64,000 nucleotides of DNA from positions 62,001 to 126,000 of the forward strand of contig JAEUWI010000002.1 in the NCBI GenBank assembly GCA_016791475.1, written 5' to 3'. Under the pieces are notes generated by a model. That model did no database searches. It was not told where the DNA came from and saw nothing but the letters and a program-made list of their open reading frames with translations. The DNA comes from Candidatus Hydrogenedentota bacterium (GTDB lineage Bacteria; Hydrogenedentota; Hydrogenedentia; Hydrogenedentales; JAEUWI01). Shown in pieces: positions 1-64,000 of the stretch (position 1 is its first letter; every line of letters begins with the position of its first letter). The translations under genes were made by a program, and so were the position numbers.

Positions 1-77
1 TCCGCAGCGCGCGTCAGGTTTCCTTCGTGCGCCACGGCCCAGAAATACCGCAGGTGGTTGTAGTTTAGTCGTGCCAT
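1..77 (-). CDS. LysR-family transcriptional regulator, N-terminal fragment
   Basis: The reverse strand reads an ATG at 77-75 followed by MARLNYNHLRYFWAVAHEG and then NLTRAA, running off the window edge. This is the opening of the LysR winged helix-turn-helix (first helix and start of the second), closest in feel to NhaR- and CbbR-like members that begin with N-Y-x-H-L-x-Y-F. Only 25 residues are visible, so the effector domain is unknown. It diverges from dabB, and LysR regulators are commonly linked to inorganic carbon uptake operons, so it probably controls the dab operon. The palindrome at 81-103 starts four bases before its start codon, which suggests autoregulation. Confidence 0.85.
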   Translation of the reverse strand, partial: MARLNYNHLRYFWAVAHEGNLTRAA

Positions 78-80
78 ATC

Positions 81-103
81 GTCATTCTATAAAATAGAAC
101 GAC
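81..103. promoter_or_regulatory. Palindromic LysR-type operator between lysR and dabB
   Basis: Arms GTCATTCTAT (81-90) and ATAGAACGAC (94-103) pair at 9 of 10 positions around an AAA spacer. The core contains the T-N11-A signature of LysR-type binding sites (TCTATAAAATAGA). It lies between the divergent start codons at 77 and 183. AT-rich sequence at 115-129 (TATATATTTTATAAA) may hold the dabB -10 element. The role is inferred from position and symmetry. Confidence 0.6.
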
Positions 104-182
104 ATGATTCAAACTATATATTTTATAAATGACCCGGCACCCAGGTAGACTTTGCCAACCTAAACGCGAGGGATTGGCATTG

Positions 183-1760
183 ATGAATACAATCGTTTTC
201 TTGAGCTTAAGCGGACCGCTCCTGCTGGCGGCGGTTGCCGTCCTGTCCCGATTCGAACAGGGCGCCCGGCCCCGCTACGTCCTGGGAGCCAGCAGGTTCG
301 CCACGCTGGCCTCTTTTCTTCTCGCGATCGGGAGCGCGGTGTACGTTGCCGTCGCCGGCGCACGGTCGACGGAGGTATTCGGCGTTGATCCGATCGCATT
401 CTCGATACGCCTCGACGCGCTCAGCGTGACGCTGTATCTTCTCGTGGCTTTTGTGGGCGCCGTGGCCGTTCAGTTCAGCCGAAACTACCTGGATGGGGAA
501 AAACGGCAGTGTGAGTTCCTGGGCCACATGTGCCTCACGCTTTGCGCGGTCAGTCTGCTGGTCCTGTCCGGAAGTCTCTTCCAGATGGTGCTGGCGTGGA
601 TAGGCACCAGTGTGGCGTTGCACCGTCTGCTCCTGTTCCATTCCGATCGGCCCAGGGCCGTGGCCGCGGCACGGAAGAAGTTCATCTGCGCGCGGGTGGC
701 CGACGGCTTCCTGATTGTGGCGGCTGTTCTACTTTATCTGGCCTTCGGCACGGGTGATATTTCGCAGATATTGCATACCTCCAGACCGATGTCGGGTGCT
801 GGCGCGATGCCGTTGTCGGCTCAGGGCGCTGCCCTCCTGATTGTACTGGCCGCCGCGTTCAAATCAGCCCAGTTTCCCTTTCACGGCTGGCTGACTGAAG
901 TTATGGAGACGCCGACGCCCGTTTCGGCCCTGCTCCACGCCGGCATCGTCAATGCCGGGGGATTTCTCGTGGTTCGACTCTCGGATGTGGTTGTATCGAG
1001 CCCGATCGCCCTGCACCTTCTTGTGCTGATCGGCGGGCTGACGGCGCTGGTGGGCACCGTGGTCATGCTGACCCAGACCAATATCAAGTCCTCGCTGGCG
1101 TGGTCCACGGTGTCGCAGATGGGTTTCATGTTGCTCCAGTGCGGTTTTGGCGCTTTTTCCGCAGCGACCCTGCATATCGTGGCTCACTCGCTCTATAAGG
1201 CCCACGCCTTTCTGGCGTCGGGCAGTGCCGTGGACACCGGGCGCATACAGGGTGCCTCTCCCCAGTTGGTTCGTCCCTCGTTGGCGATTCTCGTGGGCGT
1301 TGCCCTTGGCGCGCTTGGGCTCTTCATCGGCATCGGAATGATTGGGGGGGTGTCGCTGACTGAAAAGCCCGCGGTGGTTGCGCTGGGCGCCATTCTCTTG
1401 ATGGGGCTTTCTCAGTTCCTGGTTCGCGGAGTGTCTTCCGGACATGGGGGGGGGATGCTGGTGCGCGTTTTTCTGATGACCTCCGGCCTGGCCGTGCTCT
1501 ATTTCGGGCTCCAGCAGGGGGCGGCCTGGATCGCGGGCGATCTGTTCCCGCCTGCGGTGGTCCCCGACGCCCTCGGCATCGCGGCGATGGTGCTTTTGGT
1601 TGTGCTGTTTGGCGTCATCAGCCTGGCCCAGCTTTATGGTTGGGCGTGGGCGATGCGCTGGCCGGGGATCTACGTGTATGTGTCCAACGGGTTCTATGCG
1701 AACGCCATGTTTGATCGGACCATTGGATGTTTGGAAACGACCGCGCGGCAACAGCACTAA
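183..1760 (+). CDS. dabB: DabB: proton-conducting (ND5/MrpA-like) membrane subunit of the DAB inorganic carbon pump
   Basis: A 525-residue polytopic membrane protein of the NADH-quinone oxidoreductase subunit L / Mrp antiporter family, with the conserved stretch around KSAQFPFHGWLTEVMETPTP near residue 240 and MLTQTNIKSSLAWSTVSQMG near 305. On its own it would be called NuoL-like. No other complex I genes are present, and it is followed 33 bases later by a DUF2309 protein, which is the DabB-DabA pairing. DabB is thought to couple cation flux to DabA, which hydrates CO2 to bicarbonate vectorially. An in-frame ATG at 129 adds 18 unlikely residues. The ATG at 183 is preceded by GAGGGA and begins directly with a hydrophobic helix, so I chose 183. 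Confidence 0.88.
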   Translation: MNTIVFLSLSGPLLLAAVAVLSRFEQGARPRYVLGASRFATLASFLLAIGSAVYVAVAGARSTEVFGVDPIAFSIRLDALSVTLYLLVAFVGAVAVQFSRNYLDGEKRQCEFLGHMCLTLCAVSLLVLSGSLFQMVLAWIGTSVALHRLLLFHSDRPRAVAAARKKFICARVADGFLIVAAVLLYLAFGTGDISQILHTSRPMSGAGAMPLSAQGAALLIVLAAAFKSAQFPFHGWLTEVMETPTPVSALLHAGIVNAGGFLVVRLSDVVVSSPIALHLLVLIGGLTALVGTVVMLTQTNIKSSLAWSTVSQMGFMLLQCGFGAFSAATLHIVAHSLYKAHAFLASGSAVDTGRIQGASPQLVRPSLAILVGVALGALGLFIGIGMIGGVSLTEKPAVVALGAILLMGLSQFLVRGVSSGHGGGMLVRVFLMTSGLAVLYFGLQQGAAWIAGDLFPPAVVPDALGIAAMVLLVVLFGVISLAQLYGWAWAMRWPGIYVYVSNGFYANAMFDRTIGCLETTARQQH

Positions 1761-1793
1761 CGGACGTTTACGTTGTACGAAGGAGAGTGAACA

Positions 1794-4298
1794 ATGGATA
1801 TGGCTGAATCAAAACCGTCAACATCGACTTCCAAAATTGCGGAAGCGGTGCGCAAGGCTGCGGGCTCCATCGCGCCGTGCTGGCCCCTGAAAGAGTTCGT
1901 GGCGGTAAATCCTTTTGTCGGAATGGCTGATCACGACTTTTGCGACGCCGCCTGCCGGATGGCGCGCGTGGCGGGAGCCCATTTGTTCATGCCCCGATCC
2001 TTTTATGCCGAGGCCCTCGCCACGGGCAGAATTCAGACCCAGGATTTGGAAGCTGCGCTTGAGGATCTACCGAAAGTCGCCGCCGTCGTCGGGGGGCTTC
2101 GCGCGCTGGAAGAATCCGTGCTGCCCGGCGCCCGGTCGCATGGGCCGACCGTGCTTCCCACCGTGGCGGACGTGGCGCGGGGATTTACCGGTGTGGATTG
2201 GCCCGAGCTGGTGAATGAACGCCTGTCCAGGTGGGCGGCGTCCTATTTTGATGGTGGTCAGGCCTCGTGGGGATCGCCCTGGCAAAACCTCAGTCCCTAT
2301 TCGGCCTGGAGGGCGGAGGCCCTGCTCGACCGGAGCCCCGCCATTGCGGGCCTCTCCGGTTACCGGGAGGTGATCGCGTCGCTGCCGGAATCGGCCGATG
2401 CGCTGGTGTACCAGGCGGTGGAATGTCTGTCCATTCCCGAGCCCGGACTGGAACTCTATTTTCATCGCCTCCTGATGGTTCAAGGCGGTTGGTCCGCCCA
2501 TGCACGGTACCGGGACTGGCAATCCAACCTGCGGGGCGAAGGGGAATACGTTGTGGCGGAATTGCTCGCGGTGCGGCTCGCCTGGGAAGTCATTCTGCTG
2601 CGCTGCGTGGACGACACGAGGATTGCCCAGGCCTGGACACTGGCGAACGAGCGCCTGGCGGCACCCGATCCTGGCCGCAACATGCCCTTCGCGGTCGAGG
2701 CTCTCCTGCAGCACGCCTATGAGCGCGCGTGGCAACGCGAACTGATCCGGTCCTTCACGCCCCGGGCCCTGCCGGAGGCCGAGGCGAGGCCCGTGGTGCA
2801 GGCGGCCTTCTGCATCGATGTGCGGTCCGAAATCTACCGGCGTGCGTTGGAGTCTTCCATGAAGGGCGCCCAGACCATAGGCTTTGCCGGATTCTTCGGC
2901 ATTGCGATGTCCTACCTGCCGGTTGCGCACGAGACGCCCCGGCCCCAGTGCCCGGCCCTGCTCGCGCCCCGCTATGTGATTGTGGAGGACGTAAAGAATG
3001 CTTCCCATGCGGAAGAGGTCGCACGGGCCCGGCGTGTATGGTACGCGGTCTCCGCGGCATGGAAGTCCTTCCGGTCCGGAGCCGTTGCTTCCTTTGCGTA
3101 TGTTGAGACGCTCGGCATCTTGTTCGGCCTCAAACTCATTACGGACTCCCTTGGCATTACGCGGCCCGTGCCAAACCCTTCCATCGCGGGCCTGCCGCAT
3201 AAAAAGTCCGGTGAACTGGTGCCGAGGATCGAAGCGGCACTGCGGAACGATCATAAAGTTGGGCTGACGCTGGACGAGCGGGTAACGATCGGGGGCGGCG
3301 CGCTGAGGGCCATGTCCCTCACTCGGAACTTTGCGCGTATCGTCCTGCTCGCCGGCCATGGCTCCACGTCGGTGAACAATCCCCATGCCGCAGGGCTCAA
3401 CTGTGGCGCGTGTGGCGGTCATGCCGGCGATGTGAACGCCCGCGTTGTCGCCGCAATTCTCAACGACCCCGAGGTACGGGCGAGGCTGGCCGCGACCGGC
3501 ATCGCGATTCCTGAGGACACGATATTTGTGGCCGCCAACCACGACACGACCACCGAAAACGTGACGCTTTTCGATGTGGAAACGGTGCCCCTGTCCCATC
3601 GGGATGAACTGCGCTCCCTGTTGGAGAATCTCGCCCAGGCATCCACCCTGGCCCGTCAGGAGCGGGCTGCGAAATTCAATCCGGGCAGCCCGCAGGCACA
3701 CGAGTCGAGTTTTGTTGCCCGCAGTCGTGACTGGAGCCATGTGCGGCCCGAGTGGGGCCTGGCGGGTTGCGCTTCCTTCATAGCGGCGCCGCGTCACCGG
3801 TCCAGGCATTTGAAGCTCGATGGCCGCGCCTTCCTGCATGACTACGACTGGCGCCAGGATGAGGACTTCGGCGTGCTCGAGCTCGTCATGACGGCCCCCC
3901 TGGTCGTCGCCAATTGGATTAGTCTGCAGTACTACGGCTCCACCGTGGACAATCGGGTCTTCGGCAGTGGGGACAAAACCCTGCACAACGTGGTCGGCTC
4001 CCTCGGCGTCTTCGAGGGCAACGGAGGAGACCTTCGCGTGGGGCTGCCCTGGCAGAGTCTCCATGACGGAGAGCGGCTCGTTCACGAACCGATGCGATTG
4101 ACCGCGCTTTTCGAGGCGCCTGTCGAGGCCATGAATTCGGTCATCAGCAAGAACGAAGGTCTTCGGGCGCTTCTCGACCATGGCTGGATGAGTCTCTACG
4201 CACTCGATGCGCAAGGCGTTGTGTCGAAGCGGTACTGCGGGAAAGGGGAATGGGCTGAGGTAGTCGCCGAGGGACGCTCTGGCGTTGAGGCGGCGTAG
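1794..4298 (+). CDS. dabA: DabA: DUF2309 (UPF0753) zinc carbonic-anhydrase-like subunit
   Basis: An 834-residue protein of the DUF2309 family, partner of DabB in the energy-coupled DAB complex that traps CO2 as bicarbonate at the cytoplasmic face of the membrane. The zinc site known from Halothiobacillus DabA (Cys, Asp, His, Cys) is recognisable: C340 and D342 in AAFCIDVRSE, H522 in LLAGHGS, and C537 in LNCGACGG, the last two spaced 15 residues apart as in the characterised enzyme. The N-terminal WPLKEFVAVNPF motif is also family-typical. The start has a strong AGGAGAG Shine-Dalgarno. Length and active-site residues look intact, so a functional pump is expected. Confidence 0.92.
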   Translation: MDMAESKPSTSTSKIAEAVRKAAGSIAPCWPLKEFVAVNPFVGMADHDFCDAACRMARVAGAHLFMPRSFYAEALATGRIQTQDLEAALEDLPKVAAVVGGLRALEESVLPGARSHGPTVLPTVADVARGFTGVDWPELVNERLSRWAASYFDGGQASWGSPWQNLSPYSAWRAEALLDRSPAIAGLSGYREVIASLPESADALVYQAVECLSIPEPGLELYFHRLLMVQGGWSAHARYRDWQSNLRGEGEYVVAELLAVRLAWEVILLRCVDDTRIAQAWTLANERLAAPDPGRNMPFAVEALLQHAYERAWQRELIRSFTPRALPEAEARPVVQAAFCIDVRSEIYRRALESSMKGAQTIGFAGFFGIAMSYLPVAHETPRPQCPALLAPRYVIVEDVKNASHAEEVARARRVWYAVSAAWKSFRSGAVASFAYVETLGILFGLKLITDSLGITRPVPNPSIAGLPHKKSGELVPRIEAALRNDHKVGLTLDERVTIGGGALRAMSLTRNFARIVLLAGHGSTSVNNPHAAGLNCGACGGHAGDVNARVVAAILNDPEVRARLAATGIAIPEDTIFVAANHDTTTENVTLFDVETVPLSHRDELRSLLENLAQASTLARQERAAKFNPGSPQAHESSFVARSRDWSHVRPEWGLAGCASFIAAPRHRSRHLKLDGRAFLHDYDWRQDEDFGVLELVMTAPLVVANWISLQYYGSTVDNRVFGSGDKTLHNVVGSLGVFEGNGGDLRVGLPWQSLHDGERLVHEPMRLTALFEAPVEAMNSVISKNEGLRALLDHGWMSLYALDAQGVVSKRYCGKGEWAEVVAEGRSGVEAA

Positions 4299-4371
4299 GG
4301 CGTCTGCACGGCAATCCGCGCCAGTGGCGCGGAAGTCACCGTGCCGCCGTAATCAAAGAAAGGTGGGATAT

Positions 4372-5595
4372 ATGGGACGTGTATTCGAAAAAGAACGTCT
4401 GGGAATTCTTGGCGGCGGCCAGTTGGCCCGCATGATCGCGGAAGCAGCCTTGCGCGAAGGGCTTCAGCCCGTCGTACTCGCGGAGTCGCGCGATGTGCCC
4501 GCCGCGATAGAAAGGGCGCTGTGGGTGCCGGGCAGGTTGAGCGACAAGCAGGCGATTCTGACGCTTGCGCGACAGGTTGACGTACTGACGATAGAGAACG
4601 AATTTGTCGATGTGGAGGTCTTGCGCGCCGTGCTGGCGGAACACCCAGCGGTCCGTCTGTTGCCCGATCTGGACAGCATCGCGATGGCCCAGGACAAGCT
4701 GGCACAGAAGCGGATCTTCGCCCATCTTGGCCTGGCCACGCCCGATTTTGAAGCGGTCGCCACAGAACATATTCACGAGGAGCTGCCGCGCTTGTGGCGA
4801 CGCTTTCCAGCGGGCTTCGTGCTGAAGTTCTCCCGTTTCGGCTACGATGGCCGCGGTAATCTCGTCGTGAAACCCGATTCCGTGCCGCGCGATTGCGAGA
4901 TCGCACACTTCTGCCGAAACGCGGAGCGCGCCGGGTCGGCGATCTATGCCGAGCGGCACGTGGAATTCAGCGCAGAGCTGGCGATTGTCGCCGCGCGCGC
5001 GGCGGACGGAAGCATGCGTTGCTTTCCGCTCGTAGAAAGCAGACAGGAGCGCGGAATATGCCGGGAAGTGCTCGGGCCCACGCTGCGTCTGGGCACCGCA
5101 CCTGAAATTGCCCGGCAAGCGTCCGAGGCCATCGAACGCGTCGCGGATTACCTGGGCTTTTGCGGCACCCTTGCCATCGAATTCTTCCTTACGGAGGACG
5201 GCCAGCTTCTGATCAACGAAATGGCGCCACGGGTGCATAATTCCGGTCACTACACGTTGTACGGCGGCGAGACGAGCCAGTTTGACCTGCATGTACAGGC
5301 CGTCATGGGGCATGGGCTCGCAACACCGGAAATCGATACGTTTGTGGCCATGCGGAACATCCTCGGTCCAAAAGGCATGATTTCCGGACTTCCCTGTCCA
5401 CCCCCAACCCTGCCGCTGCCCGCCGACATCGAATTGCACTGGTACGGCAAGCGAACCGTATCGGCGGGTCGCAAAATGGGCCACCTTACGGGGCGCGCGA
5501 CTTCGGTGGAATCACTTCAGCGGACGCTGGAGCAGATGGAACGGTATGAAGCCCAACTGTGGGCGGCCTTCTCAGGCATACAACACGCCGGTTAG
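4372..5595 (+). CDS. purK: PurK: N5-carboxyaminoimidazole ribonucleotide synthase
   Basis: A 407-residue ATP-grasp enzyme that uses ATP and bicarbonate to carboxylate AIR to N5-CAIR in purine biosynthesis. It opens with the nucleotide-fold motif LGILGGGQLARMIAEAA. The ATP-grasp region carries KFSRFGYDGRGN, and the C-terminal part has INEMAPRVHNSGHYT, diagnostic of PurK. The reading frame extends upstream to 4285, but ATG 4372 follows AAAGGTGG at normal distance and starts just before the conserved fold. It lies 73 bases after dabA and 22 before cysD. Placing a bicarbonate-consuming enzyme behind a bicarbonate pump may be functional (see findings). Confidence 0.95.
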   Translation: MGRVFEKERLGILGGGQLARMIAEAALREGLQPVVLAESRDVPAAIERALWVPGRLSDKQAILTLARQVDVLTIENEFVDVEVLRAVLAEHPAVRLLPDLDSIAMAQDKLAQKRIFAHLGLATPDFEAVATEHIHEELPRLWRRFPAGFVLKFSRFGYDGRGNLVVKPDSVPRDCEIAHFCRNAERAGSAIYAERHVEFSAELAIVAARAADGSMRCFPLVESRQERGICREVLGPTLRLGTAPEIARQASEAIERVADYLGFCGTLAIEFFLTEDGQLLINEMAPRVHNSGHYTLYGGETSQFDLHVQAVMGHGLATPEIDTFVAMRNILGPKGMISGLPCPPPTLPLPADIELHWYGKRTVSAGRKMGHLTGRATSVESLQRTLEQMERYEAQLWAAFSGIQHAG

Positions 5596-5617
5596 GGCGG
5601 ACGGAGTTTTGAAACCC

Positions 5618-6523
5618 ATGGTTCTCCATGATCTATCCCATATTGAGCAACTGGAAGCCGAGGCCATTTTCGTGATCCGTGAAGTGGCCGCCATCCACGA
5701 GCGACCGGCCCTGCTTTTTTCCGGCGGCAAGGACTCCATCGTCCTGGTGCGTCTCGCCCAGAAGGCCTTCTACCCGGCGCGCCTGCCCTTCCCCCTGGTG
5801 CACATCGATACGGGCCATAATTTCAGCGAGACGATCCGCTTTCGCGACGCGCTCGTACGGGAACTTGGGGCACGCCTTATCGTGGGGCGCGTCCAGGACA
5901 CGATCGATGCGGGTCGCGTCCGGGAGGAGTCGGGCCCGCGGGCCAGCAGGAATCTGCTCCAGACCGCGACGCTGCTGGAAACGATTGAGCGACATCGCTT
6001 CGATGCCTTGTTTGGCGGCGCCCGCCGGGATGAGGAGAAAGCCCGGGCAAAGGAGCGCTTTCTGAGCCACCGCGATGAGTTCGGACAATGGGACCCGAGG
6101 AACCAGCGCCCGGAACTCTGGAATCTGTTCAACGGTAGAAAACAGCAACGGGAGCACTTTCGCGTGTTTCCCCTGAGCAACTGGACCGAAATGGACGTAT
6201 GGCAGTATATCGCCGCCGAGGAGCTGTCCATTCCGGAAATCTACTTTGCGCACAAGCGCCCTGTTTTCTTTCGTGATGGCCTCTGGATGGCCGATTCCCC
6301 GCACGTGTTGCGCACGGCCCACGAGCGGGTGGAAGAACGAACCATACGCTTCCGAACCGTGGGCGACATTACGTGTACCGGCGCCGTGGAATCGACGGCC
6401 AGCACGCTGGCGGACATCGTTCTGGAGGTTGCCGCGGCCCGCGTTACCGAACGGGGCGGCAGGGCGGACGATCGGCGCTCGGAGACGGCCATGGAAGACA
6501 GAAAAAAAGTGGGTTACTTCTAA
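5618..6523 (+). CDS. cysD: CysD: sulfate adenylyltransferase subunit 2
   Basis: A 301-residue catalytic subunit of ATP sulfurylase, which makes adenosine 5-phosphosulfate from ATP and sulfate in complex with the GTPase CysN. The PP-loop motif LLFSGGKDSIVLVRLAQKAF lies near residue 29. The downstream signatures FGGARRDEEKARAKER and FPLSNWTEMDVWQYI are standard for CysD, and it ends in the usual GYF-like tail (KVGYF). The upstream 24 residues of the open frame overlap purK and look unconserved; the ATG at 5618 gives a protein of normal CysD length. cysN follows after 29 bases. Its placement between purK and purE is unusual. Confidence 0.95.
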   Translation: MVLHDLSHIEQLEAEAIFVIREVAAIHERPALLFSGGKDSIVLVRLAQKAFYPARLPFPLVHIDTGHNFSETIRFRDALVRELGARLIVGRVQDTIDAGRVREESGPRASRNLLQTATLLETIERHRFDALFGGARRDEEKARAKERFLSHRDEFGQWDPRNQRPELWNLFNGRKQQREHFRVFPLSNWTEMDVWQYIAAEELSIPEIYFAHKRPVFFRDGLWMADSPHVLRTAHERVEERTIRFRTVGDITCTGAVESTASTLADIVLEVAAARVTERGGRADDRRSETAMEDRKKVGYF

Positions 6524-6552
6524 TCGGTCCTGAAAAGGGACCCGGAGGCACT

Positions 6553-7833
6553 ATGGAAACGCTGGCATATGACGTTGTGAAAAAGAAACACGCCGGGTTG
6601 CTCCGATTCATCACGGCAGGAAGCGTCGATGATGGAAAGAGCACCCTTATCGGCCGTCTGCTTTATGATTCCAAGTCCATCTTTGAGGACCAGCTTGCCG
6701 CGCTGGAGCAGGCAAGTCTGCTTCGCGGGGAAGACGGCCCCAACCTCGCCCTGTTGACCGACGGCCTCCGCGCCGAACGCGAGCAGGGAATCACCATCGA
6801 TGTGGCCTATCGCTATTTCGCGACGCCGAAGCGGAAGTTTATTATTGCGGACTGCCCGGGCCATATTCAGTACACCCGAAACATGGTGACGGGCGCGTCC
6901 ACCGCCAACCTGGCCGTCGTCGTGGTGGACGCGCGGAAGGGCATCGTGGAGCAGACCTGCCGCCACGCGTTTATTGCCTCCCTGTTGCAGATCAGGCACC
7001 TCATGCTGTGTGTCAACAAGATGGATCTCGTCGACTTTGACGAGAAACGATTTGAGGCCATCTGCGACGATTTTCGGGCGTTTTCAAGCAAATTGAGCAT
7101 TCCAGACATCCGTTACCTGCCCATTTCCGCCCTCGGGGGAGACAATGTGGTGGAACCTTCCCCGAACATGCCCTGGTACACGGGGCAGACCCTGCTGGAC
7201 GCTCTGGAGACGATTGAGGTCAGCGCGGATCATAACCACGTCGACGCGCGCTTTCCCGTTCAATATGTCATTCGTCCGCGGGATGACGCTCATCATGACT
7301 TTCGCGGCTACGCGGGTCGGGTCGAAGGCGGCGTGTTCCGGCCGGGCGATCAGGTGGTCGCGCTTCCCTCCGGTTTCACGTCGCGTATCCGGTGGATTCA
7401 GCTCTTTGACAGCGCATTGCCCGAAGCCTTCGCGCCCATGTCGGTAACACTTCTCCTGGAGGACGAGCTCGACATCGGACGGGGCGACATGCTCCTGAAG
7501 ACGGACAATCAGCCGACCAGCGAACAGGATATCGAGTTGATGCTTTGCTGGCTGAACGGGGCCGCCATGAAAGTGGGCGGGACCTACGCCCTTAAACATA
7601 CGACGCGAGACCTGCGGTGTGTCATCAAGAAGATCCGCTACAAGGTGGACATTACGACCTTGAACCACATCGAGGGGGACTGCATCATGGGACTGAATGA
7701 CATCGGATGTATCCAGATTCGGACGACCCAGCCACTCCATTTTGACCGGTACACGAAAAACCGTTCCACCGGCAGCGTGATTCTGATCGATGAATTCACC
7801 AATGAGACCGTGGGTGCGGGGATGATTCTTTGA
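6553..7833 (+). CDS. cysN: CysN: sulfate adenylyltransferase subunit 1 (GTPase)
   Basis: A 426-residue elongation-factor-like GTPase that couples GTP hydrolysis to sulfate activation by CysD. It has G1 [10 protein letters not shown]2/G3 elements [13 protein letters not shown] and [12 protein letters not shown], and G4 NKMDLVDFD, then EF-Tu domain II/III-like beta barrels. There is no C-terminal CysC (APS kinase) fusion, and no cysC, cysH or sirohaem genes are seen nearby, so the onward pathway must be encoded elsewhere. The ATG at 6553 with GGAGGC upstream is preferred over in-frame starts inside cysD. Confidence 0.95.
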
Positions 7834-7861
7834 TCCACAGACAGCGAAGAGGACAGGTGCA

Positions 7862-8386
7862 ATGACCGACAAGAAGCGAGTTCGGGTAGCGATAATCATG
7901 GGTTCAAAATCTGACCTGCCCACAATGAGTGGGGCGGCCGAAGCACTGGACGCCCTCGAGGTTGGCTACGAAATGGCCGTGGTTTCCGCCCACCGAACCC
8001 CGGTGGAAATGGCGGAATTCGCGTCCGGCGCGGCGGACCGGGGTATCGGCGTCATTATCGCCGGGGCCGGGGGCGCCGCACACTTGCCAGGGATGGTCGC
8101 CGCACACACGCCACTGCCCGTCATCGGCGTTCCGGTGCCGGTGGGCTACATGCAGGGTATGGATGCCCTGATGTCCATCGTACAAATGCCGAAAGGCGTG
8201 CCCGTCGCCACCGTGGCCATCGGCGGAGCCTACAATGCCGGCTTGCTCGCGGCCCAGTGTCTTGCCAGCGGCGGCATAACCCCGGACCACGAACTGCTGA
8301 CGCGCATTCGGAACTACAAAGAGGCGATGCGGAATCAGGTCCAATCCATGCAGATCGGCGCGGCAGACCGGGGAACGGGGGAGTAG
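7862..8386 (+). CDS. purE: PurE: N5-CAIR mutase (class I)
   Basis: A 174-residue class I PurE, converting N5-CAIR made by PurK into CAIR. Family signatures: [12 protein letters not shown] at the N-terminus (phosphate binding), VVSAHRTP with the catalytic His region, and [27 protein letters not shown]. It is the last gene of the run dabB-dabA-purK-cysD-cysN-purE, 28 bases after cysN. purE and purK are normally adjacent; here cysDN has been inserted between them or the pair was rearranged. Confidence 0.95.
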
Positions 8387-8503
8387 CCGTGGCGCCCCGG
8401 CGAGGAGTACTATAGAGGCGACGCTCCGCCCGGGAGTATCCGGTACGGCATTCCTGCCCCATTCCTTGCTTCCGACGCGGCGGAAAAATGGAGAGACAGG
8501 GCC

Positions 8504-8614
8504 ATGCATTCGCTTCTGGATCTGATCGCGACCTGTATCGAGGGGGGACGTGCCAACCGCTTTTCCAACGATCCGCCGGCGGCGCTGCAGTCGCTGTCCA
8601 CCGCGTGTCGTTGA
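8504..8614 (+). CDS. Possible 36-residue peptide upstream of mtaB
   Basis: Within the 306-base gap between purE and mtaB there is an ATG preceded by GAGAGACAGGG, giving a 36-residue frame that starts MHSLLDLIATCIEGGRA and ends in a TGA at 8612-8614. Its third-position GC bias resembles neighbouring genes. I recognise no family. It could be a leader peptide, a real small protein or chance. Otherwise I see nothing in this gap. Confidence 0.25.
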   Translation: MHSLLDLIATCIEGGRANRFSNDPPAALQSLSTACR

Positions 8615-8692
8615 TGGGCGTCCCGCCCCGCACCTGCATCGCGCATACACCAGACGATACACCCCGTCCAGAACGTTGGAGGTACCCGGACT

Positions 8693-10060
8693 ATGAACAC
8701 CTTCTCCGAACTCTGTATTGACCATGTGGACGAACTCATCTTTGGAAGATGCCCCCATCCGGTTCAGGTGACGCCGGCCATACGGGTTGGCGGGGGTGAT
8801 GCCATTCCTGAGCTGAACTACATCCTGCCCCACGGCAGCGGGGTGAACGAGGACACGATCGACAAGGTCGTGGCCCAATACCGCCTCATGGCGGAGCACA
8901 GCCTGGAGCGCGCGTTGCAGTTGTCCGTGCCCGCCCTGGTCATTGAGATCGAGCTGGTGTTCGAAATGACCCTCAACCCCGCCTGGGGAGAACGGGTTAT
9001 CGCCGCCACGCGCGAGGTGATGGACGACTTCCAGGTCCGCGGCGTCAATGCCGCGCTCCGGACAACCGTGGCCGACATACGGGACCGCAATCGCCCGCCG
9101 CGCAACCGGACCAGCAATGAAACGGAACTCATGTTTGAAACCTTTGAACGCTGCGCGCCGTACTCCGACATCCTGTCCATCGAGTCCACCGGCGGAAAGG
9201 AGGTCTCGGACGACGCCCTCCTTCAATGCAGCGTCGGCGGCGTGGCCTTTGCCCTCGGGGAACTGGCCGCGCGCGATATGGAATTCGTCTGGCGGCGCGT
9301 CGCGGAGATTTGCCGCCGGCATGGCAAGATCGCCGGTGGCGACGCCGCGTGCGGATTCGCGAACACAGCGATGCAACTGGCCGGCAAGCGGATGATACCC
9401 ACCGTGGTCGCCGCCGTGGTCCGCGCCATGGGCGCGGCCCGCTCCCTCGTGGCCCTGGAATGCGGCGCGACGGGCCCGGACAAGGATTGCGCCTACGAGG
9501 GCCCGATCCTGAAGGCCATCGCGGGCATCCCGATCTCCATGGAGGGCAAGACCGCCGCCTGCGCCCATTCCAGCCCCCTGGGCAACGTGGCCATGTGCTG
9601 CTGCGATCTCTGGAGCAACGAGTCCGTGCCCTTCGTGAATCTTTTCGGCGGCCACACGCCCGAGGTGTGCCTTGAACAACTCTGGTATGATTGCAAGCTG
9701 ATGAACACGGCGTCGAAGCAGGGGCAGGCCCTCGCCCTGAGAAACCTGCTCAGCGAGTCCGACATCCACACCAGCGCCGAGGCGCTGATTCTGGCGCCCG
9801 CGTCCGCACTGCGGCTTGCCCGCGCCATTGTCGCCTCGCCCGATCGCGCCACCCGCACCCTGAACGCCGCCCGCGAGGCCTTGCGCATGATCGACGAAGC
9901 CCTCGCCGATGGCCGCCTGGTCATTCCGCCCATAGAAATGCCCTGGCTCGACCCGATGCGCGAAAGCCTGGACGAATTCGCGGGCCTGGGCGGAAAGCGG
10001 ATCGACCACTACGCCGCCCAGTTTCCCGACCGCTTCATCCCGAGCGAATACGGCCTCTGA
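8693..10060 (+). CDS. mtaB: MtaB: methanol (or methoxylated compound):corrinoid methyltransferase
   Basis: A 455-residue TIM-barrel zinc methyltransferase of the MtaB family, which cleaves methanol and passes the methyl group to the corrinoid protein MtaC. Conserved blocks include SIESTGGKE, AGGDAACGFANTAM, GPDKDCAYEGPILKAI and ISMEGKTAACAHSSPLGN. Residues E164, C220 and C266 appear to match the zinc ligands Glu164, Cys220 and Cys269 of Methanosarcina MtaB. A GGAGG Shine-Dalgarno precedes the ATG. No mtaC or mtaA lies in this window, so partners must be elsewhere, or the protein acts on another methyl donor. metF and metH, which handle C1 units, are encoded 13-19 kb away. Confidence 0.9.
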   Translation: MNTFSELCIDHVDELIFGRCPHPVQVTPAIRVGGGDAIPELNYILPHGSGVNEDTIDKVVAQYRLMAEHSLERALQLSVPALVIEIELVFEMTLNPAWGERVIAATREVMDDFQVRGVNAALRTTVADIRDRNRPPRNRTSNETELMFETFERCAPYSDILSIESTGGKEVSDDALLQCSVGGVAFALGELAARDMEFVWRRVAEICRRHGKIAGGDAACGFANTAMQLAGKRMIPTVVAAVVRAMGAARSLVALECGATGPDKDCAYEGPILKAIAGIPISMEGKTAACAHSSPLGNVAMCCCDLWSNESVPFVNLFGGHTPEVCLEQLWYDCKLMNTASKQGQALALRNLLSESDIHTSAEALILAPASALRLARAIVASPDRATRTLNAAREALRMIDEALADGRLVIPPIEMPWLDPMRESLDEFAGLGGKRIDHYAAQFPDRFIPSEYGL

Positions 10061-10350
10061 GGCAATAGCAACGGTTGGAAAGAGGGCGATGAGGTCTGGC
10101 GCGAAGTGACATCACTTGGTCTGACGGGTATCTCGCGTTGGGGCGTGGGGTACCTGTGGACCGATTGGGACAGGGGGACAAACTCCGCAAACCGGGGGGC
10201 GCGTTGACACTGGATGCCCGACGATGCCTGGGCTGCTTTGTGGGCGCATGCAGCAGCCTGTTCGGAGATCCGCACCCAGGCGAGTACCTGTAAGCGGCAG
10301 GGATATCACTGTAATAGGTGGCTGTCCCCATTATGGACCCAAGGACTTGT
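10061..10350. other. Intergenic region without recognised gene
   Basis: Non-coding stretch between mtaB and the 9-bp tandem array. I see no credible reading frame, RNA fold or promoter that I could defend. Confidence 0.5.
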
Positions 10351-10467
10351 CGGTCCTTTCGGTCCTTTGGGTCCTGTCGGTCCTTTCGGTCCTTTCGGTC
10401 CTTTCGGTCCTTTCGGTCCTTTCGGTCCTTTCGGTCCTTTCGGTCCTTTCGGTCCTTTGGGTCCTTT
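10351..10467. repeat. Minisatellite: 13 copies of a 9-bp unit (CGGTCCTTT)
   Basis: Thirteen head-to-tail 9-mers, eleven of them CGGTCCTTT, with variants GGGTCCTGT (third) and GGGTCCTTT (last). It lies just beyond the terminator of tRNA-Glu. Because the unit is three codons, every frame through it is open and encodes a tripeptide repeat (for example Gly-Pro-Lys on the reverse strand); I regard these as artefacts. Related 9-mers occur at 45816 and 50591. Confidence 0.95.
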
Positions 10468-10480
10468 GTCCCAAAATGGA

Positions 10481-10514
10481 AAATGCGCTCCGTGCTGCTG
10501 CACGGAGCGCATTT
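10481..10514 (-). terminator. Intrinsic terminator of tRNA-Glu
   Basis: A perfect 14-bp stem (AAATGCGCTCCGTG with CACGGAGCGCATTT) around a 6-base loop, directly 3' of the tRNA on its own strand and followed by a T-rich run (TTTTCCATTTT). Confidence 0.8.
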
Positions 10515-10521
10515 CAAAAGA

Positions 10522-10599
<78 letters not shown>

Positions 10600-10751
10600 G
10601 CAATGGATAGCGGTAAAATGCTGGGCGGCGTCCGCAGAAGTGCGTAACACGTGCCTGCCAGCAAAGGAAGCAAAGTATAGCAATTGTGCGGGGGACAAGT
10701 CAAACAAGCGGGCACATTTTTTTGCACACTTGTTTCACTTCCCGGGCGAAC

Positions 10752-11960
10752 TCAGCTTCGGGCCGTGGCCGCCGTGGCGAGGTCTTCCGCCAGGTCGGTC
10801 TTGAGCCGTTCCACCGTGATGTGGGAGCCGCTGGGGTCTTCATCCAGCAGTAATCCGCGAAGTTTGCAACCGAAAGCGCCGATCCACTGCTGGGCCCGGG
10901 CGTAGCCGAGGAGCCGGTCGAAGAAATCGGCATCCAGGCGGGGGCAGGGCAAGGTCCCGCCGAGGGCCCGGTCGGTGTTGGTGCGATCAAAGATCGGCTC
11001 GTCAAGGAGGTAGTGCCGATACAGGGCGAGGGAGGCGTTGGCCACCTGCTCCGCACGGGTAATGTCGCCGTCGAGCTTGGGCTGGAAGCCCATCTGGCTG
11101 CCCATGGGGCTCAGTGTGCGCGTGGCCCAGTGGTTGAGCTCGCGAAGTTTGCAGGGATTCGGATTCGTGAGGTGGTAGGTCCGGGCGGACGCACCCTCAC
11201 GTTCAACGATGGTCCAGAGGGCCTCGGCGACCCAGTCCACAGGAATGAGGTTCAGCGTGGACTCGGGATTGCCCTGAAGGCGAAGGCTTTCGCCCGCGGG
11301 CAACTGGCCACCCTCGATCACATCCACCATGCGGAGGATGCTGTAGAAATTGTGGAACTGGCTGATGAGGCCGTTGCGCTCGGCGCCCACGATGATGGAG
11401 GGGCGGAATACGGCGCCGCGAATCGTGCCGGCGGCCAGGGCGTCCACGAAAATCTGTTCGGCCTGGCGCTTGGTGCGCTCGTAGGTGTTTTTGCAGGGAG
11501 TGTCGAGGAGTTCATGCTCCATGACCCGGCCCTCGTGCATGCCGGCCACGTAGGCGGTGCTCACGTGGTAGAGGGGCACGTCGGTGCCTTCCAGCAACTG
11601 CATCATGTGCCGGAGTCCGTCCACATTCGCGGACTGGAGCTCAAAATCTTTCTTGGGATTGAAGCTGATGCTGGCGGCGCAATGGATGACCAGGCTCAGG
11701 GTATTGCGGAGCATGCCGCGCTGGGCATCGTTCAGGCCCAGATCGGGCTGACACGTATCGCCCTGGAGGATGGTGATCTCGTCGAGGCGATGGTCCGCGC
11801 CGGGAAGTGCCAGCACGGCGGCAAGACGCTGGCGCGCCTGTTCCATCGTGGCGTCGCGCATCAATACCACCGGAGAAAAGCCCCGTTCGAGGGCCTTGGC
11901 CAGCACCCAGCTTCCCATGATACCGGTGCCGCCGGTGATAAGAATCGACCGCTTCTCCAT
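10752..11960 (-). CDS. Extended SDR / thioester-reductase-like NAD(P)H oxidoreductase
   Basis: A 402-residue Rossmann protein of the extended SDR type (NAD_binding_4, as in fatty acyl-CoA reductases and carboxylic acid reductase R-domains). It has the glycine motif ITGGTGIMGSWVLAKAL at the N-terminus, the catalytic YxxxK in NTYERTKRQAE, HCAASISF, and FRPSIIVGAERNG in the substrate half. The C-terminal ~120 residues are less conserved. It may reduce acyl-thioesters to aldehydes or alcohols, but the substrate cannot be read from sequence. The start at 11960 has AAAGGAG upstream; the frame continues 33 codons further without support. It stands alone, divergent from rel. Confidence 0.8.
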   Translation of the reverse strand: MEKRSILITGGTGIMGSWVLAKALERGFSPVVLMRDATMEQARQRLAAVLALPGADHRLDEITILQGDTCQPDLGLNDAQRGMLRNTLSLVIHCAASISFNPKKDFELQSANVDGLRHMMQLLEGTDVPLYHVSTAYVAGMHEGRVMEHELLDTPCKNTYERTKRQAEQIFVDALAAGTIRGAVFRPSIIVGAERNGLISQFHNFYSILRMVDVIEGGQLPAGESLRLQGNPESTLNLIPVDWVAEALWTIVEREGASARTYHLTNPNPCKLRELNHWATRTLSPMGSQMGFQPKLDGDITRAEQVANASLALYRHYLLDEPIFDRTNTDRALGGTLPCPRLDADFFDRLLGYARAQQWIGAFGCKLRGLLLDEDPSGSHITVERLKTDLAEDLATAATARS

Positions 11961-12354
11961 ACAACTCCTTTCACATACAATACTTTGTACGTTACGTAAT
12001 GTGGTGGTACTGCCGCGCCAGAAGATTTTAGGGCGGTTCGTAGTAGGACTTCCCTCCACTATACCGCCGAAGGGGAGACTGCGTTACACCGGAACAACCC
12101 GCCCTGTGCGGCGGTAAGGTCGGCACGGCATCCCGTGGGGGAGGCCGGTCCGAGGTGAAAAACACTTCTCCTGCGACGCGAATAGTGTAACAGATTGAAA
12201 CATCAAAATCTATTGAATTTCGGTGGACGACGGCAGCGCAAGTAATTACGTAAAACTGTATCGATCCGGCCCCGGCCCGACTCTGGTTTAACTTTTTCGG
12301 CCAGTGGTACAATGGGGCGGGTCAGCCTACACCGCCAGAAGGGCAGAATCGGCC
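11961..12354. other. Divergent intergenic region with rel promoter
   Basis: 394 bases between the SDR gene and rel. An extended -10 TGGTACAAT lies at 12305-12313 with TTTAAC-like sequence upstream, so the rel transcript probably starts near 12320. Near the SDR start there is a short palindrome TACGTTACGTA at 11989-11999. Nothing else is recognised. Confidence 0.5.
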
Positions 12355-14400
12355 ATGCGAAGTCTATTTGCCAAACTCAAGAAGCAACTGCGAAAAAACT
12401 TCTCCGAAGAGGAGCTGGAAGTCGTCCGCCTGGCCTATCGGGTGGCGGATGAAGCGCACCACGGGCAGAAGCGTCTGTCCGGCGAGCCCTACATCATCCA
12501 CAGCCTTTCCGTGGCCCAGAATCTCGCCGGGATCGGGTTGGATCCGGTCACTTGTGCGGCGGGCCTGCTCCATGACGTGGTGGAAGACACGCCGATCACG
12601 AGCGCCGATCTTCATGCGCAGTTTGGAGAAGAGATCACCCGGCTGGTGGAAGGGGTGACCAAGATCAGCGGGTTGCACCTGCCGGATCGGAAGGTCACCC
12701 ACGAGGTAAAGCAGGCGCAGAACATCCGGAAGATGCTGGTGGCCACGGCGAACGATGTCCGGGTGATTTTGATCAAACTGGCGGACCGGCTGCACAACGT
12801 GCGCACCCTGGAGCATCTTCCGAAGGAAAAGCGCATGCGGATCGCTCGGGAGACGCTGGAGATTTATGCGCCAATGGCGCACCGGCTCGGTATCTCCCAG
12901 TGGAAATGGGAGCTCGAAGATCATTCCTTTCACCACCTGATGCCGGAAGAGTACAAGGCCATCGCGCAGCAGGTGGCCATGAAGCGCCGCGCGCGCGAGT
13001 CCGAGCTCTATGATGTGATCCGCGAGCTGGAGGTGCGACTGAAGGAGGCGGAGGTGACGGCGCGGGTGATCGGGCGCCCGAAGCACCTGTACAGCATTTA
13101 TCAGAAGATGGTGCAGCAGGGCAAAGACTTTCACGAGGTCATGGACATCCAGGCGGTGCGCATCATCACCCAGACCGAGGCGGGCTGCTACAACGCCCTG
13201 GGCGTGGTGCACAGCCTCTGGACGCCGATCCCCGGCCGGATGAAAGACTATATCGCCATGCCGAAGCTCAACATGTACCAGGCCATCCACACGACGGTCA
13301 TGGGGGTGAGCGCCCTTCCGCTGGAAATCCAGATTCGATCCGAAGAAATGGATAAGATGGCGCGGGAAGGCATCGCGGCGCACTGGATCTACAAAGAGGG
13401 CGAGAAAAACCGGGACACCCGGCTCGACCACCAGTTGACCTGGCTGCGCCAGATGTACAGTTGGGTGAAGGATGCGCATGCCCCGGAAGAGCTTATGGAC
13501 AGCATGCGCCGGGATTTTGGACCTTCCCACACCTATGTCTTCACGCCGAAGGGCGAAGTGATGGAACTGCCGCCGGGGGCGACGCCGCTGGACTATGCCT
13601 ATTTGATTCACTCCGACGTGGGCCACCAGTGCATCGGCGCGCGGGTGAACGGGCGCATGGTTCCCCTGCGCTATCACCTTCAGACGGGCGATGTGGTGGA
13701 GGTCCTGACCTCCAAGAGCCAGACGCCCCATCTGGACTGGGTGGATATCGTCGTCACGGGCCGCGCCCGCACGCGCATACGCCAGCGTTTGCGCGAGCTG
13801 GGCGCCCTGGCGCCCATGGACGATCCCATGCACCACCCTCATCACGAGGAGGCCGCGCCCGCGCCGCCCCCGCGCCCGAAGGTAAAGCCGCAGGAAGTGC
13901 GGGAGGTGGACGACAAGACCCGGCAGAATCTGGTGCGCATCGAAGGCGACAAAGGCATGACGGTACAGTTTGCCAAGTGCTGCAATCCCATGCCGGGCCA
14001 TGCGCTGATCGGGTACATCACCAAGAGCACCGGGCTGACGGTGCATCGCGCGGACTGCAAGAGCTTCGCAAAATCCAACCGCGACGCGGCCCGGGTGATC
14101 GAGGCCTCGTGGGAGGGCGAGGGGCTGTATGAGATGCGGATTCGCGTGACCATCGGTCAGCGGCCCAACGTGCTCTCCGATCTTACGAATGCGCTTCGCC
14201 CGATCAACATCGACATCCTCCGTGCGGACTACCGCCTGACGGAGCCCGGCGTGGGTTGCTTCGAGTTTATCGTGGAGACCTCGGGCAAGAGCGCGGTGAA
14301 CCGGATCGTGCGCACACTCAATACGGTCAGCGGCGTCGTGAACGTGAACGCGGAGCCGGTGGAAATGGAGCGGGGCAAACCCCTCTCCCTGGCGGGTTGA
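12355..14400 (+). CDS. rel: Rel: bifunctional (p)ppGpp synthetase/hydrolase
   Basis: A 681-residue RelA/SpoT homolog that makes and degrades the stringent-response alarmone. Order: HD hydrolase domain with intact [10 protein letters not shown] (H73, D74), synthetase domain with [24 protein letters not shown] and the RxKD element in [12 protein letters not shown] typical of bifunctional enzymes, TGS domain from [14 protein letters not shown], a zinc-finger-like stretch [10 protein letters not shown], and a C-terminal ACT domain. Both catalytic centres look intact. ATG 12355 is preferred over in-frame 12304, which lies on the promoter -10. uvrB starts one base after the stop, implying translational coupling. 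Confidence 0.95.
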
Positions 14401-14401
14401 G

Positions 14402-16399
14402 ATGAACCGCTTTAATCTGAAGACGGAGTTCGCGCCCGCCGGGGATCAGCCCGCGGCGATAGACGACCTCGTTCGGGGCCTTGAAGAGGGCCTGGCCCAT
14501 CAGGTGCTCCTCGGCGTGACCGGCTCGGGCAAGACCTTTACGGTGGCGAACGTAATCGCCCGGACCCAGCGCCCGGCCCTGGTGCTGGCGCACAACAAGA
14601 TCCTGGCGGCCCAGCTCTACGGCGAATTCAAAGCGCTCTTTCCCGAAAACGCGGTGGAGTACTTCGTAAGCTACTACGACTACTATCAGCCCGAGGCCTA
14701 TGTGCCCGCGAGCGACACCTTCATCGAAAAGGACTCGTCCGTCAACGACGAGATCGACAAGATGCGCCACGCCGCGACGCGCTCACTGCTCAGCCGGCGC
14801 GACTGCATCATCGTGGCCAGCGTGTCCTGCATTTACGGGATCGGCTCCCCCGAGGTCTACGGCGCAATGCGCGTGGAGCTGGAGCCGGGCCGCATCCAGG
14901 ATCGGGACGAGCTTATCGCCGGCCTGGTGGAGATGCAGTACGAGCGCAACGATGTGGATTTCCACCGCGGCACCTTTCGCGTGCGGGGCGATGTGGTGGA
15001 TATCTTTCCGGCCTATGAGGCGGACCGGGCGGTGCGCGTGGAGCTGTTTGGCGACGAGATCGAAAATCTCGTGGAGATCGACCCGCTCCGCGGCACCGTG
15101 CTCCGGAAGCTCCGGCGCACGGAGATCTACCCCAAGACCCACTACGCCACCACGCGCGCCGCGCTGGAGAAAGCGATCGAGGGGATCGAGCGGGAGCTGG
15201 ACGAGCGCCTGATCCAGTTGAACAACGCGAATGAAATTCTTTACGCACAGCGCCTCGAACAGCGCACGCGCTATGACCTGGAGATGCTCAAAGAGATCGG
15301 CTTCTGTTCGGGCATCGAGAACTACTCGCGGCATCTCGATGGGCGCCAGCCGGGAGAACCGCCCTATACGCTCATGAGTTATTTCCCCGACGACTACCTC
15401 CTGATTATCGACGAGAGCCACATCTCCGTGCCCCAGGTGGGGGCCATGTTCAAGGGCGATCGGTCGCGCAAAGACAAGCTGGTGGACTACGGCTTTCGTC
15501 TGCCCTGCGCCCGGGACAACCGTCCGCTGATGTTCGATGAGTTCGAAGATCGCATGGGCCAGACGATCTATGTCAGCGCCACGCCGGGCAAATATGAGCT
15601 GGAGAAAACGGAGGGCGTGATCATCGAGCAGGTCGTTCGGCCCACGGGGCTCGTGGATCCCGAAGTGGAGGTCCGGCCCGCGGCCAACCAGGTGGACGAT
15701 CTGCTGGGCGAGGTGCGCGCGCGCGCGGAGCGGGGCGAGCGCGTGCTGGTGACCACACTGACCAAGCGCATGGCGGAGGATCTCACGAGCTACTTCACCG
15801 ATCTCAACGTGCGCGTGCGCTATATGCACAGCGACGTGGAGACCCTGGAGCGCATCGAGCTGATCCGGCAACTTCGCCAGGGCGAGTACGATGTGCTGGT
15901 GGGGATCAACCTGCTCCGCGAGGGGCTGGATATTCCCGAAGTGTCTCTGGTGGCGGTACTGGATGCGGACAAAGAGGGGTTTCTACGTTCGGAGACCAGC
16001 CTGATTCAGACCTGCGGTCGCGCGGCGCGCAATCTGGGGGGACGCGTCATTCTCTACGCCGACACAATGACCGGGTCCATGACGCGGGCGATGGAAGAGA
16101 TGGATCGCCGCCGCGAGAAGCAGCGTGCGCATAACCAGAAGCACGGCATTACGCCGGAGACCATCCGGAAGGCCATTCCCGATCTGCTCAATACGCTCTA
16201 TCAGCGGGAACAGCGGGAAACGCCCAAAGCGGCGGAAGAGCCGGATCTGTACGTGGCCGCGCGCGATATCGACAAGACCATCAAGAAGCTGGAGAAGGCC
16301 ATGAAGGACGCCGCCGCCAAGATGGACTTTGAGAAGGCCGCCGAATTCCGGGACCGAATGCTGGCCCTGGAGCGCCGCCAGATAGAAGAGGGGTTGTAG
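14402..16399 (+). CDS. uvrB: UvrB: excinuclease ABC subunit B
   Basis: A 665-residue nucleotide excision repair helicase-like protein that loads with UvrA and verifies DNA damage. Walker A GVTGSGKT at residues 38-45, the beta-hairpin region [22 protein letters not shown]-like box [11 protein letters not shown], helicase motifs [20 protein letters not shown] and QTCGRAARN, and a C-terminal UVR motif ([13 protein letters not shown]) that contacts UvrC. Standard length. It follows rel with a 1-base gap, so it is probably co-transcribed with the stringent-response gene. Confidence 0.97.
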
Positions 16400-16625
16400 G
16401 GGCGGGTCCGCATCCGCCGGGTCCGTTCTCCGGAATCTGGGGTCAAAAAACTGCCCCGCGCCCCCGTCGCCTGACCATGGCCAACCGATCCCGGTGCGCC
16501 AATGACCTCGCCCGACCTGTCCGAGAGCCGGACGCTTTCGCGGTTGCCGGATTTACCTTGCAAAATACACCCCAATACGCTAATTTTGTAGGTGGGTGTT
16601 GGAGGGAGGCGGCGAGGATGGGAAG

Positions 16626-17966
16626 ATGGGCGAACGCAGGCATACGGTCACGCCACAGGCCCTGGCGAACTATGAGCAGCAGTTCAAGGCGCTTCACAAA
16701 GACTGGCACTACCTCTATAAACTGGTAGAGGCCTATATGCGCCCCCATGCCGAGCGCGAGGTGCTCGAAGTGGACCTGCTCCGGATCAAAGGGCGCATTT
16801 CGTGCGACTATCCCGTGCTGGCCGAATGGCGCAGCGGGGGCTATGGCGCGCCCGCCGGTATTTCCACGCTCTTCTCGGAAAGCACGACCCTCAAGACCCT
16901 GACCGAGGGCATGCGGGAAGGGGGGGGGCGCGCCTGGGACGAGTGGCAGATGGTGGACGAGGCGCTGGGGCGTGTCCGACAGACCTTGATTGCGGCGCGG
17001 GAAAAAGCGCGCCCGGGCAAACCCGTCTCCCTGCCGGGCGAGTTGTTTTCCGCCCCGGCCTCCGTCCAGGAAATCGACCACTACGAGAGCCAGTTTGTGG
17101 CGTTTCAGGCGGACTGGCGCCGTCTCTATGAACTGGCCGAGGCCTACGCCCGACCGGGGGCCGACCAGCGCGCGCTGGAGGTGGAGCTGATACAGCTTAA
17201 GGGAAAAATCTCCTGCAATTATCCCACCCTGCCGCGGTGGTTTGGCGGTCGCGACGAGTGCTCCAGCGGGATCGGAAAAATTCTCACCAGCGGCGTGTCG
17301 CTTGAGGGTCTTGCCGAGGGGGTGCGCGGGGGCGGCCGGATCTGTCGCGACTGGCTCGCGGTGGATCAGTCTCTGGGCAACGTGCGGCAGCAGTTGGAGA
17401 GCGCCCGCGAGCAGATCCGCCGGGGCAAGCCGGTCAGTATCACCGACAACTTCTTTGTGCCGCCTCACGAGCGGCCCATCAACTGGAAGAAGATTATCGT
17501 GCGCGGAACGGCCATCTGCACGGTACTCATTTTTTTTGGCGGGGCTTGGATCGCGCGCAACTTCTTCGGCATCGGCGCGCCGGAGGCGGGCGCGGGCATC
17601 GTGGAGATGGCGTCGATGGAGGATCGCGAGAAGGTGGTGACGATCCTGGCGGTAATGAATGAGTCCTTCGTTCGCGGCGATCTCGACATGTTCATGACGA
17701 CGATCGCCAGTGATTTTTCCGATGACGCCGGAAACGGTCGCCGCGCGCTGCGCGCGGTGCTCCAGACCTTCCATGCGGCGGGTAATTTTCAGCAGGCCTG
17801 GGTGGATTGGAGCCGGACGGAGATCGTGAAGACCGGGGACTGGCTCTATGCGAGTCCGGTGGTAATCCGGTCGCACGTGGAGGGGGAGGATGACCTGTTT
17901 ATCCGCCTGGGCTTCAAGGAGTACGGCGGGCGCTGGCTGATCGCGTCGGGCGAGGGCTACAACTGA
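16626..17966 (+). CDS. Unrecognised membrane protein with an internally duplicated domain and NTF2-like tail
   Basis: 446 residues. Two tandem copies of a ~128-residue helical unit, residues 16-143 and 153-280, line up at a constant offset of 137. Shared landmarks: YE-QF with a following DW--LY, EAY-RP, LEV-L---KG-ISC-YP, EG-R-GGR, G-VRQ, ARE and GKPVS. A single membrane helix (about 290-312) follows, then a ~110-residue C-terminal domain (RGDLDMFMTTIASDFSDD onward) resembling SnoaL/NTF2-like folds, probably outside the membrane. I do not recognise the repeat family. The start at 16626 has GAGGATGGGA upstream; an in-frame ATG at 16596 is possible. It ends 55 bases from the convergent permease and shares a terminator with it. 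Confidence 0.75.
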   Translation: MGERRHTVTPQALANYEQQFKALHKDWHYLYKLVEAYMRPHAEREVLEVDLLRIKGRISCDYPVLAEWRSGGYGAPAGISTLFSESTTLKTLTEGMREGGGRAWDEWQMVDEALGRVRQTLIAAREKARPGKPVSLPGELFSAPASVQEIDHYESQFVAFQADWRRLYELAEAYARPGADQRALEVELIQLKGKISCNYPTLPRWFGGRDECSSGIGKILTSGVSLEGLAEGVRGGGRICRDWLAVDQSLGNVRQQLESAREQIRRGKPVSITDNFFVPPHERPINWKKIIVRGTAICTVLIFFGGAWIARNFFGIGAPEAGAGIVEMASMEDREKVVTILAVMNESFVRGDLDMFMTTIASDFSDDAGNGRRALRAVLQTFHAAGNFQQAWVDWSRTEIVKTGDWLYASPVVIRSHVEGEDDLFIRLGFKEYGGRWLIASGEGYN

Positions 17967-17975
17967 GCATAGAAA

Positions 17976-18006
17976 AAGCCGCAGCCCCCGAAGGGAGCCG
18001 CGGCTT
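17976..18006. terminator. Bidirectional terminator between convergent genes
   Basis: A stem AAGCCGC/GCGGCTT with an inner G-C rich extension and a GAA loop. On the reverse strand it is followed by TTTTTCT, on the forward strand preceded by AAAAA, so it can serve both converging transcripts, best for the permease gene. Confidence 0.75.
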
Positions 18007-18020
18007 GCGAATTGCTGGGC

Positions 18021-19346
18021 TCAGAAATAGCGCAGGTACATGTACACGCTGGAAATGAGCACGGTGATGATCATGAGGGGGAAGCCGGCCTTCGTAAACT
18101 CCATGAAGGTGATGTTGGCGTTGTTCCGCATACCGATTTGGGCGATTACCACGTTGGCCGAGGCGCCAATGAGCGTCCCGTTCCCTCCCAGGCAGGCGCC
18201 CAGGGCGAGGGCCCAGTAGAGGGGGGCTTCGATGACGGTATGCACCTGATCGGGGCTGTCGGCCAGGCCCATCTGGGTGGCGAATACCGGGATCATGGTC
18301 TTGATCAGCGGAATCATGGCGATTACCAGGGGGATATTGTCCACAATGGCCGATGCGATGGCGCTCGCCCACAGGATAACCATGACCGTCAGCAGGAGAT
18401 TGCCCTGGGTGGCGTGAATGAGCATCTCGCCCGATTTCTCGAAGAGCTTGTTGTGCTCCAGCGCGCTGATAAGCATGAAGAGACCGATAAAGAAGAGGAT
18501 GGTGGCCCATTCGACTTTGTGCAGGGCGGTGTGGATGTCGACTTTGCACACGATCATCATGACCACGGAACCCGCCAGGGCCACGATGCCGGGCTCGAAT
18601 CCGGTGAGGCGGCTGGTGAAGAAGCCGAGGAGGATCAGGCCGAGTACCGCGCCGCACTTCTTCAAGAGCACGGGATCGAGGATGGCCAGTTCGGGCTGGG
18701 CCATCATGACCCGGCGGCGCGCCTCCTCCTTCGTTTCGAGGGAAGCGCCCATGCGGAAACGGACGAGGGCCAGGCAGAAGAGAGTCATCACCAGCACAAC
18801 CGGGCCGAGATTGAAGAGGAAGTCATTGAAACTGAGGGTGGTGGCCGAGCCGATAATGATGTTGGGAGGATCGCCGATGAGGGTGCCCGTGCCGCCGATA
18901 TTGGAGAAGATGGCGAGCATGACGAGGATGGGCGCGGTGCGCAACTCCAGCAACTGGGTAATGAGAATGGTGATCGGCGCGATGAGGATGACGGTGGTCA
19001 CATTGTCCAGCACGGCGGAGAGGAAAGCGGTGACCAGGAGGAATTGAACGACGATGACCTTGGCGTTGCCCTGGGCCCGCTGGGCAATGGCGATGGCGAG
19101 CCACTCCAGAAAGCCGGTTTCGGCCAGGATGCTCATGACGATCATCATGCCGATGAGCAGGAATATCACGTTCAGATCGACGCTTTTCACGGCTTCGTGA
19201 TAGGGCACGAGGTGAAGCAGGATCACGGCGCCGGCGCCCAGAAGGGCGGCCGCGGTCTTGTCCACGATGTCGAAGGCGATCAGGGCATAGACGAAGAGGA
19301 AGATGCCGAGGGAGAGAATCATGGGGGAGGCGAGGAGCGAAAGCAT
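18021..19346 (-). CDS. Ion-transporter (ArsB/CitM/NhaD-like) permease
   Basis: A 441-residue protein with about 11-12 hydrophobic segments of the IT superfamily (arsenite permease, citrate and Na+/H+ antiporter NhaD relatives). Pseudo-symmetric hallmarks are visible in both halves: SNIGGTGTLIGDPPNIII near residue 148 and LGGNGTLIGASANVVIAQ near 393, plus LDNVTTVILIAPI and VDNIPLVIAMIPL, the paired hairpin motifs of this fold. The ligand cannot be told from sequence. It lies 12 bases downstream of a PTS-EIIA/CBS protein, its likely regulator. Transcription ends at the hairpin 17976-18006. Confidence 0.85.
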   Translation of the reverse strand: MLSLLASPMILSLGIFLFVYALIAFDIVDKTAAALLGAGAVILLHLVPYHEAVKSVDLNVIFLLIGMMIVMSILAETGFLEWLAIAIAQRAQGNAKVIVVQFLLVTAFLSAVLDNVTTVILIAPITILITQLLELRTAPILVMLAIFSNIGGTGTLIGDPPNIIIGSATTLSFNDFLFNLGPVVLVMTLFCLALVRFRMGASLETKEEARRRVMMAQPELAILDPVLLKKCGAVLGLILLGFFTSRLTGFEPGIVALAGSVVMMIVCKVDIHTALHKVEWATILFFIGLFMLISALEHNKLFEKSGEMLIHATQGNLLLTVMVILWASAIASAIVDNIPLVIAMIPLIKTMIPVFATQMGLADSPDQVHTVIEAPLYWALALGACLGGNGTLIGASANVVIAQIGMRNNANITFMEFTKAGFPLMIITVLISSVYMYLRYF

Positions 19347-19358
19347 GATAGTCGGACC

Positions 19359-20282
19359 CTAATAGTTGAGAACGCGGTTCAGAACCGCGATACGATCAAT
19401 GATGCCGCAGAGGATGCCATCGCGCACCACGAAGACCTTGGGGCGCCGGTGTACGGAGAGCTCGAAAATGACCTCGAGCATCGTCGCGTCTTCGGGCAGT
19501 GCCGAGAAGTCCGTGGTCATAATGTCGCCCGCCGTGGCCGTCTTCATGGACTTGAAATAGTTCTCGAACGGATCGAACTTCTTGATAAAGGCCACGCTCT
19601 TCAACTGTCCAAAGAATTCCGGGAGTCCCGAGCGGAAAAGCTGGTCGCAGGTGACCATGCCGACCACGCGCCCTTCCTGATCGACCACGCTGGTGGCTTC
19701 GAGATTGTGCTCGGCCAGCAACCGGGTGACTTCGGTAAGGGGGGTCTCGGGGTAGATGGTGTAATAGGGCTTCCGCATGATGCTGCGCGCCAGCAGGGAA
19801 TGTTCTTCACCCGTGTCCAGATCCCGCAGAAGGGCATGCAGCGCGGCCCCGTCCTCCGCCGCTTCCACTTTGGCGCGCAGCGCGTCGTCCACCATGATGG
19901 AGGCCACTTCCGCCATCACCTTGAGCGTCATGGAGGGGTCTTCCAGCGGCGCGAGCAGCAGGCACACGATGCGCACCGGCTCATGATCGATGGCGTCGAA
20001 ATCGATGCCCTTGCTCAGCGTGGCAAGGCAGGCGACCGGCTGCGCGAGGCCTTCGATCCGGGCGTGGGGTAGCGCGCAGGCCTGGCCAAGTGCCGAGGAA
20101 CGCCGCTGTTCCTGGTCCGAAACGGCCCGGTAGATGGCGTCTTTGCTGAGGACTTCGCCGTTGGCGACGGGCATCGCCAGGGCGATGAGCCCCGACAACT
20201 GCTCGATGAGCGCCCACTTGTCGTGGGCCTCCACCTGGACGTGAATTAAACCCGATGAGAGCATTTTGGGCAAGTACATCAT
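19359..20282 (-). CDS. PTS EIIA-type-2 domain fused to a CBS pair; probable sensor of the adjacent permease
   Basis: 307 residues. Residues 1-150 form a fructose/nitrogen-type PTS EIIA domain, with the phosphorylatable histidine in QACALPHARIEGL. Residues 165-305 hold two CBS motifs (IMRKPYYTIYPETPLTEVTRLL and IMTTDFSALPEDATMLEVIF), which usually bind adenine nucleotides. No sugar EIIB/EIIC is nearby, so a regulatory rather than transport role is likely, by sensing phosphoenolpyruvate and ATP/AMP status and acting on the permease 12 bases downstream. GAGGTG lies 8 bases before the start. Confidence 0.85.
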   Translation of the reverse strand: MMYLPKMLSSGLIHVQVEAHDKWALIEQLSGLIALAMPVANGEVLSKDAIYRAVSDQEQRRSSALGQACALPHARIEGLAQPVACLATLSKGIDFDAIDHEPVRIVCLLLAPLEDPSMTLKVMAEVASIMVDDALRAKVEAAEDGAALHALLRDLDTGEEHSLLARSIMRKPYYTIYPETPLTEVTRLLAEHNLEATSVVDQEGRVVGMVTCDQLFRSGLPEFFGQLKSVAFIKKFDPFENYFKSMKTATAGDIMTTDFSALPEDATMLEVIFELSVHRRPKVFVVRDGILCGIIDRIAVLNRVLNY

Positions 20283-20748
20283 GGGGGCTACACCTCAGGG
20301 GGCCTCCTCGGAGACCGATCCAGTGGTAAAGTGCGGTAAATGGTGACAGGGGTGATCGGCTAAGCATCCACTCCCGAGTGAGAGTGTATCCCTGCGGCAC
20401 CACATTCGTCAAACTTGCGAAAAGCGCGATAAATGTTCATCGAAATGATGGGCCTCCGCCAACTACGCACCCCATCGCCTAACGCGGCGGTCGGGCTTTG
20501 GGCTTCATTAAGAAATCGTAATCTCTGGGCGGGCCATCCCGTCATTTTTCGGGCCGATACTGTGCCCGGGTCGACTGGACAGCGCCCGCGCCGGTTGCTG
20601 CAGGAAGCGCCCGGAAAGGAGTTGCCTGGCGGGATTCAAAGATTCAATCGGGACACCTGACTTACAACACGAATCGAGTAGAAGGTTACCTGGGATGGCG
20701 ACATCCAATATGGGCTCGTGACATTTTCTATTCATGGAGGAAAAGAGA
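20283..20748. other. 466-base divergent intergenic region, no gene recognised
   Basis: Separates the PTS-CBS/permease operon from the EF-hand gene. Short open frames exist but lack Shine-Dalgarno sequences and codon pattern. Promoters for both sides must lie here, but I see no match good enough to name. Confidence 0.5.
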
Positions 20749-21180
20749 ATGAATGTAAGTTCTGCAAGCGGCTACAGCAATGTGGCGTTCAGCCGGCCCG
20801 AGCGGCCCCAGGGTCCACCGCCCAGTCCGGAGGACTTCGCGGCGAAGCTGCTGGAAGATCTGGACACGAACACGGATGGCGCACTGAGCGCAGAAGAAAT
20901 TGGCGCCGCGGGTGATTCCCGGCTCCAGGAACTCTTTGAAGCCGCGGACGCGGACGGCGATGGTCTCCTTACGGAGAGCGAAATCATCGCGGACGGTGAA
21001 AAGCGGGCCCAGGAGTTCGGCGATCGGTCCATGTATCCGCCGCCCGGTTTGGTTGGGGAGACGGATATTGATCTCGCCAGCCTGCTGGAATCCAGCAGCC
21101 GGGGCATCTCCGCCTACCAGTCGAACAGCCTCTGGTCGAGTCTCTTCGAGCGCAGCGGCAGCCTGAACCTTGCCGGATAG
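20749..21180 (+). CDS. Small EF-hand calcium-binding protein
   Basis: 143 residues with two consecutive EF-hand loops of the DxDxDG type: D39-E50 (DTNTDGALSAEE) and D67-E78 (DADGDGLLTESE), with acidic residues at loop positions 1, 3, 5 and 12. The N-terminus is Ser/Pro-rich (FSRPERPQGPPPSPEDF). There is no signal peptide, so it should be cytosolic, perhaps a calcium buffer or sensor. The C-terminus is Ser-rich (SSSRGISAYQSNSLWSSL). The ATG at 20749 has GGAGG upstream. It is a single-gene unit; its partner is unknown. Confidence 0.8.
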   Translation: MNVSSASGYSNVAFSRPERPQGPPPSPEDFAAKLLEDLDTNTDGALSAEEIGAAGDSRLQELFEAADADGDGLLTESEIIADGEKRAQEFGDRSMYPPPGLVGETDIDLASLLESSSRGISAYQSNSLWSSLFERSGSLNLAG

Positions 21181-21272
21181 TACCGCCCCACACATGGTGG
21201 CCCCGGTTGCCATGTTCGCCGTAGCGCCGGGGTGGTCCGACCGTCCCGGTGCTGCGGCCCCGTACTGTCACA

Positions 21273-22064
21273 TCAGCCGTTGAGAAAACCGGTCAGCGGT
21301 GAGGAGGCCTCCGCCGTGCCGCGCTCGGGGCCGAGTCCCGCCAGATAGGCCATGCGGCCCGCTTCGGTGGCCATGGCGAAGGCCTTGGCCATGGGGCCGT
21401 GATCCCGCGCATCGGCGAGGGCCGTGTTGACCAGCACCGCGTCCGCGCCCATCTCCATGGCCTCGGCGGCGTGGGAGGGTGCGCCCAGGCCCGCATCTAC
21501 CACTACCGGCACATTGGCCTGCTCAATGATGATGCGGATCATTTCTTTGGTCTTGATGCCCCGGTTGCTGCCAATGGGCGCGCCCAGGGGCATCACCGTG
21601 GCCGTTCCGGCTTCTTCCAGACGCTTGGCGAGAATGGGGTCGGCCTGGATATAGGGCAGCACCACGAAGCCTTCTTTGATGAGCATCTCCGCCGCGCGAA
21701 GGGTCTCGATGGGATCGGGGAGGAGATAGCGCGGTTCCGGGGTCAGCTCAAGCTTCACCCAGGGCTCCAGGCCCGCCGCCCGCGCCAATTTGGCCAGGCG
21801 CACCGCCTCCTCCGCCGTCCGCGCACCGCTGGTATTGGGTAGAATAAACTGCTTCTTCGGGTCGATGGCGGACATGATGCCTTCGTCGTCGGGCTTGGAC
21901 AGATCCACGCGGCGCAGGGCCACCGTGATGATATCGGAGCCGGAGGCGGCGATGGCCTCGCGCAGGGCCTGGGCGGAGGGGAACTTGCCCGTGCCAATCA
22001 TGAGGCGGGAGTTGAAGCTGCGGCCGGCGATAACGAGGGTGTCGGTGGGGGCGGGGTTGGTCAT
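21273..22064 (-). CDS. thiG: ThiG: thiazole synthase
   Basis: A 263-residue TIM barrel that forms the thiazole phosphate of thiamin from DXP, dehydroglycine and ThiS-thiocarboxylate. Signatures: RLMIGTGKF, the Schiff-base lysine in [40 protein letters not shown] and [28 protein letters not shown]. It is of normal length, but thiS, thiF/H and thiE are not next to it. I found no THI-box in the 150 bases upstream, so TPP control is not evident. Confidence 0.96.
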
Positions 22065-22175
22065 GGCGCTCGGAGTGTTCGTTGGGTAAAATGTCGTTAG
22101 TTGAGGCGATTATGGAATAGCACCTTATTATGGCAGACCCGGTACCGCCATGGCACGTTCCCGAACCCGAGGTTA

Positions 22176-22204
22176 TTGATGCTAACGGCTTGTGATGATA
22201 CAAT
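22176..22204 (+). promoter_or_regulatory. Sigma70-type promoter, probably for a leaderless mRNA
   Basis: TTGATG (22176-22181), a 17-base spacer and TACAAT (22199-22204). Initiation about seven bases on falls at the ATG at 22211, and no Shine-Dalgarno is present. Confidence 0.55.
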
Positions 22205-22210
22205 TTGACT

Positions 22211-22420
22211 ATGGAAATGAAGGTAGACAGGTCAAAAGCACGGCTGCTCCGGATGTCCGAGAGCGACGACAGCGGCTACGTTGAGGGTACGCCGTCCGAG
22301 CGAATTGCGATGGTGTGGCCGCTTACCTGTCAAGTACTTCCATTGAGCGGCTACGATGTGGACGCTCCAATGCGGCGGGATATCGCTAAACTTTTTCGTC
22401 CCGGGCAGGCGAGGGATTAG
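22211..22420 (+). CDS. Small conserved-looking protein of unknown function
   Basis: 69 residues, Met-Glu-Met start, with VEGTPSERIAMVWPLT in the middle and DAPMRRDIAKLFR near the end. The ERIAMVWPLT core resembles a family of small bacterial proteins often found next to nucleotidyltransferases or other accessory genes; I am recalling this, not searching. There is no signal peptide or membrane segment. A good promoter sits directly upstream. It stands alone between divergent thiG and convergent metF, so no partner is evident. In-frame TTG 22205 and ATG 22217 are alternative starts. Confidence 0.55.
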   Translation: MEMKVDRSKARLLRMSESDDSGYVEGTPSERIAMVWPLTCQVLPLSGYDVDAPMRRDIAKLFRPGQARD

Positions 22421-22578
22421 TTGTTGTAATCCGCATCGCGATTCCAGCATCCACGGGGACATGTCGAAGATGCGCCGTGGCGGACCGCCGCGTTCAAGGG
22501 AACGGCCCTGATTGTTGGGTGGTTGGCGACTGGAATTCTTTTCGCTGACTCGAGATCTGCGTGCGGCGGTACGTCCCC

Positions 22579-23448
22579 TCAGAGCGCCTGGGCGCGGCAG
22601 ATGTGGGCCGTGGCTCTAGATTTGTTCAGCACGTAAAAGTGGACACCAGGCACGCCATTTTCCACCAAATCCTCCACCTGCCTTCCCGCGTAGTACACCC
22701 CCACGGAGAACTGGCCCTCTTCGTCGTGCTCGTGGGCTTCCAATCGGCGCAGCAGCTTCTCCGGCAGTTTTGACCCACACATGGAGGTCAGGCGCTTGAT
22801 CTGGGCGAGGTTGGTCACCGGGAGGATGCCGGGGATCAGGGGCTGTGTGATGCCCGAGGCCGTAACCTGATCGCGGAAGCGGTAGAAGTCGTCGTTGTCG
22901 TAAAAAAGCTGGGTAACGATGGCGTCCGCGCCCGCGTCCACCTTGCGCTTGAGGTTGTCCAGGTCCGCTTGGGGGCTCGTCGCTTCCTGGTGTACCTCCG
23001 GGTAGCCCGCCACCAGGATGCCGAACTCGGGATACTCCGCCTTGATCAGCGACACAAGCTCGTTGGCATGGGCCAGGCCGCCCTTGTGCTGCACAAAGGT
23101 CGTCTCGCCTTTCGGCGGATCGCCCCGAAGCGCCACGATATAGCTCACGCCGCGCTTTTTCGACGCTTCAAGATAGGCGCGAAGCTGGTCTACGGTGGCG
23201 CCTACGCAAGTCAGGTGGGTGGCCACGGGGACCCCGGGGTGGCGCGCCATGACGCCGTCGAGCACCTCCAGGGTCTTTTCCTGGGTGGAGCCGCCCGCGC
23301 CGTAGGTGCAGGTGATGAAGGCGGGCTTGCGCGCGGCGAGCTCTTCGAGATTCTCGAAGAGATTGACCATGCCCTGCTCGGTCTTGGGCGGGAACAGCTC
23401 AAAGGAAACGGCGAGTCTTTCGCCGGAGAATATGTCGGACAATTTCAA
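22579..23448 (-). CDS. metF: MetF: 5,10-methylenetetrahydrofolate reductase
   Basis: A FAD-dependent TIM barrel of ~290 residues that supplies 5-methyl-THF to methionine synthase. Signatures: SFELFPPKT, ITCTYGAGGST, the VATHLTCVG block, YIVALRGDPPKG, AGYPEVHQEA, TQLFYDNDDFYRF and IPGILPVTN. No ATG is available near the start. TTG at 23448 has AAAGG seven bases upstream and gives MKLSDIF, the usual MetF opening; TTG at 23463 would add five residues. It is divergent from metH, so the pair covers the last two steps of methionine synthesis. A long hairpin lies in its leader (23474-23573). Confidence 0.95.
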   Translation of the reverse strand: MKLSDIFSGERLAVSFELFPPKTEQGMVNLFENLEELAARKPAFITCTYGAGGSTQEKTLEVLDGVMARHPGVPVATHLTCVGATVDQLRAYLEASKKRGVSYIVALRGDPPKGETTFVQHKGGLAHANELVSLIKAEYPEFGILVAGYPEVHQEATSPQADLDNLKRKVDAGADAIVTQLFYDNDDFYRFRDQVTASGITQPLIPGILPVTNLAQIKRLTSMCGSKLPEKLLRRLEAHEHDEEGQFSVGVYYAGRQVEDLVENGVPGVHFYVLNKSRATAHICRAQAL

Positions 23449-23473
23449 GTTGAGGCCTTTCAAAGAAAGCGCT

Positions 23474-23573
23474 GAACCGCAAATTTTCGCAAATTAACGC
23501 AAATGCCACACGCATTGGTCAGTAACAACGACCTCACTATTAATTTGCGCCCACTTGCGAAAACTTACGGTTC
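23474..23573 (-). promoter_or_regulatory. Long hairpin in the metF leader (31-bp arms with G-U wobbles)
   Basis: Arms 23474-23504 and 23543-23573 align without gaps around a 38-base loop. Twenty-five pairs are Watson-Crick. Of the six others, five become G-U wobbles when read as reverse-strand RNA, the metF strand, while on the forward strand they would be A-C clashes. One arm carries CGCAAAT three times at exact 10-base spacing (23478, 23488, 23498), and the other has the inverse copy at 23543. It may be an RNA regulatory structure, a dispersed palindromic repeat, or both. Confidence 0.6.
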
Positions 23574-23718
23574 CCAAAAATCTCTTGACTCGTAGCTGAT
23601 GTACCATCCACCGCGCTCGCATGCGCATCGGGCCGTGTTCCGGTATCCAAGGGCGACGGTATCGGGTCTCTGCACCTACCAATAGCGCGGTGCGGGTGAA
23701 TCAGGGAATTTCAGCGAA

Positions 23719-23748
23719 TTTACCCCGCTCGGCGCGTAATGGTACAAT
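23719..23748 (+). promoter_or_regulatory. Probable metH promoter
   Basis: Extended -10 TGGTACAAT (23740-23748), the same string seen before rel, with TTTACC 18 bases upstream of the hexamer. The leader would be about 75 bases. No cobalamin riboswitch box is seen in it. Confidence 0.45.
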
Positions 23749-23831
23749 GAAAGTCCCGCTTCCCGGTAATTCGATACCCGGAGCGGACCCAGGCCCTCGA
23801 TTCTTCCCCGCGACACCCCCGGAGTATAGGC

Positions 23832-26800
23832 ATGAATTTTCTTGACGCCCTGAAAGACCAGATCATCGTACTTGACGGCGCCACCGGCACCGCCATCCAG
23901 GATCTGTACCTCGGCGACGACTCCTTCGGCGGTAGCGACTTCAAAATGCTCTCGGATCTGCTCTCGTTCTCGCGCCCGGAGGATATGATCAATATCCACC
24001 TGAACTACTATAAGGCCGGGTCGCATGCGGTGGAGACGAACACCTTCGGTGCTTCGCCCATGCGCCTCTGCGAGTATGACTTCTCCGGCATCGACCTGAA
24101 CGCCTTTGAGGCCATTCCCTATCTCGAGATGGACTTTCGCGGCAACGATTATGAAGCCCTGGCCTATTTCATGAGCCGTCGCGGCGCGGAGCTGGCCTGC
24201 GAGGCGCGGTCGCGCTACCTGAAGGACCCCGGTTACGACGGGCGGCCCCTCTTTGTGTTTGGTTCCATTGGCCCGTCCAACCGCGTGCTCTCCAGCACCA
24301 AGGCGGACCTCACGGTTTCGACCTATGAAGCCATCATGGATAATTTCTACCACCAGGTGAAGGGGCTGGTCGATGGCGGCGCGGACGTGCTTCTGTATGA
24401 GACGCAGCAGGACATCCTGGAGCTGAAAGCGGCCGTCATGGGCGGGCAGAAGGCCATGAAGGAGCTCGGCGTGAAGCTGCCCATCATCGCCCAGGTGACG
24501 GTGGACAAGTTTTCGAAGATGCAGATCTTCCACACGGACATCCATGCGGCGCTGGTGACCATGCAGGGCATCGGCATCGACGTTTTCGGCATCAATTGCA
24601 GCATCGGGCCGGACCTGATGGAAAAGACGGTGGAAAAGATCTCCCGCTACAGCCACCTGCCCATCTCCGTCATCCCCAATGCGGGTCTGCCCATGTCGGT
24701 GGACGGCAAGACCGTCTTCAAGTTTCCGCCCGAGGAATTCGCCGCAATCCAGCGGAAGTTTGTGGATCAATATGGCATCAACGTCGTCGGCGGCTGCTGC
24801 GGCACCACGGCGGCCCACATCAAGGCTGTGGCCGATCAGGTGCGGGGACTGAAGCCGAAGGCGCGCACGCCGGAGCCGGGACTCTACCTCTCCGGCCCGC
24901 AGAATGCGGTGCTGCTCGACGGCTCCAAGACCCTCATCCGCTTTGGCGAGCGCCTCAATGTGCGCGGCTCGAAGAAGGTGCGCGACGCGGTGGAGAATGA
25001 TACCGGCATTGACCACGACGTACTCGAGGAAGTGATTCGCGAGCAGGTCGAGGGCTTGGGCTGCCAGGTCATCGACGTGTGCATGGACTCCAATCAGATT
25101 GACACCGTGGCCGCGATGAAGGAAGTGGTCCATGTGCAGACCACCGACTTCCCCGGCGCCATGTGCCTCGACTCCTTCCAGGTTGATGCGCTGGAAGAGT
25201 CCATCAAGCAGTATCCCGGACGTCCGCTGATCAACTCCGTCTCCATGGAGGAAGCGTCGCCCGGCGTGCTCAAGATCGACGCGGTGATCGAAGCGGTGGA
25301 CCAGCACAATCCCTGCTATGTGGGCCTGTGCACGGGCCCCAAGGGCCCCGGCGCCACACGCGAAGAGAAGCTCGATCTGGCCAGCCAGATCCTGGATCGG
25401 GCGCTGGAGAACTATGGTGTTACGCCCGATCGCATGTTTATCGACGTAAACTGCTTTCCGCTGGGCTCCGAATCGATCGAGGGTCAGAACTTCGCCGTGG
25501 AGACCCTCGAAGGCATTCGCATGGTGAAAGAGAAATACCCCACCGTGCACACGACCCTCGGCGTGGGCAACCTGTCCAATGGCCTCGCAAAGAAGCCCTA
25601 CATGCGCAAGGTGCTCACGTCGGTATTCCTTGATGAAGCCCGAAAGATGGGCCTCGATTCCGCCATCATCAATCCGGACCACTACGTTTTCGTGTCCGAC
25701 CTTGACCCCCACGATTATCAGCTCGGGCTCAAGGCCGTGATGGAACGCGACATGGACGCCTTCGCGGAGCTGGAAGACATCGCCGAGCGGAAGACGGGCG
25801 TGGTGGTGGTGCGCCGCACGAGCTACGACGATCTGCCCCTCGAGCGGGCCATCTGCGAGAAGGTGAAAGACGGCTTCAAGGAGCGCGTAAAAGGCAGCTT
25901 CGAATACAAGGGCCACACCTACGAGTACATCGACAAGATCGCGATCCAGGTGGCCCAGGCGATGGACACCCACGCGCCGCTGGACTTTATTAATGAATAC
26001 CTCATGGGCGCGATGAAGGATCTCGGCGACGGTTTCGGCCGCGGCGAGGTTTCCCTGCCGCACCTGCTGAAATCCGCCGACGTCATGCGCCAGGCCATGG
26101 GCTTCCTCGAACAATACATGCGCAACGAGGCCGGTGTGGACATCCACAGCAAGATCGAATACAAAGGCGTGGTCGTCATCGGTACCGTCTACCAGGACGT
26201 GCATTCCATTGGCAAGGACCTCGCGCGCACGCTGCTGGAGAACTATGGCTACCGCGTGATCGATCTCGGCACCATGACCCCGCTCCAGGGCTACATCGAC
26301 GCCGCGAAAGAGCACAATGCCGACGCCATCGGCATGTCCGCGCTCCTCGTGCAGACGTCCAACCACATGATCACCGTCGCGGCGATGATGGAAGAGCAGG
26401 GGCTCAATATCCCTATTCTCATCGGCGGCGCACCCGTGAGCGATCGCCACGCGGCTTATGTGGCCATGGCGAACCGGGAAGTGCCCGAGACCATGCGCGA
26501 AAACGTATTCTACTGCCGCACGGCCATGGACGGCGTCAACGTGATGAACAAGCTCCGCTCCGCGGGCGATATCAGCGACTTCTACCGCGAGAACAAGAAG
26601 AAGCTCATCCGCAGGATGGAGCGCGCGGAAAAGAAGGCCGCCGAGGACAAGGAACTCCTGGAGACCTTGCCGCGCCGTGTCGTGACCTTCGACGGTTTCA
26701 GCCTCGCGCCCGAGCCCCGATTCGCGCGCCGAAAGGTGAGTTATACCTTGCGCGAATTTGCCGCGCACCTCGACAAAAAGACGCTCTTTTCATTGAACTG

Positions 26801-27455
26801 GCGCTTCGGCGGCACGGCATCCCGCGAGAAGCAGGGCCACAGCAAGGAGAAGCTCGACGCGCTCCTGGAAGAGTGGATTGAAAAGGCTACGGTAAACAAC
26901 TGGGTCGTGCCCCAGGGCGTTATGGGCATCTACCCCTGCCAAGCCGACGGCGATACCGTCATCGTATATGACCCCGAGACCCAGCGCCAGGAAATCGCCC
27001 GCTTCGGCTTCACCGTCGTCATCGGCGGCGAGCGCGATGATACCGTCGCGGGTGCGCAGTACTTCCACCCTGTCGGCGGCGGCCAGATGAGCGCCATCGG
27101 CCTCCAGCTCACCACCAGCGGCCCTCAGGTGGACGACTTCCTCGCGGAGATGAAAGGGGCCGGCGACTCCGAGTCCAACCTCTTCCTCCAGGGCCTCTCC
27201 GATCGCGTGGCCGAAGACATGGCCGAGCACCTCCACGGCCTCATGCGCGAACTCATGGGTATCGGCCCCAAACAAGGCCAGCGCTGGAGCCCCGGCTACC
27301 CCGGCATGCGCGACATCCACCTCAACACCACGATCCACGAGTTGCTCGGCGGCGAAGAACTCATCGGCGTGAAACTGACCGAGGCCAGCGAATTCAGCCC
27401 CACGGGAACCACGGGCGCGGTGTGCAGCTTTCACCCGGATGCGCGGTATACGTGA
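23832..27455 (+). CDS. metH: MetH: cobalamin-dependent methionine synthase
   Basis: A 1207-residue four-module enzyme that moves methyl from 5-methyl-THF via cob(I)alamin to homocysteine. Homocysteine module 1-325 with zinc cysteines in INCSIGP and GGCCGTTAAH. Pterin module ~345-610 with GERLNVRGSKK and INSVSMEE. Cobalamin module ~650-895 with DVHSIGKDL (axial H791 in the D-x-H-x-x-G motif). AdoMet-binding reactivation domain ~900-1207. It is complete and of standard size. It is divergent from metF, and with mtaB in the same window it indicates corrinoid-based C1 metabolism. The ATG follows CCGGAG. Confidence 0.97.
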   Translation: MNFLDALKDQIIVLDGATGTAIQDLYLGDDSFGGSDFKMLSDLLSFSRPEDMINIHLNYYKAGSHAVETNTFGASPMRLCEYDFSGIDLNAFEAIPYLEMDFRGNDYEALAYFMSRRGAELACEARSRYLKDPGYDGRPLFVFGSIGPSNRVLSSTKADLTVSTYEAIMDNFYHQVKGLVDGGADVLLYETQQDILELKAAVMGGQKAMKELGVKLPIIAQVTVDKFSKMQIFHTDIHAALVTMQGIGIDVFGINCSIGPDLMEKTVEKISRYSHLPISVIPNAGLPMSVDGKTVFKFPPEEFAAIQRKFVDQYGINVVGGCCGTTAAHIKAVADQVRGLKPKARTPEPGLYLSGPQNAVLLDGSKTLIRFGERLNVRGSKKVRDAVENDTGIDHDVLEEVIREQVEGLGCQVIDVCMDSNQIDTVAAMKEVVHVQTTDFPGAMCLDSFQVDALEESIKQYPGRPLINSVSMEEASPGVLKIDAVIEAVDQHNPCYVGLCTGPKGPGATREEKLDLASQILDRALENYGVTPDRMFIDVNCFPLGSESIEGQNFAVETLEGIRMVKEKYPTVHTTLGVGNLSNGLAKKPYMRKVLTSVFLDEARKMGLDSAIINPDHYVFVSDLDPHDYQLGLKAVMERDMDAFAELEDIAERKTGVVVVRRTSYDDLPLERAICEKVKDGFKERVKGSFEYKGHTYEYIDKIAIQVAQAMDTHAPLDFINEYLMGAMKDLGDGFGRGEVSLPHLLKSADVMRQAMGFLEQYMRNEAGVDIHSKIEYKGVVVIGTVYQDVHSIGKDLARTLLENYGYRVIDLGTMTPLQGYIDAAKEHNADAIGMSALLVQTSNHMITVAAMMEEQGLNIPILIGGAPVSDRHAAYVAMANREVPETMRENVFYCRTAMDGVNVMNKLRSAGDISDFYRENKKKLIRRMERAEKKAAEDKELLETLPRRVVTFDGFSLAPEPRFARRKVSYTLREFAAHLDKKTLFSLNWRFGGTASREKQGHSKEKLDALLEEWIEKATVNNWVVPQGVMGIYPCQADGDTVIVYDPETQRQEIARFGFTVVIGGERDDTVAGAQYFHPVGGGQMSAIGLQLTTSGPQVDDFLAEMKGAGDSESNLFLQGLSDRVAEDMAEHLHGLMRELMGIGPKQGQRWSPGYPGMRDIHLNTTIHELLGGEELIGVKLTEASEFSPTGTTGAVCSFHPDARYT

Positions 27456-27524
27456 GGTGGGTTGCGAACTGACGTTGTGACGACCGACATGGTGAAGGCG
27501 CGCAAGTCTGGGAGCGCAGGCGGC

Positions 27525-27941
27525 CTAGATTTGCTCCGAGATGAGCTCCAGCGAAGCGATATCCCGAAAATCGCCCGCATTGTGCGTCACCAGCGGGATG
27601 GCATGCCGTGTGGCACAGGCAGCGATCCATGCGTCGTTGGTCTCGATAGGTCGCCCGATGCGTTGGCGCTCCGCAAGCGCCCGACCGTAGTGGCGCGCAA
27701 TCTCAGCATCATAGGGAATGACTACGAAGCGGCGCAGGGTTGCTTCGAGCGAGCGCCGCTTTAATTCGCCCCAGCAGCGTTTCTCGGCCCCGTAATACAA
27801 CTCGCCCACGGTTATGAAAGAGATGGCGGCGAGTTTGTCTTCCAAGTGGGGCAGATAGCGTTGGGCAAGTTCTCCGCCGCGCATCAAGTAGGAAACGATG
27901 TTGGTATCGAGTAATACCTTGCCGGACGGCACGGTGCTCAT
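27525..27941 (-). CDS. vapC: VapC-like PIN-domain toxin
   Basis: A 138-residue PIN-domain ribonuclease of type II toxin-antitoxin systems. The acidic metal-binding residues are visible: D in LLDTNIVSYLM, E in TVGELYYGAEK, and the acidic pair in IETNDAWIAACA, followed by LVTHNAGDF. Members cleave tRNA or rRNA sites in the anticodon or sarcin-ricin loop; the target here is unknown. Its ATG overlaps the TGA of the antitoxin (ATGA), so the two are translationally coupled. It lies between convergent metH and the antitoxin. Confidence 0.9.
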   Translation of the reverse strand: MSTVPSGKVLLDTNIVSYLMRGGELAQRYLPHLEDKLAAISFITVGELYYGAEKRCWGELKRRSLEATLRRFVVIPYDAEIARHYGRALAERQRIGRPIETNDAWIAACATRHAIPLVTHNAGDFRDIASLELISEQI

Positions 27942-28156
27942 CCCCGCGTCATTCTCGGATGCCGCAATTTGTCAATCAGCGATTCGAAGTCGTCGTCGGG
28001 CTCGCCGGGCCAGGTGCCGAAGAGGACGCGAACATCGGCTATCGGCGTGACTCCCTGGGCCTCGGCGAGTTCCTCCAAAGTTGGGGAATGCCAGAAGTCG
28101 GGTCCCGAGGGGCCGTCGTTTGCGGGAATATTGGTGTTAGTGTCTCTGTCCAGCAC
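27938..28156 (-). CDS. Putative VapB-like antitoxin
   Basis: 72 residues with a GTG start preceded by GAGGAGCG. Acidic and rich in helix formers (SPTLEELAEAQGVTPIADVRVLFG, DDDFESLIDKLRHPR). I see no clear AbrB or ribbon-helix-helix fold at the N-terminus, and the assignment rests on the position before and the 4-base overlap with the PIN toxin. The middle segment resembles small PIN-partner proteins whose conserved motif ends in a TPxxDxxxLxGxWP-like string. Confidence 0.7.
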   Translation of the reverse strand: MLDRDTNTNIPANDGPSGPDFWHSPTLEELAEAQGVTPIADVRVLFGTWPGEPDDDFESLIDKLRHPRMTRG

Positions 28157-28183
28157 GGCAAGCGCTCCTCATTCATGTCTTTG

Positions 28184-28194
28184 CTATAGTATAG
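28184..28194. promoter_or_regulatory. Palindrome upstream of the toxin-antitoxin pair
   Basis: CTATAGTATAG, a perfect 5-bp inverted repeat around one base, about 30 bases before the antitoxin start. On the antitoxin strand it contains a TATACT -10-like hexamer, so it may combine promoter and autoregulatory operator. Confidence 0.4.
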
Positions 28195-28305
28195 TTTACA
28201 CGACAAGAGGCCATTTTCATAGCCGTGCAAAACTCCAAACGAAGCAATCTGTGGGCTAAACTGGCGGAAGTTATCCCAACGTCATCATCCACACAAGGCC
28301 ACCCC

Positions 28306-29049
28306 ATGACACGTCATCTCCTCACCGCTCTCCTCTTCCTCGCCGCGTTCCCCGCCATGGCGGAGGACACCACGCTGGATGAAGCGAACGCGCAGGCGCT
28401 GCTGGCCGACGCGTTGCGCTTCGCGGGCGAGCAGCGCTACCCCGAATCCATCGCGGCCTTCGAGAAAGTGAAGGCGCAACGGCCGGAGGCCATTGTATCG
28501 ATCCAGGGCCTCAAGATGGCCGTGGTGTACGCCCAGGTGGGAGATGTGGAAAAGTTTGACGCGCATAGCCGATGGCTGATCGCGCGCTATAAGGACGCGG
28601 AACTCGCGACGGATGCGGAGCGCTCGGTGAAAGGCTACCTGCTGTTCGCCGGGCCGCACGACCCGGCGCTGCTGGCCGAAGCTCTCGTGCGGACGCGCTA
28701 CGCGGTGGAGGCCGCGGCGAAGGCGGGAGAGGCGGAGTTGCTGCCCTGGTTTTATCTTTCCCACGGCATGGCGGAGTACCGCATGAAGAACTACGCCGAG
28801 GCCGCCACCTGGCTCGCCAAGGTGGCGGACGACGAGACCCTGTACATCGGCAGCCTCGCTCAGGCTTTCCACGCCATGGCCGTCCACGGACAGGGCCAGC
28901 ACGCGGAGGCCCTGGCGCTGCTGGAAAAAGCGCGGGCCACCGCGACGACCCTCCCCGCGCCCGGCACCGAGGAATACAAGGAGGAATGGCCCGACACCTT
29001 GTCCACCCAATTGGCGATGGGCGAAGCGGAGGCGCTCATCGCGAAGTGA
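28306..29049 (+). CDS. Exported TPR-like protein
   Basis: 247 residues. Residues 1-19 form a signal peptide (TRHLLTALLFLAAFPAMA, cleaved after AMA), so it is exported. The mature part is alpha-helical with TPR-like repeats (ALRFAGEQRYPESIAAFEKV, YRMKNYAEAATWLAKV, QHAEALALLEKA). The frame extends 27 codons upstream, but ATG 28306 gives the clean signal peptide. Probably a periplasmic protein-interaction scaffold; no specific partner is suggested. Confidence 0.75.
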   Translation: MTRHLLTALLFLAAFPAMAEDTTLDEANAQALLADALRFAGEQRYPESIAAFEKVKAQRPEAIVSIQGLKMAVVYAQVGDVEKFDAHSRWLIARYKDAELATDAERSVKGYLLFAGPHDPALLAEALVRTRYAVEAAAKAGEAELLPWFYLSHGMAEYRMKNYAEAATWLAKVADDETLYIGSLAQAFHAMAVHGQGQHAEALALLEKARATATTLPAPGTEEYKEEWPDTLSTQLAMGEAEALIAK

Positions 29050-29075
29050 GGGTGGGAGGAGGTGTCGTAGCCCCG

Positions 29076-29606
29076 CTATTCTCCCCCGTAATCCCTCCCC
29101 AGCGTCTCCAGATGATGCCCCATGTGGTGATATGTGAAAAACAGCATCCCTCGCACGGTCAGGTCGCCCAGTAGCGGGTGGGGGAGGACGAATTTGTCCA
29201 AGTCTTGCTCGCTCCAGGTCTCTGCGACTTCGATCAGCCGCTTTCCCTCGTTGCGCAATGCCTCCAGTAATCGCGGCTTGTCTTCGAGCGCGACGGCGGG
29301 CGGGACGAAGCGGCTTGGCGCCTTGCCACCGCCCGCGAGGGTGGCTTCGTAGCGCGCGACGAGGGCTTCCATGCTTTCGCCGGGAGCTTTGGCCGTGCCG
29401 AACTTCATCCGCAGTGCGATGCGGGGCATGCGCAGGGCGAGGTTAAGGGGCTTCGCGCTCAGGATGAGGTGATCAAGGTGCTGTCCCTCGGTCCAACGCT
29501 CCGGGGGCGCGGTGCAGAAGGTAGTGTCGGGTCGCGCCGCAAACCAGGCCCCGACTTCGGCGAAGCGGGTCGCGAGGGTGGCGGTGATTTCGGATCGGGT
29601 TTGCAT
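29076..29606 (-). CDS. DinB-superfamily protein
   Basis: A 176-residue four-helix-bundle protein of the DinB/YfiT-like superfamily. The metal-binding histidine triad typical of the fold appears in GQHLDHL and near the end in TYHHMGHHLETLGRDY. Relatives include bacillithiol/mycothiol S-transferases and DNA-damage inducible proteins of unknown activity. It has GGAGG before the ATG. Its function cannot be narrowed further. The 211 bases to clcA contain a short hairpin ACGCC-TTTCG-GGCGT next to the clcA start. Confidence 0.75.
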   Translation of the reverse strand: MQTRSEITATLATRFAEVGAWFAARPDTTFCTAPPERWTEGQHLDHLILSAKPLNLALRMPRIALRMKFGTAKAPGESMEALVARYEATLAGGGKAPSRFVPPAVALEDKPRLLEALRNEGKRLIEVAETWSEQDLDKFVLPHPLLGDLTVRGMLFFTYHHMGHHLETLGRDYGGE

Positions 29607-29817
29607 GGTGGGTTGCCTCCGATTTGCAATGAGAGTGCATAAGTAGAACAGATGTGAACGGCGGTGTCAAAGGAGGTGTCAGCCGGCTTGGCCCGGCCCT
29701 CGGCCACGATCATGATTACTGCAGTCGCGTGGCACGTCTCCACGGCTTTCCCTTCGCGCCCCCCGTGGCGTACACTCATGCCATTGAAAATAAACAGACG
29801 CCTTTCGGGCGTTTCGG

Positions 29818-31407
29818 GTGATTGATACATTGGATACGTTGCACAGTTTAAAGAATTGGCAGTTTCTGCGGGACCGGCGGCAGCATCAGTATTGGCGGGC
29901 GGCGGTGGTGGGGCTGGTGGCGGGTGCGGTCGCGCTGTTCTTTCATCGGGCGCTGCTGCTGGCGGAGGAGTCGCGGATTAACCTGCTGGGTTATCTGCAC
30001 GACGCCCATCCGTCGTGGGGCTGGGTCGTGCCCATGCTTATCGCGGGGTGCTGCGGCGCGTTTGTGGGCTGGCTCACGTCGCGCTTTGCGCCGGAGGCGG
30101 GCGGCAGCGGCATCCCCCATGTGAAGGGGGTGCTGATGCATCTGAACACGATGCCGTGGGCGCGCATTCTGCCGGTGAAATTCATCGGCGGCGTGTTGTG
30201 CATCGGCTCGGGCTTTTCCATGGGGCGCGAGGGGCCCACGGTGCAGATGGGCGCCGCGGTGGGGAAGCTGGTGTCGGAGGTGTTGCGCGTGCCGGCGAAG
30301 GCTGCGCCGCGCCTGATGGCCTGTGGTGCGGGCGCGGGGCTTGCGGCGGCGTTCCATGCACCCCTGGCCGGCTTCATTTTTACCATCGAGGAATTGCAGC
30401 GGGAATTCTCCACGCTGACGTACATCATGGCGCTGGTGGCCGCGGTGGTGGCGGATATCGTCGCCACGTCCTTCTGGGGCACGGAAAATGTCTTTCAGGC
30501 GACAGGCTTCCCGGCCGCGCCGCTGTCTTCGCTGCCCGTGTGCGTGGCCATCGGGCTTGCGGCGGGTGTGCTGGGCGCGGGCTTTTCCAAGTCGCTCCTG
30601 CAGATTCAGCGGTTGGCGGCGGGCCCGCTGAAGTCGCCGGCCTGGGCGCGGGCTGGTGCCGTGGGTCTGGTGGTGGGCCTGGCGGCCTGGTGGATGCCGG
30701 CCCTGTCGGGCGGTGGCCACGAGATTACGAAGCTGATGCTCCACGGGGATTCCATGACGGAGCAGACCCTGGGTTTCCTGCTGATGCTTTTCGTTGGCAA
30801 GTTCCTGCTCACGCTGCTCTGCTACATGTCCGGCGTGCCCGGCGGCATCTTTGCGCCCATGCTGGTGATGGGCGCGGCCATCGGGCTGATTGCGGGCACC
30901 ATCTCGGGCAATCTTATTCCCGGCATGGCCCCCGTGCCGGCCTCCTTCGTGGCCATCGGCATGGCGGCCTTCTTCGCGGCGGTGGTCCGCGCACCCATTA
31001 CAGGCATCGTGCTCGTATTGGAGATGACGGGCGACTTTCACCAGTTGCTGCCGCTGATCACCGCCTCCCTCTTTGCCGTGGTGGTGTCGGAGCAAATGGG
31101 TTCCGAGCCGATCTACGAGGCCCTGCTGGAGGCCGATATCAACCGGAGCCAGCCCAATGTGCCCGCCCACCGCGAACCGGTACTGCTGGAATTCGTGATC
31201 CAGGAAGGATCCGAGATGGACGGCAAGGCCATCAAGGCCCTTCCGTTGCCCGCGCGCTGCCTCTTCGTGACCATCGCGCGCCAGGGCAATGATCTGTTGC
31301 CGAATGGCGACACCGTGTTACAACGGGGCGACCATGTGACGGCGGTGCTGAGCGGGGCCGGTGCGGCTGAGGCCGTGGTGCGCCTGTTGCCTTTGAGCAA
31401 GGCTTGA
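29818..31407 (+). CDS. clcA: CLC-family chloride channel/transporter with C-terminal TrkA-C-like domain
   Basis: 529 residues with ~10 transmembrane helices of the CLC fold. Selectivity motifs: GSGIPHVKG, GREGPTVQMG with the gating glutamate at E138, and PGGIFAPML. The internal proton glutamate equivalent to E203 of E. coli ClC is present (IFTIEELQREF). The central-pore tyrosine (Y445) appears to be Phe at F407 (EMTGDFHQL). Residues 455-529 form a TrkA-C-like regulatory domain (VLLEFVIQEGSEMDGKAIKAL) instead of the CBS pair common in CLCs. The start is a GTG with no strong Shine-Dalgarno. Confidence 0.88.
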   Translation: MIDTLDTLHSLKNWQFLRDRRQHQYWRAAVVGLVAGAVALFFHRALLLAEESRINLLGYLHDAHPSWGWVVPMLIAGCCGAFVGWLTSRFAPEAGGSGIPHVKGVLMHLNTMPWARILPVKFIGGVLCIGSGFSMGREGPTVQMGAAVGKLVSEVLRVPAKAAPRLMACGAGAGLAAAFHAPLAGFIFTIEELQREFSTLTYIMALVAAVVADIVATSFWGTENVFQATGFPAAPLSSLPVCVAIGLAAGVLGAGFSKSLLQIQRLAAGPLKSPAWARAGAVGLVVGLAAWWMPALSGGGHEITKLMLHGDSMTEQTLGFLLMLFVGKFLLTLLCYMSGVPGGIFAPMLVMGAAIGLIAGTISGNLIPGMAPVPASFVAIGMAAFFAAVVRAPITGIVLVLEMTGDFHQLLPLITASLFAVVVSEQMGSEPIYEALLEADINRSQPNVPAHREPVLLEFVIQEGSEMDGKAIKALPLPARCLFVTIARQGNDLLPNGDTVLQRGDHVTAVLSGAGAAEAVVRLLPLSKA

Positions 31408-31423
31408 AAACGCGGGCGCGCAG

Positions 31424-31445
31424 GGGTGCGGATTTTTCCGCACCC
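31424..31445 (+). terminator. Candidate terminator hairpin after clcA
   Basis: Perfect 8-bp stem GGGTGCGG/CCGCACCC with loop ATTTTT, 17 bases after the clcA stop. The U-tract lies in the loop, not after the stem, so termination may be weak or factor-dependent. The rest of the 297-base gap holds a -10-like GGGTACAAT at 31504-31512 and no gene. Confidence 0.45.
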
Positions 31446-31704
31446 GAGCGTGATAATCGCTGGTCGATACTTGTGCAGCATGCTGGATAAATGGCGTCCC
31501 AGCGGGTACAATTTAAGGGAAAGTCAACCGGACCACGCACGGCGTATCTTTGGTGGGTATCGCACGCTGCTGAAATCCAATAGTCCGTCGCGGGAGGCGC
31601 GGTGGTGGCCAACAAGTCGGCCCCGAGATCCTGATAACGGCGCGTAGAGTCTTTCCGGGGGAGCGCGCGGTTCATCGGATACCGCCGGGTACACGAGGGG
31701 AGCG

Positions 31705-34700
31705 ATGTTCACCGCACGTCCCGATCGGATCCAAGGCGAGTTCATGAATCCGCTATTACCGCCCGCGATTACCACCCTGTTCGTCACCACACTTCTCGCG
31801 CTTGTGTGTTACTACATGTACCGACAGGAGCGCGACAAGACGCTTCTCCTCTGGACTTTTGCCTGGATCATCTTATTTCTCCGGCAAATCGGGGCGCTGG
31901 CCACCGCCTATCAACCAGAGTTCGGGCTATGGCATGGGGGGAACCATGCCCTCACCCTGGCCTTTACCTACCTCTTGCTCCGGGGAGCGCAACACTGGGC
32001 GGGCGTTGCGGGGCCAAAGTACTGGGAACGAGCCTTCGCGGCCGTCCTGGCTTGGACCGCCCTGTCGGAGCTTGCGGACTGGCCACACCTGGTCAGCGCT
32101 ATTCCCCCGTCCTTCCTGTCGGCGCTCGCTGCGCTCTGGGCGGGCCTTACCATGCTGCGCTCCCCTCGCAGACGGGGCAATCAAGGCGCGACCTTGACGA
32201 GTTGGTCGCTGGTCGCCTGGGCCTTCCACGCCCTCGATCATCCCCTGTCCTGGGAGTTGGCGTGGTATTTGCCCTGGGACTACGAGCTGGACGCCGCGTT
32301 GGCGCTTTTCACCGCCGTGGCCGTCTGGCTGATGTACTACGGCGAGTCCCGCCAGTCCCTCGATGCGGGCCGGGCATCCTACGCGTCCTTGGTTTCCAGT
32401 CTGCCCACGTTATTCTGGAAAATCGAAGGGGAGCGGCCCCGGGAGGTCTTCCGCACGCCCGAGCAGGGGCCTGGCGGCACCTGGGCCGGCGGCCCCGGCG
32501 GTTCCGACTGGGCGGAGTCCATCCATCCGGATGACTTTCTGCGGGTGAGCAACGCCTGCCGGGCGGCCATCGAGAACCGGGAGCCTTTCTCCCTGGAGTA
32601 TCGGCTCCGTGGCGCGGCGGGCGAATATCGCTGGGTGAAGGACGACGGCGCGCCGACCTTCGACACCCGGGGCAAATACACGGGTTACGTGGGCGCGGCC
32701 ACCGACATCACCTCGCAGAAGGAGAACGAGGCCCGCCTGGTCGAGCGAGAGCGACGGCTCCATGTGCTGTTTGAGGAGTCCGCCGACGCGATTTTCGTGG
32801 CGGAGGCCGACGGCAGGTTGGTCCAGGTCAACGAACAGGCCTGTCGTTCGACCGGCTATACGCGCGAAGAACTGCTCTCCATGAATGTGGTGGATATCGA
32901 TACAGATACCGCGACCCTGCCTGAATTTGCGGATTTCTACAGTCGGCTACGCACATCGAAGACACAACTCGTCCACTCGGGTCACCGGCGGAAGGACGGC
33001 TCCGTGTTCCCAGTGGAGGTGCGGACCGCCCACATCCAGACCGACCGGGGACCACTGATCATCGGTACGGCGCGGGATTTGTCGGAGCGGGTTGCGAGTG
33101 AAGTGCGCAATGCCAAGATTCTGGAGGCCGCCATTGATGGGTTCTGGGTCGTGGATGCTCAGGGGCGGATAATCGAGGTCAACCAGGCGGCGGCGAATAC
33201 GCTCGGCTACTCGGTGGACGAGATGCTCCAGCTCGCGGTGTACGATATCGATGCGGATGAAAACCCCGAAGATTCCAGGCACCGAATAGAAGTAATCGCG
33301 GCGCAGGGGCATTTGCGATTTGAAGCCCGGCATCGGTGCAAAGACGGACGCATCATCGATGCGGACGTAAGCGTGAGCGCCCATCCGACCCTCGGCGGGC
33401 ACATGTTTGTTTTTACAAGGGACATCACCGAGCGAAAACAGGCCGAGCTTGCGCTGAAAAGAAGTGAGTCTTTCTTGAAGCGTTCCCAGTCGGTGGGGCA
33501 TATCGGCAGTTGGGAGTTTGATCTGGCGACCGGGAAGGTCACCTGCTCCGACGAATTCTGCAAAATTTTTCAATATGCGTCCCCCTGTGGCCGCGTGAGT
33601 GCGCGGCGTATTTTCCAGTGCATCCATCCGGAAGACTGGTACGGCGCGCGAAAAGCCTATTTCAAGTCACTCAAGAATCGAGAGGGGCTGAATTCAACCG
33701 AATTTCGCATCATCCGCGCGGGCGATGGCGATGTGCGCGTGGTGGAGTCGCGCTATGAACACGAGTTCGACGATCGCGGGCGTATCTTTCGGACGCTCGG
33801 CGTCGTCCAGGACATCACGGAGCGCAAACGGCAGGAAAACGTGTCCGCCGCGCGGCTCCGGCTCATCGAGTTCGCCAGCCAGGGCCACAGTTCCCATGAC
33901 CTGCTTCAGACCTTTCTGGACGAGGCGGAAAAGCTGACCGATAGCCGGATAGGCTTCTTTCACTTCGTGGATCCCGACCAGGAGAATCTGGCGCTTCAGG
34001 CCTGGTCCACCAATACCCTGGCCCACATGTGCACGGCCGAGGGCGAAGGCCTTCACTATCCCATCAGCCAGGCGGGGGTCTGGGTGGACTGCGTCCGGGA
34101 GCGCAAGCCGGTCATACACAACGACTACGCCAACCTGCCCCACCGGAAGGGGCTGCCCGAGGGACATTCGCCCATCATCCGCCAACTGGTGGTGCCGGTC
34201 TTTCGGTCCGGTCAGGTGGTGGCGATTCTCGGCGTGGGGAACAAACCCACGAACTATGGCGACTATGACTGCGATATGATCGTGGAGCTTGCGGATATCG
34301 CCTGGGACACGGTGGTGCGGATGCGCACGGAGGAGGCCCTGCTCGCGTCGGAGGCCAAATTCTCCAAGGCTTTCTGGAACGCGCCCTTTCTCATGACCCT
34401 TACCGCGCTGGAAGACGGACGCTGCCTGGAGGCCAACGACGCCTTTTACGAATTGACCGGCTTTACCCCAGAGCAGGTGTTGGGCAACAGCGGCACGGAA
34501 CTGGGCTTCATCACGCCGGCGCTGCGGGAGCGCCTCGTTGAACTATTTGAGCGGGACGGCCATGCCCGCGACGTGGAACTGGAGTTGAGTCGCGCCGACG
34601 GCTCGACGATGACCGCCCTGTATTCGGGGGTGCTCGTGGAAGTGGATGGCGCACGGCGGGTGCTCTCCACGGCGGTGGACATCACCGAGCGCAAGCGCGC

Positions 34701-36756
34701 CGAGTACCGGCTGGCCCACGCCTACGAACTGCTGGAACGGTCAAACGAGGCCGCGCGGATCGGAAGCTGGGAGTTTGACCTGGATAGCGGGCGGCTGACC
34801 TGGAGCCGCGTCGCGCGGGAAATTTTCGGGATTTCCGCCGAGGGCGAAGTGAGTCTGGATGCGTGGATGGGCTGCTACCACCACGACGGCGGACCGTCCG
34901 CGGAATCGGGCGCGCTCCGTGCGGCCCTGCTCGAAGGAAGGGCCTTCGACGAAGAGTCGGGCATTCTCACGGCGTTGGGCGAGGAGCGCTTCGTCCGTAC
35001 CAACGGCCTTCCCACGGTGGTCGCCGGGCGCTGTGTCAAGATGTACGGGCTAATTCAAGACCTGACCGAGCGGCGCATGTCCGAAATTGCCCTGCGGCGC
35101 CAGCACCGCGCGATCAACCTGACGAAAAACATGACTTCGGTCTTTCTAACCGCCGACCACGATCATGTTTTCACCGAGCTGCTCGAAGTGGTCAAAGCGG
35201 CCACGGAAAGCCGCTTCGGCCTGTTCGGGTACATCGACGGCGCGGGCAACCTGGCCTGCCCCGCCCTTTCGCAGCTTCTCTGGGGCAAGCCCGAGTATTC
35301 GGAGGGGACGGCCGTGTTCACGCCGGACCAGTGGGCCGGGATCTGGGGACGCGCCCTTCGGGAATCGAAGACATTCCTGCTCAACGAGAAACTACGGGTG
35401 CCCGAGGGCCACCTGAGCCTGGACAATGCCATAGCCACGCCCCTCATCCACCAGGGGCGCGCCATCGGACTTTTTATTCTGGCGAATCGCATGGGGGGGT
35501 ACGGCGCCGACGAAGTGGGCCTGCTGGAGAGCGCCGCGCTGCAGACGGCGCCGGTGCTCAACGCTTATCTGGAGCGCATTCGCAACGAAGAGGAGCACGA
35601 GCATCTCGAAGCCCAGTTGCGCCAGTCCCAGAAAATGGAAGCCATCGGCCAGCTCACGGGCGGCGTGGCCCACGACTTCAACAATCTGCTGCAGATTATC
35701 ATCGGCTACTCCGACATCCTGCTGCTCCACGCCATTTCACAGGAACAGTCCCGGGATCTGATCGAGCAAATCGCCGGTGCCGGACACCGCGCCGCCCGGC
35801 TCGTCTCTCAGTTGCTTGTGTTCAGCCGCCGCCAGATCATGCGGCCCGAGACCCTGAGCCTGAACGAAACCACCGCCGATCTGATGAAGATGCTGGGCCG
35901 GATTATCGGCGAGCAGGTACAGATTCGCTGGCATCCCGCCTCCCACCTGAACTACGTCTTCGCGGACAGGAGCATGGTCGAACAGGCTCTCACCAACCTC
36001 TGTCTAAACGCCCGCGACGCCATGCCCGAGGGCGGCATCGTAACCATCGAAACCCGTGAAGTCACCCTGAGCGCCCAGGACTGTGCGAGCAATCCCGAGG
36101 CCCAACCCGGGGACTACGTGCTCCTCAGTGTGCACGACACGGGTTGTGGCATGGGCGAGGAGACCCTGACCCATATTTTCGAGCCCTTTTTCACCACGAA
36201 GCCCGTGGGCAAAGGCACCGGCCTCGGCCTCGCCACAGTCTACGGTATCGTGAAGCAGCACAACGGCGTGATTGACGTCCAGAGCCAGCCGGGAAAAGGC
36301 TCAACCTTCAATCTCTACTGGCCCGTCCAGCCGGCGGGGCAACACCGAATCGAGATCGACGCGGCGGACGAGCCCGTGGCCGGTGGCACCGAAACCATCC
36401 TGCTCGCGGAAGACGACGAGGCCGTGCGCGTCATGGTCCGCCAGGTGCTCGAAGGCGCGGGTTATACCGTGGTCGCCGCCAACGACGGGGCCGACGCCCT
36501 CGCCGTGCTCAAAGACTATCCGGGACGGGGCGACCTCGCCATCCTCGACGTGGTCATGCCCAACATGGGCGGTCACGAGGCCTACCAGCGGATGCAGGCG
36601 GAACACCCCGGCATCAAGGCCTTTTTTGCAAGCGGCTACAGCGAAGACGCCATCCACAAGAACTTCGTCCTCGAGGACGGCCTGACCCTCATCCAGAAGC
36701 CCTACAGCCACCGCGACCTGCTCAGGACCGTCCGGGAGGTACTGAACCGGAATTGA
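31705..36756 (+). CDS. Giant membrane hybrid histidine kinase with six PAS and two GAF domains
   Basis: 1683 residues. The N-terminal ~215 residues form about seven membrane helices. Then PAS ~230-345, 350-465, 470-580 and 585-712, GAF ~715-880 ([14 protein letters not shown]), PAS ~880-1000 and 1000-1125, GAF ~1128-1290 ([12 protein letters not shown]). HisKA has the phospho-acceptor H1323 in [12 protein letters not shown], an HATPase domain follows with [20 protein letters not shown] and [12 protein letters not shown], and a receiver domain follows with D1615 in AILDVVMPN. Several PAS units end in the DITERK coupler. No DNA-binding output is present, so signal must pass to another protein. 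The start has GAGGGGAG eight bases away; ATG 31744 is the alternative. The next gene is a membrane sigma factor on the same strand. Confidence 0.93.
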
Positions 36757-36787
36757 GGCGGGCCCGGGAAAATATCTCCTTGCATCA

Positions 36788-36817
36788 TTGCGCCCGGCGG
36801 TTTCTTTACGTATAACA
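36788..36817 (+). promoter_or_regulatory. Promoter of the first sigma-fusion gene
   Basis: TTGCGC (36788-36793), 17-base spacer, TATAAC (36811-36816), giving a predicted start near 36823 and a 14-base leader. The 15-mer TCTTTACGTATAACA (36803-36817) recurs exactly before the paralog at 39976-39990. Confidence 0.6.
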
Positions 36818-36836
36818 CAACGTAAGGATTGCCGCC

Positions 36837-39644
36837 ATGACCGAACTGAACGATCAGAGCCTGCTTGCCCACTGGTACCGACACCGGAACGCCGAGGCCT
36901 TCCGCGTGCTGGCCACGCGCCACGCGCGCATGGTCTACGCCACGGCCCTGCGCATCCTGCGCAACGCCCACGACGCGGAAGAAGTCGCCCAGCAGAGTTT
37001 CCTGGCCCTGGCGCAGACGCGCCGCCCGCCGTCGGGCAACGTGGCCGCGTGGCTCCACCGCACCGCGTACCGCGCCGCCCTGAACCTCACCCGCGCCCGC
37101 ACCCGCCGCACCGCGCGGGACCACGCCTACGCCACCGCGCAGCCCGACAGTACCCGCACCGAGTGGGACGACATCCGCGACCTCGTGGACGAGGCCGTGG
37201 CGGGATTGCCCGATGCCTGCCGGGAATGCATCGTGCTCTACTTCTTCGAAGAGCAGACCCACGCCGCCATCGGCGAGCGCCTGGGCATCACGCGCCAGGC
37301 CGTGGCCCAGCGCATCGAGAAGGGGATCACCCTCGTGCGCAAACGCCTCGCCAGCAAGGGCATCGTCGCGCCCGCCGGCGCGGCGCTGGTGGCATTGATT
37401 CACGAAAATTCGGCCCTCGCCTTGCCCGCGACATTAACAATGGAACTGGGGCGGATCGCCCTCGCGGGTACACCGTCGCTATGGGCCGTGGGCGCGACGT
37501 TTGTGTCGGGGTTCGGGCTCAAAGTGGCTGCGGCGGTGCTGGTGGTGGGGGTGGCGATGACGGTCGCTACGATAGAGTCGAGAACCGATGATGACTCGAC
37601 GCAGCCGCCTCCGGGGGGCGTAGTGCATTCTGCATCGACCGAATTGGCCGCATCGGAACCATACGTGAAGCCAATCGCGGTGGCGGGACCGGGTGAAAAC
37701 AACAGCGGAGTTGCGGCACCAGAGAGTCTGGAGACTGCAGCCGGGCTGGTGAGTAATTCGCAATTGGCTTCCGTCTCCGGGGTCGTGTTGCTTCCCGACA
37801 AAACGCCTATGCCCGGCGCCAGAATAACGTTGGTGGACGCTGCGAGCGTTAGTTCGGCGCCTTATGTGCGGAAGATTTACCTGCAAGCGGACGATAGCGG
37901 CCGCTTCGAAGCAAAAGATCTGACGCCGGCGGAGTATCTCATTATCGTGGGGGATGCGCTTTCGAACTCGTGGAGTCTATCAGACGAAATGGCCCGCGTT
38001 GTGTTGGCGGCTGGGGAGCGGCGAGGCGATCTGGAAGTGACTTACAGGCTGGAGGGCGACTTTAGCATCGCGGGTATCGTGGCGGACAGCAGCGGTTCAC
38101 CATTGAGCGGCGTTGAAGTGATGCTTGCAGGCGGCGTGATGCGTGAAGCGGTATCGGATGAACGAGGTCGCTTCGAATTGACATACGTTCCAGAAGGTCA
38201 ATACAACGTTGTACTTTCTCCCACTATAATGGGCTTCAATGAGTCCTGGATCGCAGCCAGTGCGGGCGATGAGGATGTGCGTTTTGTACTCCAGTATGCA
38301 GGCGGTGTGAGCGGTCGGGTAATCGACGGTAGAACTCATAAGCCAATTCCGAAGTTTGAAGTGGCCCACATGCGCGGCCACAAGACGGAGTTTAATGACC
38401 GCAAGGTTCGCTTCAAGCGCGAATTCAACGATGCGGACGGTCTTTTCAGCTTTGAAAACTTTCAGTCCGGCGAGGGGACGGTGGTGGTGCGGGCACCGGG
38501 CTATGAACCCGCACTGGCCCCTGTTACGGTGCCCGAGAAGGAACTCCTATCCGGCTTGACCTTCGAGTTGACTCCGGTGACCAGCACGGTGATCGCGGGC
38601 AAGGTGGTGACGGAGGACGGAAAGCCTGTAGCAGGGGCGAAGATCTACACGGAGAAGCCCGAACAACCGCGCATTCGCGAGCACCAGAAAGTCGTTTCGG
38701 AATCGGATGAATCGGGCGCGTTTACAGTTGCGGACGCATTGCCGGGCCAGGAGAAAGTATACGCGTGGCATTCGGGTTTTGTGCCCGCCGCAGGGGAAAC
38801 TTCCGACGGCTATACCATTGTCTTGAAGCCGGCATGCCGCCTCACCGTCGATGTTTACTCGGGGGGCGTGCCCTTGGTCAATACGCGAGTGAGTGCCGGG
38901 AGTCTGGGTTATGGGGCAACCGATTCCGCTGGACGCGTAGTTATGGAGGAGCTTCCTCCCGGTGAGTTAAGCGTTTCCGCGAGCCTCGATATCGGGCGCA
39001 CCCGGCGCGAAACGGTCGTTCTGGAGCAGGACATGGAAAATACCCTGCGAATCGAGATGGCATCAGCCCCTGCCAGTGTCGAAGGCACGGTCCATGAGAA
39101 CGGCGGGCCGGTTGGAGCTGGAACGGTGCATCTCTTCGTGGAAACTGCGACGGGCATGGAAACGCTCACCCGTCCCGTTCTGCCCGGGGGCGATTTTCGC
39201 TTTCCCGAGGTTCCGCTGGGCGCCGCTCAACTTGTCGTGACGACAGCGCAGCCCCGTCGTCGGGTGTCTGTGGAAGATGTAGCCCTCAACACGGGGAAGA
39301 TTACTAACGTGAACGTCGACGTGACCATCGAGGCATGGGTGCGCGGCACGGTGAACGGATTGGCTCGGGGCAAACACGCTAGCGTCAATATTCTGCGCGG
39401 CGCCATCGGCGAAGAGGAAGCGCTGGAATTGGCCGCCGGTTCCATGGACGACATCAAGACCGCCGGCCAGGCGATAGTCAAATCAGGAGCATACGAGGTC
39501 GCGTTGGTCGAATCGGGTACCCACACGGTCCTACTGCTGGTCCATCCTGGAATCATACTCAATGAGTATGAAAGTTTTGAATGCCGTGTTGTGGAGGTGC
39601 CTGATGGCGGGGAGATTAACGTCGATTTCGCCTTGCCAGAGTAA
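36837..39644 (+). CDS. Membrane-tethered ECF-type sigma factor fused to extracytoplasmic carboxypeptidase-regulatory-like repeats (paralog A)
   Basis: 935 residues. Residues ~15-90 are sigma70 region 2 (RNAEAFRVLATRHARMVYAT, then DAEEVAQQSFLALAQ). Residues ~117-172 are region 4 with a helix-turn-helix (THAAIGERLGITRQAVAQRI). A single hydrophobic helix spans 226-246 (GLKVAAAVLVVGVAM). After a Ser/Pro/Asp-rich linker come ~650 residues of beta-rich units of CarboxypepD_reg type (SGVVLLPDKTPMPGARITL, GKVVTEDGKPVAGAKIY and similar). The order implies cytosolic sigma, one crossing and an outside sensor or ligand arm. No anti-sigma gene is adjacent. The N-terminal 245 residues match paralog B without gaps. 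How sigma would be released is unknown; intramembrane proteolysis is one guess. Confidence 0.88.
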   Translation: MTELNDQSLLAHWYRHRNAEAFRVLATRHARMVYATALRILRNAHDAEEVAQQSFLALAQTRRPPSGNVAAWLHRTAYRAALNLTRARTRRTARDHAYATAQPDSTRTEWDDIRDLVDEAVAGLPDACRECIVLYFFEEQTHAAIGERLGITRQAVAQRIEKGITLVRKRLASKGIVAPAGAALVALIHENSALALPATLTMELGRIALAGTPSLWAVGATFVSGFGLKVAAAVLVVGVAMTVATIESRTDDDSTQPPPGGVVHSASTELAASEPYVKPIAVAGPGENNSGVAAPESLETAAGLVSNSQLASVSGVVLLPDKTPMPGARITLVDAASVSSAPYVRKIYLQADDSGRFEAKDLTPAEYLIIVGDALSNSWSLSDEMARVVLAAGERRGDLEVTYRLEGDFSIAGIVADSSGSPLSGVEVMLAGGVMREAVSDERGRFELTYVPEGQYNVVLSPTIMGFNESWIAASAGDEDVRFVLQYAGGVSGRVIDGRTHKPIPKFEVAHMRGHKTEFNDRKVRFKREFNDADGLFSFENFQSGEGTVVVRAPGYEPALAPVTVPEKELLSGLTFELTPVTSTVIAGKVVTEDGKPVAGAKIYTEKPEQPRIREHQKVVSESDESGAFTVADALPGQEKVYAWHSGFVPAAGETSDGYTIVLKPACRLTVDVYSGGVPLVNTRVSAGSLGYGATDSAGRVVMEELPPGELSVSASLDIGRTRRETVVLEQDMENTLRIEMASAPASVEGTVHENGGPVGAGTVHLFVETATGMETLTRPVLPGGDFRFPEVPLGAAQLVVTTAQPRRRVSVEDVALNTGKITNVNVDVTIEAWVRGTVNGLARGKHASVNILRGAIGEEEALELAAGSMDDIKTAGQAIVKSGAYEVALVESGTHTVLLLVHPGIILNEYESFECRVVEVPDGGEINVDFALPE

Positions 39645-39683
39645 GTAAGAGCGACAAATCCCGTTCGACCGGGATAGTTTGGG

Positions 39684-39714
39684 CACCGCGCGAAAATCTC
39701 TCCATCGCGCGGTG
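39684..39714 (+). terminator. Hairpin after sigma-fusion paralog A
   Basis: Perfect 9-bp G-C rich stem CACCGCGCG/CGCGCGGTG with a 13-base loop, 39 bases after the stop. It is preceded by a smaller stem ATCCCG/CGGGAT. No U-run follows, so intrinsic termination is uncertain. Confidence 0.4.
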
Positions 39715-39725
39715 TTCGTGCAATG

Positions 39726-39908
39726 AAGGATTTTGGACATTCATGTCCGAGGCAGAGCCTGCAATGTTTTTCGAAGGGCGTGATAGCGTGTATGAAGCCC
39801 AAGGTATCCGACACTATTAACCCGGCAATCCGGACTGATCGCACAGACTTACCGGGCCCTGTGGGGTTGGCGTGAGTTCTGCCTCGGACATAAATGTCCA
39901 AGATCCTT
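39726..39908. repeat. 183-bp element bounded by 31-bp inverted repeats
   Basis: Left arm 39726-39756 and right arm 39878-39908 are inverted copies agreeing at 29 of 31 positions, reading AAGGATYTTGGACATTYATG and on to GAGGCAGA. Each arm contains its own small palindrome GGACAT-TY-ATGTCC. The 121-base centre has no frame I would call. It fills most of the gap between the two sigma-fusion genes. The form suggests a MITE-like non-autonomous element, though I see no clear target duplication. Confidence 0.8.
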
Positions 39909-39960
39909 TGTTGTGAGCTCCCTATGAACACGTCAGGTCTCGGCATCCCCCTTGGCCGTT

Positions 39961-39990
39961 TTGACCTCGGCGGCGTCTTTACGTATAACA
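39961..39990 (+). promoter_or_regulatory. Promoter of the second sigma-fusion gene
   Basis: TTGACC (39961-39966), 17-base spacer, TATAAC (39984-39989), 19 bases before the ATG. It shares TCTTTACGTATAACA exactly with the promoter of the first paralog at the same distance from the start codon (within one base). Confidence 0.65.
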
Positions 39991-40008
39991 ACCACAGGGG
40001 ATGCCACC

Positions 40009-42948
40009 ATGACGGAATTGAGCGATCAGACTTTATTGACCTATTGGTACCGCAACCGGAACGCGGAGGCCTTTCACGTTCTGGCCACGCGCCATGCGCG
40101 GATGGTCTACGCCACGGCGCTGCGGGTGTTGCGCGATGTGCAGGCCGCGGAGGATGTGTCGCAGGAGAGTTTTCTCGCACTCGCTCAGGCCAAGCGCCCG
40201 CCCTCGCGCAACGTGGCCGCATGGCTCCACCGCACCGCCTACCACGCCGCGCTCGATGTCATCCGTTCGCGAAAGCGGCGCGACGCGCGGGATCTGGAAT
40301 ACAGCAAGGCGCAGCCCGGCGCGGCCCACATTGCGTGGGACGATATTCGCGAACTGGTGGACGAGGCCGTCATGGCGCTGCCCGAGGCCAGCCGCGAACC
40401 GCTGGTGCGCTACTTCTTCGAGCAGGAGTCCCACGCCGCCATCGCGACGACCTTGGGCATTCCCCGGCAGACGGTGACCCACCGAATCGGGAAGGGCATC
40501 GAGCAAGTGCGCCAGCGCTTGAAGGACAAGGGCGTGATTGCGCCTGCCGGAGCGGCCCTGACGACGCTGATCCAGGAGAATTCGGCCAGCGCATTGCCCG
40601 TCGCAGTTATGCAGGAGGTCGGGCGCACGGCGCTCGTGGCGACACCGTCGGTGTGGGCGGTGCTTAGCAGTTACGCATCGGGGATGGGGCTCAAAGTGGC
40701 TGCGGCAGTGCTGGTGGTGGGGGCGGGCGTCGCGGCTTCCGTGACGGTTGCAGCGAGAGACGATAGTTCTTCGGTGCAACAGCCCCAGGTTGTTCAGGCA
40801 CCCTCCGATACACTCCTATCAGATTCGGCGAAACCCGAGTCGGTTCTGGCCGAGGCTCAAGTGCCGGGCGGGCAAGATGGCATTGAAGAAACTTTGGCGA
40901 GCGTACACCATACAGCCGAGGTTTCTGCGGACACATCGACGCTCGCCTCAGTCTCGGGTTCGGTGGTCTTTCCAGACGGTCGCCCTTTTGCGGGAGCAAC
41001 GGTTCATCTCAGGAACACGAAAGTGTACGAAGCGGTAGTGATTTCGGGAGGAGTTCCCTATCGTGGCCCCACGGTCGAATTAGACGGAGTGAAATATCCG
41101 GCGGGCGGCACCTACTTTAAGGCAGTCGCCGACGCGTCAGGGAACTACTCGGTCGGGGATATTACGCCTGGCGAGTACAGCGCCACCCTCACTGAACCGG
41201 GAAGCGGCGACACCTTTCCAAACTATGAGTACGCAAGTATCACCCTCGCACCGGGCGAGCATAAGGATGATCTCATTCTTACCTATGGCACCGAGGGCAA
41301 TCTGACAATCTCCGGGGTTGTTACCAATAGTGCGGGAGAACCTGTGCCGGATGCCCGCGTTTCGACTTCGAGGCCTGTTCCCCGCAACGTCGGGACGGAT
41401 GCGTTCGGCCGTTTCACGATTCCCTATCTCCCTGAAGGTGACCTGGCTTTGCAAGCGCGCGCGAGCGGAGACACCTTGGCACTTGAGGCTCCAAGCTCCA
41501 AACCTGTGATGTACGCAGAGCCGACTATGGTAAGGGCGGGCGATCAAGATGTCCGCATCGTGCTCTTGCGGCGGGCAGCGATCGAAGGGTGCGTCATCGA
41601 CGCCAGGACGCGACAGCCGATAAAGCTGTTCGATGCCGTGCAGTTGCGGGGCCACCAGCAGTCATTCCCACGTTCCACTGTCGGGCGACAGCGCCCCATT
41701 GAAAGCGCCGATGGCAGCTTTCAGTTGGATTCAGTGCGCGTGGGTGAGGTGACCGTAATGATCGAGGCCGCTGGATACACTCCATCGTTCAACCCCCTGA
41801 CGATTGGCGAGGGTGAACAGATACGAGATCTCCTGGTGGCGCTGGAGCCAAGTGACCTGGTACTTTCGGGCAAGGTGGTCGATGAAGGCGGCGCACCCGT
41901 TCCCAATGCGAAGATTTATCTGGGCGACGTACCCTCCGCTCCAATGCGCGAGAAGGGCATCGTGGCGACGACCGGGCCGGAGGGGGAATTTCGTCTCGAG
42001 GGTGCGCCGACGAACCTTCAGTATGTAGGCGTGTTTCACCGCAATTTCGCGCCCGGTGGGAGCGAACCCGAGACGCAAATGAAGATCGTGCTGAAAAAAG
42101 CCGCGCGCCTGCACGTGGAAGTTCAAACCGAGGGCAAGCCGTTGTCCGACGTCCGCGTTATTGCTCAATATCGCGGTGCGCCGGGCGAGCGATTCAGCGC
42201 CACATCCGCCCGCGCCACCACAGGACCCGACGGGCGCGCCACGGTGATCGACATCATGCCTGGCAACGTTCAAGTGTCTTTCCTGCTTCCGTCGAAGCGA
42301 AGTCGGTCTTTGATGCTCGAAATGGCGCCCGGCGAGGATAAATCGTTGCAGATGGAGATTCCACCGGCCAGCGCCGCAGTCCACGGCGTCGTTACCATGA
42401 ATGGCGCGCCGGCCTCCGAGGGTTCGGTAACGCTCCATGTGGAAACTGAATCGGGGCCCGAAGGCCAGTCGCAGGCTATCGCGCAGGACGGTAGCTTCCG
42501 CTTTTCCGAAGTGCCACTTGGGGCGGCGGAACTGGTGGTGTCAACCGAGCCCGGCGCCGGACGAACCTTCGTGCACGATGTCTCCCTTGCGGCGGGCGAG
42601 GTCACGGAGCTTACGGTCGACGCGACCATGGTCGCCGGCGTGCGGGGTACCGTGACGGGCCTGCCCGCGGACGAGATGACCAGCGTCGCCGTATTGCTCG
42701 GTGCCATGAACCTGGAAGAGGCCGCTGAGGCCGCCGATCGCTTGTCCACGCAGCGCGACCTCGCGAGCCATGTCGCTGTGGATGACGCAGGCGCTTATGA
42801 GGCTCCGCTCCAGAAACCGGGTACCTATACGCTCCTTCTCATGAGCAGCCCGAAGGAGTCGCATTGGAAGATTAACCATCACGAAGCCCGTGTCGTCGAA
42901 GTCCCCGAGAGCGGCGAGCTGGAGGCCGACTTTACCCTGCCGGATTGA
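40009..42948 (+). CDS. Membrane-tethered ECF-type sigma factor fused to extracytoplasmic carboxypeptidase-regulatory-like repeats (paralog B)
   Basis: 979 residues, same architecture as the gene upstream. Sigma region 2 (RNAEAFHVLATRHARMVYAT, AAEDVSQESFLALAQ), region 4 (SHAAIATTLGIPRQTVTHRI), membrane helix 226-247 with the identical core GLKVAAAVLVVG, then a Gln/Ser/Asp linker and ~700 residues of beta-sandwich repeats (SGSVVFPDGRPFAGATVHL, SGVVTNSAGEPVPDARV, GKVVDEGGAPVPNAKIY, HGVVTMNGAPASEGSV). Over the first 100 residues the two paralogs agree at 72; the C-terminal arms diverge more but end alike (RVVEVP then an acidic DF-LP tail). This pattern fits conserved output with diversified sensing. 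ATG 40009 has AGGGG upstream; the frame extends 19 codons earlier across the promoter, which I reject. Confidence 0.88.
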   Translation: MTELSDQTLLTYWYRNRNAEAFHVLATRHARMVYATALRVLRDVQAAEDVSQESFLALAQAKRPPSRNVAAWLHRTAYHAALDVIRSRKRRDARDLEYSKAQPGAAHIAWDDIRELVDEAVMALPEASREPLVRYFFEQESHAAIATTLGIPRQTVTHRIGKGIEQVRQRLKDKGVIAPAGAALTTLIQENSASALPVAVMQEVGRTALVATPSVWAVLSSYASGMGLKVAAAVLVVGAGVAASVTVAARDDSSSVQQPQVVQAPSDTLLSDSAKPESVLAEAQVPGGQDGIEETLASVHHTAEVSADTSTLASVSGSVVFPDGRPFAGATVHLRNTKVYEAVVISGGVPYRGPTVELDGVKYPAGGTYFKAVADASGNYSVGDITPGEYSATLTEPGSGDTFPNYEYASITLAPGEHKDDLILTYGTEGNLTISGVVTNSAGEPVPDARVSTSRPVPRNVGTDAFGRFTIPYLPEGDLALQARASGDTLALEAPSSKPVMYAEPTMVRAGDQDVRIVLLRRAAIEGCVIDARTRQPIKLFDAVQLRGHQQSFPRSTVGRQRPIESADGSFQLDSVRVGEVTVMIEAAGYTPSFNPLTIGEGEQIRDLLVALEPSDLVLSGKVVDEGGAPVPNAKIYLGDVPSAPMREKGIVATTGPEGEFRLEGAPTNLQYVGVFHRNFAPGGSEPETQMKIVLKKAARLHVEVQTEGKPLSDVRVIAQYRGAPGERFSATSARATTGPDGRATVIDIMPGNVQVSFLLPSKRSRSLMLEMAPGEDKSLQMEIPPASAAVHGVVTMNGAPASEGSVTLHVETESGPEGQSQAIAQDGSFRFSEVPLGAAELVVSTEPGAGRTFVHDVSLAAGEVTELTVDATMVAGVRGTVTGLPADEMTSVAVLLGAMNLEEAAEAADRLSTQRDLASHVAVDDAGAYEAPLQKPGTYTLLLMSSPKESHWKINHHEARVVEVPESGELEADFTLPD

Positions 42949-43015
42949 TCTCGACCATCAATACGGCTTTCGAGCCGGGCGGGGGCATCGCGGACGTCGT
43001 GCGGAAAATTCTCTC

Positions 43016-45715
43016 CTACGCGCGGCGTTCGCGCGTCCGCCATGCGAGCAGGGTCACCAGCCCGCAGGCGATCAGGATCTCCGTCCACGGGTTGCGCGGC
43101 GTGCCGCCGTCTACGTAGCATCCGAAGCTGGCCTTGGCGCCCCGGGTGACTTCGAGTTCGTAGGCGCCGGTGGTTGCGCCGTAGCCGGAGATGCGGATCC
43201 AGTAGGTCTCTCCGGCGTTGAGCGAGGCCACCGCGGTCGATGCGTAGTCGCAGTAGCCGTCGTCGTTGCCCTCCACAAATTCGAGTCCGCCGCAGTCGCC
43301 GCCGAAGATCTCGACGATGGTGTCGAAGGTGCTGCCGCACAGGGAGACGGAATAGGTGTCCGATGTGGGCGGGGTGAAGGTATACCAGACGTCGGGGCCG
43401 TAGCAGTACTCGCAGCCGGGGACTTCGCTGCTGCCCATGGCGGCGTGGGTCGCGCCTGTCTGCACCTGCCCGACAGCGATGGGCAGTGCCGTGTCACAGG
43501 CATCGTTGTCGACATCCACCTCACAGACAATATTTTCGTAGGGTGAGTCGACGCATTCCGGTGCGCTTTCAAAGGTGCTCGGTTCGAATTCCGGGTCCAT
43601 CCCGGAGCCGTCAGAGAGCCCCACGATGCCATAGGGGTAGGTCAGCATGACCCAGGTCAGCCGGATTGCACCATCGTCGAAGATTTCGATCTGAAAGCTC
43701 TGCAAGTCGCCGTAGTAGTCGAGCACGTTGAAGTAGGAGATGGCCACGCGGTCGTCCAGCTCGGCCACGCTGATCAGGCCGCCTGCGGGCGAGTAGAGGT
43801 CGGTAAAGTAGCCGCTGATCCGGGGCAGGGCAAAATGCGTTTCGTATATGGGGTCATAAGAGAAATCTTCACTGCCAAAGGTCACATAGCCATTTCCGTT
43901 GACGAAGAAGGAACCGTATTCCTGGCCGAAAAGGGTCACCTTGCGCCCGGCGGCGAGGTTGTACTCGGCATTCTCGTCATCGCCGGGGAACACGGCCTCG
44001 CCGCAGAAGGGCGAAGTGAAGAAGCCGTCTGCGGGCGCCATGCAGGCCTCATAGCCGGAGGCCGAGCCGTCGGGCGTAAAGGTCACGGACATGCCGGTGA
44101 GATCGGAGAGGCCATCAAAGAGGCCCTGGGTGAGATAGTCGCGATAATCAGTCGTGGTAAATGTAAAGCAATTGCCGCCATTGTCGTCTGCGGCGCTGTT
44201 GCCCGCCGGGTCTTCCGCCGCCACGCGGAAGCGGTATTCGGTCAGGGGGCTGAGCCCCTGCACTTCGATTACGTGATCCGTGGTCACATCGCCCGACGCC
44301 GAGAGATCCAGCACGGCGCAGTCCAGCCCGGCATAGACCGTTCCCGTAGCGGCCTCGCTGGTTGTGAAGGAAATGCGGGCCCTACGCCCGCCTGCATAGG
44401 TCACGGCAACATTCGATATCGTGGGATTCGTGCAGTCCACCCGTGCGGTGACGACCGCATCGCCCGGCGTTCCACCGCCCGTATCCGCGTCACGATAGCT
44501 CGCGATGATGGACTCGTCTTCGAGGGCCTGCAATGTCCCATCACCCTCGACGGGTCCGCCCGCCGCCAGTGCGATAGTAGCCCCGAAATTGCCCGGTGCG
44601 CCGGAGGCCGTCAGGTCGAAGGTTTCAACATCGCCGCCGCTGGTGTAGATGGTGGCCTGCGCGCTTTCCACTTCCCGCAGATCATCGTCGAAGAGGCTGA
44701 GCGCCACCGTGTCCGCACACTGGTAGGCCGCCTGATCCAGGCTCAGCGTGCCCCGGCCCGCCTGGGCAAAGCGGGCAAAGGTGGCGGCCTTGCTCACGTC
44801 TTCGCCGAAGCCCGCATCGTCTTCCAGCACCCGCGAGCGAAAGCAGTCGCCATCCAATTCAAAATCCTCTTCGCCCCGGACCAGAATGCCTTCGACCAGC
44901 CCGGTGTCCGCGTTGAACACGGGCGAGCCGGAGTTGCCGCCGAACGTATCCAGGTTGGTCACAAAATAGCCGACTTCGTCGCTGGCCCGAACAACCGAAT
45001 TGTCGCCAAAGGCAATTTTCGTCGGGAGGCCGGCGGGATGGCCAATGACGCCCACCCGGGTTCCCTCCGGAATCGTTCCCGCGCCGCGCAGACGCAGGAT
45101 TCGCGCACCGGGCGCCACGATGGGCCGATCCACGCGAATCACGGCGTAGTCGAAATCCCCTTCGAGCTGGCGCGCCACCACTTCCACGCCGGTGTAGACT
45201 TCATCGGCGTCGAAGGTGGTCCGGGGCGTTTCGCCGTCGATCATGCGAAAGCCGAAAACAAACCGGGCGTAGGGGAGATCGGAATCGCTGTAGCAATGCC
45301 CGGCCGTGGCGATTAAGTCCGGCCCCACCACGAAGGCGGTGCAATACGCCGCCACGGGCTGGCTGGCGAAGGGTTCACCTTCGCAGGGTTCAAATCCGTA
45401 ATAATCATAGTCGTAGGTCTGGAGGGCAAAGGTGCCGTCCTCCGCTTCTGTGAGGTTGCTGGCATCGACCAGGGCGCAGGTGGAGTCGGCCAGGGCCCTG
45501 CGGTCCGCGTCGGTCTCCTCAAAGACATCGCGGCGGTCGTCCGTGCCGTAGACTACCTTGCCGGGCTGATCCGCCTGCGGTTTCCAGGGCGTCCCGCCGA
45601 TTTCCGTGCGGCCCCCCGGCTTGTGGGCGGGTTTTTCCCCGGCCCAGCCGGGAATCGCACAGAACAGCGCCAGTGCGCCAAGTAGCAGGAGGGTAATCGT
45701 GGAAGAATTGCGCAT
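43016..45715 (-). CDS. Secreted trypsin-like serine protease with fibronectin- and PPC-like domains and a C-terminal sorting tail
   Basis: 899 residues. Signal peptide 1-25 (TITLLLLGALALFCAIPGWAG). The chymotrypsin-fold protease has the triad H140 (IATAGHCY), D189 (GDFDYAVIRV) and S262 (FGGNSGSP). A fibronectin-type III-like stretch follows near 415-520 (ISNVAVTYAGGRRARISFTT, LSPLTEYRFRVAAEDPAGN), then a beta-rich middle, a pre-peptidase-C-like domain (DNDACDTALPIAVGQVQTG, DVWYTFTPP), and a C-terminal hydrophobic helix with a terminal Arg cluster (TEILIACGLVTLLAWRTRERR), a sorting-signal layout. GGGAG precedes ATG 45715. It is convergent with sigma-fusion B and could act on envelope proteins; a link is speculative. 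Confidence 0.87.
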   Translation of the reverse strand: MRNSSTITLLLLGALALFCAIPGWAGEKPAHKPGGRTEIGGTPWKPQADQPGKVVYGTDDRRDVFEETDADRRALADSTCALVDASNLTEAEDGTFALQTYDYDYYGFEPCEGEPFASQPVAAYCTAFVVGPDLIATAGHCYSDSDLPYARFVFGFRMIDGETPRTTFDADEVYTGVEVVARQLEGDFDYAVIRVDRPIVAPGARILRLRGAGTIPEGTRVGVIGHPAGLPTKIAFGDNSVVRASDEVGYFVTNLDTFGGNSGSPVFNADTGLVEGILVRGEEDFELDGDCFRSRVLEDDAGFGEDVSKAATFARFAQAGRGTLSLDQAAYQCADTVALSLFDDDLREVESAQATIYTSGGDVETFDLTASGAPGNFGATIALAAGGPVEGDGTLQALEDESIIASYRDADTGGGTPGDAVVTARVDCTNPTISNVAVTYAGGRRARISFTTSEAATGTVYAGLDCAVLDLSASGDVTTDHVIEVQGLSPLTEYRFRVAAEDPAGNSAADDNGGNCFTFTTTDYRDYLTQGLFDGLSDLTGMSVTFTPDGSASGYEACMAPADGFFTSPFCGEAVFPGDDENAEYNLAAGRKVTLFGQEYGSFFVNGNGYVTFGSEDFSYDPIYETHFALPRISGYFTDLYSPAGGLISVAELDDRVAISYFNVLDYYGDLQSFQIEIFDDGAIRLTWVMLTYPYGIVGLSDGSGMDPEFEPSTFESAPECVDSPYENIVCEVDVDNDACDTALPIAVGQVQTGATHAAMGSSEVPGCEYCYGPDVWYTFTPPTSDTYSVSLCGSTFDTIVEIFGGDCGGLEFVEGNDDGYCDYASTAVASLNAGETYWIRISGYGATTGAYELEVTRGAKASFGCYVDGGTPRNPWTEILIACGLVTLLAWRTRERRA

Positions 45716-45815
45716 GGTGTGCTCCCTGTTGACAGTTTCGGCCCCCTCGGCCCGTTTCAGACTATACGAAGGGCCGGAATTCGTCAAGGGGAAAGGGGAA
45801 AGGGTGAAGGGTGAA

Positions 45816-45842
45816 GGGTCTTATGGGTCTTATGGGTCTTAT
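45816..45842. repeat. 9-bp tandem repeat, GGGTCTTAT x3
   Basis: Three exact copies, preceded by a GGGTGAAG-type purine tract. The reverse complement ATAAGACCC is also a unit of the array at 50591-50660. Confidence 0.85.
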
Positions 45843-45855
45843 GAGCGGAGTCCCC

Positions 45856-45967
45856 AACCTCCAACCTCCAACCTCCAACCTCCAGCCTCCAGCCTCCAGC
45901 CTCCAGCCTCCAGCCTCCAGCCTCCAGCCTCCAGCCTCCAGCCTCCAGCCTCCAGCCTCCAGCCTGC
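45856..45967. repeat. Heptamer tandem array, 16 copies (AACCTCC then AGCCTCC)
   Basis: Four copies of AACCTCC followed by eleven of AGCCTCC and a variant AGCCTGC, in perfect register. It ends about 35 bases before the extended -10-like TGCTATGCT (46001-46009) that probably starts the rpsF operon. Together with the 9-mers it fills the 364-base gap between the protease and rpsF. Confidence 0.95.
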
Positions 45968-46079
45968 CCGAAACATCATTTGCCCCGCGCCGTCCCTATT
46001 TGCTATGCTTACCCGCTATGCTGGCCCCGGAGTGTCCGGAGCCTTACCCCTGTCTACCTTTAAAAGGAGGTGAATTGTC

Positions 46080-46508
46080 TTGAGAACTTACGAAGCGCTG
46101 TACATCGCTTCTCCGAATGTGGAGGACGGTGACATCCAGACGTTGTCCCAGGAGGTCCAGGACCTCGTGACCCAGAATGGCGGGACGATCGTGCGCTCGG
46201 AGATCTGGGGCAAGAGGAAACTGGCCTATCTGGTCAAGAAGTACTCTGAAGGAAACTACATTCTGCTGCGTTTCCAGGCCAACCCGGACTTTATCCAGAA
46301 GCTTGAGCTGTGGTTCAAGTTGCACGACTCGGTTATCCGTTATCTGGTGACCTACTACGACGAGCACACGCTGCGCGCCGAAGAAGAACAGGCCCGCCGG
46401 AAGGAAGAAGATCTGCGCAAGAGCGCCGCGGGCGGACGCGATGATGACGATGATGACGACGAAATCATCCCCGCGCGCCTGCAGAGAAATGACCGAGACG
46501 ACGACTAA
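46080..46508 (+). CDS. rpsF: 30S ribosomal protein bS6
   Basis: 142 residues. bS6 fold (MRTYEALYIASPNVED start, GKRKLAYLVKKYSEGNYILLRF core), binding 16S rRNA with bS18. It uses a TTG start with an ideal AAAAGGAGGTG Shine-Dalgarno; no ATG is available. Beyond the ~100-residue core it has a charged tail ending in a run of seven Asp and then RNDRDDD, reminiscent of the glutamate tail of E. coli S6 but based on Asp. It is the first gene of the rpsF-ssb-rpsR-DUF2232-rplI-dnaB block. Confidence 0.97.
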   Translation: MRTYEALYIASPNVEDGDIQTLSQEVQDLVTQNGGTIVRSEIWGKRKLAYLVKKYSEGNYILLRFQANPDFIQKLELWFKLHDSVIRYLVTYYDEHTLRAEEEQARRKEEDLRKSAAGGRDDDDDDDEIIPARLQRNDRDDD

Positions 46509-46619
46509 GTGGCTGGGCGACAGCCAATACCATTTGGTCCTGCTTGCCCATGCCTGAAGAATTCGACGGCGTACGTCGATTTTCAGGACCCTGTCACTAA
46601 ACCAGAAAGGTGAGGAAGC

Positions 46620-47108
46620 ATGAGCGATCTCCGGGTGCCCGATCTGAACAATGTAGTCATCGCCGGTCGGCTGACGCGCGATCCCGAGTTGAAGTATATC
46701 AGCTCCGGTCGCGCCGTTTGTCGGATTAGCATTGCCAATACCCGTTACTATAAGGACAAGAACGGCGAGCGCAAGGAGGACACCTCCTTCATCGAAGCGA
46801 CGGTCTGGGACAAGTACGCGGAATATGTTGGCGAAAAGCTCAAGAAAGGCCGCCCCGTTATTGTCGAGGGCCGGCTGAAGAGTGACTCCTGGGAAGACAA
46901 GGCAACGGGACAGAAGCGGTCCAAGATTGAAATCGCCGCGCAACGTATCACGGCCCTGGACTGGGACGAGAACGGTCGCGGCGGCGGTGGCGGCAACTAT
47001 GGCGGTGGCGGCGGAGGCTACGGCGGCGAGAGCAGCCGGCCCTCCTCCAGCGCGCCCGCGCCCCGCGAGATCGAAGAACCGATTCCCGAAGACGACATTC
47101 CTTTCTAA
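46620..47108 (+). CDS. ssb: Single-stranded DNA-binding protein
   Basis: 162 residues. An OB-fold of ~110 residues (NNVVIAGRLTRDPELKYI, FIEATVWDKYAEYVGEKLKKGRPVIVEGRL), a Gly/Tyr-rich linker (GGGGNYGGGGGGYGGE), and the acidic protein-interaction tip PEDDIPF. Gene order between rpsF and rpsR is the widespread one. It begins at an ATG after AAAGGTGAGG. Confidence 0.97.
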   Translation: MSDLRVPDLNNVVIAGRLTRDPELKYISSGRAVCRISIANTRYYKDKNGERKEDTSFIEATVWDKYAEYVGEKLKKGRPVIVEGRLKSDSWEDKATGQKRSKIEIAAQRITALDWDENGRGGGGGNYGGGGGGYGGESSRPSSSAPAPREIEEPIPEDDIPF

Positions 47109-47135
47109 CCACAACTCCTGAAGGAAGCCCCTACA

Positions 47136-47417
47136 ATGGCTAAAATTTCCGCCAAGGCGAAGGCCAAGGTCCGCGCCAAGAAGGCGAAACGCAAAAAGAA
47201 AAAGAAAATACAGCGTCCGAAGATCTGCCGTTTGACGGTGGATCGCGTAGTCCACATCGACTACAAAGACGTCGCCATGCTGAAGCACTACATCACCGAG
47301 CGCGGCAAGATCATCCCCGCACGCATCACCGGCGCCTCCGCGAAGCACCAGCGCATGCTGACCCGCGCGATCAAGCTGGCCCGGCAGATTTCCCTGCTTC
47401 CCTTTTCGGCGGACTGA
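47136..47417 (+). CDS. rpsR: 30S ribosomal protein bS18
   Basis: 93 residues with a very basic N-terminus (many Lys-Ala and a KRKKKKK run), then the conserved core [39 protein letters not shown] and LPFSAD. Binds bS6 on the 30S platform. The gene follows ssb by 27 bases. Confidence 0.96.
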
Positions 47418-47449
47418 TGCACTCGATCCTGGCACAGGCGGAGTGAACC

Positions 47450-48391
47450 ATGAAGCCCGGTGTCCAACGGTGCGTGACGTTGTTTGTGCTGGCCTTCCTG
47501 TTTATGGCGGTCAGCGCAATCCCCATCGCTATCGTATGCTATGTGCTCCTCGGCGCGCTCTATGAGCTGGCTGGCGAGCGGAAGAAAGCCGCGGGCGTGG
47601 CCCTCTGGGCCGCGACCTCGGGCCTTCTTGTGATGAATGACGCCCTGCTCGCCCTGGCCCTCGCGGCCGGGGCGGGCATGGGCATCGTGTTGGCCCTCGC
47701 CATCCAGCGCAACTGGAGCTACGGCTGGCAGTTGACGCTGCTCGCGGGTACGGGCTACACCGCCATGGCCTCGGTCATGGTGGCGCTCTGGACGACGCTG
47801 CGCAAGGATATGACCATCTTTTTCAATGCGCGCATTGCCGAGTTCCAGGCGATGGAGAATGTAAATACCCAGTGGATCGAATTGATGCGCTGGTGGGATC
47901 TGAACTACGAAAACGTGGCGCTCGGCTCCGCCTTCGGTTCGGTGTTGACCCTTTCGGCGATCACCGTGGGTATGCTGGAGCGCTGGCGGCGGGACCCGGA
48001 AGCCCGGGCGCGGCGCAAGCCCACCGGCTTCCAGAAGATGCGCGTGCCCGACTGGGTCGTGTGGATGGCCATTGCCGCCGCGTTGATGTGGTTTGTTGAT
48101 GTTTACTATGCGTCAAGTCCCGTGTTGCGGGCTCTTTCGTGGAACCTGGCACTGGCCTTGTTCGGCCTGTATTTGTTAAATGGCGTGTCCATACTGTTCT
48201 TCACCTTGACCATCTTCAAGGCTTCGGCCTTTGCGGGATTCATGGTGATTTCCGGGATCCTGATCTTCGGCCTGTGGCCGATGCTCTGCATCTTCGGGCT
48301 GTTTGACACGTGGTACGATTTCCGGATGCGTGTGCGGCGTATCGCCATGCTCCGGCGCGTCATGTACCGCCCCGATGATCAAGACTACTAG
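47450..48391 (+). CDS. DUF2232-like (YybS-type) membrane protein
   Basis: 313 residues with about eight hydrophobic segments, resembling the DUF2232/YybS family, whose gene is typically found between rpsR and rplI as here. Biochemical role unknown; the fold is related to small-molecule (ECF-S-like) membrane proteins. The loop after the fifth helix is Arg-rich (ERWRRDPEARARRKPTGFQKMR), suggesting it faces the cytoplasm. Identification rests on topology and neighbourhood more than on motifs. Confidence 0.75.
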   Translation: MKPGVQRCVTLFVLAFLFMAVSAIPIAIVCYVLLGALYELAGERKKAAGVALWAATSGLLVMNDALLALALAAGAGMGIVLALAIQRNWSYGWQLTLLAGTGYTAMASVMVALWTTLRKDMTIFFNARIAEFQAMENVNTQWIELMRWWDLNYENVALGSAFGSVLTLSAITVGMLERWRRDPEARARRKPTGFQKMRVPDWVVWMAIAAALMWFVDVYYASSPVLRALSWNLALALFGLYLLNGVSILFFTLTIFKASAFAGFMVISGILIFGLWPMLCIFGLFDTWYDFRMRVRRIAMLRRVMYRPDDQDY

Positions 48392-48556
48392 CCTCCGGGC
48401 CGGTGGTTGAAATTTCTTTACCGCCGCAAGTGGCGCGCCGTGCGCCCCGCGGTACCATTTGGACAGGGTCTGGGCATCGCCCGGCCTTGGCTGTGTTCTA
48501 CAAGGGCACGCCCCGGAGGCGCGCCCGCGTAAAGCCTAACGAAGGGAACGAATACC

Positions 48557-49078
48557 ATGAATGTCATCCTGTGTGACGACGTCGAGAACCTCGGCGAAAT
48601 GGGCCAGACCGTTAAGGTCGCCGATGGCTACGCCCGCAATTTCCTGATCCCCCGCCGCCTCGCCGTGAAGGCCGACAGCGCCAGCGCCAAGCAGATCGAG
48701 CACGAGATGGCGATCATCAAGCGCCGCGAAGAAAAGCGCCGCGCCGAGCAGGCCAAGATCGCGAAGGAGCTCGAAAAGCTCACCGTCGAGATCAAGGTCC
48801 GCGCCGGCGAAGGCGACAAGATCTTCGGCTCCGTGACCGCCGGTCACATCGCCGAAAAGCTGGCCGAAATGGGCCAGGAGATCAACCGCAAGAACCTCGT
48901 GCTCGCCGAGCCGATCAAGTCGCTGGGCATCTTCAAGGTCACCGTCAAATTCCCCGGCGGCATCGAAGCCCAGATCAAAGTCTGGGTCACCGGTATCGAA
49001 GAAGCCAAGAAGTCTGACGCCGAGATCGCCGAGCTTGCCGCCGCGGAAGCCGAAGACGACATGGACGACGACGATTAA
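48557..49078 (+). CDS. rplI: 50S ribosomal protein bL9
   Basis: 173 residues. N-terminal domain with MNVILCDDVENLGEMGQTVKVADGYARNFLIPR, long connecting helix (KRREEKRRAEQAKIAKELEKL), C-terminal domain (KIFGSVTAGHIAEKL), and an acidic extension ending EDDMDDDD beyond the usual ~150 residues. Its stop codon abuts the dnaB start. Confidence 0.97.
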   Translation: MNVILCDDVENLGEMGQTVKVADGYARNFLIPRRLAVKADSASAKQIEHEMAIIKRREEKRRAEQAKIAKELEKLTVEIKVRAGEGDKIFGSVTAGHIAEKLAEMGQEINRKNLVLAEPIKSLGIFKVTVKFPGGIEAQIKVWVTGIEEAKKSDAEIAELAAAEAEDDMDDDD

Positions 49079-50518
49079 TTGGTAACGAAGAAAAAGCCAG
49101 CACCCGTATTTGACCGTACTCCGCCTCAACATGTTGAGGCGGAGCGGTCCGTTTTGGGCGCGATGCTGCTCAATCCCGACGCGGTCGGCACGGCGGTCGA
49201 AATCCTCCGGGACGACCCCGCCGACACCTTCTATGTGGATGCGCACCAGCACATCTACAGCGCCATACTCAAACTCGCCCGGGAGAATATCCCTGTCGAT
49301 TTGATCACGCTCAGTGAAGCGCTTACGCGCGATGGCGCCCTGGAAAAGTCCGGCGGCGCGGTGTATATCGCCGAACTGACGGACGCCGTGCCCACCTCGG
49401 CCAACGTCGAGTACTACGCCAAAATCGTGCTGGAGGCGGCCCTTCGCCGCAAACTGATCACCATCTGCACGCGCTGCGCGGGCGAAGCCTACAAGGCCGA
49501 GGGGGAAGTGGACGATCTGCTGGACCTCGCCGAGTCCGAGATCTTCAGTATTGCGCAACAGCGCCAGCTCAATCCGATCCACCGCGTATCCGAATTGTTG
49601 CAAGACGGCATCAAGCGCATCGAACAGCAGATGAAGAACGACGGCGGCATCACCGGCGTGCCCACGGGCTTTAACAAGCTCGATGAGATGCTCTCCGGCA
49701 TGCAGCCCTCGGACATGATCATTCTGGCGGCGCGCCCGTCCGTCGGCAAGACTGCCTTCTGCTTGAACGTGGCCTCTAACGCCGCGAACTACCACGGCAA
49801 GGGCGTCTTGCTCTTCAGCCTCGAAATGGCCAAAGAGCAGCTCGTCAACCGTCTGCTCTGCATGGTCGGCCAGGTGGACAGCAACCGCCTCCGCTCCGGC
49901 TTTCTCGCGCGCTCCGAATTTCCCAAGCTCCAGCAGGCCGCCGCGCTGCTCGACAAAGCCCATATCTACATCGACGACACGCCCAACATCAGCGTGCTCG
50001 AGTTGCGGTCGAAGGCGCGCAAGCACAAAGCGCAGCACCCGCTCGACCTGCTCATCATCGACTATCTTCAGCTCATGCAGGGATCTTCCCGGGCGGAAAG
50101 TCGCCAGGTCGAAATCTCCGAAATCTCCCGGGCGATTAAAGGCCTCGCCCGCGAGCTCAAATGCCCCATCATCGCCCTGTCCCAGCTCAGCCGCGAGGCC
50201 GAAAAAGACGACGGCGGTGCGCCGAAACTTTCGCACTTGCGCGAATCCGGGGCCATCGAGCAGGACGCCGACGTCGTCATGATGCTTTCTCGCCTGCCCG
50301 CCGCCGAGCAGGAAGGCCGACAGAACGTCATCATGCTCACCGTGGCCAAGCAGCGTAACGGCCCCACCGGCCCCGTGGAATTGCTCTTCGAGAAAAACAT
50401 ACAGCGCTTCCGCAACCTCGACGGCGACGGCGGTCACAACGAACCGCCGCCCTACCAGTCCTTCGACGACGACGGACCGGTCGAAGAGTACTACGAAGAA
50501 GACGATACGCCGTTTTAG
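49079..50518 (+). CDS. dnaB: DnaB: replicative DNA helicase
   Basis: 479 residues. N-terminal primase-interacting domain (PPQHVEAERSVLGAMLLNPDA) and RecA-like hexameric helicase domain with Walker A RPSVGKTAF (about 219-226), Walker B LDLLIIDYLQLMQGS and LSQLSREAEKDDGG. No intein. The TTG start falls immediately after the rplI stop, so expression probably depends on translational coupling to rplI. The C-terminus is acidic (VEEYYEEDDTPF). The TAG stop codon forms the first three bases of a heptamer array. Confidence 0.97.
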   Translation: MVTKKKPAPVFDRTPPQHVEAERSVLGAMLLNPDAVGTAVEILRDDPADTFYVDAHQHIYSAILKLARENIPVDLITLSEALTRDGALEKSGGAVYIAELTDAVPTSANVEYYAKIVLEAALRRKLITICTRCAGEAYKAEGEVDDLLDLAESEIFSIAQQRQLNPIHRVSELLQDGIKRIEQQMKNDGGITGVPTGFNKLDEMLSGMQPSDMIILAARPSVGKTAFCLNVASNAANYHGKGVLLFSLEMAKEQLVNRLLCMVGQVDSNRLRSGFLARSEFPKLQQAAALLDKAHIYIDDTPNISVLELRSKARKHKAQHPLDLLIIDYLQLMQGSSRAESRQVEISEISRAIKGLARELKCPIIALSQLSREAEKDDGGAPKLSHLRESGAIEQDADVVMMLSRLPAAEQEGRQNVIMLTVAKQRNGPTGPVELLFEKNIQRFRNLDGDGGHNEPPPYQSFDDDGPVEEYYEEDDTPF

Positions 50519-50564
50519 TCTGTAGTCTGTAGTCTGTAGTCTGTAGGCTTTAGGCTTTAGGCTT
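50516..50564. repeat. Heptamer array TAGTCTG x4 then TAGGCTT x3
   Basis: Seven head-to-tail 7-mers in exact register, starting with the dnaB stop codon TAG. The switch from one unit to another mid-array parallels the AACCTCC-to-AGCCTCC switch at 45884. Confidence 0.9.
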
Positions 50565-50590
50565 CGGGTTCGTGGCAGACACGCTCATTC

Positions 50591-50660
50591 CATACGACCC
50601 ATACGACCCATACGACCCATAAGACCCATACGACCCATACGACCCATAAGACCCATACGC
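50591..50660. repeat. 9-bp tandem array, CATACGACC / CATAAGACC, 7 copies
   Basis: Seven full copies plus a partial, in the order cg, cg, cg, ag, cg, cg, ag. It ends where the -35 region of the dapA promoter would lie. The CATAAGACC variant contains the reverse complement of the 9-mer at 45816. Confidence 0.92.
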
Positions 50661-50676
50661 ATGCCCCAGTCACCTA

Positions 50677-50685
50677 TGCTATAAT
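50677..50685 (+). promoter_or_regulatory. Extended -10 element of dapA
   Basis: TGCTATAAT, a perfect extended -10, 112 bases before the dapA ATG. No -35 consensus; the repeat array occupies that position. The leader has no recognised structure. Confidence 0.55.
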
Positions 50686-50797
50686 CCGGCCCCCAGTGCC
50701 GCGCGGCCAAAACTGCGCATGGCCTGCTGGATACTAAAGGGCCACTTCCAAACCCCAAAAATCGCCAGGCCACGGGCCCGCGCAGGAGTTAAACGTC

Positions 50798-51667
50798 ATG
50801 TTTCAGGGATCGTTCCCCGCACTGGTTACGCCGTTCAAGGAAAACTTCGAGATTGACTTTGACGCGTATGGTCGCCTCGTTGACTTTCACCTCGAAAACG
50901 GCACCGATGGTATCGTCCCCTGCGGATGCTCCGGCGAAGCCGCCACCCTCTCCCATGACGAGCAGAAGGCACTGATTCGCTTCGTCGTCGAGCGCGTGGC
51001 GGGTCGAGTGCCCGTGGTCGCCGGCACGGGCTCCAACAACACCGCCGAAGCCGTCGGCCTTACAAAGTACGCGAAGGAAGTGGGTGCGGACGGCGCGCTG
51101 CTGATTACGCCCTACTACAACAAGCCCACGCCCGCCGGTCAGATAGCCCACTACACCATGGTGGCCGAACAGGCCCAGATCCCGATCATGCTCTATAATG
51201 TGCCCGGTCGCACCGGCACCAAGATATCCCCCGAGACCATCGCGGCGCTTAGCAAGGTGCCCTTTATCGTCTCCGTGAAAGAAGCCTGCGGTAGCGTGGA
51301 TCAGGTCTCCCAGATTCTCCACCAGTGCGACATCAACGTCATGTCCGGCGACGACAGCCTCACCCTGCCCATGATGGCCGTAGGCGCGAAAGGGGTCGTA
51401 TCCGTCGCGGCGAACGTCGTCCCCCGGCTGATTTCTGATCTTTGCAAAGCGGCCAACGCGGGCGACTTCGCAAAGGCGAAGGAATTGCACTATAAGTCTC
51501 TGTCGCTTGGCACGGCCCTCTTCCTGGAGACCAACCCCATGCCCGTAAAGGCCGCGCTGGCGAAGATGGGCATGATCAAGAACGTTCTGCGCCTGCCGCT
51601 GGTTTCCATGACCGACGAGTCCGCCGCACGCATGGACCCCGCACTGAAGGAACTGGGACTGATCTGA
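50798..51667 (+). CDS. dapA: DapA: 4-hydroxy-tetrahydrodipicolinate synthase
   Basis: A 289-residue class I aldolase that condenses pyruvate with aspartate semialdehyde in lysine/diaminopimelate synthesis. The Schiff-base lysine is in IVSVKEACG, the proton-relay tyrosines in ITPYYNKPTP and MLYNVPGRTG. The usual GTTGE loop is GCSGE here, so the catalytic-triad threonine is Cys and the next Thr is Ser. Related N-acetylneuraminate lyase-type enzymes differ in this loop, but the rest reads as DapA. AGGAG precedes the ATG. It has its own promoter and a strong terminator. Confidence 0.9.
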   Translation: MFQGSFPALVTPFKENFEIDFDAYGRLVDFHLENGTDGIVPCGCSGEAATLSHDEQKALIRFVVERVAGRVPVVAGTGSNNTAEAVGLTKYAKEVGADGALLITPYYNKPTPAGQIAHYTMVAEQAQIPIMLYNVPGRTGTKISPETIAALSKVPFIVSVKEACGSVDQVSQILHQCDINVMSGDDSLTLPMMAVGAKGVVSVAANVVPRLISDLCKAANAGDFAKAKELHYKSLSLGTALFLETNPMPVKAALAKMGMIKNVLRLPLVSMTDESAARMDPALKELGLI

Positions 51668-51693
51668 TCCCGACTGATGTCATTCAATACGCG

Positions 51694-51730
51694 AAACGGC
51701 TGCCGCAGATTCTGCGACAGCCGTTTTTCT
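51694..51730 (+). terminator. Intrinsic terminator of dapA
   Basis: Stem AAACGGCTG/CAGCCGTTT continued inward by CGCAG/CTGCG with one mismatch and an ATT loop, then TTTTCTT. Also positioned to stop the convergent DUF1015 transcript. Confidence 0.85.
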
Positions 51731-51744
51731 TCGCTCAGGGAAAC

Positions 51745-52995
51745 TCATTTGAGGCGGTGTATCGCCGCGCCGCTGGGCAGTTTTGGGAAAAAGTAGGTCG
51801 ACTTCTGCGGCATGGGTTCTTTCGCATCCGCGCAGGCACAGATTTGTTCCGAGCGCGTGGGCTGGAGGATGAAGGCAAGTTTACCACCCTCCCGGGCACC
51901 CTTCATCGCACCGGCCACGCTCTTCTCGTATTCAAACACCGTCCCCTCCGGAATGCCCAGCAGCCGCTCGATGATGCCTCGGTGCAGCAGGGCCACATCG
52001 AGATCGCGCCAGGAAGGCCCGCGATCATCGCCCAGGAACGCCACGCGATCTCCCTTGAACGACAGCACGTAGTCACCCTTGCCGGGAATCGCCAGCCCCA
52101 TCGTGCCCAGCGCGCCCGAGGCCTTCACGGCGGCGGGCATATCCTCCGCGACGGCAGTGACGTCAAACCATTCGCCCAGCGCGGACAGGAAAGCGTCCGC
52201 GTCGAATAGCGGCGGTGGCGTCACCACGCGGTGGGGCGGATAAATCTTGAGCCCCGGGTCGCTGAATGAGACGAAGCCCATCAGGGCGAAATTGGCGGGG
52301 TGGTTCGAGTCCAGCGGCAGCTTCGCCCTCAGTTCATCGCGGTAGGTGCAGGCCGTCTGGAAGCGGTGGTGGCCATCGGCGATGTAGATCGTCTGATCTT
52401 TGAAGAAGCCACGGACCAGCGTGTCGTCTTCCACGCGCCAGAGCTCCTGGGTCACGTTGTCGATGGTGTGGGCCCTCATGTCGGCGGGCCGCTCGTCCAT
52501 CTGCGCGAGCAGGGGGGCCAGGGCGTCTTCCGGATCCGAATACAGCCCGAAAACCGCCCCCAGATTGGCCGCAGTGGCTTCCGTAAGGCGAAGGCGGTCT
52601 TCCACCGGCTTCGCAAAGGTCCGCTCGTGCCCGAGCACATAATTCTCATTCACCTCCGGCAGGCGGATCACGCCGAAGAATCCCCTGCGTACCTGTGCGT
52701 TACCTTCGAGGTCGGTAAAGTGCTGGCGGAGCAGATACAAGCTCGGGGCGTCGTCCTGCACGAGCGCGCCCTCCGCGATCCAGGACTCCAGCGCGGCGGC
52801 CGCATTCTCGTACTTGTCGCGGCCGTCGCTCTCCACGGGGAGAATGAGATGCACCAGATTGTGGGGGCTGCCCGCCGCCAGCGCGGCGCGCTCCTCCGGC
52901 GTGATTACGTCGTAGGGCGGCGTAATGGCCAAATCAAGATTGGGGACCAGGGCGGAATTATAGCGCAGACCGCGAAAACCTTTTACTTCAAGCAT
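51745..52995 (-). CDS. DUF1015 family protein
   Basis: 416 residues of the DUF1015 (COG4198) family, with PPYDVITPEER, NLVHLILP, GHERTFAKPVEDRL and the signature IYIADGHHRFQTA. Its histidines suggest a metal or nucleophile site, but the activity of the family is not established to my knowledge. It is often found near serine or central metabolic genes in other genomes, but here it is a single gene convergent with dapA. The start at 52995 has AGAGGTG upstream. Confidence 0.88.
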   Translation of the reverse strand: MLEVKGFRGLRYNSALVPNLDLAITPPYDVITPEERAALAAGSPHNLVHLILPVESDGRDKYENAAAALESWIAEGALVQDDAPSLYLLRQHFTDLEGNAQVRRGFFGVIRLPEVNENYVLGHERTFAKPVEDRLRLTEATAANLGAVFGLYSDPEDALAPLLAQMDERPADMRAHTIDNVTQELWRVEDDTLVRGFFKDQTIYIADGHHRFQTACTYRDELRAKLPLDSNHPANFALMGFVSFSDPGLKIYPPHRVVTPPPLFDADAFLSALGEWFDVTAVAEDMPAAVKASGALGTMGLAIPGKGDYVLSFKGDRVAFLGDDRGPSWRDLDVALLHRGIIERLLGIPEGTVFEYEKSVAGAMKGAREGGKLAFILQPTRSEQICACADAKEPMPQKSTYFFPKLPSGAAIHRLK

Positions 52996-53227
52996 GGGAA
53001 CACCTCTCTCGGGAGCATGGGGACATATGAAACCGTATTCTATAAGTTCGCGGTGTGCCGATCAAAGCCCGCCCCGTGGTTACGTTCGCCACGGCGGGAT
53101 CGGGTACTATGATGCCCTGAAACGCGCCCCGGAGAGCCGGCAGCTATCCGAGACCGCGTCCGCCAGTCCCCGTAACAGTATCGCCGTCTCGACGTATTGT
53201 ACGAAACCCCAAACGGAGTAGTTATTC

Positions 53228-54445
53228 ATGCTGAATCGAAAAAAGCTCGCCCTCTGGGCCATTCCGGCCCTCCTGCCCCTCGTACTCATGTCCTGCCCGC
53301 CGGAGGCCGGTGAAGGCGCCATCGCCCTGCCCCTGCCCCGGACGCCTCATCCCGGCGTCGCCCTCGACCTTCAGACCATCGCCGAGGGCCTCGATCGGCC
53401 GCTCTTTCTCACCGGTCCCAGCGCCCTTTCAGACCAGTTATACATCGTCCAGCAAAGTGGCGTGATTCGGCTCCATTCGGGCGGTGAACTGCAGGAACAG
53501 CCCTTTCTCGATCTGACCGAGACGATGGGAAGCAGCAGCGGTGAGATGGGCCTGCTGGGCATGGCGCTCCATCCCGATTACCTGCTGAATGGCTTTTTCT
53601 ATGTCCACTATACGAACGACGACGGAAACTCGACCATTGCACGGTATCGCCGTTCCCTGCTCGATCCGAATGTGGCCGATCCCGGCACGGCCACAATCCT
53701 GTTGACGGTGGAGCAGCCCTTCTTCAACCACAAAGGCGGGATGCTCGCCTTTGGCCCGGACGGCTACCTCTACATCGCGCTGGGTGACGGCGGCGGCGCC
53801 AACGACCCGAACAACAACGCCCAGTCTCTGGAAACGCTGCTCGGCAAGATTCTTCGCATCGACGTTGATGGCGACGCGCCCTATGCAATACCAGAGGACA
53901 ACCCTTTCATTAACACGCCCAACGCCCGCCCCGAGATCTGGGCCTATGGCCTGCGCAATCCCTGGCGCTTCAGCTTCGACCGCCAGAGCGGCGACCTCTG
54001 GATCGGCGATGTGGGCCAGAACGCCTTCGAGGAAATCAATTTCCAGGATTCCACCAGCGGCGGCGGCATCAACTACGGCTGGCGTCAGCGCGAAGGCTAC
54101 GTCTGCCGAACGGGAGAAGACAACTGCGAACTGCCCGGCGCAACCGACCCCCTTCTGGCCTATTTCCGCCTGGGTGGACAGTCTATCGCCGGAGGCTACA
54201 TTTACCGGGGCAGCGCCATTCCGGCCCTGAATGGCACCTACTTCTTCTCCGATTACAGTGCGAAGGCCATTTTTTCTCTCACGCAACCCGGCGGCGAGAT
54301 TGAAGTGCTGAATGAGACCCAGAATCTTGAAGGTGATACCGTAGACCTCGGCGCGGTCGCTTCCTTCAGTGAAGACGCCAATGGGGAGCTTTACGTGCTC
54401 GATTATGAAAATGGGGATGTCTACAAAATCGTCGCGGCGGAGTAA
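53228..54445 (+). CDS. Lipoprotein PQQ-dependent aldose sugar dehydrogenase-like beta-propeller
   Basis: 405 residues. Signal peptide with lipobox VLMSC (C23), so anchored to a membrane facing the periplasm. The six-bladed propeller of the soluble glucose/sorbosone dehydrogenase family shows GLLGMALHPDYLLNGFFYVHYT, the FNHKGGMLAFGPDGYLYIALGDGG stretch (active-site His and calcium region), GKILRIDVDG, YGLRNPWRFSFD and GDVGQNAFEEIN. Oxidises sugars with PQQ and passes electrons to the respiratory chain. No pqq genes are in the window. GGAG lies before the ATG. Confidence 0.88.
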   Translation: MLNRKKLALWAIPALLPLVLMSCPPEAGEGAIALPLPRTPHPGVALDLQTIAEGLDRPLFLTGPSALSDQLYIVQQSGVIRLHSGGELQEQPFLDLTETMGSSSGEMGLLGMALHPDYLLNGFFYVHYTNDDGNSTIARYRRSLLDPNVADPGTATILLTVEQPFFNHKGGMLAFGPDGYLYIALGDGGGANDPNNNAQSLETLLGKILRIDVDGDAPYAIPEDNPFINTPNARPEIWAYGLRNPWRFSFDRQSGDLWIGDVGQNAFEEINFQDSTSGGGINYGWRQREGYVCRTGEDNCELPGATDPLLAYFRLGGQSIAGGYIYRGSAIPALNGTYFFSDYSAKAIFSLTQPGGEIEVLNETQNLEGDTVDLGAVASFSEDANGELYVLDYENGDVYKIVAAE

Positions 54446-54564
54446 GGCGGCCTGCGGCAGACCTTCGAACGAACTCGAAAGCAAACGGGCCAGCGCACAA
54501 GCGCTGGCCCGTAATTCATTTGTATCTGTCGGGGTCGACGGACTTTCGGAGGGCTGATCGATGC

Positions 54565-55419
54565 CTATCGAGATGACCTGCGCATACAGCGCGCGGCAAG
54601 TCCGACCAGGCCCAGGCCCAGAAGGCTCACGGTCGCCGGTTCCGGTATCGGCAGACCAACCGGATCGTAGTCGTCCCGGTATTCCCAGCTCACGATGTCG
54701 TGGTTGCCCCAGTCCGCGCCCGTGCCGGAGGTGAAGCCGACGAAGGCCGATGACTGGCCCAGCAGACTCACGATGTCGAGGTTATAGCTCAGCGTGCTCG
54801 TGCCGGGGCGAACGCCCGTCTGGTTGGTGCGCACTTCCAGCGTCGTGCCGTCGTAATCCACCCAGGCGTGCCAGAGATTCTCATCGTCGAAGCGCGTTGC
54901 GATGCTTTCAGTGGCCACCGATACCATGTTGCCGTTGGTGTCGATACCCAGGTGATTGGAATCGGGATCGTTGTAAGCGGAATTGTGCCACGTATCAAAC
55001 TCGATGCCCACGCTGGTGCCGATGCCCTCATAGCCAATGCCCTGGCCAATACCGCCGATGCTGCTGGAAACCGACTGGATTACAAACACCAGACCGTCCG
55101 CGCCCGAATCCGTATTCCCGTCGAAGGGTGAACCGCCCGGTTCGGTAATACGGAACGTGAAATAGGAACTGAAGGAACTCGCATTGATCGCGGTCGAGCT
55201 GAAAAAGCTGCCACTTTGCGAGGGCGACGCCGGGGTGAGCCGGAGGACGTCGCCGTCCGACGTATTGACCACGGCGGCACTGCCGTTCAGCGTCAGGCCC
55301 GTGGTCGAACTGAAATCGCTGAAACTCACGGTGAGCGCGGACGCGGTCGAGCCACACGCGGCCAAGCCAAGGGCCAACATTGCCGCGAGCGGTTTACGGG
55401 AATTCATTGACAGGTTCAT
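54565..55419 (-). CDS. Exported L-type-lectin-like protein with PEP-CTERM anchor
   Basis: 284 residues. Signal peptide (LAAMLALGLAACGSTASA), then a legume-lectin-like beta sandwich (FSSYFTFRITEP, GADGLVFVIQSVS, VGIEFDTWHNSAYNDPDSNHLGID, HAWVDYDGTTLEVRT, AFVGFTSGTG, as in L-type lectins), and a C-terminal PEP-CTERM signal: PIPEPATVSLLGLGLVGLAA then RCMRRSSR. PEP-CTERM proteins are processed by exosortase in exopolysaccharide-producing bacteria; no exosortase gene is in this window. The internal ATG at 55407 is an alternative start. Probably a carbohydrate-binding surface or matrix protein. Confidence 0.88.
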   Translation of the reverse strand: MNLSMNSRKPLAAMLALGLAACGSTASALTVSFSDFSSTTGLTLNGSAAVVNTSDGDVLRLTPASPSQSGSFFSSTAINASSFSSYFTFRITEPGGSPFDGNTDSGADGLVFVIQSVSSSIGGIGQGIGYEGIGTSVGIEFDTWHNSAYNDPDSNHLGIDTNGNMVSVATESIATRFDDENLWHAWVDYDGTTLEVRTNQTGVRPGTSTLSYNLDIVSLLGQSSAFVGFTSGTGADWGNHDIVSWEYRDDYDPVGLPIPEPATVSLLGLGLVGLAARCMRRSSR

Positions 55420-55652
55420 TGGAGATGCGTACTCCTTATCTGTTGAGGGGTTAAAGGACCTGAGCTGTCCCTCTGTGGAGCAAGTCATATGCCACAAGCA
55501 AAATCCCGCAAATCCCGCAGTGAATGCGGCATAAAACCCGAATGTGTACTTGTACGCGGCGGGCGAGAGTTTTTCAGCACTTGAGATTGGTCAAAACCGA
55601 CAATTTTCTGTCGCCGATTCAGTCAACGCCACAGCGATGGGCACGAGTCGCC

Positions 55653-58600
55653 CTACCCCGCCACCACCCGGAGCTTCACCTCGCTCCCCTCGATCTCCAC
55701 GACTTTCGCGCCTTCGCCCGCCGGACCGCATTCGAGCGCGCTGGCGAGCACTTCCTGGGCGATGTAGTTCTGGAATTCGGCGATGGCACCGTTCAGCGCG
55801 GCGTCGGCGGTCTCGATGGTCACGCTGATCCGCGCATCGTAGGCGAGATTCTGCTCCTTGCGGATGTCCTGCAGTGCCCGGACGACTTCGCGCACGAGGC
55901 CTTCGCGTTTGAGGGCTTCGGTTATTTCGGTGGAGATCACCACCACGAGGCGGCTGCCCTGCGCGGCGGCGAAACCTTCCTTCGGGGTGAGGCGCACGTC
56001 CACTTCTTCCTGGCTGAGGGCCTCCTGCTTGCCGTCGATTTCGATGTGGATGCCGCCGCTCTGCAATTGCGCGAAGAGCGCGGCGCCGTCGGCGTTGGCC
56101 AGGGCCTGGCGCGCCTGCTGCACATTCTTGCCGAAGCGCGGGCCGAGCACCTTGAAGTTGGGACGGATCTCGTAGGAAACGTATTCTTCCGGACTGTCGG
56201 TGAAAGCCACTTCCTTGATGTTCAATTCTTCCTTGATGAGGTCGAGGTGATTCGTCAACGCGGCGCGGTGCTCGGAGTTGGCAACCACAAGCTCGCACAG
56301 ACCCAAAGGCTGGCGTACTTTGATGTTTTCCACGCGGCGCGCGCTCAAGCCCAGATTCACCGCTTCGCGCGTGAGGGCCATCTGATCGAGCAGCGCGCGG
56401 TCGATGTTGGCCGCATCGGCCTGCGGATACACCGCAAGGTGAACGCTCTCCGCCGCACCCGCGACGGGCTTGGCCAGATTGCGCCAGGTCACTTCCGCAA
56501 AGAAAGGCACGAAGGGCGCCGCCAGGCGTGCGAGTTTTACCAGGCACTCATAAAGCGTCCAGTAGGCGTCGGCCTTGTCCGCACTCCAGCCGCTGGCCCA
56601 GAAGCGCGCGCGGCTCCGGCGCACGTACCAGTTCGACAGACTGTCCACGAAGCCCGAGATCTCGCGCGCCGCCGGATAGGTCTCGTAGGCATCCAGCGAT
56701 GCGCGTGCGTCCACGATCACGCGATCCAACTCGTTAAGGATCCAGCGATCCAGTTCCGCCCGCTCGGCGGCCGGTCGCCAGGGCGCATCGCCACCCGTGC
56801 CGCCTGCGGGGGCCGCTTCGGGATCGGCAAAGAGCTCGCGCAGCACCGCATTCGGCGCGGTGGCGGGATCGAAGCCGTCGAGGTTCGCATAGATGACAAA
56901 AAAGCTGAAGACGTTGTACCAGCGCATGAGCAGTTCGCGCTGGGCCTCTTCCACGATGCGCTCGGACAAACGGCTGCTGTTCGTGGGCGGGTTCTTCGCG
57001 ATAAAGCTCCAGCGCAAGGCGTCTGCGCTGAACTTCTCGAAGAGCAATCCCGGCTCGCTGTAGTTTTTCAGGCGCTTGGACAGTTTCAGGCCGTCTTCGC
57101 CGAGGATGTGGCCGAGGCAGATGCAGTTCTTGAAGGGGTGGGGCCAGCCGCCCTTTTCCTTGCCATGGACCACGGTGCTGATGGCCAGCAACGCGTAGAA
57201 CCAGCCTCGGGTCTGGTCGATGGCTTCGCTGATGAAGTCCGCCGGGAAGCGGTCGTTGAATTTCTCCTCCGAGCCCGGCACATGGGGATAGCCCCACTGC
57301 GCGAAGGGCATGGAGCCCGCGTCGAACCACACGTCGATCACTTCCGTGACCCGGCGCATGCGGCCCGCCGCATCGTAGGGGCTCTGGTAGGTCACCGCGT
57401 CGATGTAGGGCTTGTGGACCTTCAGGTGCTCGCTCAATTCGGGCGATTCCGCCTTGGCCTTCGCCCACACCTCCGTGCCTTCCACGCCCGGCTTCGCCAG
57501 CAGTTCCGCGTAAGACGAGATGCAGTCCATCTGGCCGGTCTTGTCGCAGATCCACACCGGCAACGGCGTGCCCCAATAGCGCTCGCGCGAGAGCGCCCAG
57601 TCCACGTTGTTCTCCAGGAAATTGCCGAAGCGGCCATCGCGGATGTGCGCGGGCTGCCAGGTGATCTCCTTGTTGTTCGCCACGAAGTCGCCCTTGAATT
57701 GCGACGTCTTGATGAACCAGCTCTTGCGCGCATACTGGATGAGCGGGTCGTTTTCCGCGCGGGGACAGAAGGGGTAGCTGTGCTTGTATTGCTCGTGCTT
57801 GAAGAGCTGGCCGCGCTCTTTGAGGATGCGGATGATGCCCTTGTCCGCCGCCTTGCAGAACTGTCCGGCGATCGGGGCCTTGTCAAAGGGATCCACATCC
57901 GTCACGCGCGCGTCGAAGGTGCCGTCCGGCTTCACGAAGCACAGGAAGCCGATACCCTTTTCCTTGCATACGCGATAGTCGTCCTCGCCGAAGGCGGGCG
58001 CCATATGGACGATGCCCGTACCCGTTTCGAGATCGACAAAGTCGCCCGCGATCACCACCCAGTGCTTGCCGGAGGGCTGGTCCGCCGATTCCATGGAAAC
58101 GGGGCCGTCATAGTTGAAAAGGGGCTTATAACCCAGGCCGAGGAGGTCCGTGCCCTTGAAGGTGTCCAGCACTTCCGCGTCCTCGCCGAAATACTTCGAC
58201 ACGAGTGCGCTCGCGAGAATCAGCACTTCATGGCCGCCCTCCGTCGCGTGCTTCACCGCCGCATAGTCCGTGTCCGGACCTACGCAGGCCGCGCAGTTGC
58301 TCGAAAGCGTCCAAGGCGTCGTAGTCCAGATCAGCAGACTCGCGTTTTCGCCTTCCAGGTTCAGCGCCTGCTTCGCCGCGTCGGTCAATGCGAGGCGCAC
58401 GGTGATCGCGGGATCGTCCACATCGCGATAGCCCTCGCCCACCTCGCCCGAAGAAAGCGCCGTGCCGCCCTGCGCCCACCACCACACCACCTTGTGGCCC
58501 TGATAGAGCAGGCCGCGATCGAAGAGCTGCTTCAAGGCCCACCACACGCTCTCCACATAGCTCTGGTGAAACGTCACATAGGCCTCGTCCAGGTCCACCC

Positions 58601-59039
58601 AGAACCCGATGCGGTCCGTGAGCTGCTCCCACTCCTTCTTATAGCGAAAAACCGACTCGATGCACGTGCGGTTGAACTTCTCCACGCCGAAGGCCTCGAT
58701 GGCCTCTTTCCCGCCGTCGATGATGCCCAGCTCCTTGCAGACCTCGATCTCCACCGGCAGCCCGTGGGTGTCCCAGCCCGCCTTCCGCTCGCAATAATAG
58801 CCCGCCATCGTTTTGTAGCGCGGGAAAATATCCTTGATCGTCCGCGTCAGGCAATGCCCAGGATGCGGCATCCCATTCGCCGTCGGCGGCCCCTCATAAA
58901 ACACAAAACGCGGCGCCTCGGAACGCTGCGCCAGACTCTTATGGTAAGTCTGGCCCTCCTTCCAGAACGCAATAATGTCCTTCTCCGCCTGTGAAAAATT
59001 AAAGGGCGACGGGACCGGATCAAAAGCGTTTGTACTCAT
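55653..59039 (-). CDS. ileS: IleRS: isoleucyl-tRNA synthetase, type 2 (eukaryote-like)
   Basis: A 1128-residue class I synthetase charging tRNA-Ile. HIGH-type motif HPGH at residues 59-62 (ANGMPHPGHCLTRTIKD), editing domain in the middle (LIWTTTPWTLSSNCAA), KMSKS-type loop as KLSKRLKNYSEP near residue 650, anticodon-binding alpha bundle and a C-terminal extension. The KLSKRLKNY form and the length mark the type 2 clade shared with eukaryotic cytosolic enzymes, which are often insensitive to mupirocin. ATG 59039 has AAGGAAG upstream; the frame runs on to 59240 without support. A one-gene unit, divergent from the accessory island. Confidence 0.96.
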   Translation of the reverse strand: MSTNAFDPVPSPFNFSQAEKDIIAFWKEGQTYHKSLAQRSEAPRFVFYEGPPTANGMPHPGHCLTRTIKDIFPRYKTMAGYYCERKAGWDTHGLPVEIEVCKELGIIDGGKEAIEAFGVEKFNRTCIESVFRYKKEWEQLTDRIGFWVDLDEAYVTFHQSYVESVWWALKQLFDRGLLYQGHKVVWWWAQGGTALSSGEVGEGYRDVDDPAITVRLALTDAAKQALNLEGENASLLIWTTTPWTLSSNCAACVGPDTDYAAVKHATEGGHEVLILASALVSKYFGEDAEVLDTFKGTDLLGLGYKPLFNYDGPVSMESADQPSGKHWVVIAGDFVDLETGTGIVHMAPAFGEDDYRVCKEKGIGFLCFVKPDGTFDARVTDVDPFDKAPIAGQFCKAADKGIIRILKERGQLFKHEQYKHSYPFCPRAENDPLIQYARKSWFIKTSQFKGDFVANNKEITWQPAHIRDGRFGNFLENNVDWALSRERYWGTPLPVWICDKTGQMDCISSYAELLAKPGVEGTEVWAKAKAESPELSEHLKVHKPYIDAVTYQSPYDAAGRMRRVTEVIDVWFDAGSMPFAQWGYPHVPGSEEKFNDRFPADFISEAIDQTRGWFYALLAISTVVHGKEKGGWPHPFKNCICLGHILGEDGLKLSKRLKNYSEPGLLFEKFSADALRWSFIAKNPPTNSSRLSERIVEEAQRELLMRWYNVFSFFVIYANLDGFDPATAPNAVLRELFADPEAAPAGGTGGDAPWRPAAERAELDRWILNELDRVIVDARASLDAYETYPAAREISGFVDSLSNWYVRRSRARFWASGWSADKADAYWTLYECLVKLARLAAPFVPFFAEVTWRNLAKPVAGAAESVHLAVYPQADAANIDRALLDQMALTREAVNLGLSARRVENIKVRQPLGLCELVVANSEHRAALTNHLDLIKEELNIKEVAFTDSPEEYVSYEIRPNFKVLGPRFGKNVQQARQALANADGAALFAQLQSGGIHIEIDGKQEALSQEEVDVRLTPKEGFAAAQGSRLVVVISTEITEALKREGLVREVVRALQDIRKEQNLAYDARISVTIETADAALNGAIAEFQNYIAQEVLASALECGPAGEGAKVVEIEGSEVKLRVVAG

Positions 59040-59376
59040 CGAATCATCTTCCTTCGCAAAAGTGCGGCGGGGATCACAGCTATAAGTCAAGGCAGAATGC
59101 GCACTTCCGAAGAAAAAGGCTGAAATCCGCAACGGGGCGAACGAATAGCGCGGAAAGAACGCAGTGAGGGCTATATGATCGCCTTTTAGGGCGAGGAGGT
59201 GCAAATTTTGGGTGGGATTCCTGCGTTCAGTTATACGCATTCACCCCGAACGCCGCCGAGACCAAAGCGAAAAGCGATTCGCACTGCTGCGATAGGCCGA
59301 AAAATCGGTTCGCGTAGATTTTTATTGACAAGCGATGTTAAGCTTGCCAAACTTATCAGGTCAGGACGGGAAGACA
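59040..59376. other. Divergent intergenic region between ileS and the accessory island
   Basis: 337 bases. A TTGACA at 59325-59330 could be the -35 box of the island, but no good -10 follows at 17 bases. No T-box motif is seen for ileS. No gene recognised. Confidence 0.4.
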
Positions 59377-59889
59377 ATGAATCGACTACAACTAGCAACA
59401 CTATTATCCTGGGCTGGAGAGCCCGGAATCCAAGGGCGCAAGCGCTTGCAGAAGGTGGTCTATTTCCTGCAGCAAGCAGGCTGTCCGCTCGGATGCGCGT
59501 ACACGCTCCATCACTTTGGCCCGTATTCGCGCGACGTCGCGGATGCCTGCGACGAGATGGTGGCTGCCCGTCTGATTGATGAAACCGTTAGTCTTCAACA
59601 ATGTGGCCCACAGTATGGCTACAAACTCAAGCCCCAGACGCAAGAGTTTCTAAATCAGGCCAACGATCAGTCCATGGAGTCTTATAGGACACTTGGAGCC
59701 GACTTGATCTCACAGGAAATCTGGCCATTGGAACTTGGTTCGACGATCCACTTTTTTTTCACGCAGACGGGAGACTGGACCGCCGCACTCGAAAAGGCCT
59801 GTGAATTTAAGAAAGTGCGAACCAGCGACGAGGGTAGCCAAAAAGCGCTGGCGTTGGCAAAGCGGGTGCGGGCGCAATCGGAAAATTAG
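59377..59889 (+). CDS. YwgA-like protein
   Basis: 170 residues. The N-terminal part RKRLQKVVYFLQQAGCPLG and YTLHHFGPYSRDVADACDEM has the LQK-YF and GPYS signatures of the YwgA family, a winged-helix-like fold distantly reminiscent of the SocA/Panacea antitoxin domain. In Bacillus, ywgA neighbours ywfO, an HD-domain phosphohydrolase gene; here too an HD gene follows, 15 bases downstream. Likely a partner or regulator of the HD enzyme. ATG 59377 gives the family-like start; ATG 59335 is possible. Confidence 0.7.
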   Translation: MNRLQLATLLSWAGEPGIQGRKRLQKVVYFLQQAGCPLGCAYTLHHFGPYSRDVADACDEMVAARLIDETVSLQQCGPQYGYKLKPQTQEFLNQANDQSMESYRTLGADLISQEIWPLELGSTIHFFFTQTGDWTAALEKACEFKKVRTSDEGSQKALALAKRVRAQSEN

Positions 59890-59904
59890 CGACGGAGGGG
59901 CAGC

Positions 59905-61254
59905 ATGGCGGCCAAGCTTTTTCGCGACCCGCTTTATAATTACATAGCGATTGATCGAAAGAAGGATGGTTGGTTGATCGATCTCATCAACTGTCCAGAA
60001 GTCCAGCGGCTCAGGCGCATTCATCAACTGGGCGTAAGCAACATCACCTATCCGGGCGCGGATCACACGCGCTTCGCCCACAGTCTGGGCGTCACCCACC
60101 TGATGCAATTGGTTTTGGATCACCTGATCCGGCAGAGCGACAAGGAAAGCATCAGAAAAGCGCGCCAGGCACTGCTCGCCACCGCGTTGTTGCACGATGT
60201 GGGGCACGGCCCATTTTCTCACCTGTTCGAGACATGTCTGAACATCAACCATGAGCAATGGTCGATTGCAATCATCCGGGACGAAAATTCCAAAGTCAAT
60301 CAGGTCTTGAAGGGGCAGGACACCTACCTTCCCAACCATGTCGTCGACCTGATTGATTCCAACGATACGAAACATCCCGAATGGCAGCGCGCTTTGATGT
60401 CGAGCCAGCTTGATGTGGATCGAATGGACTACCTGCGCAGAGACAGTTTGTTCACTGGTGCGGGATACGGGCACTTTGACTGGCACCGACTTCTGACCAC
60501 GGTGGAGTTCTACCATGGCGAAACCGACCTGGTCTGGCCGGAGAAGTCGGCGCTGGCGATTGAAGAGTACATATTCGCCCGGTACTACATGTATCAAAAT
60601 GTTTACCTGCACAAGACGACCCGTGGCTTTGAGCAATTGTTACAGGCGATGTGGACCAGAGCCAATCAACTCAGGCTCGACGGGATACACATCGACGCGA
60701 ATCCGGTACTTGACCGTTTCTGGAAAGTCGACAACCCCGAGCCGGGCACGCTCCCAATCGAAGACTACCTCAGATTGGAGGAGTTCACGGTGCTGGAGCA
60801 GATCCAGCGCTGGAAAGGGCATTCCGACAAGTCGCTGGCGGATTGCGCAACGCGATTTCTTGACCGAGATGGCTTCGCCATGGTGGAGCCACCCCCGCCC
60901 CCAAATCCGCTCAAAGCTGATGATTTCGGTGAGTGGGAACCTGAAATGCACAAACTCTTGCGTCGAAATGGGTATGAAGAGCCGACGATGTATTGTCTGA
61001 AGGATTGTGTGAAAGGCAAATATCGCCAGCCCTACCGGGAGGAGAAGGAGGCAGAAAACCAGTCGGCGGTCAATACAATCCGGGTAATTGTTGATGGCGA
61101 GCCTGTGGCGATTGGCGAGCATCTACCCCGACTCCGCGCAGTTATCAAGCCACCCGAGGATCGTATTCTCTACTACGTCCCGAAAGAAATCCGCGAGGAC
61201 GCAGTGAATTTGAGTCGACGCTTGAAAGAGTCCGCAAACCATTCATCCGTGTGA
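59905..61254 (+). CDS. HD-domain phosphohydrolase (dNTPase/SAMHD1-like)
   Basis: 449 residues of the YwfO/EF1143-like HD family, relatives of SAMHD1 and bacterial dGTPases. Metal-site motifs are in order: HTRFAHSLGVTHL (H59), LLHDVGHGPFSH (H97, D98) and SQLDVDRMDYLRRDS (D170). The N-terminal RDPLYNYIAIDRKKDGWLID and CPEVQRLRRIHQLG are typical. Such enzymes hydrolyse dNTPs to nucleosides and triphosphate, and some deplete dNTPs against phages. GGAGGGG precedes the ATG; the gene is coupled closely to the YwgA-like gene and followed after 86 bases by an ATPase. Confidence 0.85.
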   Translation: MAAKLFRDPLYNYIAIDRKKDGWLIDLINCPEVQRLRRIHQLGVSNITYPGADHTRFAHSLGVTHLMQLVLDHLIRQSDKESIRKARQALLATALLHDVGHGPFSHLFETCLNINHEQWSIAIIRDENSKVNQVLKGQDTYLPNHVVDLIDSNDTKHPEWQRALMSSQLDVDRMDYLRRDSLFTGAGYGHFDWHRLLTTVEFYHGETDLVWPEKSALAIEEYIFARYYMYQNVYLHKTTRGFEQLLQAMWTRANQLRLDGIHIDANPVLDRFWKVDNPEPGTLPIEDYLRLEEFTVLEQIQRWKGHSDKSLADCATRFLDRDGFAMVEPPPPPNPLKADDFGEWEPEMHKLLRRNGYEEPTMYCLKDCVKGKYRQPYREEKEAENQSAVNTIRVIVDGEPVAIGEHLPRLRAVIKPPEDRILYYVPKEIREDAVNLSRRLKESANHSSV

Positions 61255-61340
61255 ACAAGATTATGAATGAATCCATTTAAAGGCCTCTCCAAACAAAAAA
61301 GGCTGTTGCATGTGACCGGAACTAGCGGGGTTGTGTAGGA

Positions 61341-62846
61341 ATGATTCAGATTACTGATAAAGATATCGAGGGCACTACTGGAACAGGCGATTGCCTCAAC
61401 CTTCCCACTGCGGGCGAGTATCATGTCAATGGCCTAAGCAAGATAAACATCGTTATGGGCAAGAATGGATGTGGCAAGAGCACGCTCCTTCGCAATATCG
61501 AGGATAGTCTACAAACCGGCACGGAGTACATCGGCAGGACTAGATATATCACTCCGGAACGAGGGGGGGCCCTAATATATGAGGCAGGTATAGAACAGAA
61601 TATAGTCGGCAACGACAATTGGCTTCAAGGCCAGCGCAGAAGGAATCAAACGATCAATTTCCGACAGCAAAGCGTTGCCCAATACCGTAAGCTTGAACTA
61701 CTTGTGCTTCGCGAAATTGAAAAGCCTAAACGAAGCGATACGGAATACACTTTTGATGCCTATATAAAAGAAATAAATACGCTCTTAGATAATATCGAAA
61801 TTCGACGCCATCACCAGTCAAGCTTCAAGATATTCGAAAAGAACACAGAAAACGAACTCCCTCCGGATAGGATAAGCAGTGGTGAGAGCGAACTTATATC
61901 ACTCGGGATAGAATGTTTGATATTCAGCAAAGAGCTCGATGAGTCTAAGCATAACTTGTTGCTCTTGGACGAGCCCGATGTTCACCTTCACCCCGATCTC
62001 CAGGTTCGCCTAATGCAGTTTTTGCATAAGCTGGTATCTGCAAGCTCGTTTCGAGTGGTTGTTGCTACTCACAGTACAGCAATTTTGGGCGCGATTGAGA
62101 GTCTTAGCCACACTCGGATTGTGTTCCTCACATTTGGCCAAAAGGAAATTTTTTTCAAGTCAATATCGGCAATCTACAAAAAGATCCTACCGGTATTTGG
62201 TGCACATCCCCTTTCAAACGTGTTTAATCAGGCACCATTGCTGCTGCTGGAAGGAGAGGATGATGAGCGGATCTGGCAGCAAGTAGTTCGTTCGGCGAAT
62301 GGTCGAATAAGTTTATACCCATGTTCTGTCGATGGGTTGGGAGATATGAACAAGTTTGAAACTGAAGCGATTACGGTTATGCGCTCAGTCTATGACAATG
62401 CACGTGCCTTCTCGCTACGGGACATGGATCTGACGAGTGATGAGATCCAGTCTATGGCCCCAATGGTTAGGATGCGGTTGTCCTGTAGAGCAGCGGAAAA
62501 TCTGATGCTGACTAACGAGTCTTTACAATCGATGGGGTTGTCATGGGAGGATTTGAAATCAAGAATTGAGCATTGGCTACAAACTAACCGTGAGCACGTT
62601 CACTTTGGCGTCATGGAGAAGTTCAAGTTAGGAGGATTTGATAGAAGAACCTTTGATCTTAAAGTCATTCGAAACGACTTGATGGGTGTCATGGGCAGTT
62701 GTAAGCCATGGGAAATCGTAGTTGGCAAAGTTATCGCAAAAGTGGAATGGGATGGAACAACTACGTTTGACCAAGAAGGAACTATTCTTGCGTATCTTGG
62801 CGAGAAAGTTGTAAAGCATCTGTTGCCCAACAAGTCCGATGCGTGA
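61341..62846 (+). CDS. OLD-like ABC ATPase with C-terminal TOPRIM-like domain
   Basis: 501 residues. ABC/SMC-type ATPase with Walker A GKNGCGKS (residues 40-47), signature-like RISSGESELISLG, Walker B LLLLDEPDVHLHPDLQ and switch histidine in VVVATHSTAIL. After ~300, a second module has EGEDDERIW (E about 304) and a later FSLRDMD (D361, D363), which fits a TOPRIM acidic triad as in OLD-family nucleases (Gabija GajA relatives), although it could be a degenerate version. The gene is visibly more AT-rich than its surroundings with AT-rich codons, a sign of transfer. Confidence 0.75.
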   Translation: MIQITDKDIEGTTGTGDCLNLPTAGEYHVNGLSKINIVMGKNGCGKSTLLRNIEDSLQTGTEYIGRTRYITPERGGALIYEAGIEQNIVGNDNWLQGQRRRNQTINFRQQSVAQYRKLELLVLREIEKPKRSDTEYTFDAYIKEINTLLDNIEIRRHHQSSFKIFEKNTENELPPDRISSGESELISLGIECLIFSKELDESKHNLLLLDEPDVHLHPDLQVRLMQFLHKLVSASSFRVVVATHSTAILGAIESLSHTRIVFLTFGQKEIFFKSISAIYKKILPVFGAHPLSNVFNQAPLLLLEGEDDERIWQQVVRSANGRISLYPCSVDGLGDMNKFETEAITVMRSVYDNARAFSLRDMDLTSDEIQSMAPMVRMRLSCRAAENLMLTNESLQSMGLSWEDLKSRIEHWLQTNREHVHFGVMEKFKLGGFDRRTFDLKVIRNDLMGVMGSCKPWEIVVGKVIAKVEWDGTTTFDQEGTILAYLGEKVVKHLLPNKSDA

Positions 62847-62995
62847 TGTTTTCCAAATTCTCGTGCGCCAAACAATCCAGAGCAGTGATCTCCGTGATTC
62901 ATACGCGTATTTGCAAGACGAGCGTTATAAGACAAAATTGACCAACGGCTCGGAGCGAATGCATTCTGATTTACACAGAGAGCATTCTCGATCCT

Positions 62996-64000
62996 CTACC
63001 GCATCAGCCCGCGCAACATCTCCGCATCCTCCGCAGCGCCAACGTAGACCAGCACACCCGCTCCCGCCGCGATACTAACCTTGTACCCACCCTCGCCCGA
63101 GATCTCCGCCCCCGTTTTCAGGTCGTAGACACCGCCCCCAGCCCCCTTCTCCGACACCGAAAACCGAACTTCCATGTGATCGGAGAAAGGTACATACCCC
63201 ACCATATTTCCATCGTCGTCGACTTTAATCGGGTCGTCGTCTTTGAACATCGTCCGGCTCTCGGCGGGCCAGATGCCGACGTTGGCATTCTGCATCACGA
63301 TAACGCGCCCCTTGAGTCCGGGGAAGGTGAAGGCGTTGGCGTGGATGTTCTTGTCGTCGGTCTGGACGGGGCAATCGGGGGCCTTGGCCATCCGGGTGAT
63401 GATCTTTTCGTAGGCGCGGATCTCGCGCGATGCTTCCGCGAACTCCGCGAGCTGGGGGTTGTCCATGTCGGGGCGTCCGGCCAGGGTGACGTATTGGATC
63501 TCTCCGAGGCCGGAGCGCGCGGCCTGCTCGGCATTCAACATCCGATCCGGATTGCCGACGGGCTCGTAGTGCCACAACAGGAACAACTTTGCGCCTTCCA
63601 GCACACCGGTCCAGGCCATGGCCTTCACGCAGTTCTTCGGGGCGCGGTAGTATTTCCATACGTTGTAGAAATCGCCGTCGGGCGTCGTGAACTTCCGCCA
63701 GCCCATGCGGCCTTCCTCCGCAAAGGCGAGGACCTTCTTCTGCATGGCCAGTTGCTCGTCGGGCGTCGTGGGGTAGGCCACTTCATGGGGCTTGTTGGCG
63801 AGGGTGTTGGCCCATTGGGGCATGAGCATGCCGCTGGCCGTGGTCACCAGCATGAAGTCCGCGCCGCGCCTGGCCGATTCCTCGTAGTACACCGCCGCCT
63901 CGCGCCGCGTCCAATCCAGGGCGAAGGCGGGAGAGGCAAGATAGCCGCCACCGGAGAATTCCCACCAGAACGCATAGCGGTCGGTCCCCGAGATGATCGG
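62996..64000 (-). CDS. Unrecognised protein, C-terminal part (runs off the window)
   Basis: The frame is open from its TAG at 62996 to the window edge (335 codons), entering with PIISGTDRYAFWWEFSGGGY and FALDWTRREAAVYYEESARRGADF. Aromatic motifs (WHYEP, WANTLANKPHEV) and a C-terminal ~100-residue beta-rich module (VYDLKTGAEISGEGGYKVS) recall the layout of glycoside-hydrolase-type barrel proteins with an accessory beta domain, but no catalytic signature is seen. GC-rich like the main chromosome, so the island ends before it. The true start lies beyond 64000. Confidence 0.65.
   Translation of the reverse strand, partial: PIISGTDRYAFWWEFSGGGYLASPAFALDWTRREAAVYYEESARRGADFMLVTTASGMLMPQWANTLANKPHEVAYPTTPDEQLAMQKKVLAFAEEGRMGWRKFTTPDGDFYNVWKYYRAPKNCVKAMAWTGVLEGAKLFLLWHYEPVGNPDRMLNAEQAARSGLGEIQYVTLAGRPDMDNPQLAEFAEASREIRAYEKIITRMAKAPDCPVQTDDKNIHANAFTFPGLKGRVIVMQNANVGIWPAESRTMFKDDDPIKVDDDGNMVGYVPFSDHMEVRFSVSEKGAGGGVYDLKTGAEISGEGGYKVSIAAGAGVLVYVGAAEDAEMLRGLMR

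Follow-up and report, generated by a model that had tools for sequence, protein, structure and literature searches.

A mobile YwgA-like/HD gene pair in a Hydrogenedentota genome, a possible toxin-antitoxin-like nucleotide-depletion module

Gene content and composition of the locus

The window (the whole stretch of 64 000 nucleotides that was analysed, from an assembly of 7.7 Mb in 529 contigs) carries three open reading frames on the plus strand, with ileS on their left and an unrelated minus-strand gene on their right. Gene set, coordinates and flanks are as described in the first-pass annotation, which had been made from the sequence alone. The name YwgA is assumed here for the small partner gene. 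The features of the locus are as follows:

59377-59889, plus strand: YwgA-like gene (170 aa); predicted DarG C-terminal-domain fold, Panacea-related
59905-61254, plus strand: HD gene (449 aa); EF1143/SAMHD1-like, predicted dNTP triphosphohydrolase
61341-62846, plus strand: ATPase gene (501 aa); AAA ATPase with a C-terminal TOPRIM-like (possibly DUF4435-type) region, OLD/AriAB-like
59312-61267, plus strand: two-gene mobile unit, delimited by DNA homology to a congener (G001) and including ~65 bp upstream of the YwgA-like gene

The GC and GC3 values are 0.63 and 0.83 both for ileS and for the gene to the right of the ATPase gene, 0.54 and 0.60 for the YwgA-like gene, 0.54 and 0.66 for the HD gene, and 0.45 and 0.48 for the ATPase gene, which lies 86 bp from the HD gene. 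On composition, therefore, the three-gene stretch appears foreign to its surroundings (GC 0.45-0.54 versus ~0.63); the pair and the ATPase gene also differ from each other. Direct repeats searched for at the borders of the two-gene unit gave chance-level matches only, and a scan for consensus promoters returned a count no higher than in shuffled sequences; TTGACA-like elements are present upstream of several copies of the pair. A 26-nt imperfect inverted repeat within the HD gene (arms 60509-60534 and 60862-60887) is probably due to chance.

Association and spread of the YwgA-like and HD genes

Fourteen planctomycete-type HD loci were taken from GTDB genomes, and a YwgA homologue adjoins HD in all 13 that could be inspected (in the remaining one, L007, the contig starts inside HD). 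The spacing between the two genes ranges from -23 to +25 bp in the ten loci measured. A YwgA-like gene is also found next to HD in Priestia and in two divergent loci of the same phylum as the window, L017 and L019 (partner profile search), as well as in three prophage-like contigs of a virus collection, where HD identity is ~30%. The gene order is reversed in the prophage-like loci L056 and L057, with HD first and the genes overlapping by 4 nt; the L056 pair comes immediately after an integrase-like gene, the L057 pair amid tail-region genes (ORFs judged by reading). Distances of the two pair proteins are correlated (r = 0.83; Mantel test, 0 of 5000 permutations), and mapping of the partner label on the HD tree requires 3 changes versus 9.3 in shuffles, on a tree whose branches are long and whose deep nodes are weak. 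HD relatives that lack YwgA occur in Listeria, Staphylococcus and Bacteroides, adjoining argS, pyrF or lpxD. Taken together, the YwgA-like and HD genes almost certainly form one unit.

Several other arrangements of HD genes were observed. At L019:644-1935 (genome G035), the divergent HD gene beside the YwgA-like gene is itself split over two frames, possibly a broken copy. Two alphaproteobacterial plasmids (L049:2628-6413 and L046:267-3886) have consecutive genes for an HD relative, a radical SAM protein, a 3'-5' exonuclease and an AAA protein; the surroundings in L049 include a gene for a Shedu-domain protein and one for 7-cyano-7-deazaguanine synthase. Virus-collection contigs with eukaryote-like genes, for which a giant-virus origin is only a guess, encode SAMHD1-like HD proteins that have no YwgA partner (L059:4926-6191 and L062:4914-6338).

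Within the phylum sample (68 genomes, all from one order), the high-identity pair is present in two genomes, at different sites. In the congener G001 it is 83% identical and located beside uvrB, ~100 kb from ileS. The DNA homology between the two copies (79.4% over 1959 alignment columns, window positions 59312-61267) stops 13 bp past the HD stop codon, leaving the ATPase gene outside. Identity is as high as 76-80% for copies from MAGs of planctomycetes and verrucomicrobia. Of 392 genomes drawn evenly around G081, the source of one planctomycete locus, 3 gave a match with an E-value of 1e-60 or lower. Phage GenBank records contained no match to the YwgA-like gene or the ATPase gene. The low count in the phylum, the differing sites, the high identity in other phyla, the limits of the shared block and the sparse recovery from the even draw together point to a pair that is rare, patchily distributed and mobile. 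The first-pass annotation had named vertical conservation of the pair without the ATPase as one outcome that would count against its reading; this fits only in part, since the pair is without the ATPase everywhere else but its distribution in this phylum is not vertical.

In three planctomycete loci (L008:11317-13737, L009:2522-5923 and L010:11641-14997), the pair is closely followed by a gene for a PLD-SNF2 helicase, and the two of these helicases that were scanned match the PADLOC 'HKD+Snf2' model (4e-70 and 2e-63); helicase and pair possibly constitute an extended system. An HmaA-like C-terminus (L017) and HsdM/HsdS genes (L006) were found upstream of the pair, and a PDC-S31 match near it (L015). 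Several planctomycete copies are beside housekeeping genes, for example pnp and groEL (named by reading ORFs). The defence-type neighbours come from a by-eye selection of flanking genes and have no background rate to be set against; they are suggestive and do not prove enrichment.

Predicted properties of the two proteins

The HD protein matches the Pfam families HD (3.7e-9) and HD_assoc_2 (7.1e-6). Its top solved relative is PDB 2o6i (7e-58), which we take to be Enterococcus EF1143; further bacterial HD phosphohydrolases and SAMHD1 rank next. The blocks HSLGV, HDVGHGPFSH, HE and SSQLDVDRMDYL are present in the alignment, and H59, H97, D98, H101, H106, H116, E117 and D170 are invariant in 15 homologues, including those from Priestia and Staphylococcus; we assume that they correspond to their SAMHD1 counterparts as matched here. 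Alignment to 2o6i shows the family positions for metal binding and catalysis to be filled. An HD phosphohydrolase of the dNTPase type had been proposed for this gene, and the proper placement and invariance of H97/D98, together with the 2o6i match, bear this out. Scores against the NCBIfam anti-phage dGTPase models NF041026 and NF003701 (25.1 and 26.7 bits) are far under the cut-offs (400 and 383), so the protein appears SAMHD1-like and not Dgt-type. It is thus expected, judging from sequence, to be an EF1143/SAMHD1-like dNTP triphosphohydrolase. It shares with the EF1143/SAMHD1 type (2o6i and SAMHD1) the HD domain over residues 3-323 and the set of catalytic residues, but differs in its divergent C-terminal third and in having a YwgA-like partner.

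The assignment of the small protein to the YwgA family holds in that it is related (25% identity) to the gene adjoining HD in Priestia. It has no Pfam family match. DarG models match it only with the C-terminal part of the model (PADLOC 2e-10, NCBIfam 2e-8). Its AlphaFold model (pLDDT 94.2) has just two PDB matches below E 0.001, both chains of 7yk3, the M. tuberculosis DarT-DarG complex (best E 1.3e-5; TM-scores 0.68 and 0.63); distant PadR-type structures are matched as well, with low TM-scores. The DarG likeness appears to lie mainly in the modelled fold, sequence support in the PDB search being weak. Profile comparison with SocA/Panacea antitoxin sequences gave a probability of 98.9%, a somewhat favourable setting because the archaeal SocA/Panacea sequences were first retrieved with the YwgA-like protein as query; comparison with one strong Pfam Panacea member alone gave 97.0%. 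The gathering threshold of SocA_Panacea (PF13274) was reached neither by the protein, nor by its 14 homologues, nor by the L017 and L019 partners. A basic segment, GRKRLQK, is strongly conserved.

The predicted fold is that of the DarG domain solved bound to DarT (7yk3), but the pair differs from DarTG in lacking a macrodomain and in having an HD hydrolase in the place of DarT. With the Panacea (PanA-PanT) systems (PMC8832971) it shares a two-gene layout of variable order and a profile relationship of the small protein, which nevertheless falls under the Pfam SocA_Panacea cut-off. Panacea proteins neutralise many toxins (PMC8832971); the paper's main text mentions no HD toxin among them.

Possible role of the pair and place of the ATPase gene

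dNTPases are known effectors against phage, and enzymes that destroy dNTPs are toxic and need a brake. The best explanation of the locus, to which we give about an even chance, is that the pair is a horizontally transferred, toxin-antitoxin-like nucleotide-depletion module and that the ATPase is separate from it. In this reading the effector role would fall to the HD protein, whose hydrolysis of dNTPs would starve replicating phage (and host) DNA. The YwgA-like protein would bind the HD protein directly and keep it inactive, and infection would lift this block and release the enzyme. The ATPase gene, encoding a single-gene OLD/AriAB-like ATPase-nuclease, would have been acquired separately and would lie downstream by chance. 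Among the parts of this reading, a defence role of the pair is somewhat favoured, and the case for the YwgA-like partner as a direct neutraliser is evenly balanced. More tentatively, and with rather less than even confidence, the pair may represent an undescribed, cross-phylum type of anti-phage toxin-antitoxin system that occurs on prophages as well as on free islands; in it, a protein of the DarG-CTD/Panacea superfamily would bind a SAMHD1-like dNTPase directly and keep it inactive.

The main rival, which we consider unlikely but of some weight, is that the pair serves dNTP-pool homeostasis, as an allosteric dNTPase of the EF1143 type plus its regulatory subunit, and is not primarily anti-phage. 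Such a device would suit the Priestia pair, which sits among apparently resident genes, the planctomycete copies that adjoin housekeeping genes, and the Listeria, Staphylococcus and Bacteroides relatives by argS, pyrF and lpxD; YwgA is not required by these members of the HD family. It accords less well with the patchy occurrence in the phylum and the different sites in congeners, with the near-equal identity to copies from other phyla, with carriage by prophages, and with the low GC and defence-type neighbours.

Still less probable is that the YwgA-like protein acts as a winged-helix regulator, controlling transcription of the operon instead of neutralising the HD protein directly. The PadR-type structural matches, the conserved GRKRLQK segment and the position of the YwgA-like gene, first and behind its own upstream region, would be compatible with such a regulator. 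However, among the structural matches the DarG domain bound to DarT leads all others by orders of magnitude and the TM-scores of the PadR-type matches are low, the order flips in prophages so that the partner is downstream of HD and overlaps it, and by eye there is no conserved operator-like element upstream.

The ATPase protein matches AAA_15 (7e-18, 65.8 bits) and AAA_21 (1.5e-16), and its C-terminal part has a LEGEDDE...SLRDxD pattern in which E304, D361 and D363 are invariant in four homologues. Pfam recognises no TOPRIM family in it, and the structure model is poor (pLDDT 45). The description in the first-pass annotation, an OLD-like ATPase with a possible TOPRIM triad, stands for the ATPase, and the acidic 'EGEDDE...RDxD' pattern is there as a motif only. 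Like OLD class 1 and fused AriAB (PARIS) proteins, it would combine an N-terminal ABC-type ATPase with a C-terminal TOPRIM-like motif in a single gene; it differs from them in being under the DUF4435 threshold and in adjoining an unrelated pair. The published two-gene rule for PARIS demands AAA_15/AAA_21 together with DUF4435 at no less than 27 bits, fusions being recognised there by custom profiles (PMC9122126). Three relatives of the ATPase match DUF4435 (the AriB domain family) weakly, at 16 bits, and the window ATPase does not match it; membership of PARIS as a fused AriAB was accordingly rejected.

Homologues of the ATPase were absent from the other 67 phylum genomes, from the 14 pair loci and from the 14 genomes holding those loci, in a search that had the source genome as positive control. 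Its distant relatives (33-44% identity) are solitary: one at 44% (L039) is beside an integrase-like gene, others are in prophage-like contigs, and 27 of 5426 E. coli genomes have one with yfgI and guaA on either side. In E. coli UPEC132 (L041:8060-10804), a full-length homologue is accompanied by a transposase remnant and a response-regulator gene. On these sequence comparisons the ATPase is very likely a separate OLD/AriAB-like gene, independent of the pair, an argument drawn from relatives of 33-44% identity because no close homologue was found. Co-occurrence of the three genes, proposed as a check in the first-pass annotation, is seen for YwgA and HD and, in the genomes searched, in no other pair-carrying genome for the ATPase. 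The first-pass proposal of a single composite abortive-infection system made up of the three genes has in its favour their common strand, their shared low GC and the 86 bp between HD and ATPase, but it is very improbable given the absence of the ATPase from all other pair loci searched, their genomes and the phylum relatives, its position outside the block shared with G001, its different GC3 and its solitary relatives. What survives of that earlier interpretation, on independent evidence, is the pairing of a dNTPase with a partner, its mobility and a possible defence role.

Two described systems come close to the proposed nucleotide-depletion pair. In Clover, the CloA dGTPase is restrained by a nucleotide signal from the CloB nucleotidyltransferase (PMC12265719); a dNTPase-type effector is likewise held back by the product of a linked gene, but the partner here is a small DarG-CTD/Panacea-like protein, for which Pfam, PADLOC and NCBIfam give no nucleotidyltransferase match and whose predicted fold is different. 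AvcID combines a deoxycytidylate deaminase with an RNA antitoxin in phage-activated nucleotide depletion (PMC10511110); it resembles the pair in that a nucleotide-depleting enzyme is held by a linked antitoxin, and differs in the enzyme and in the antitoxin being RNA. The pair is not named in the Pfam, PADLOC or NCBIfam family libraries, and searches of the open-access literature returned no relevant paper on YwgA function or a defence role for it, and none describing the pairing of an HD dNTPase with an antitoxin in phage defence.

If the YwgA-like protein is indeed a brake, it would add a protein-based restraint of bacterial SAMHD1-type enzymes and would link the DarG/Panacea antitoxin superfamily to nucleotide-depletion immunity. 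It would also offer a possible explanation for why YwgA genes adjoin HD genes.
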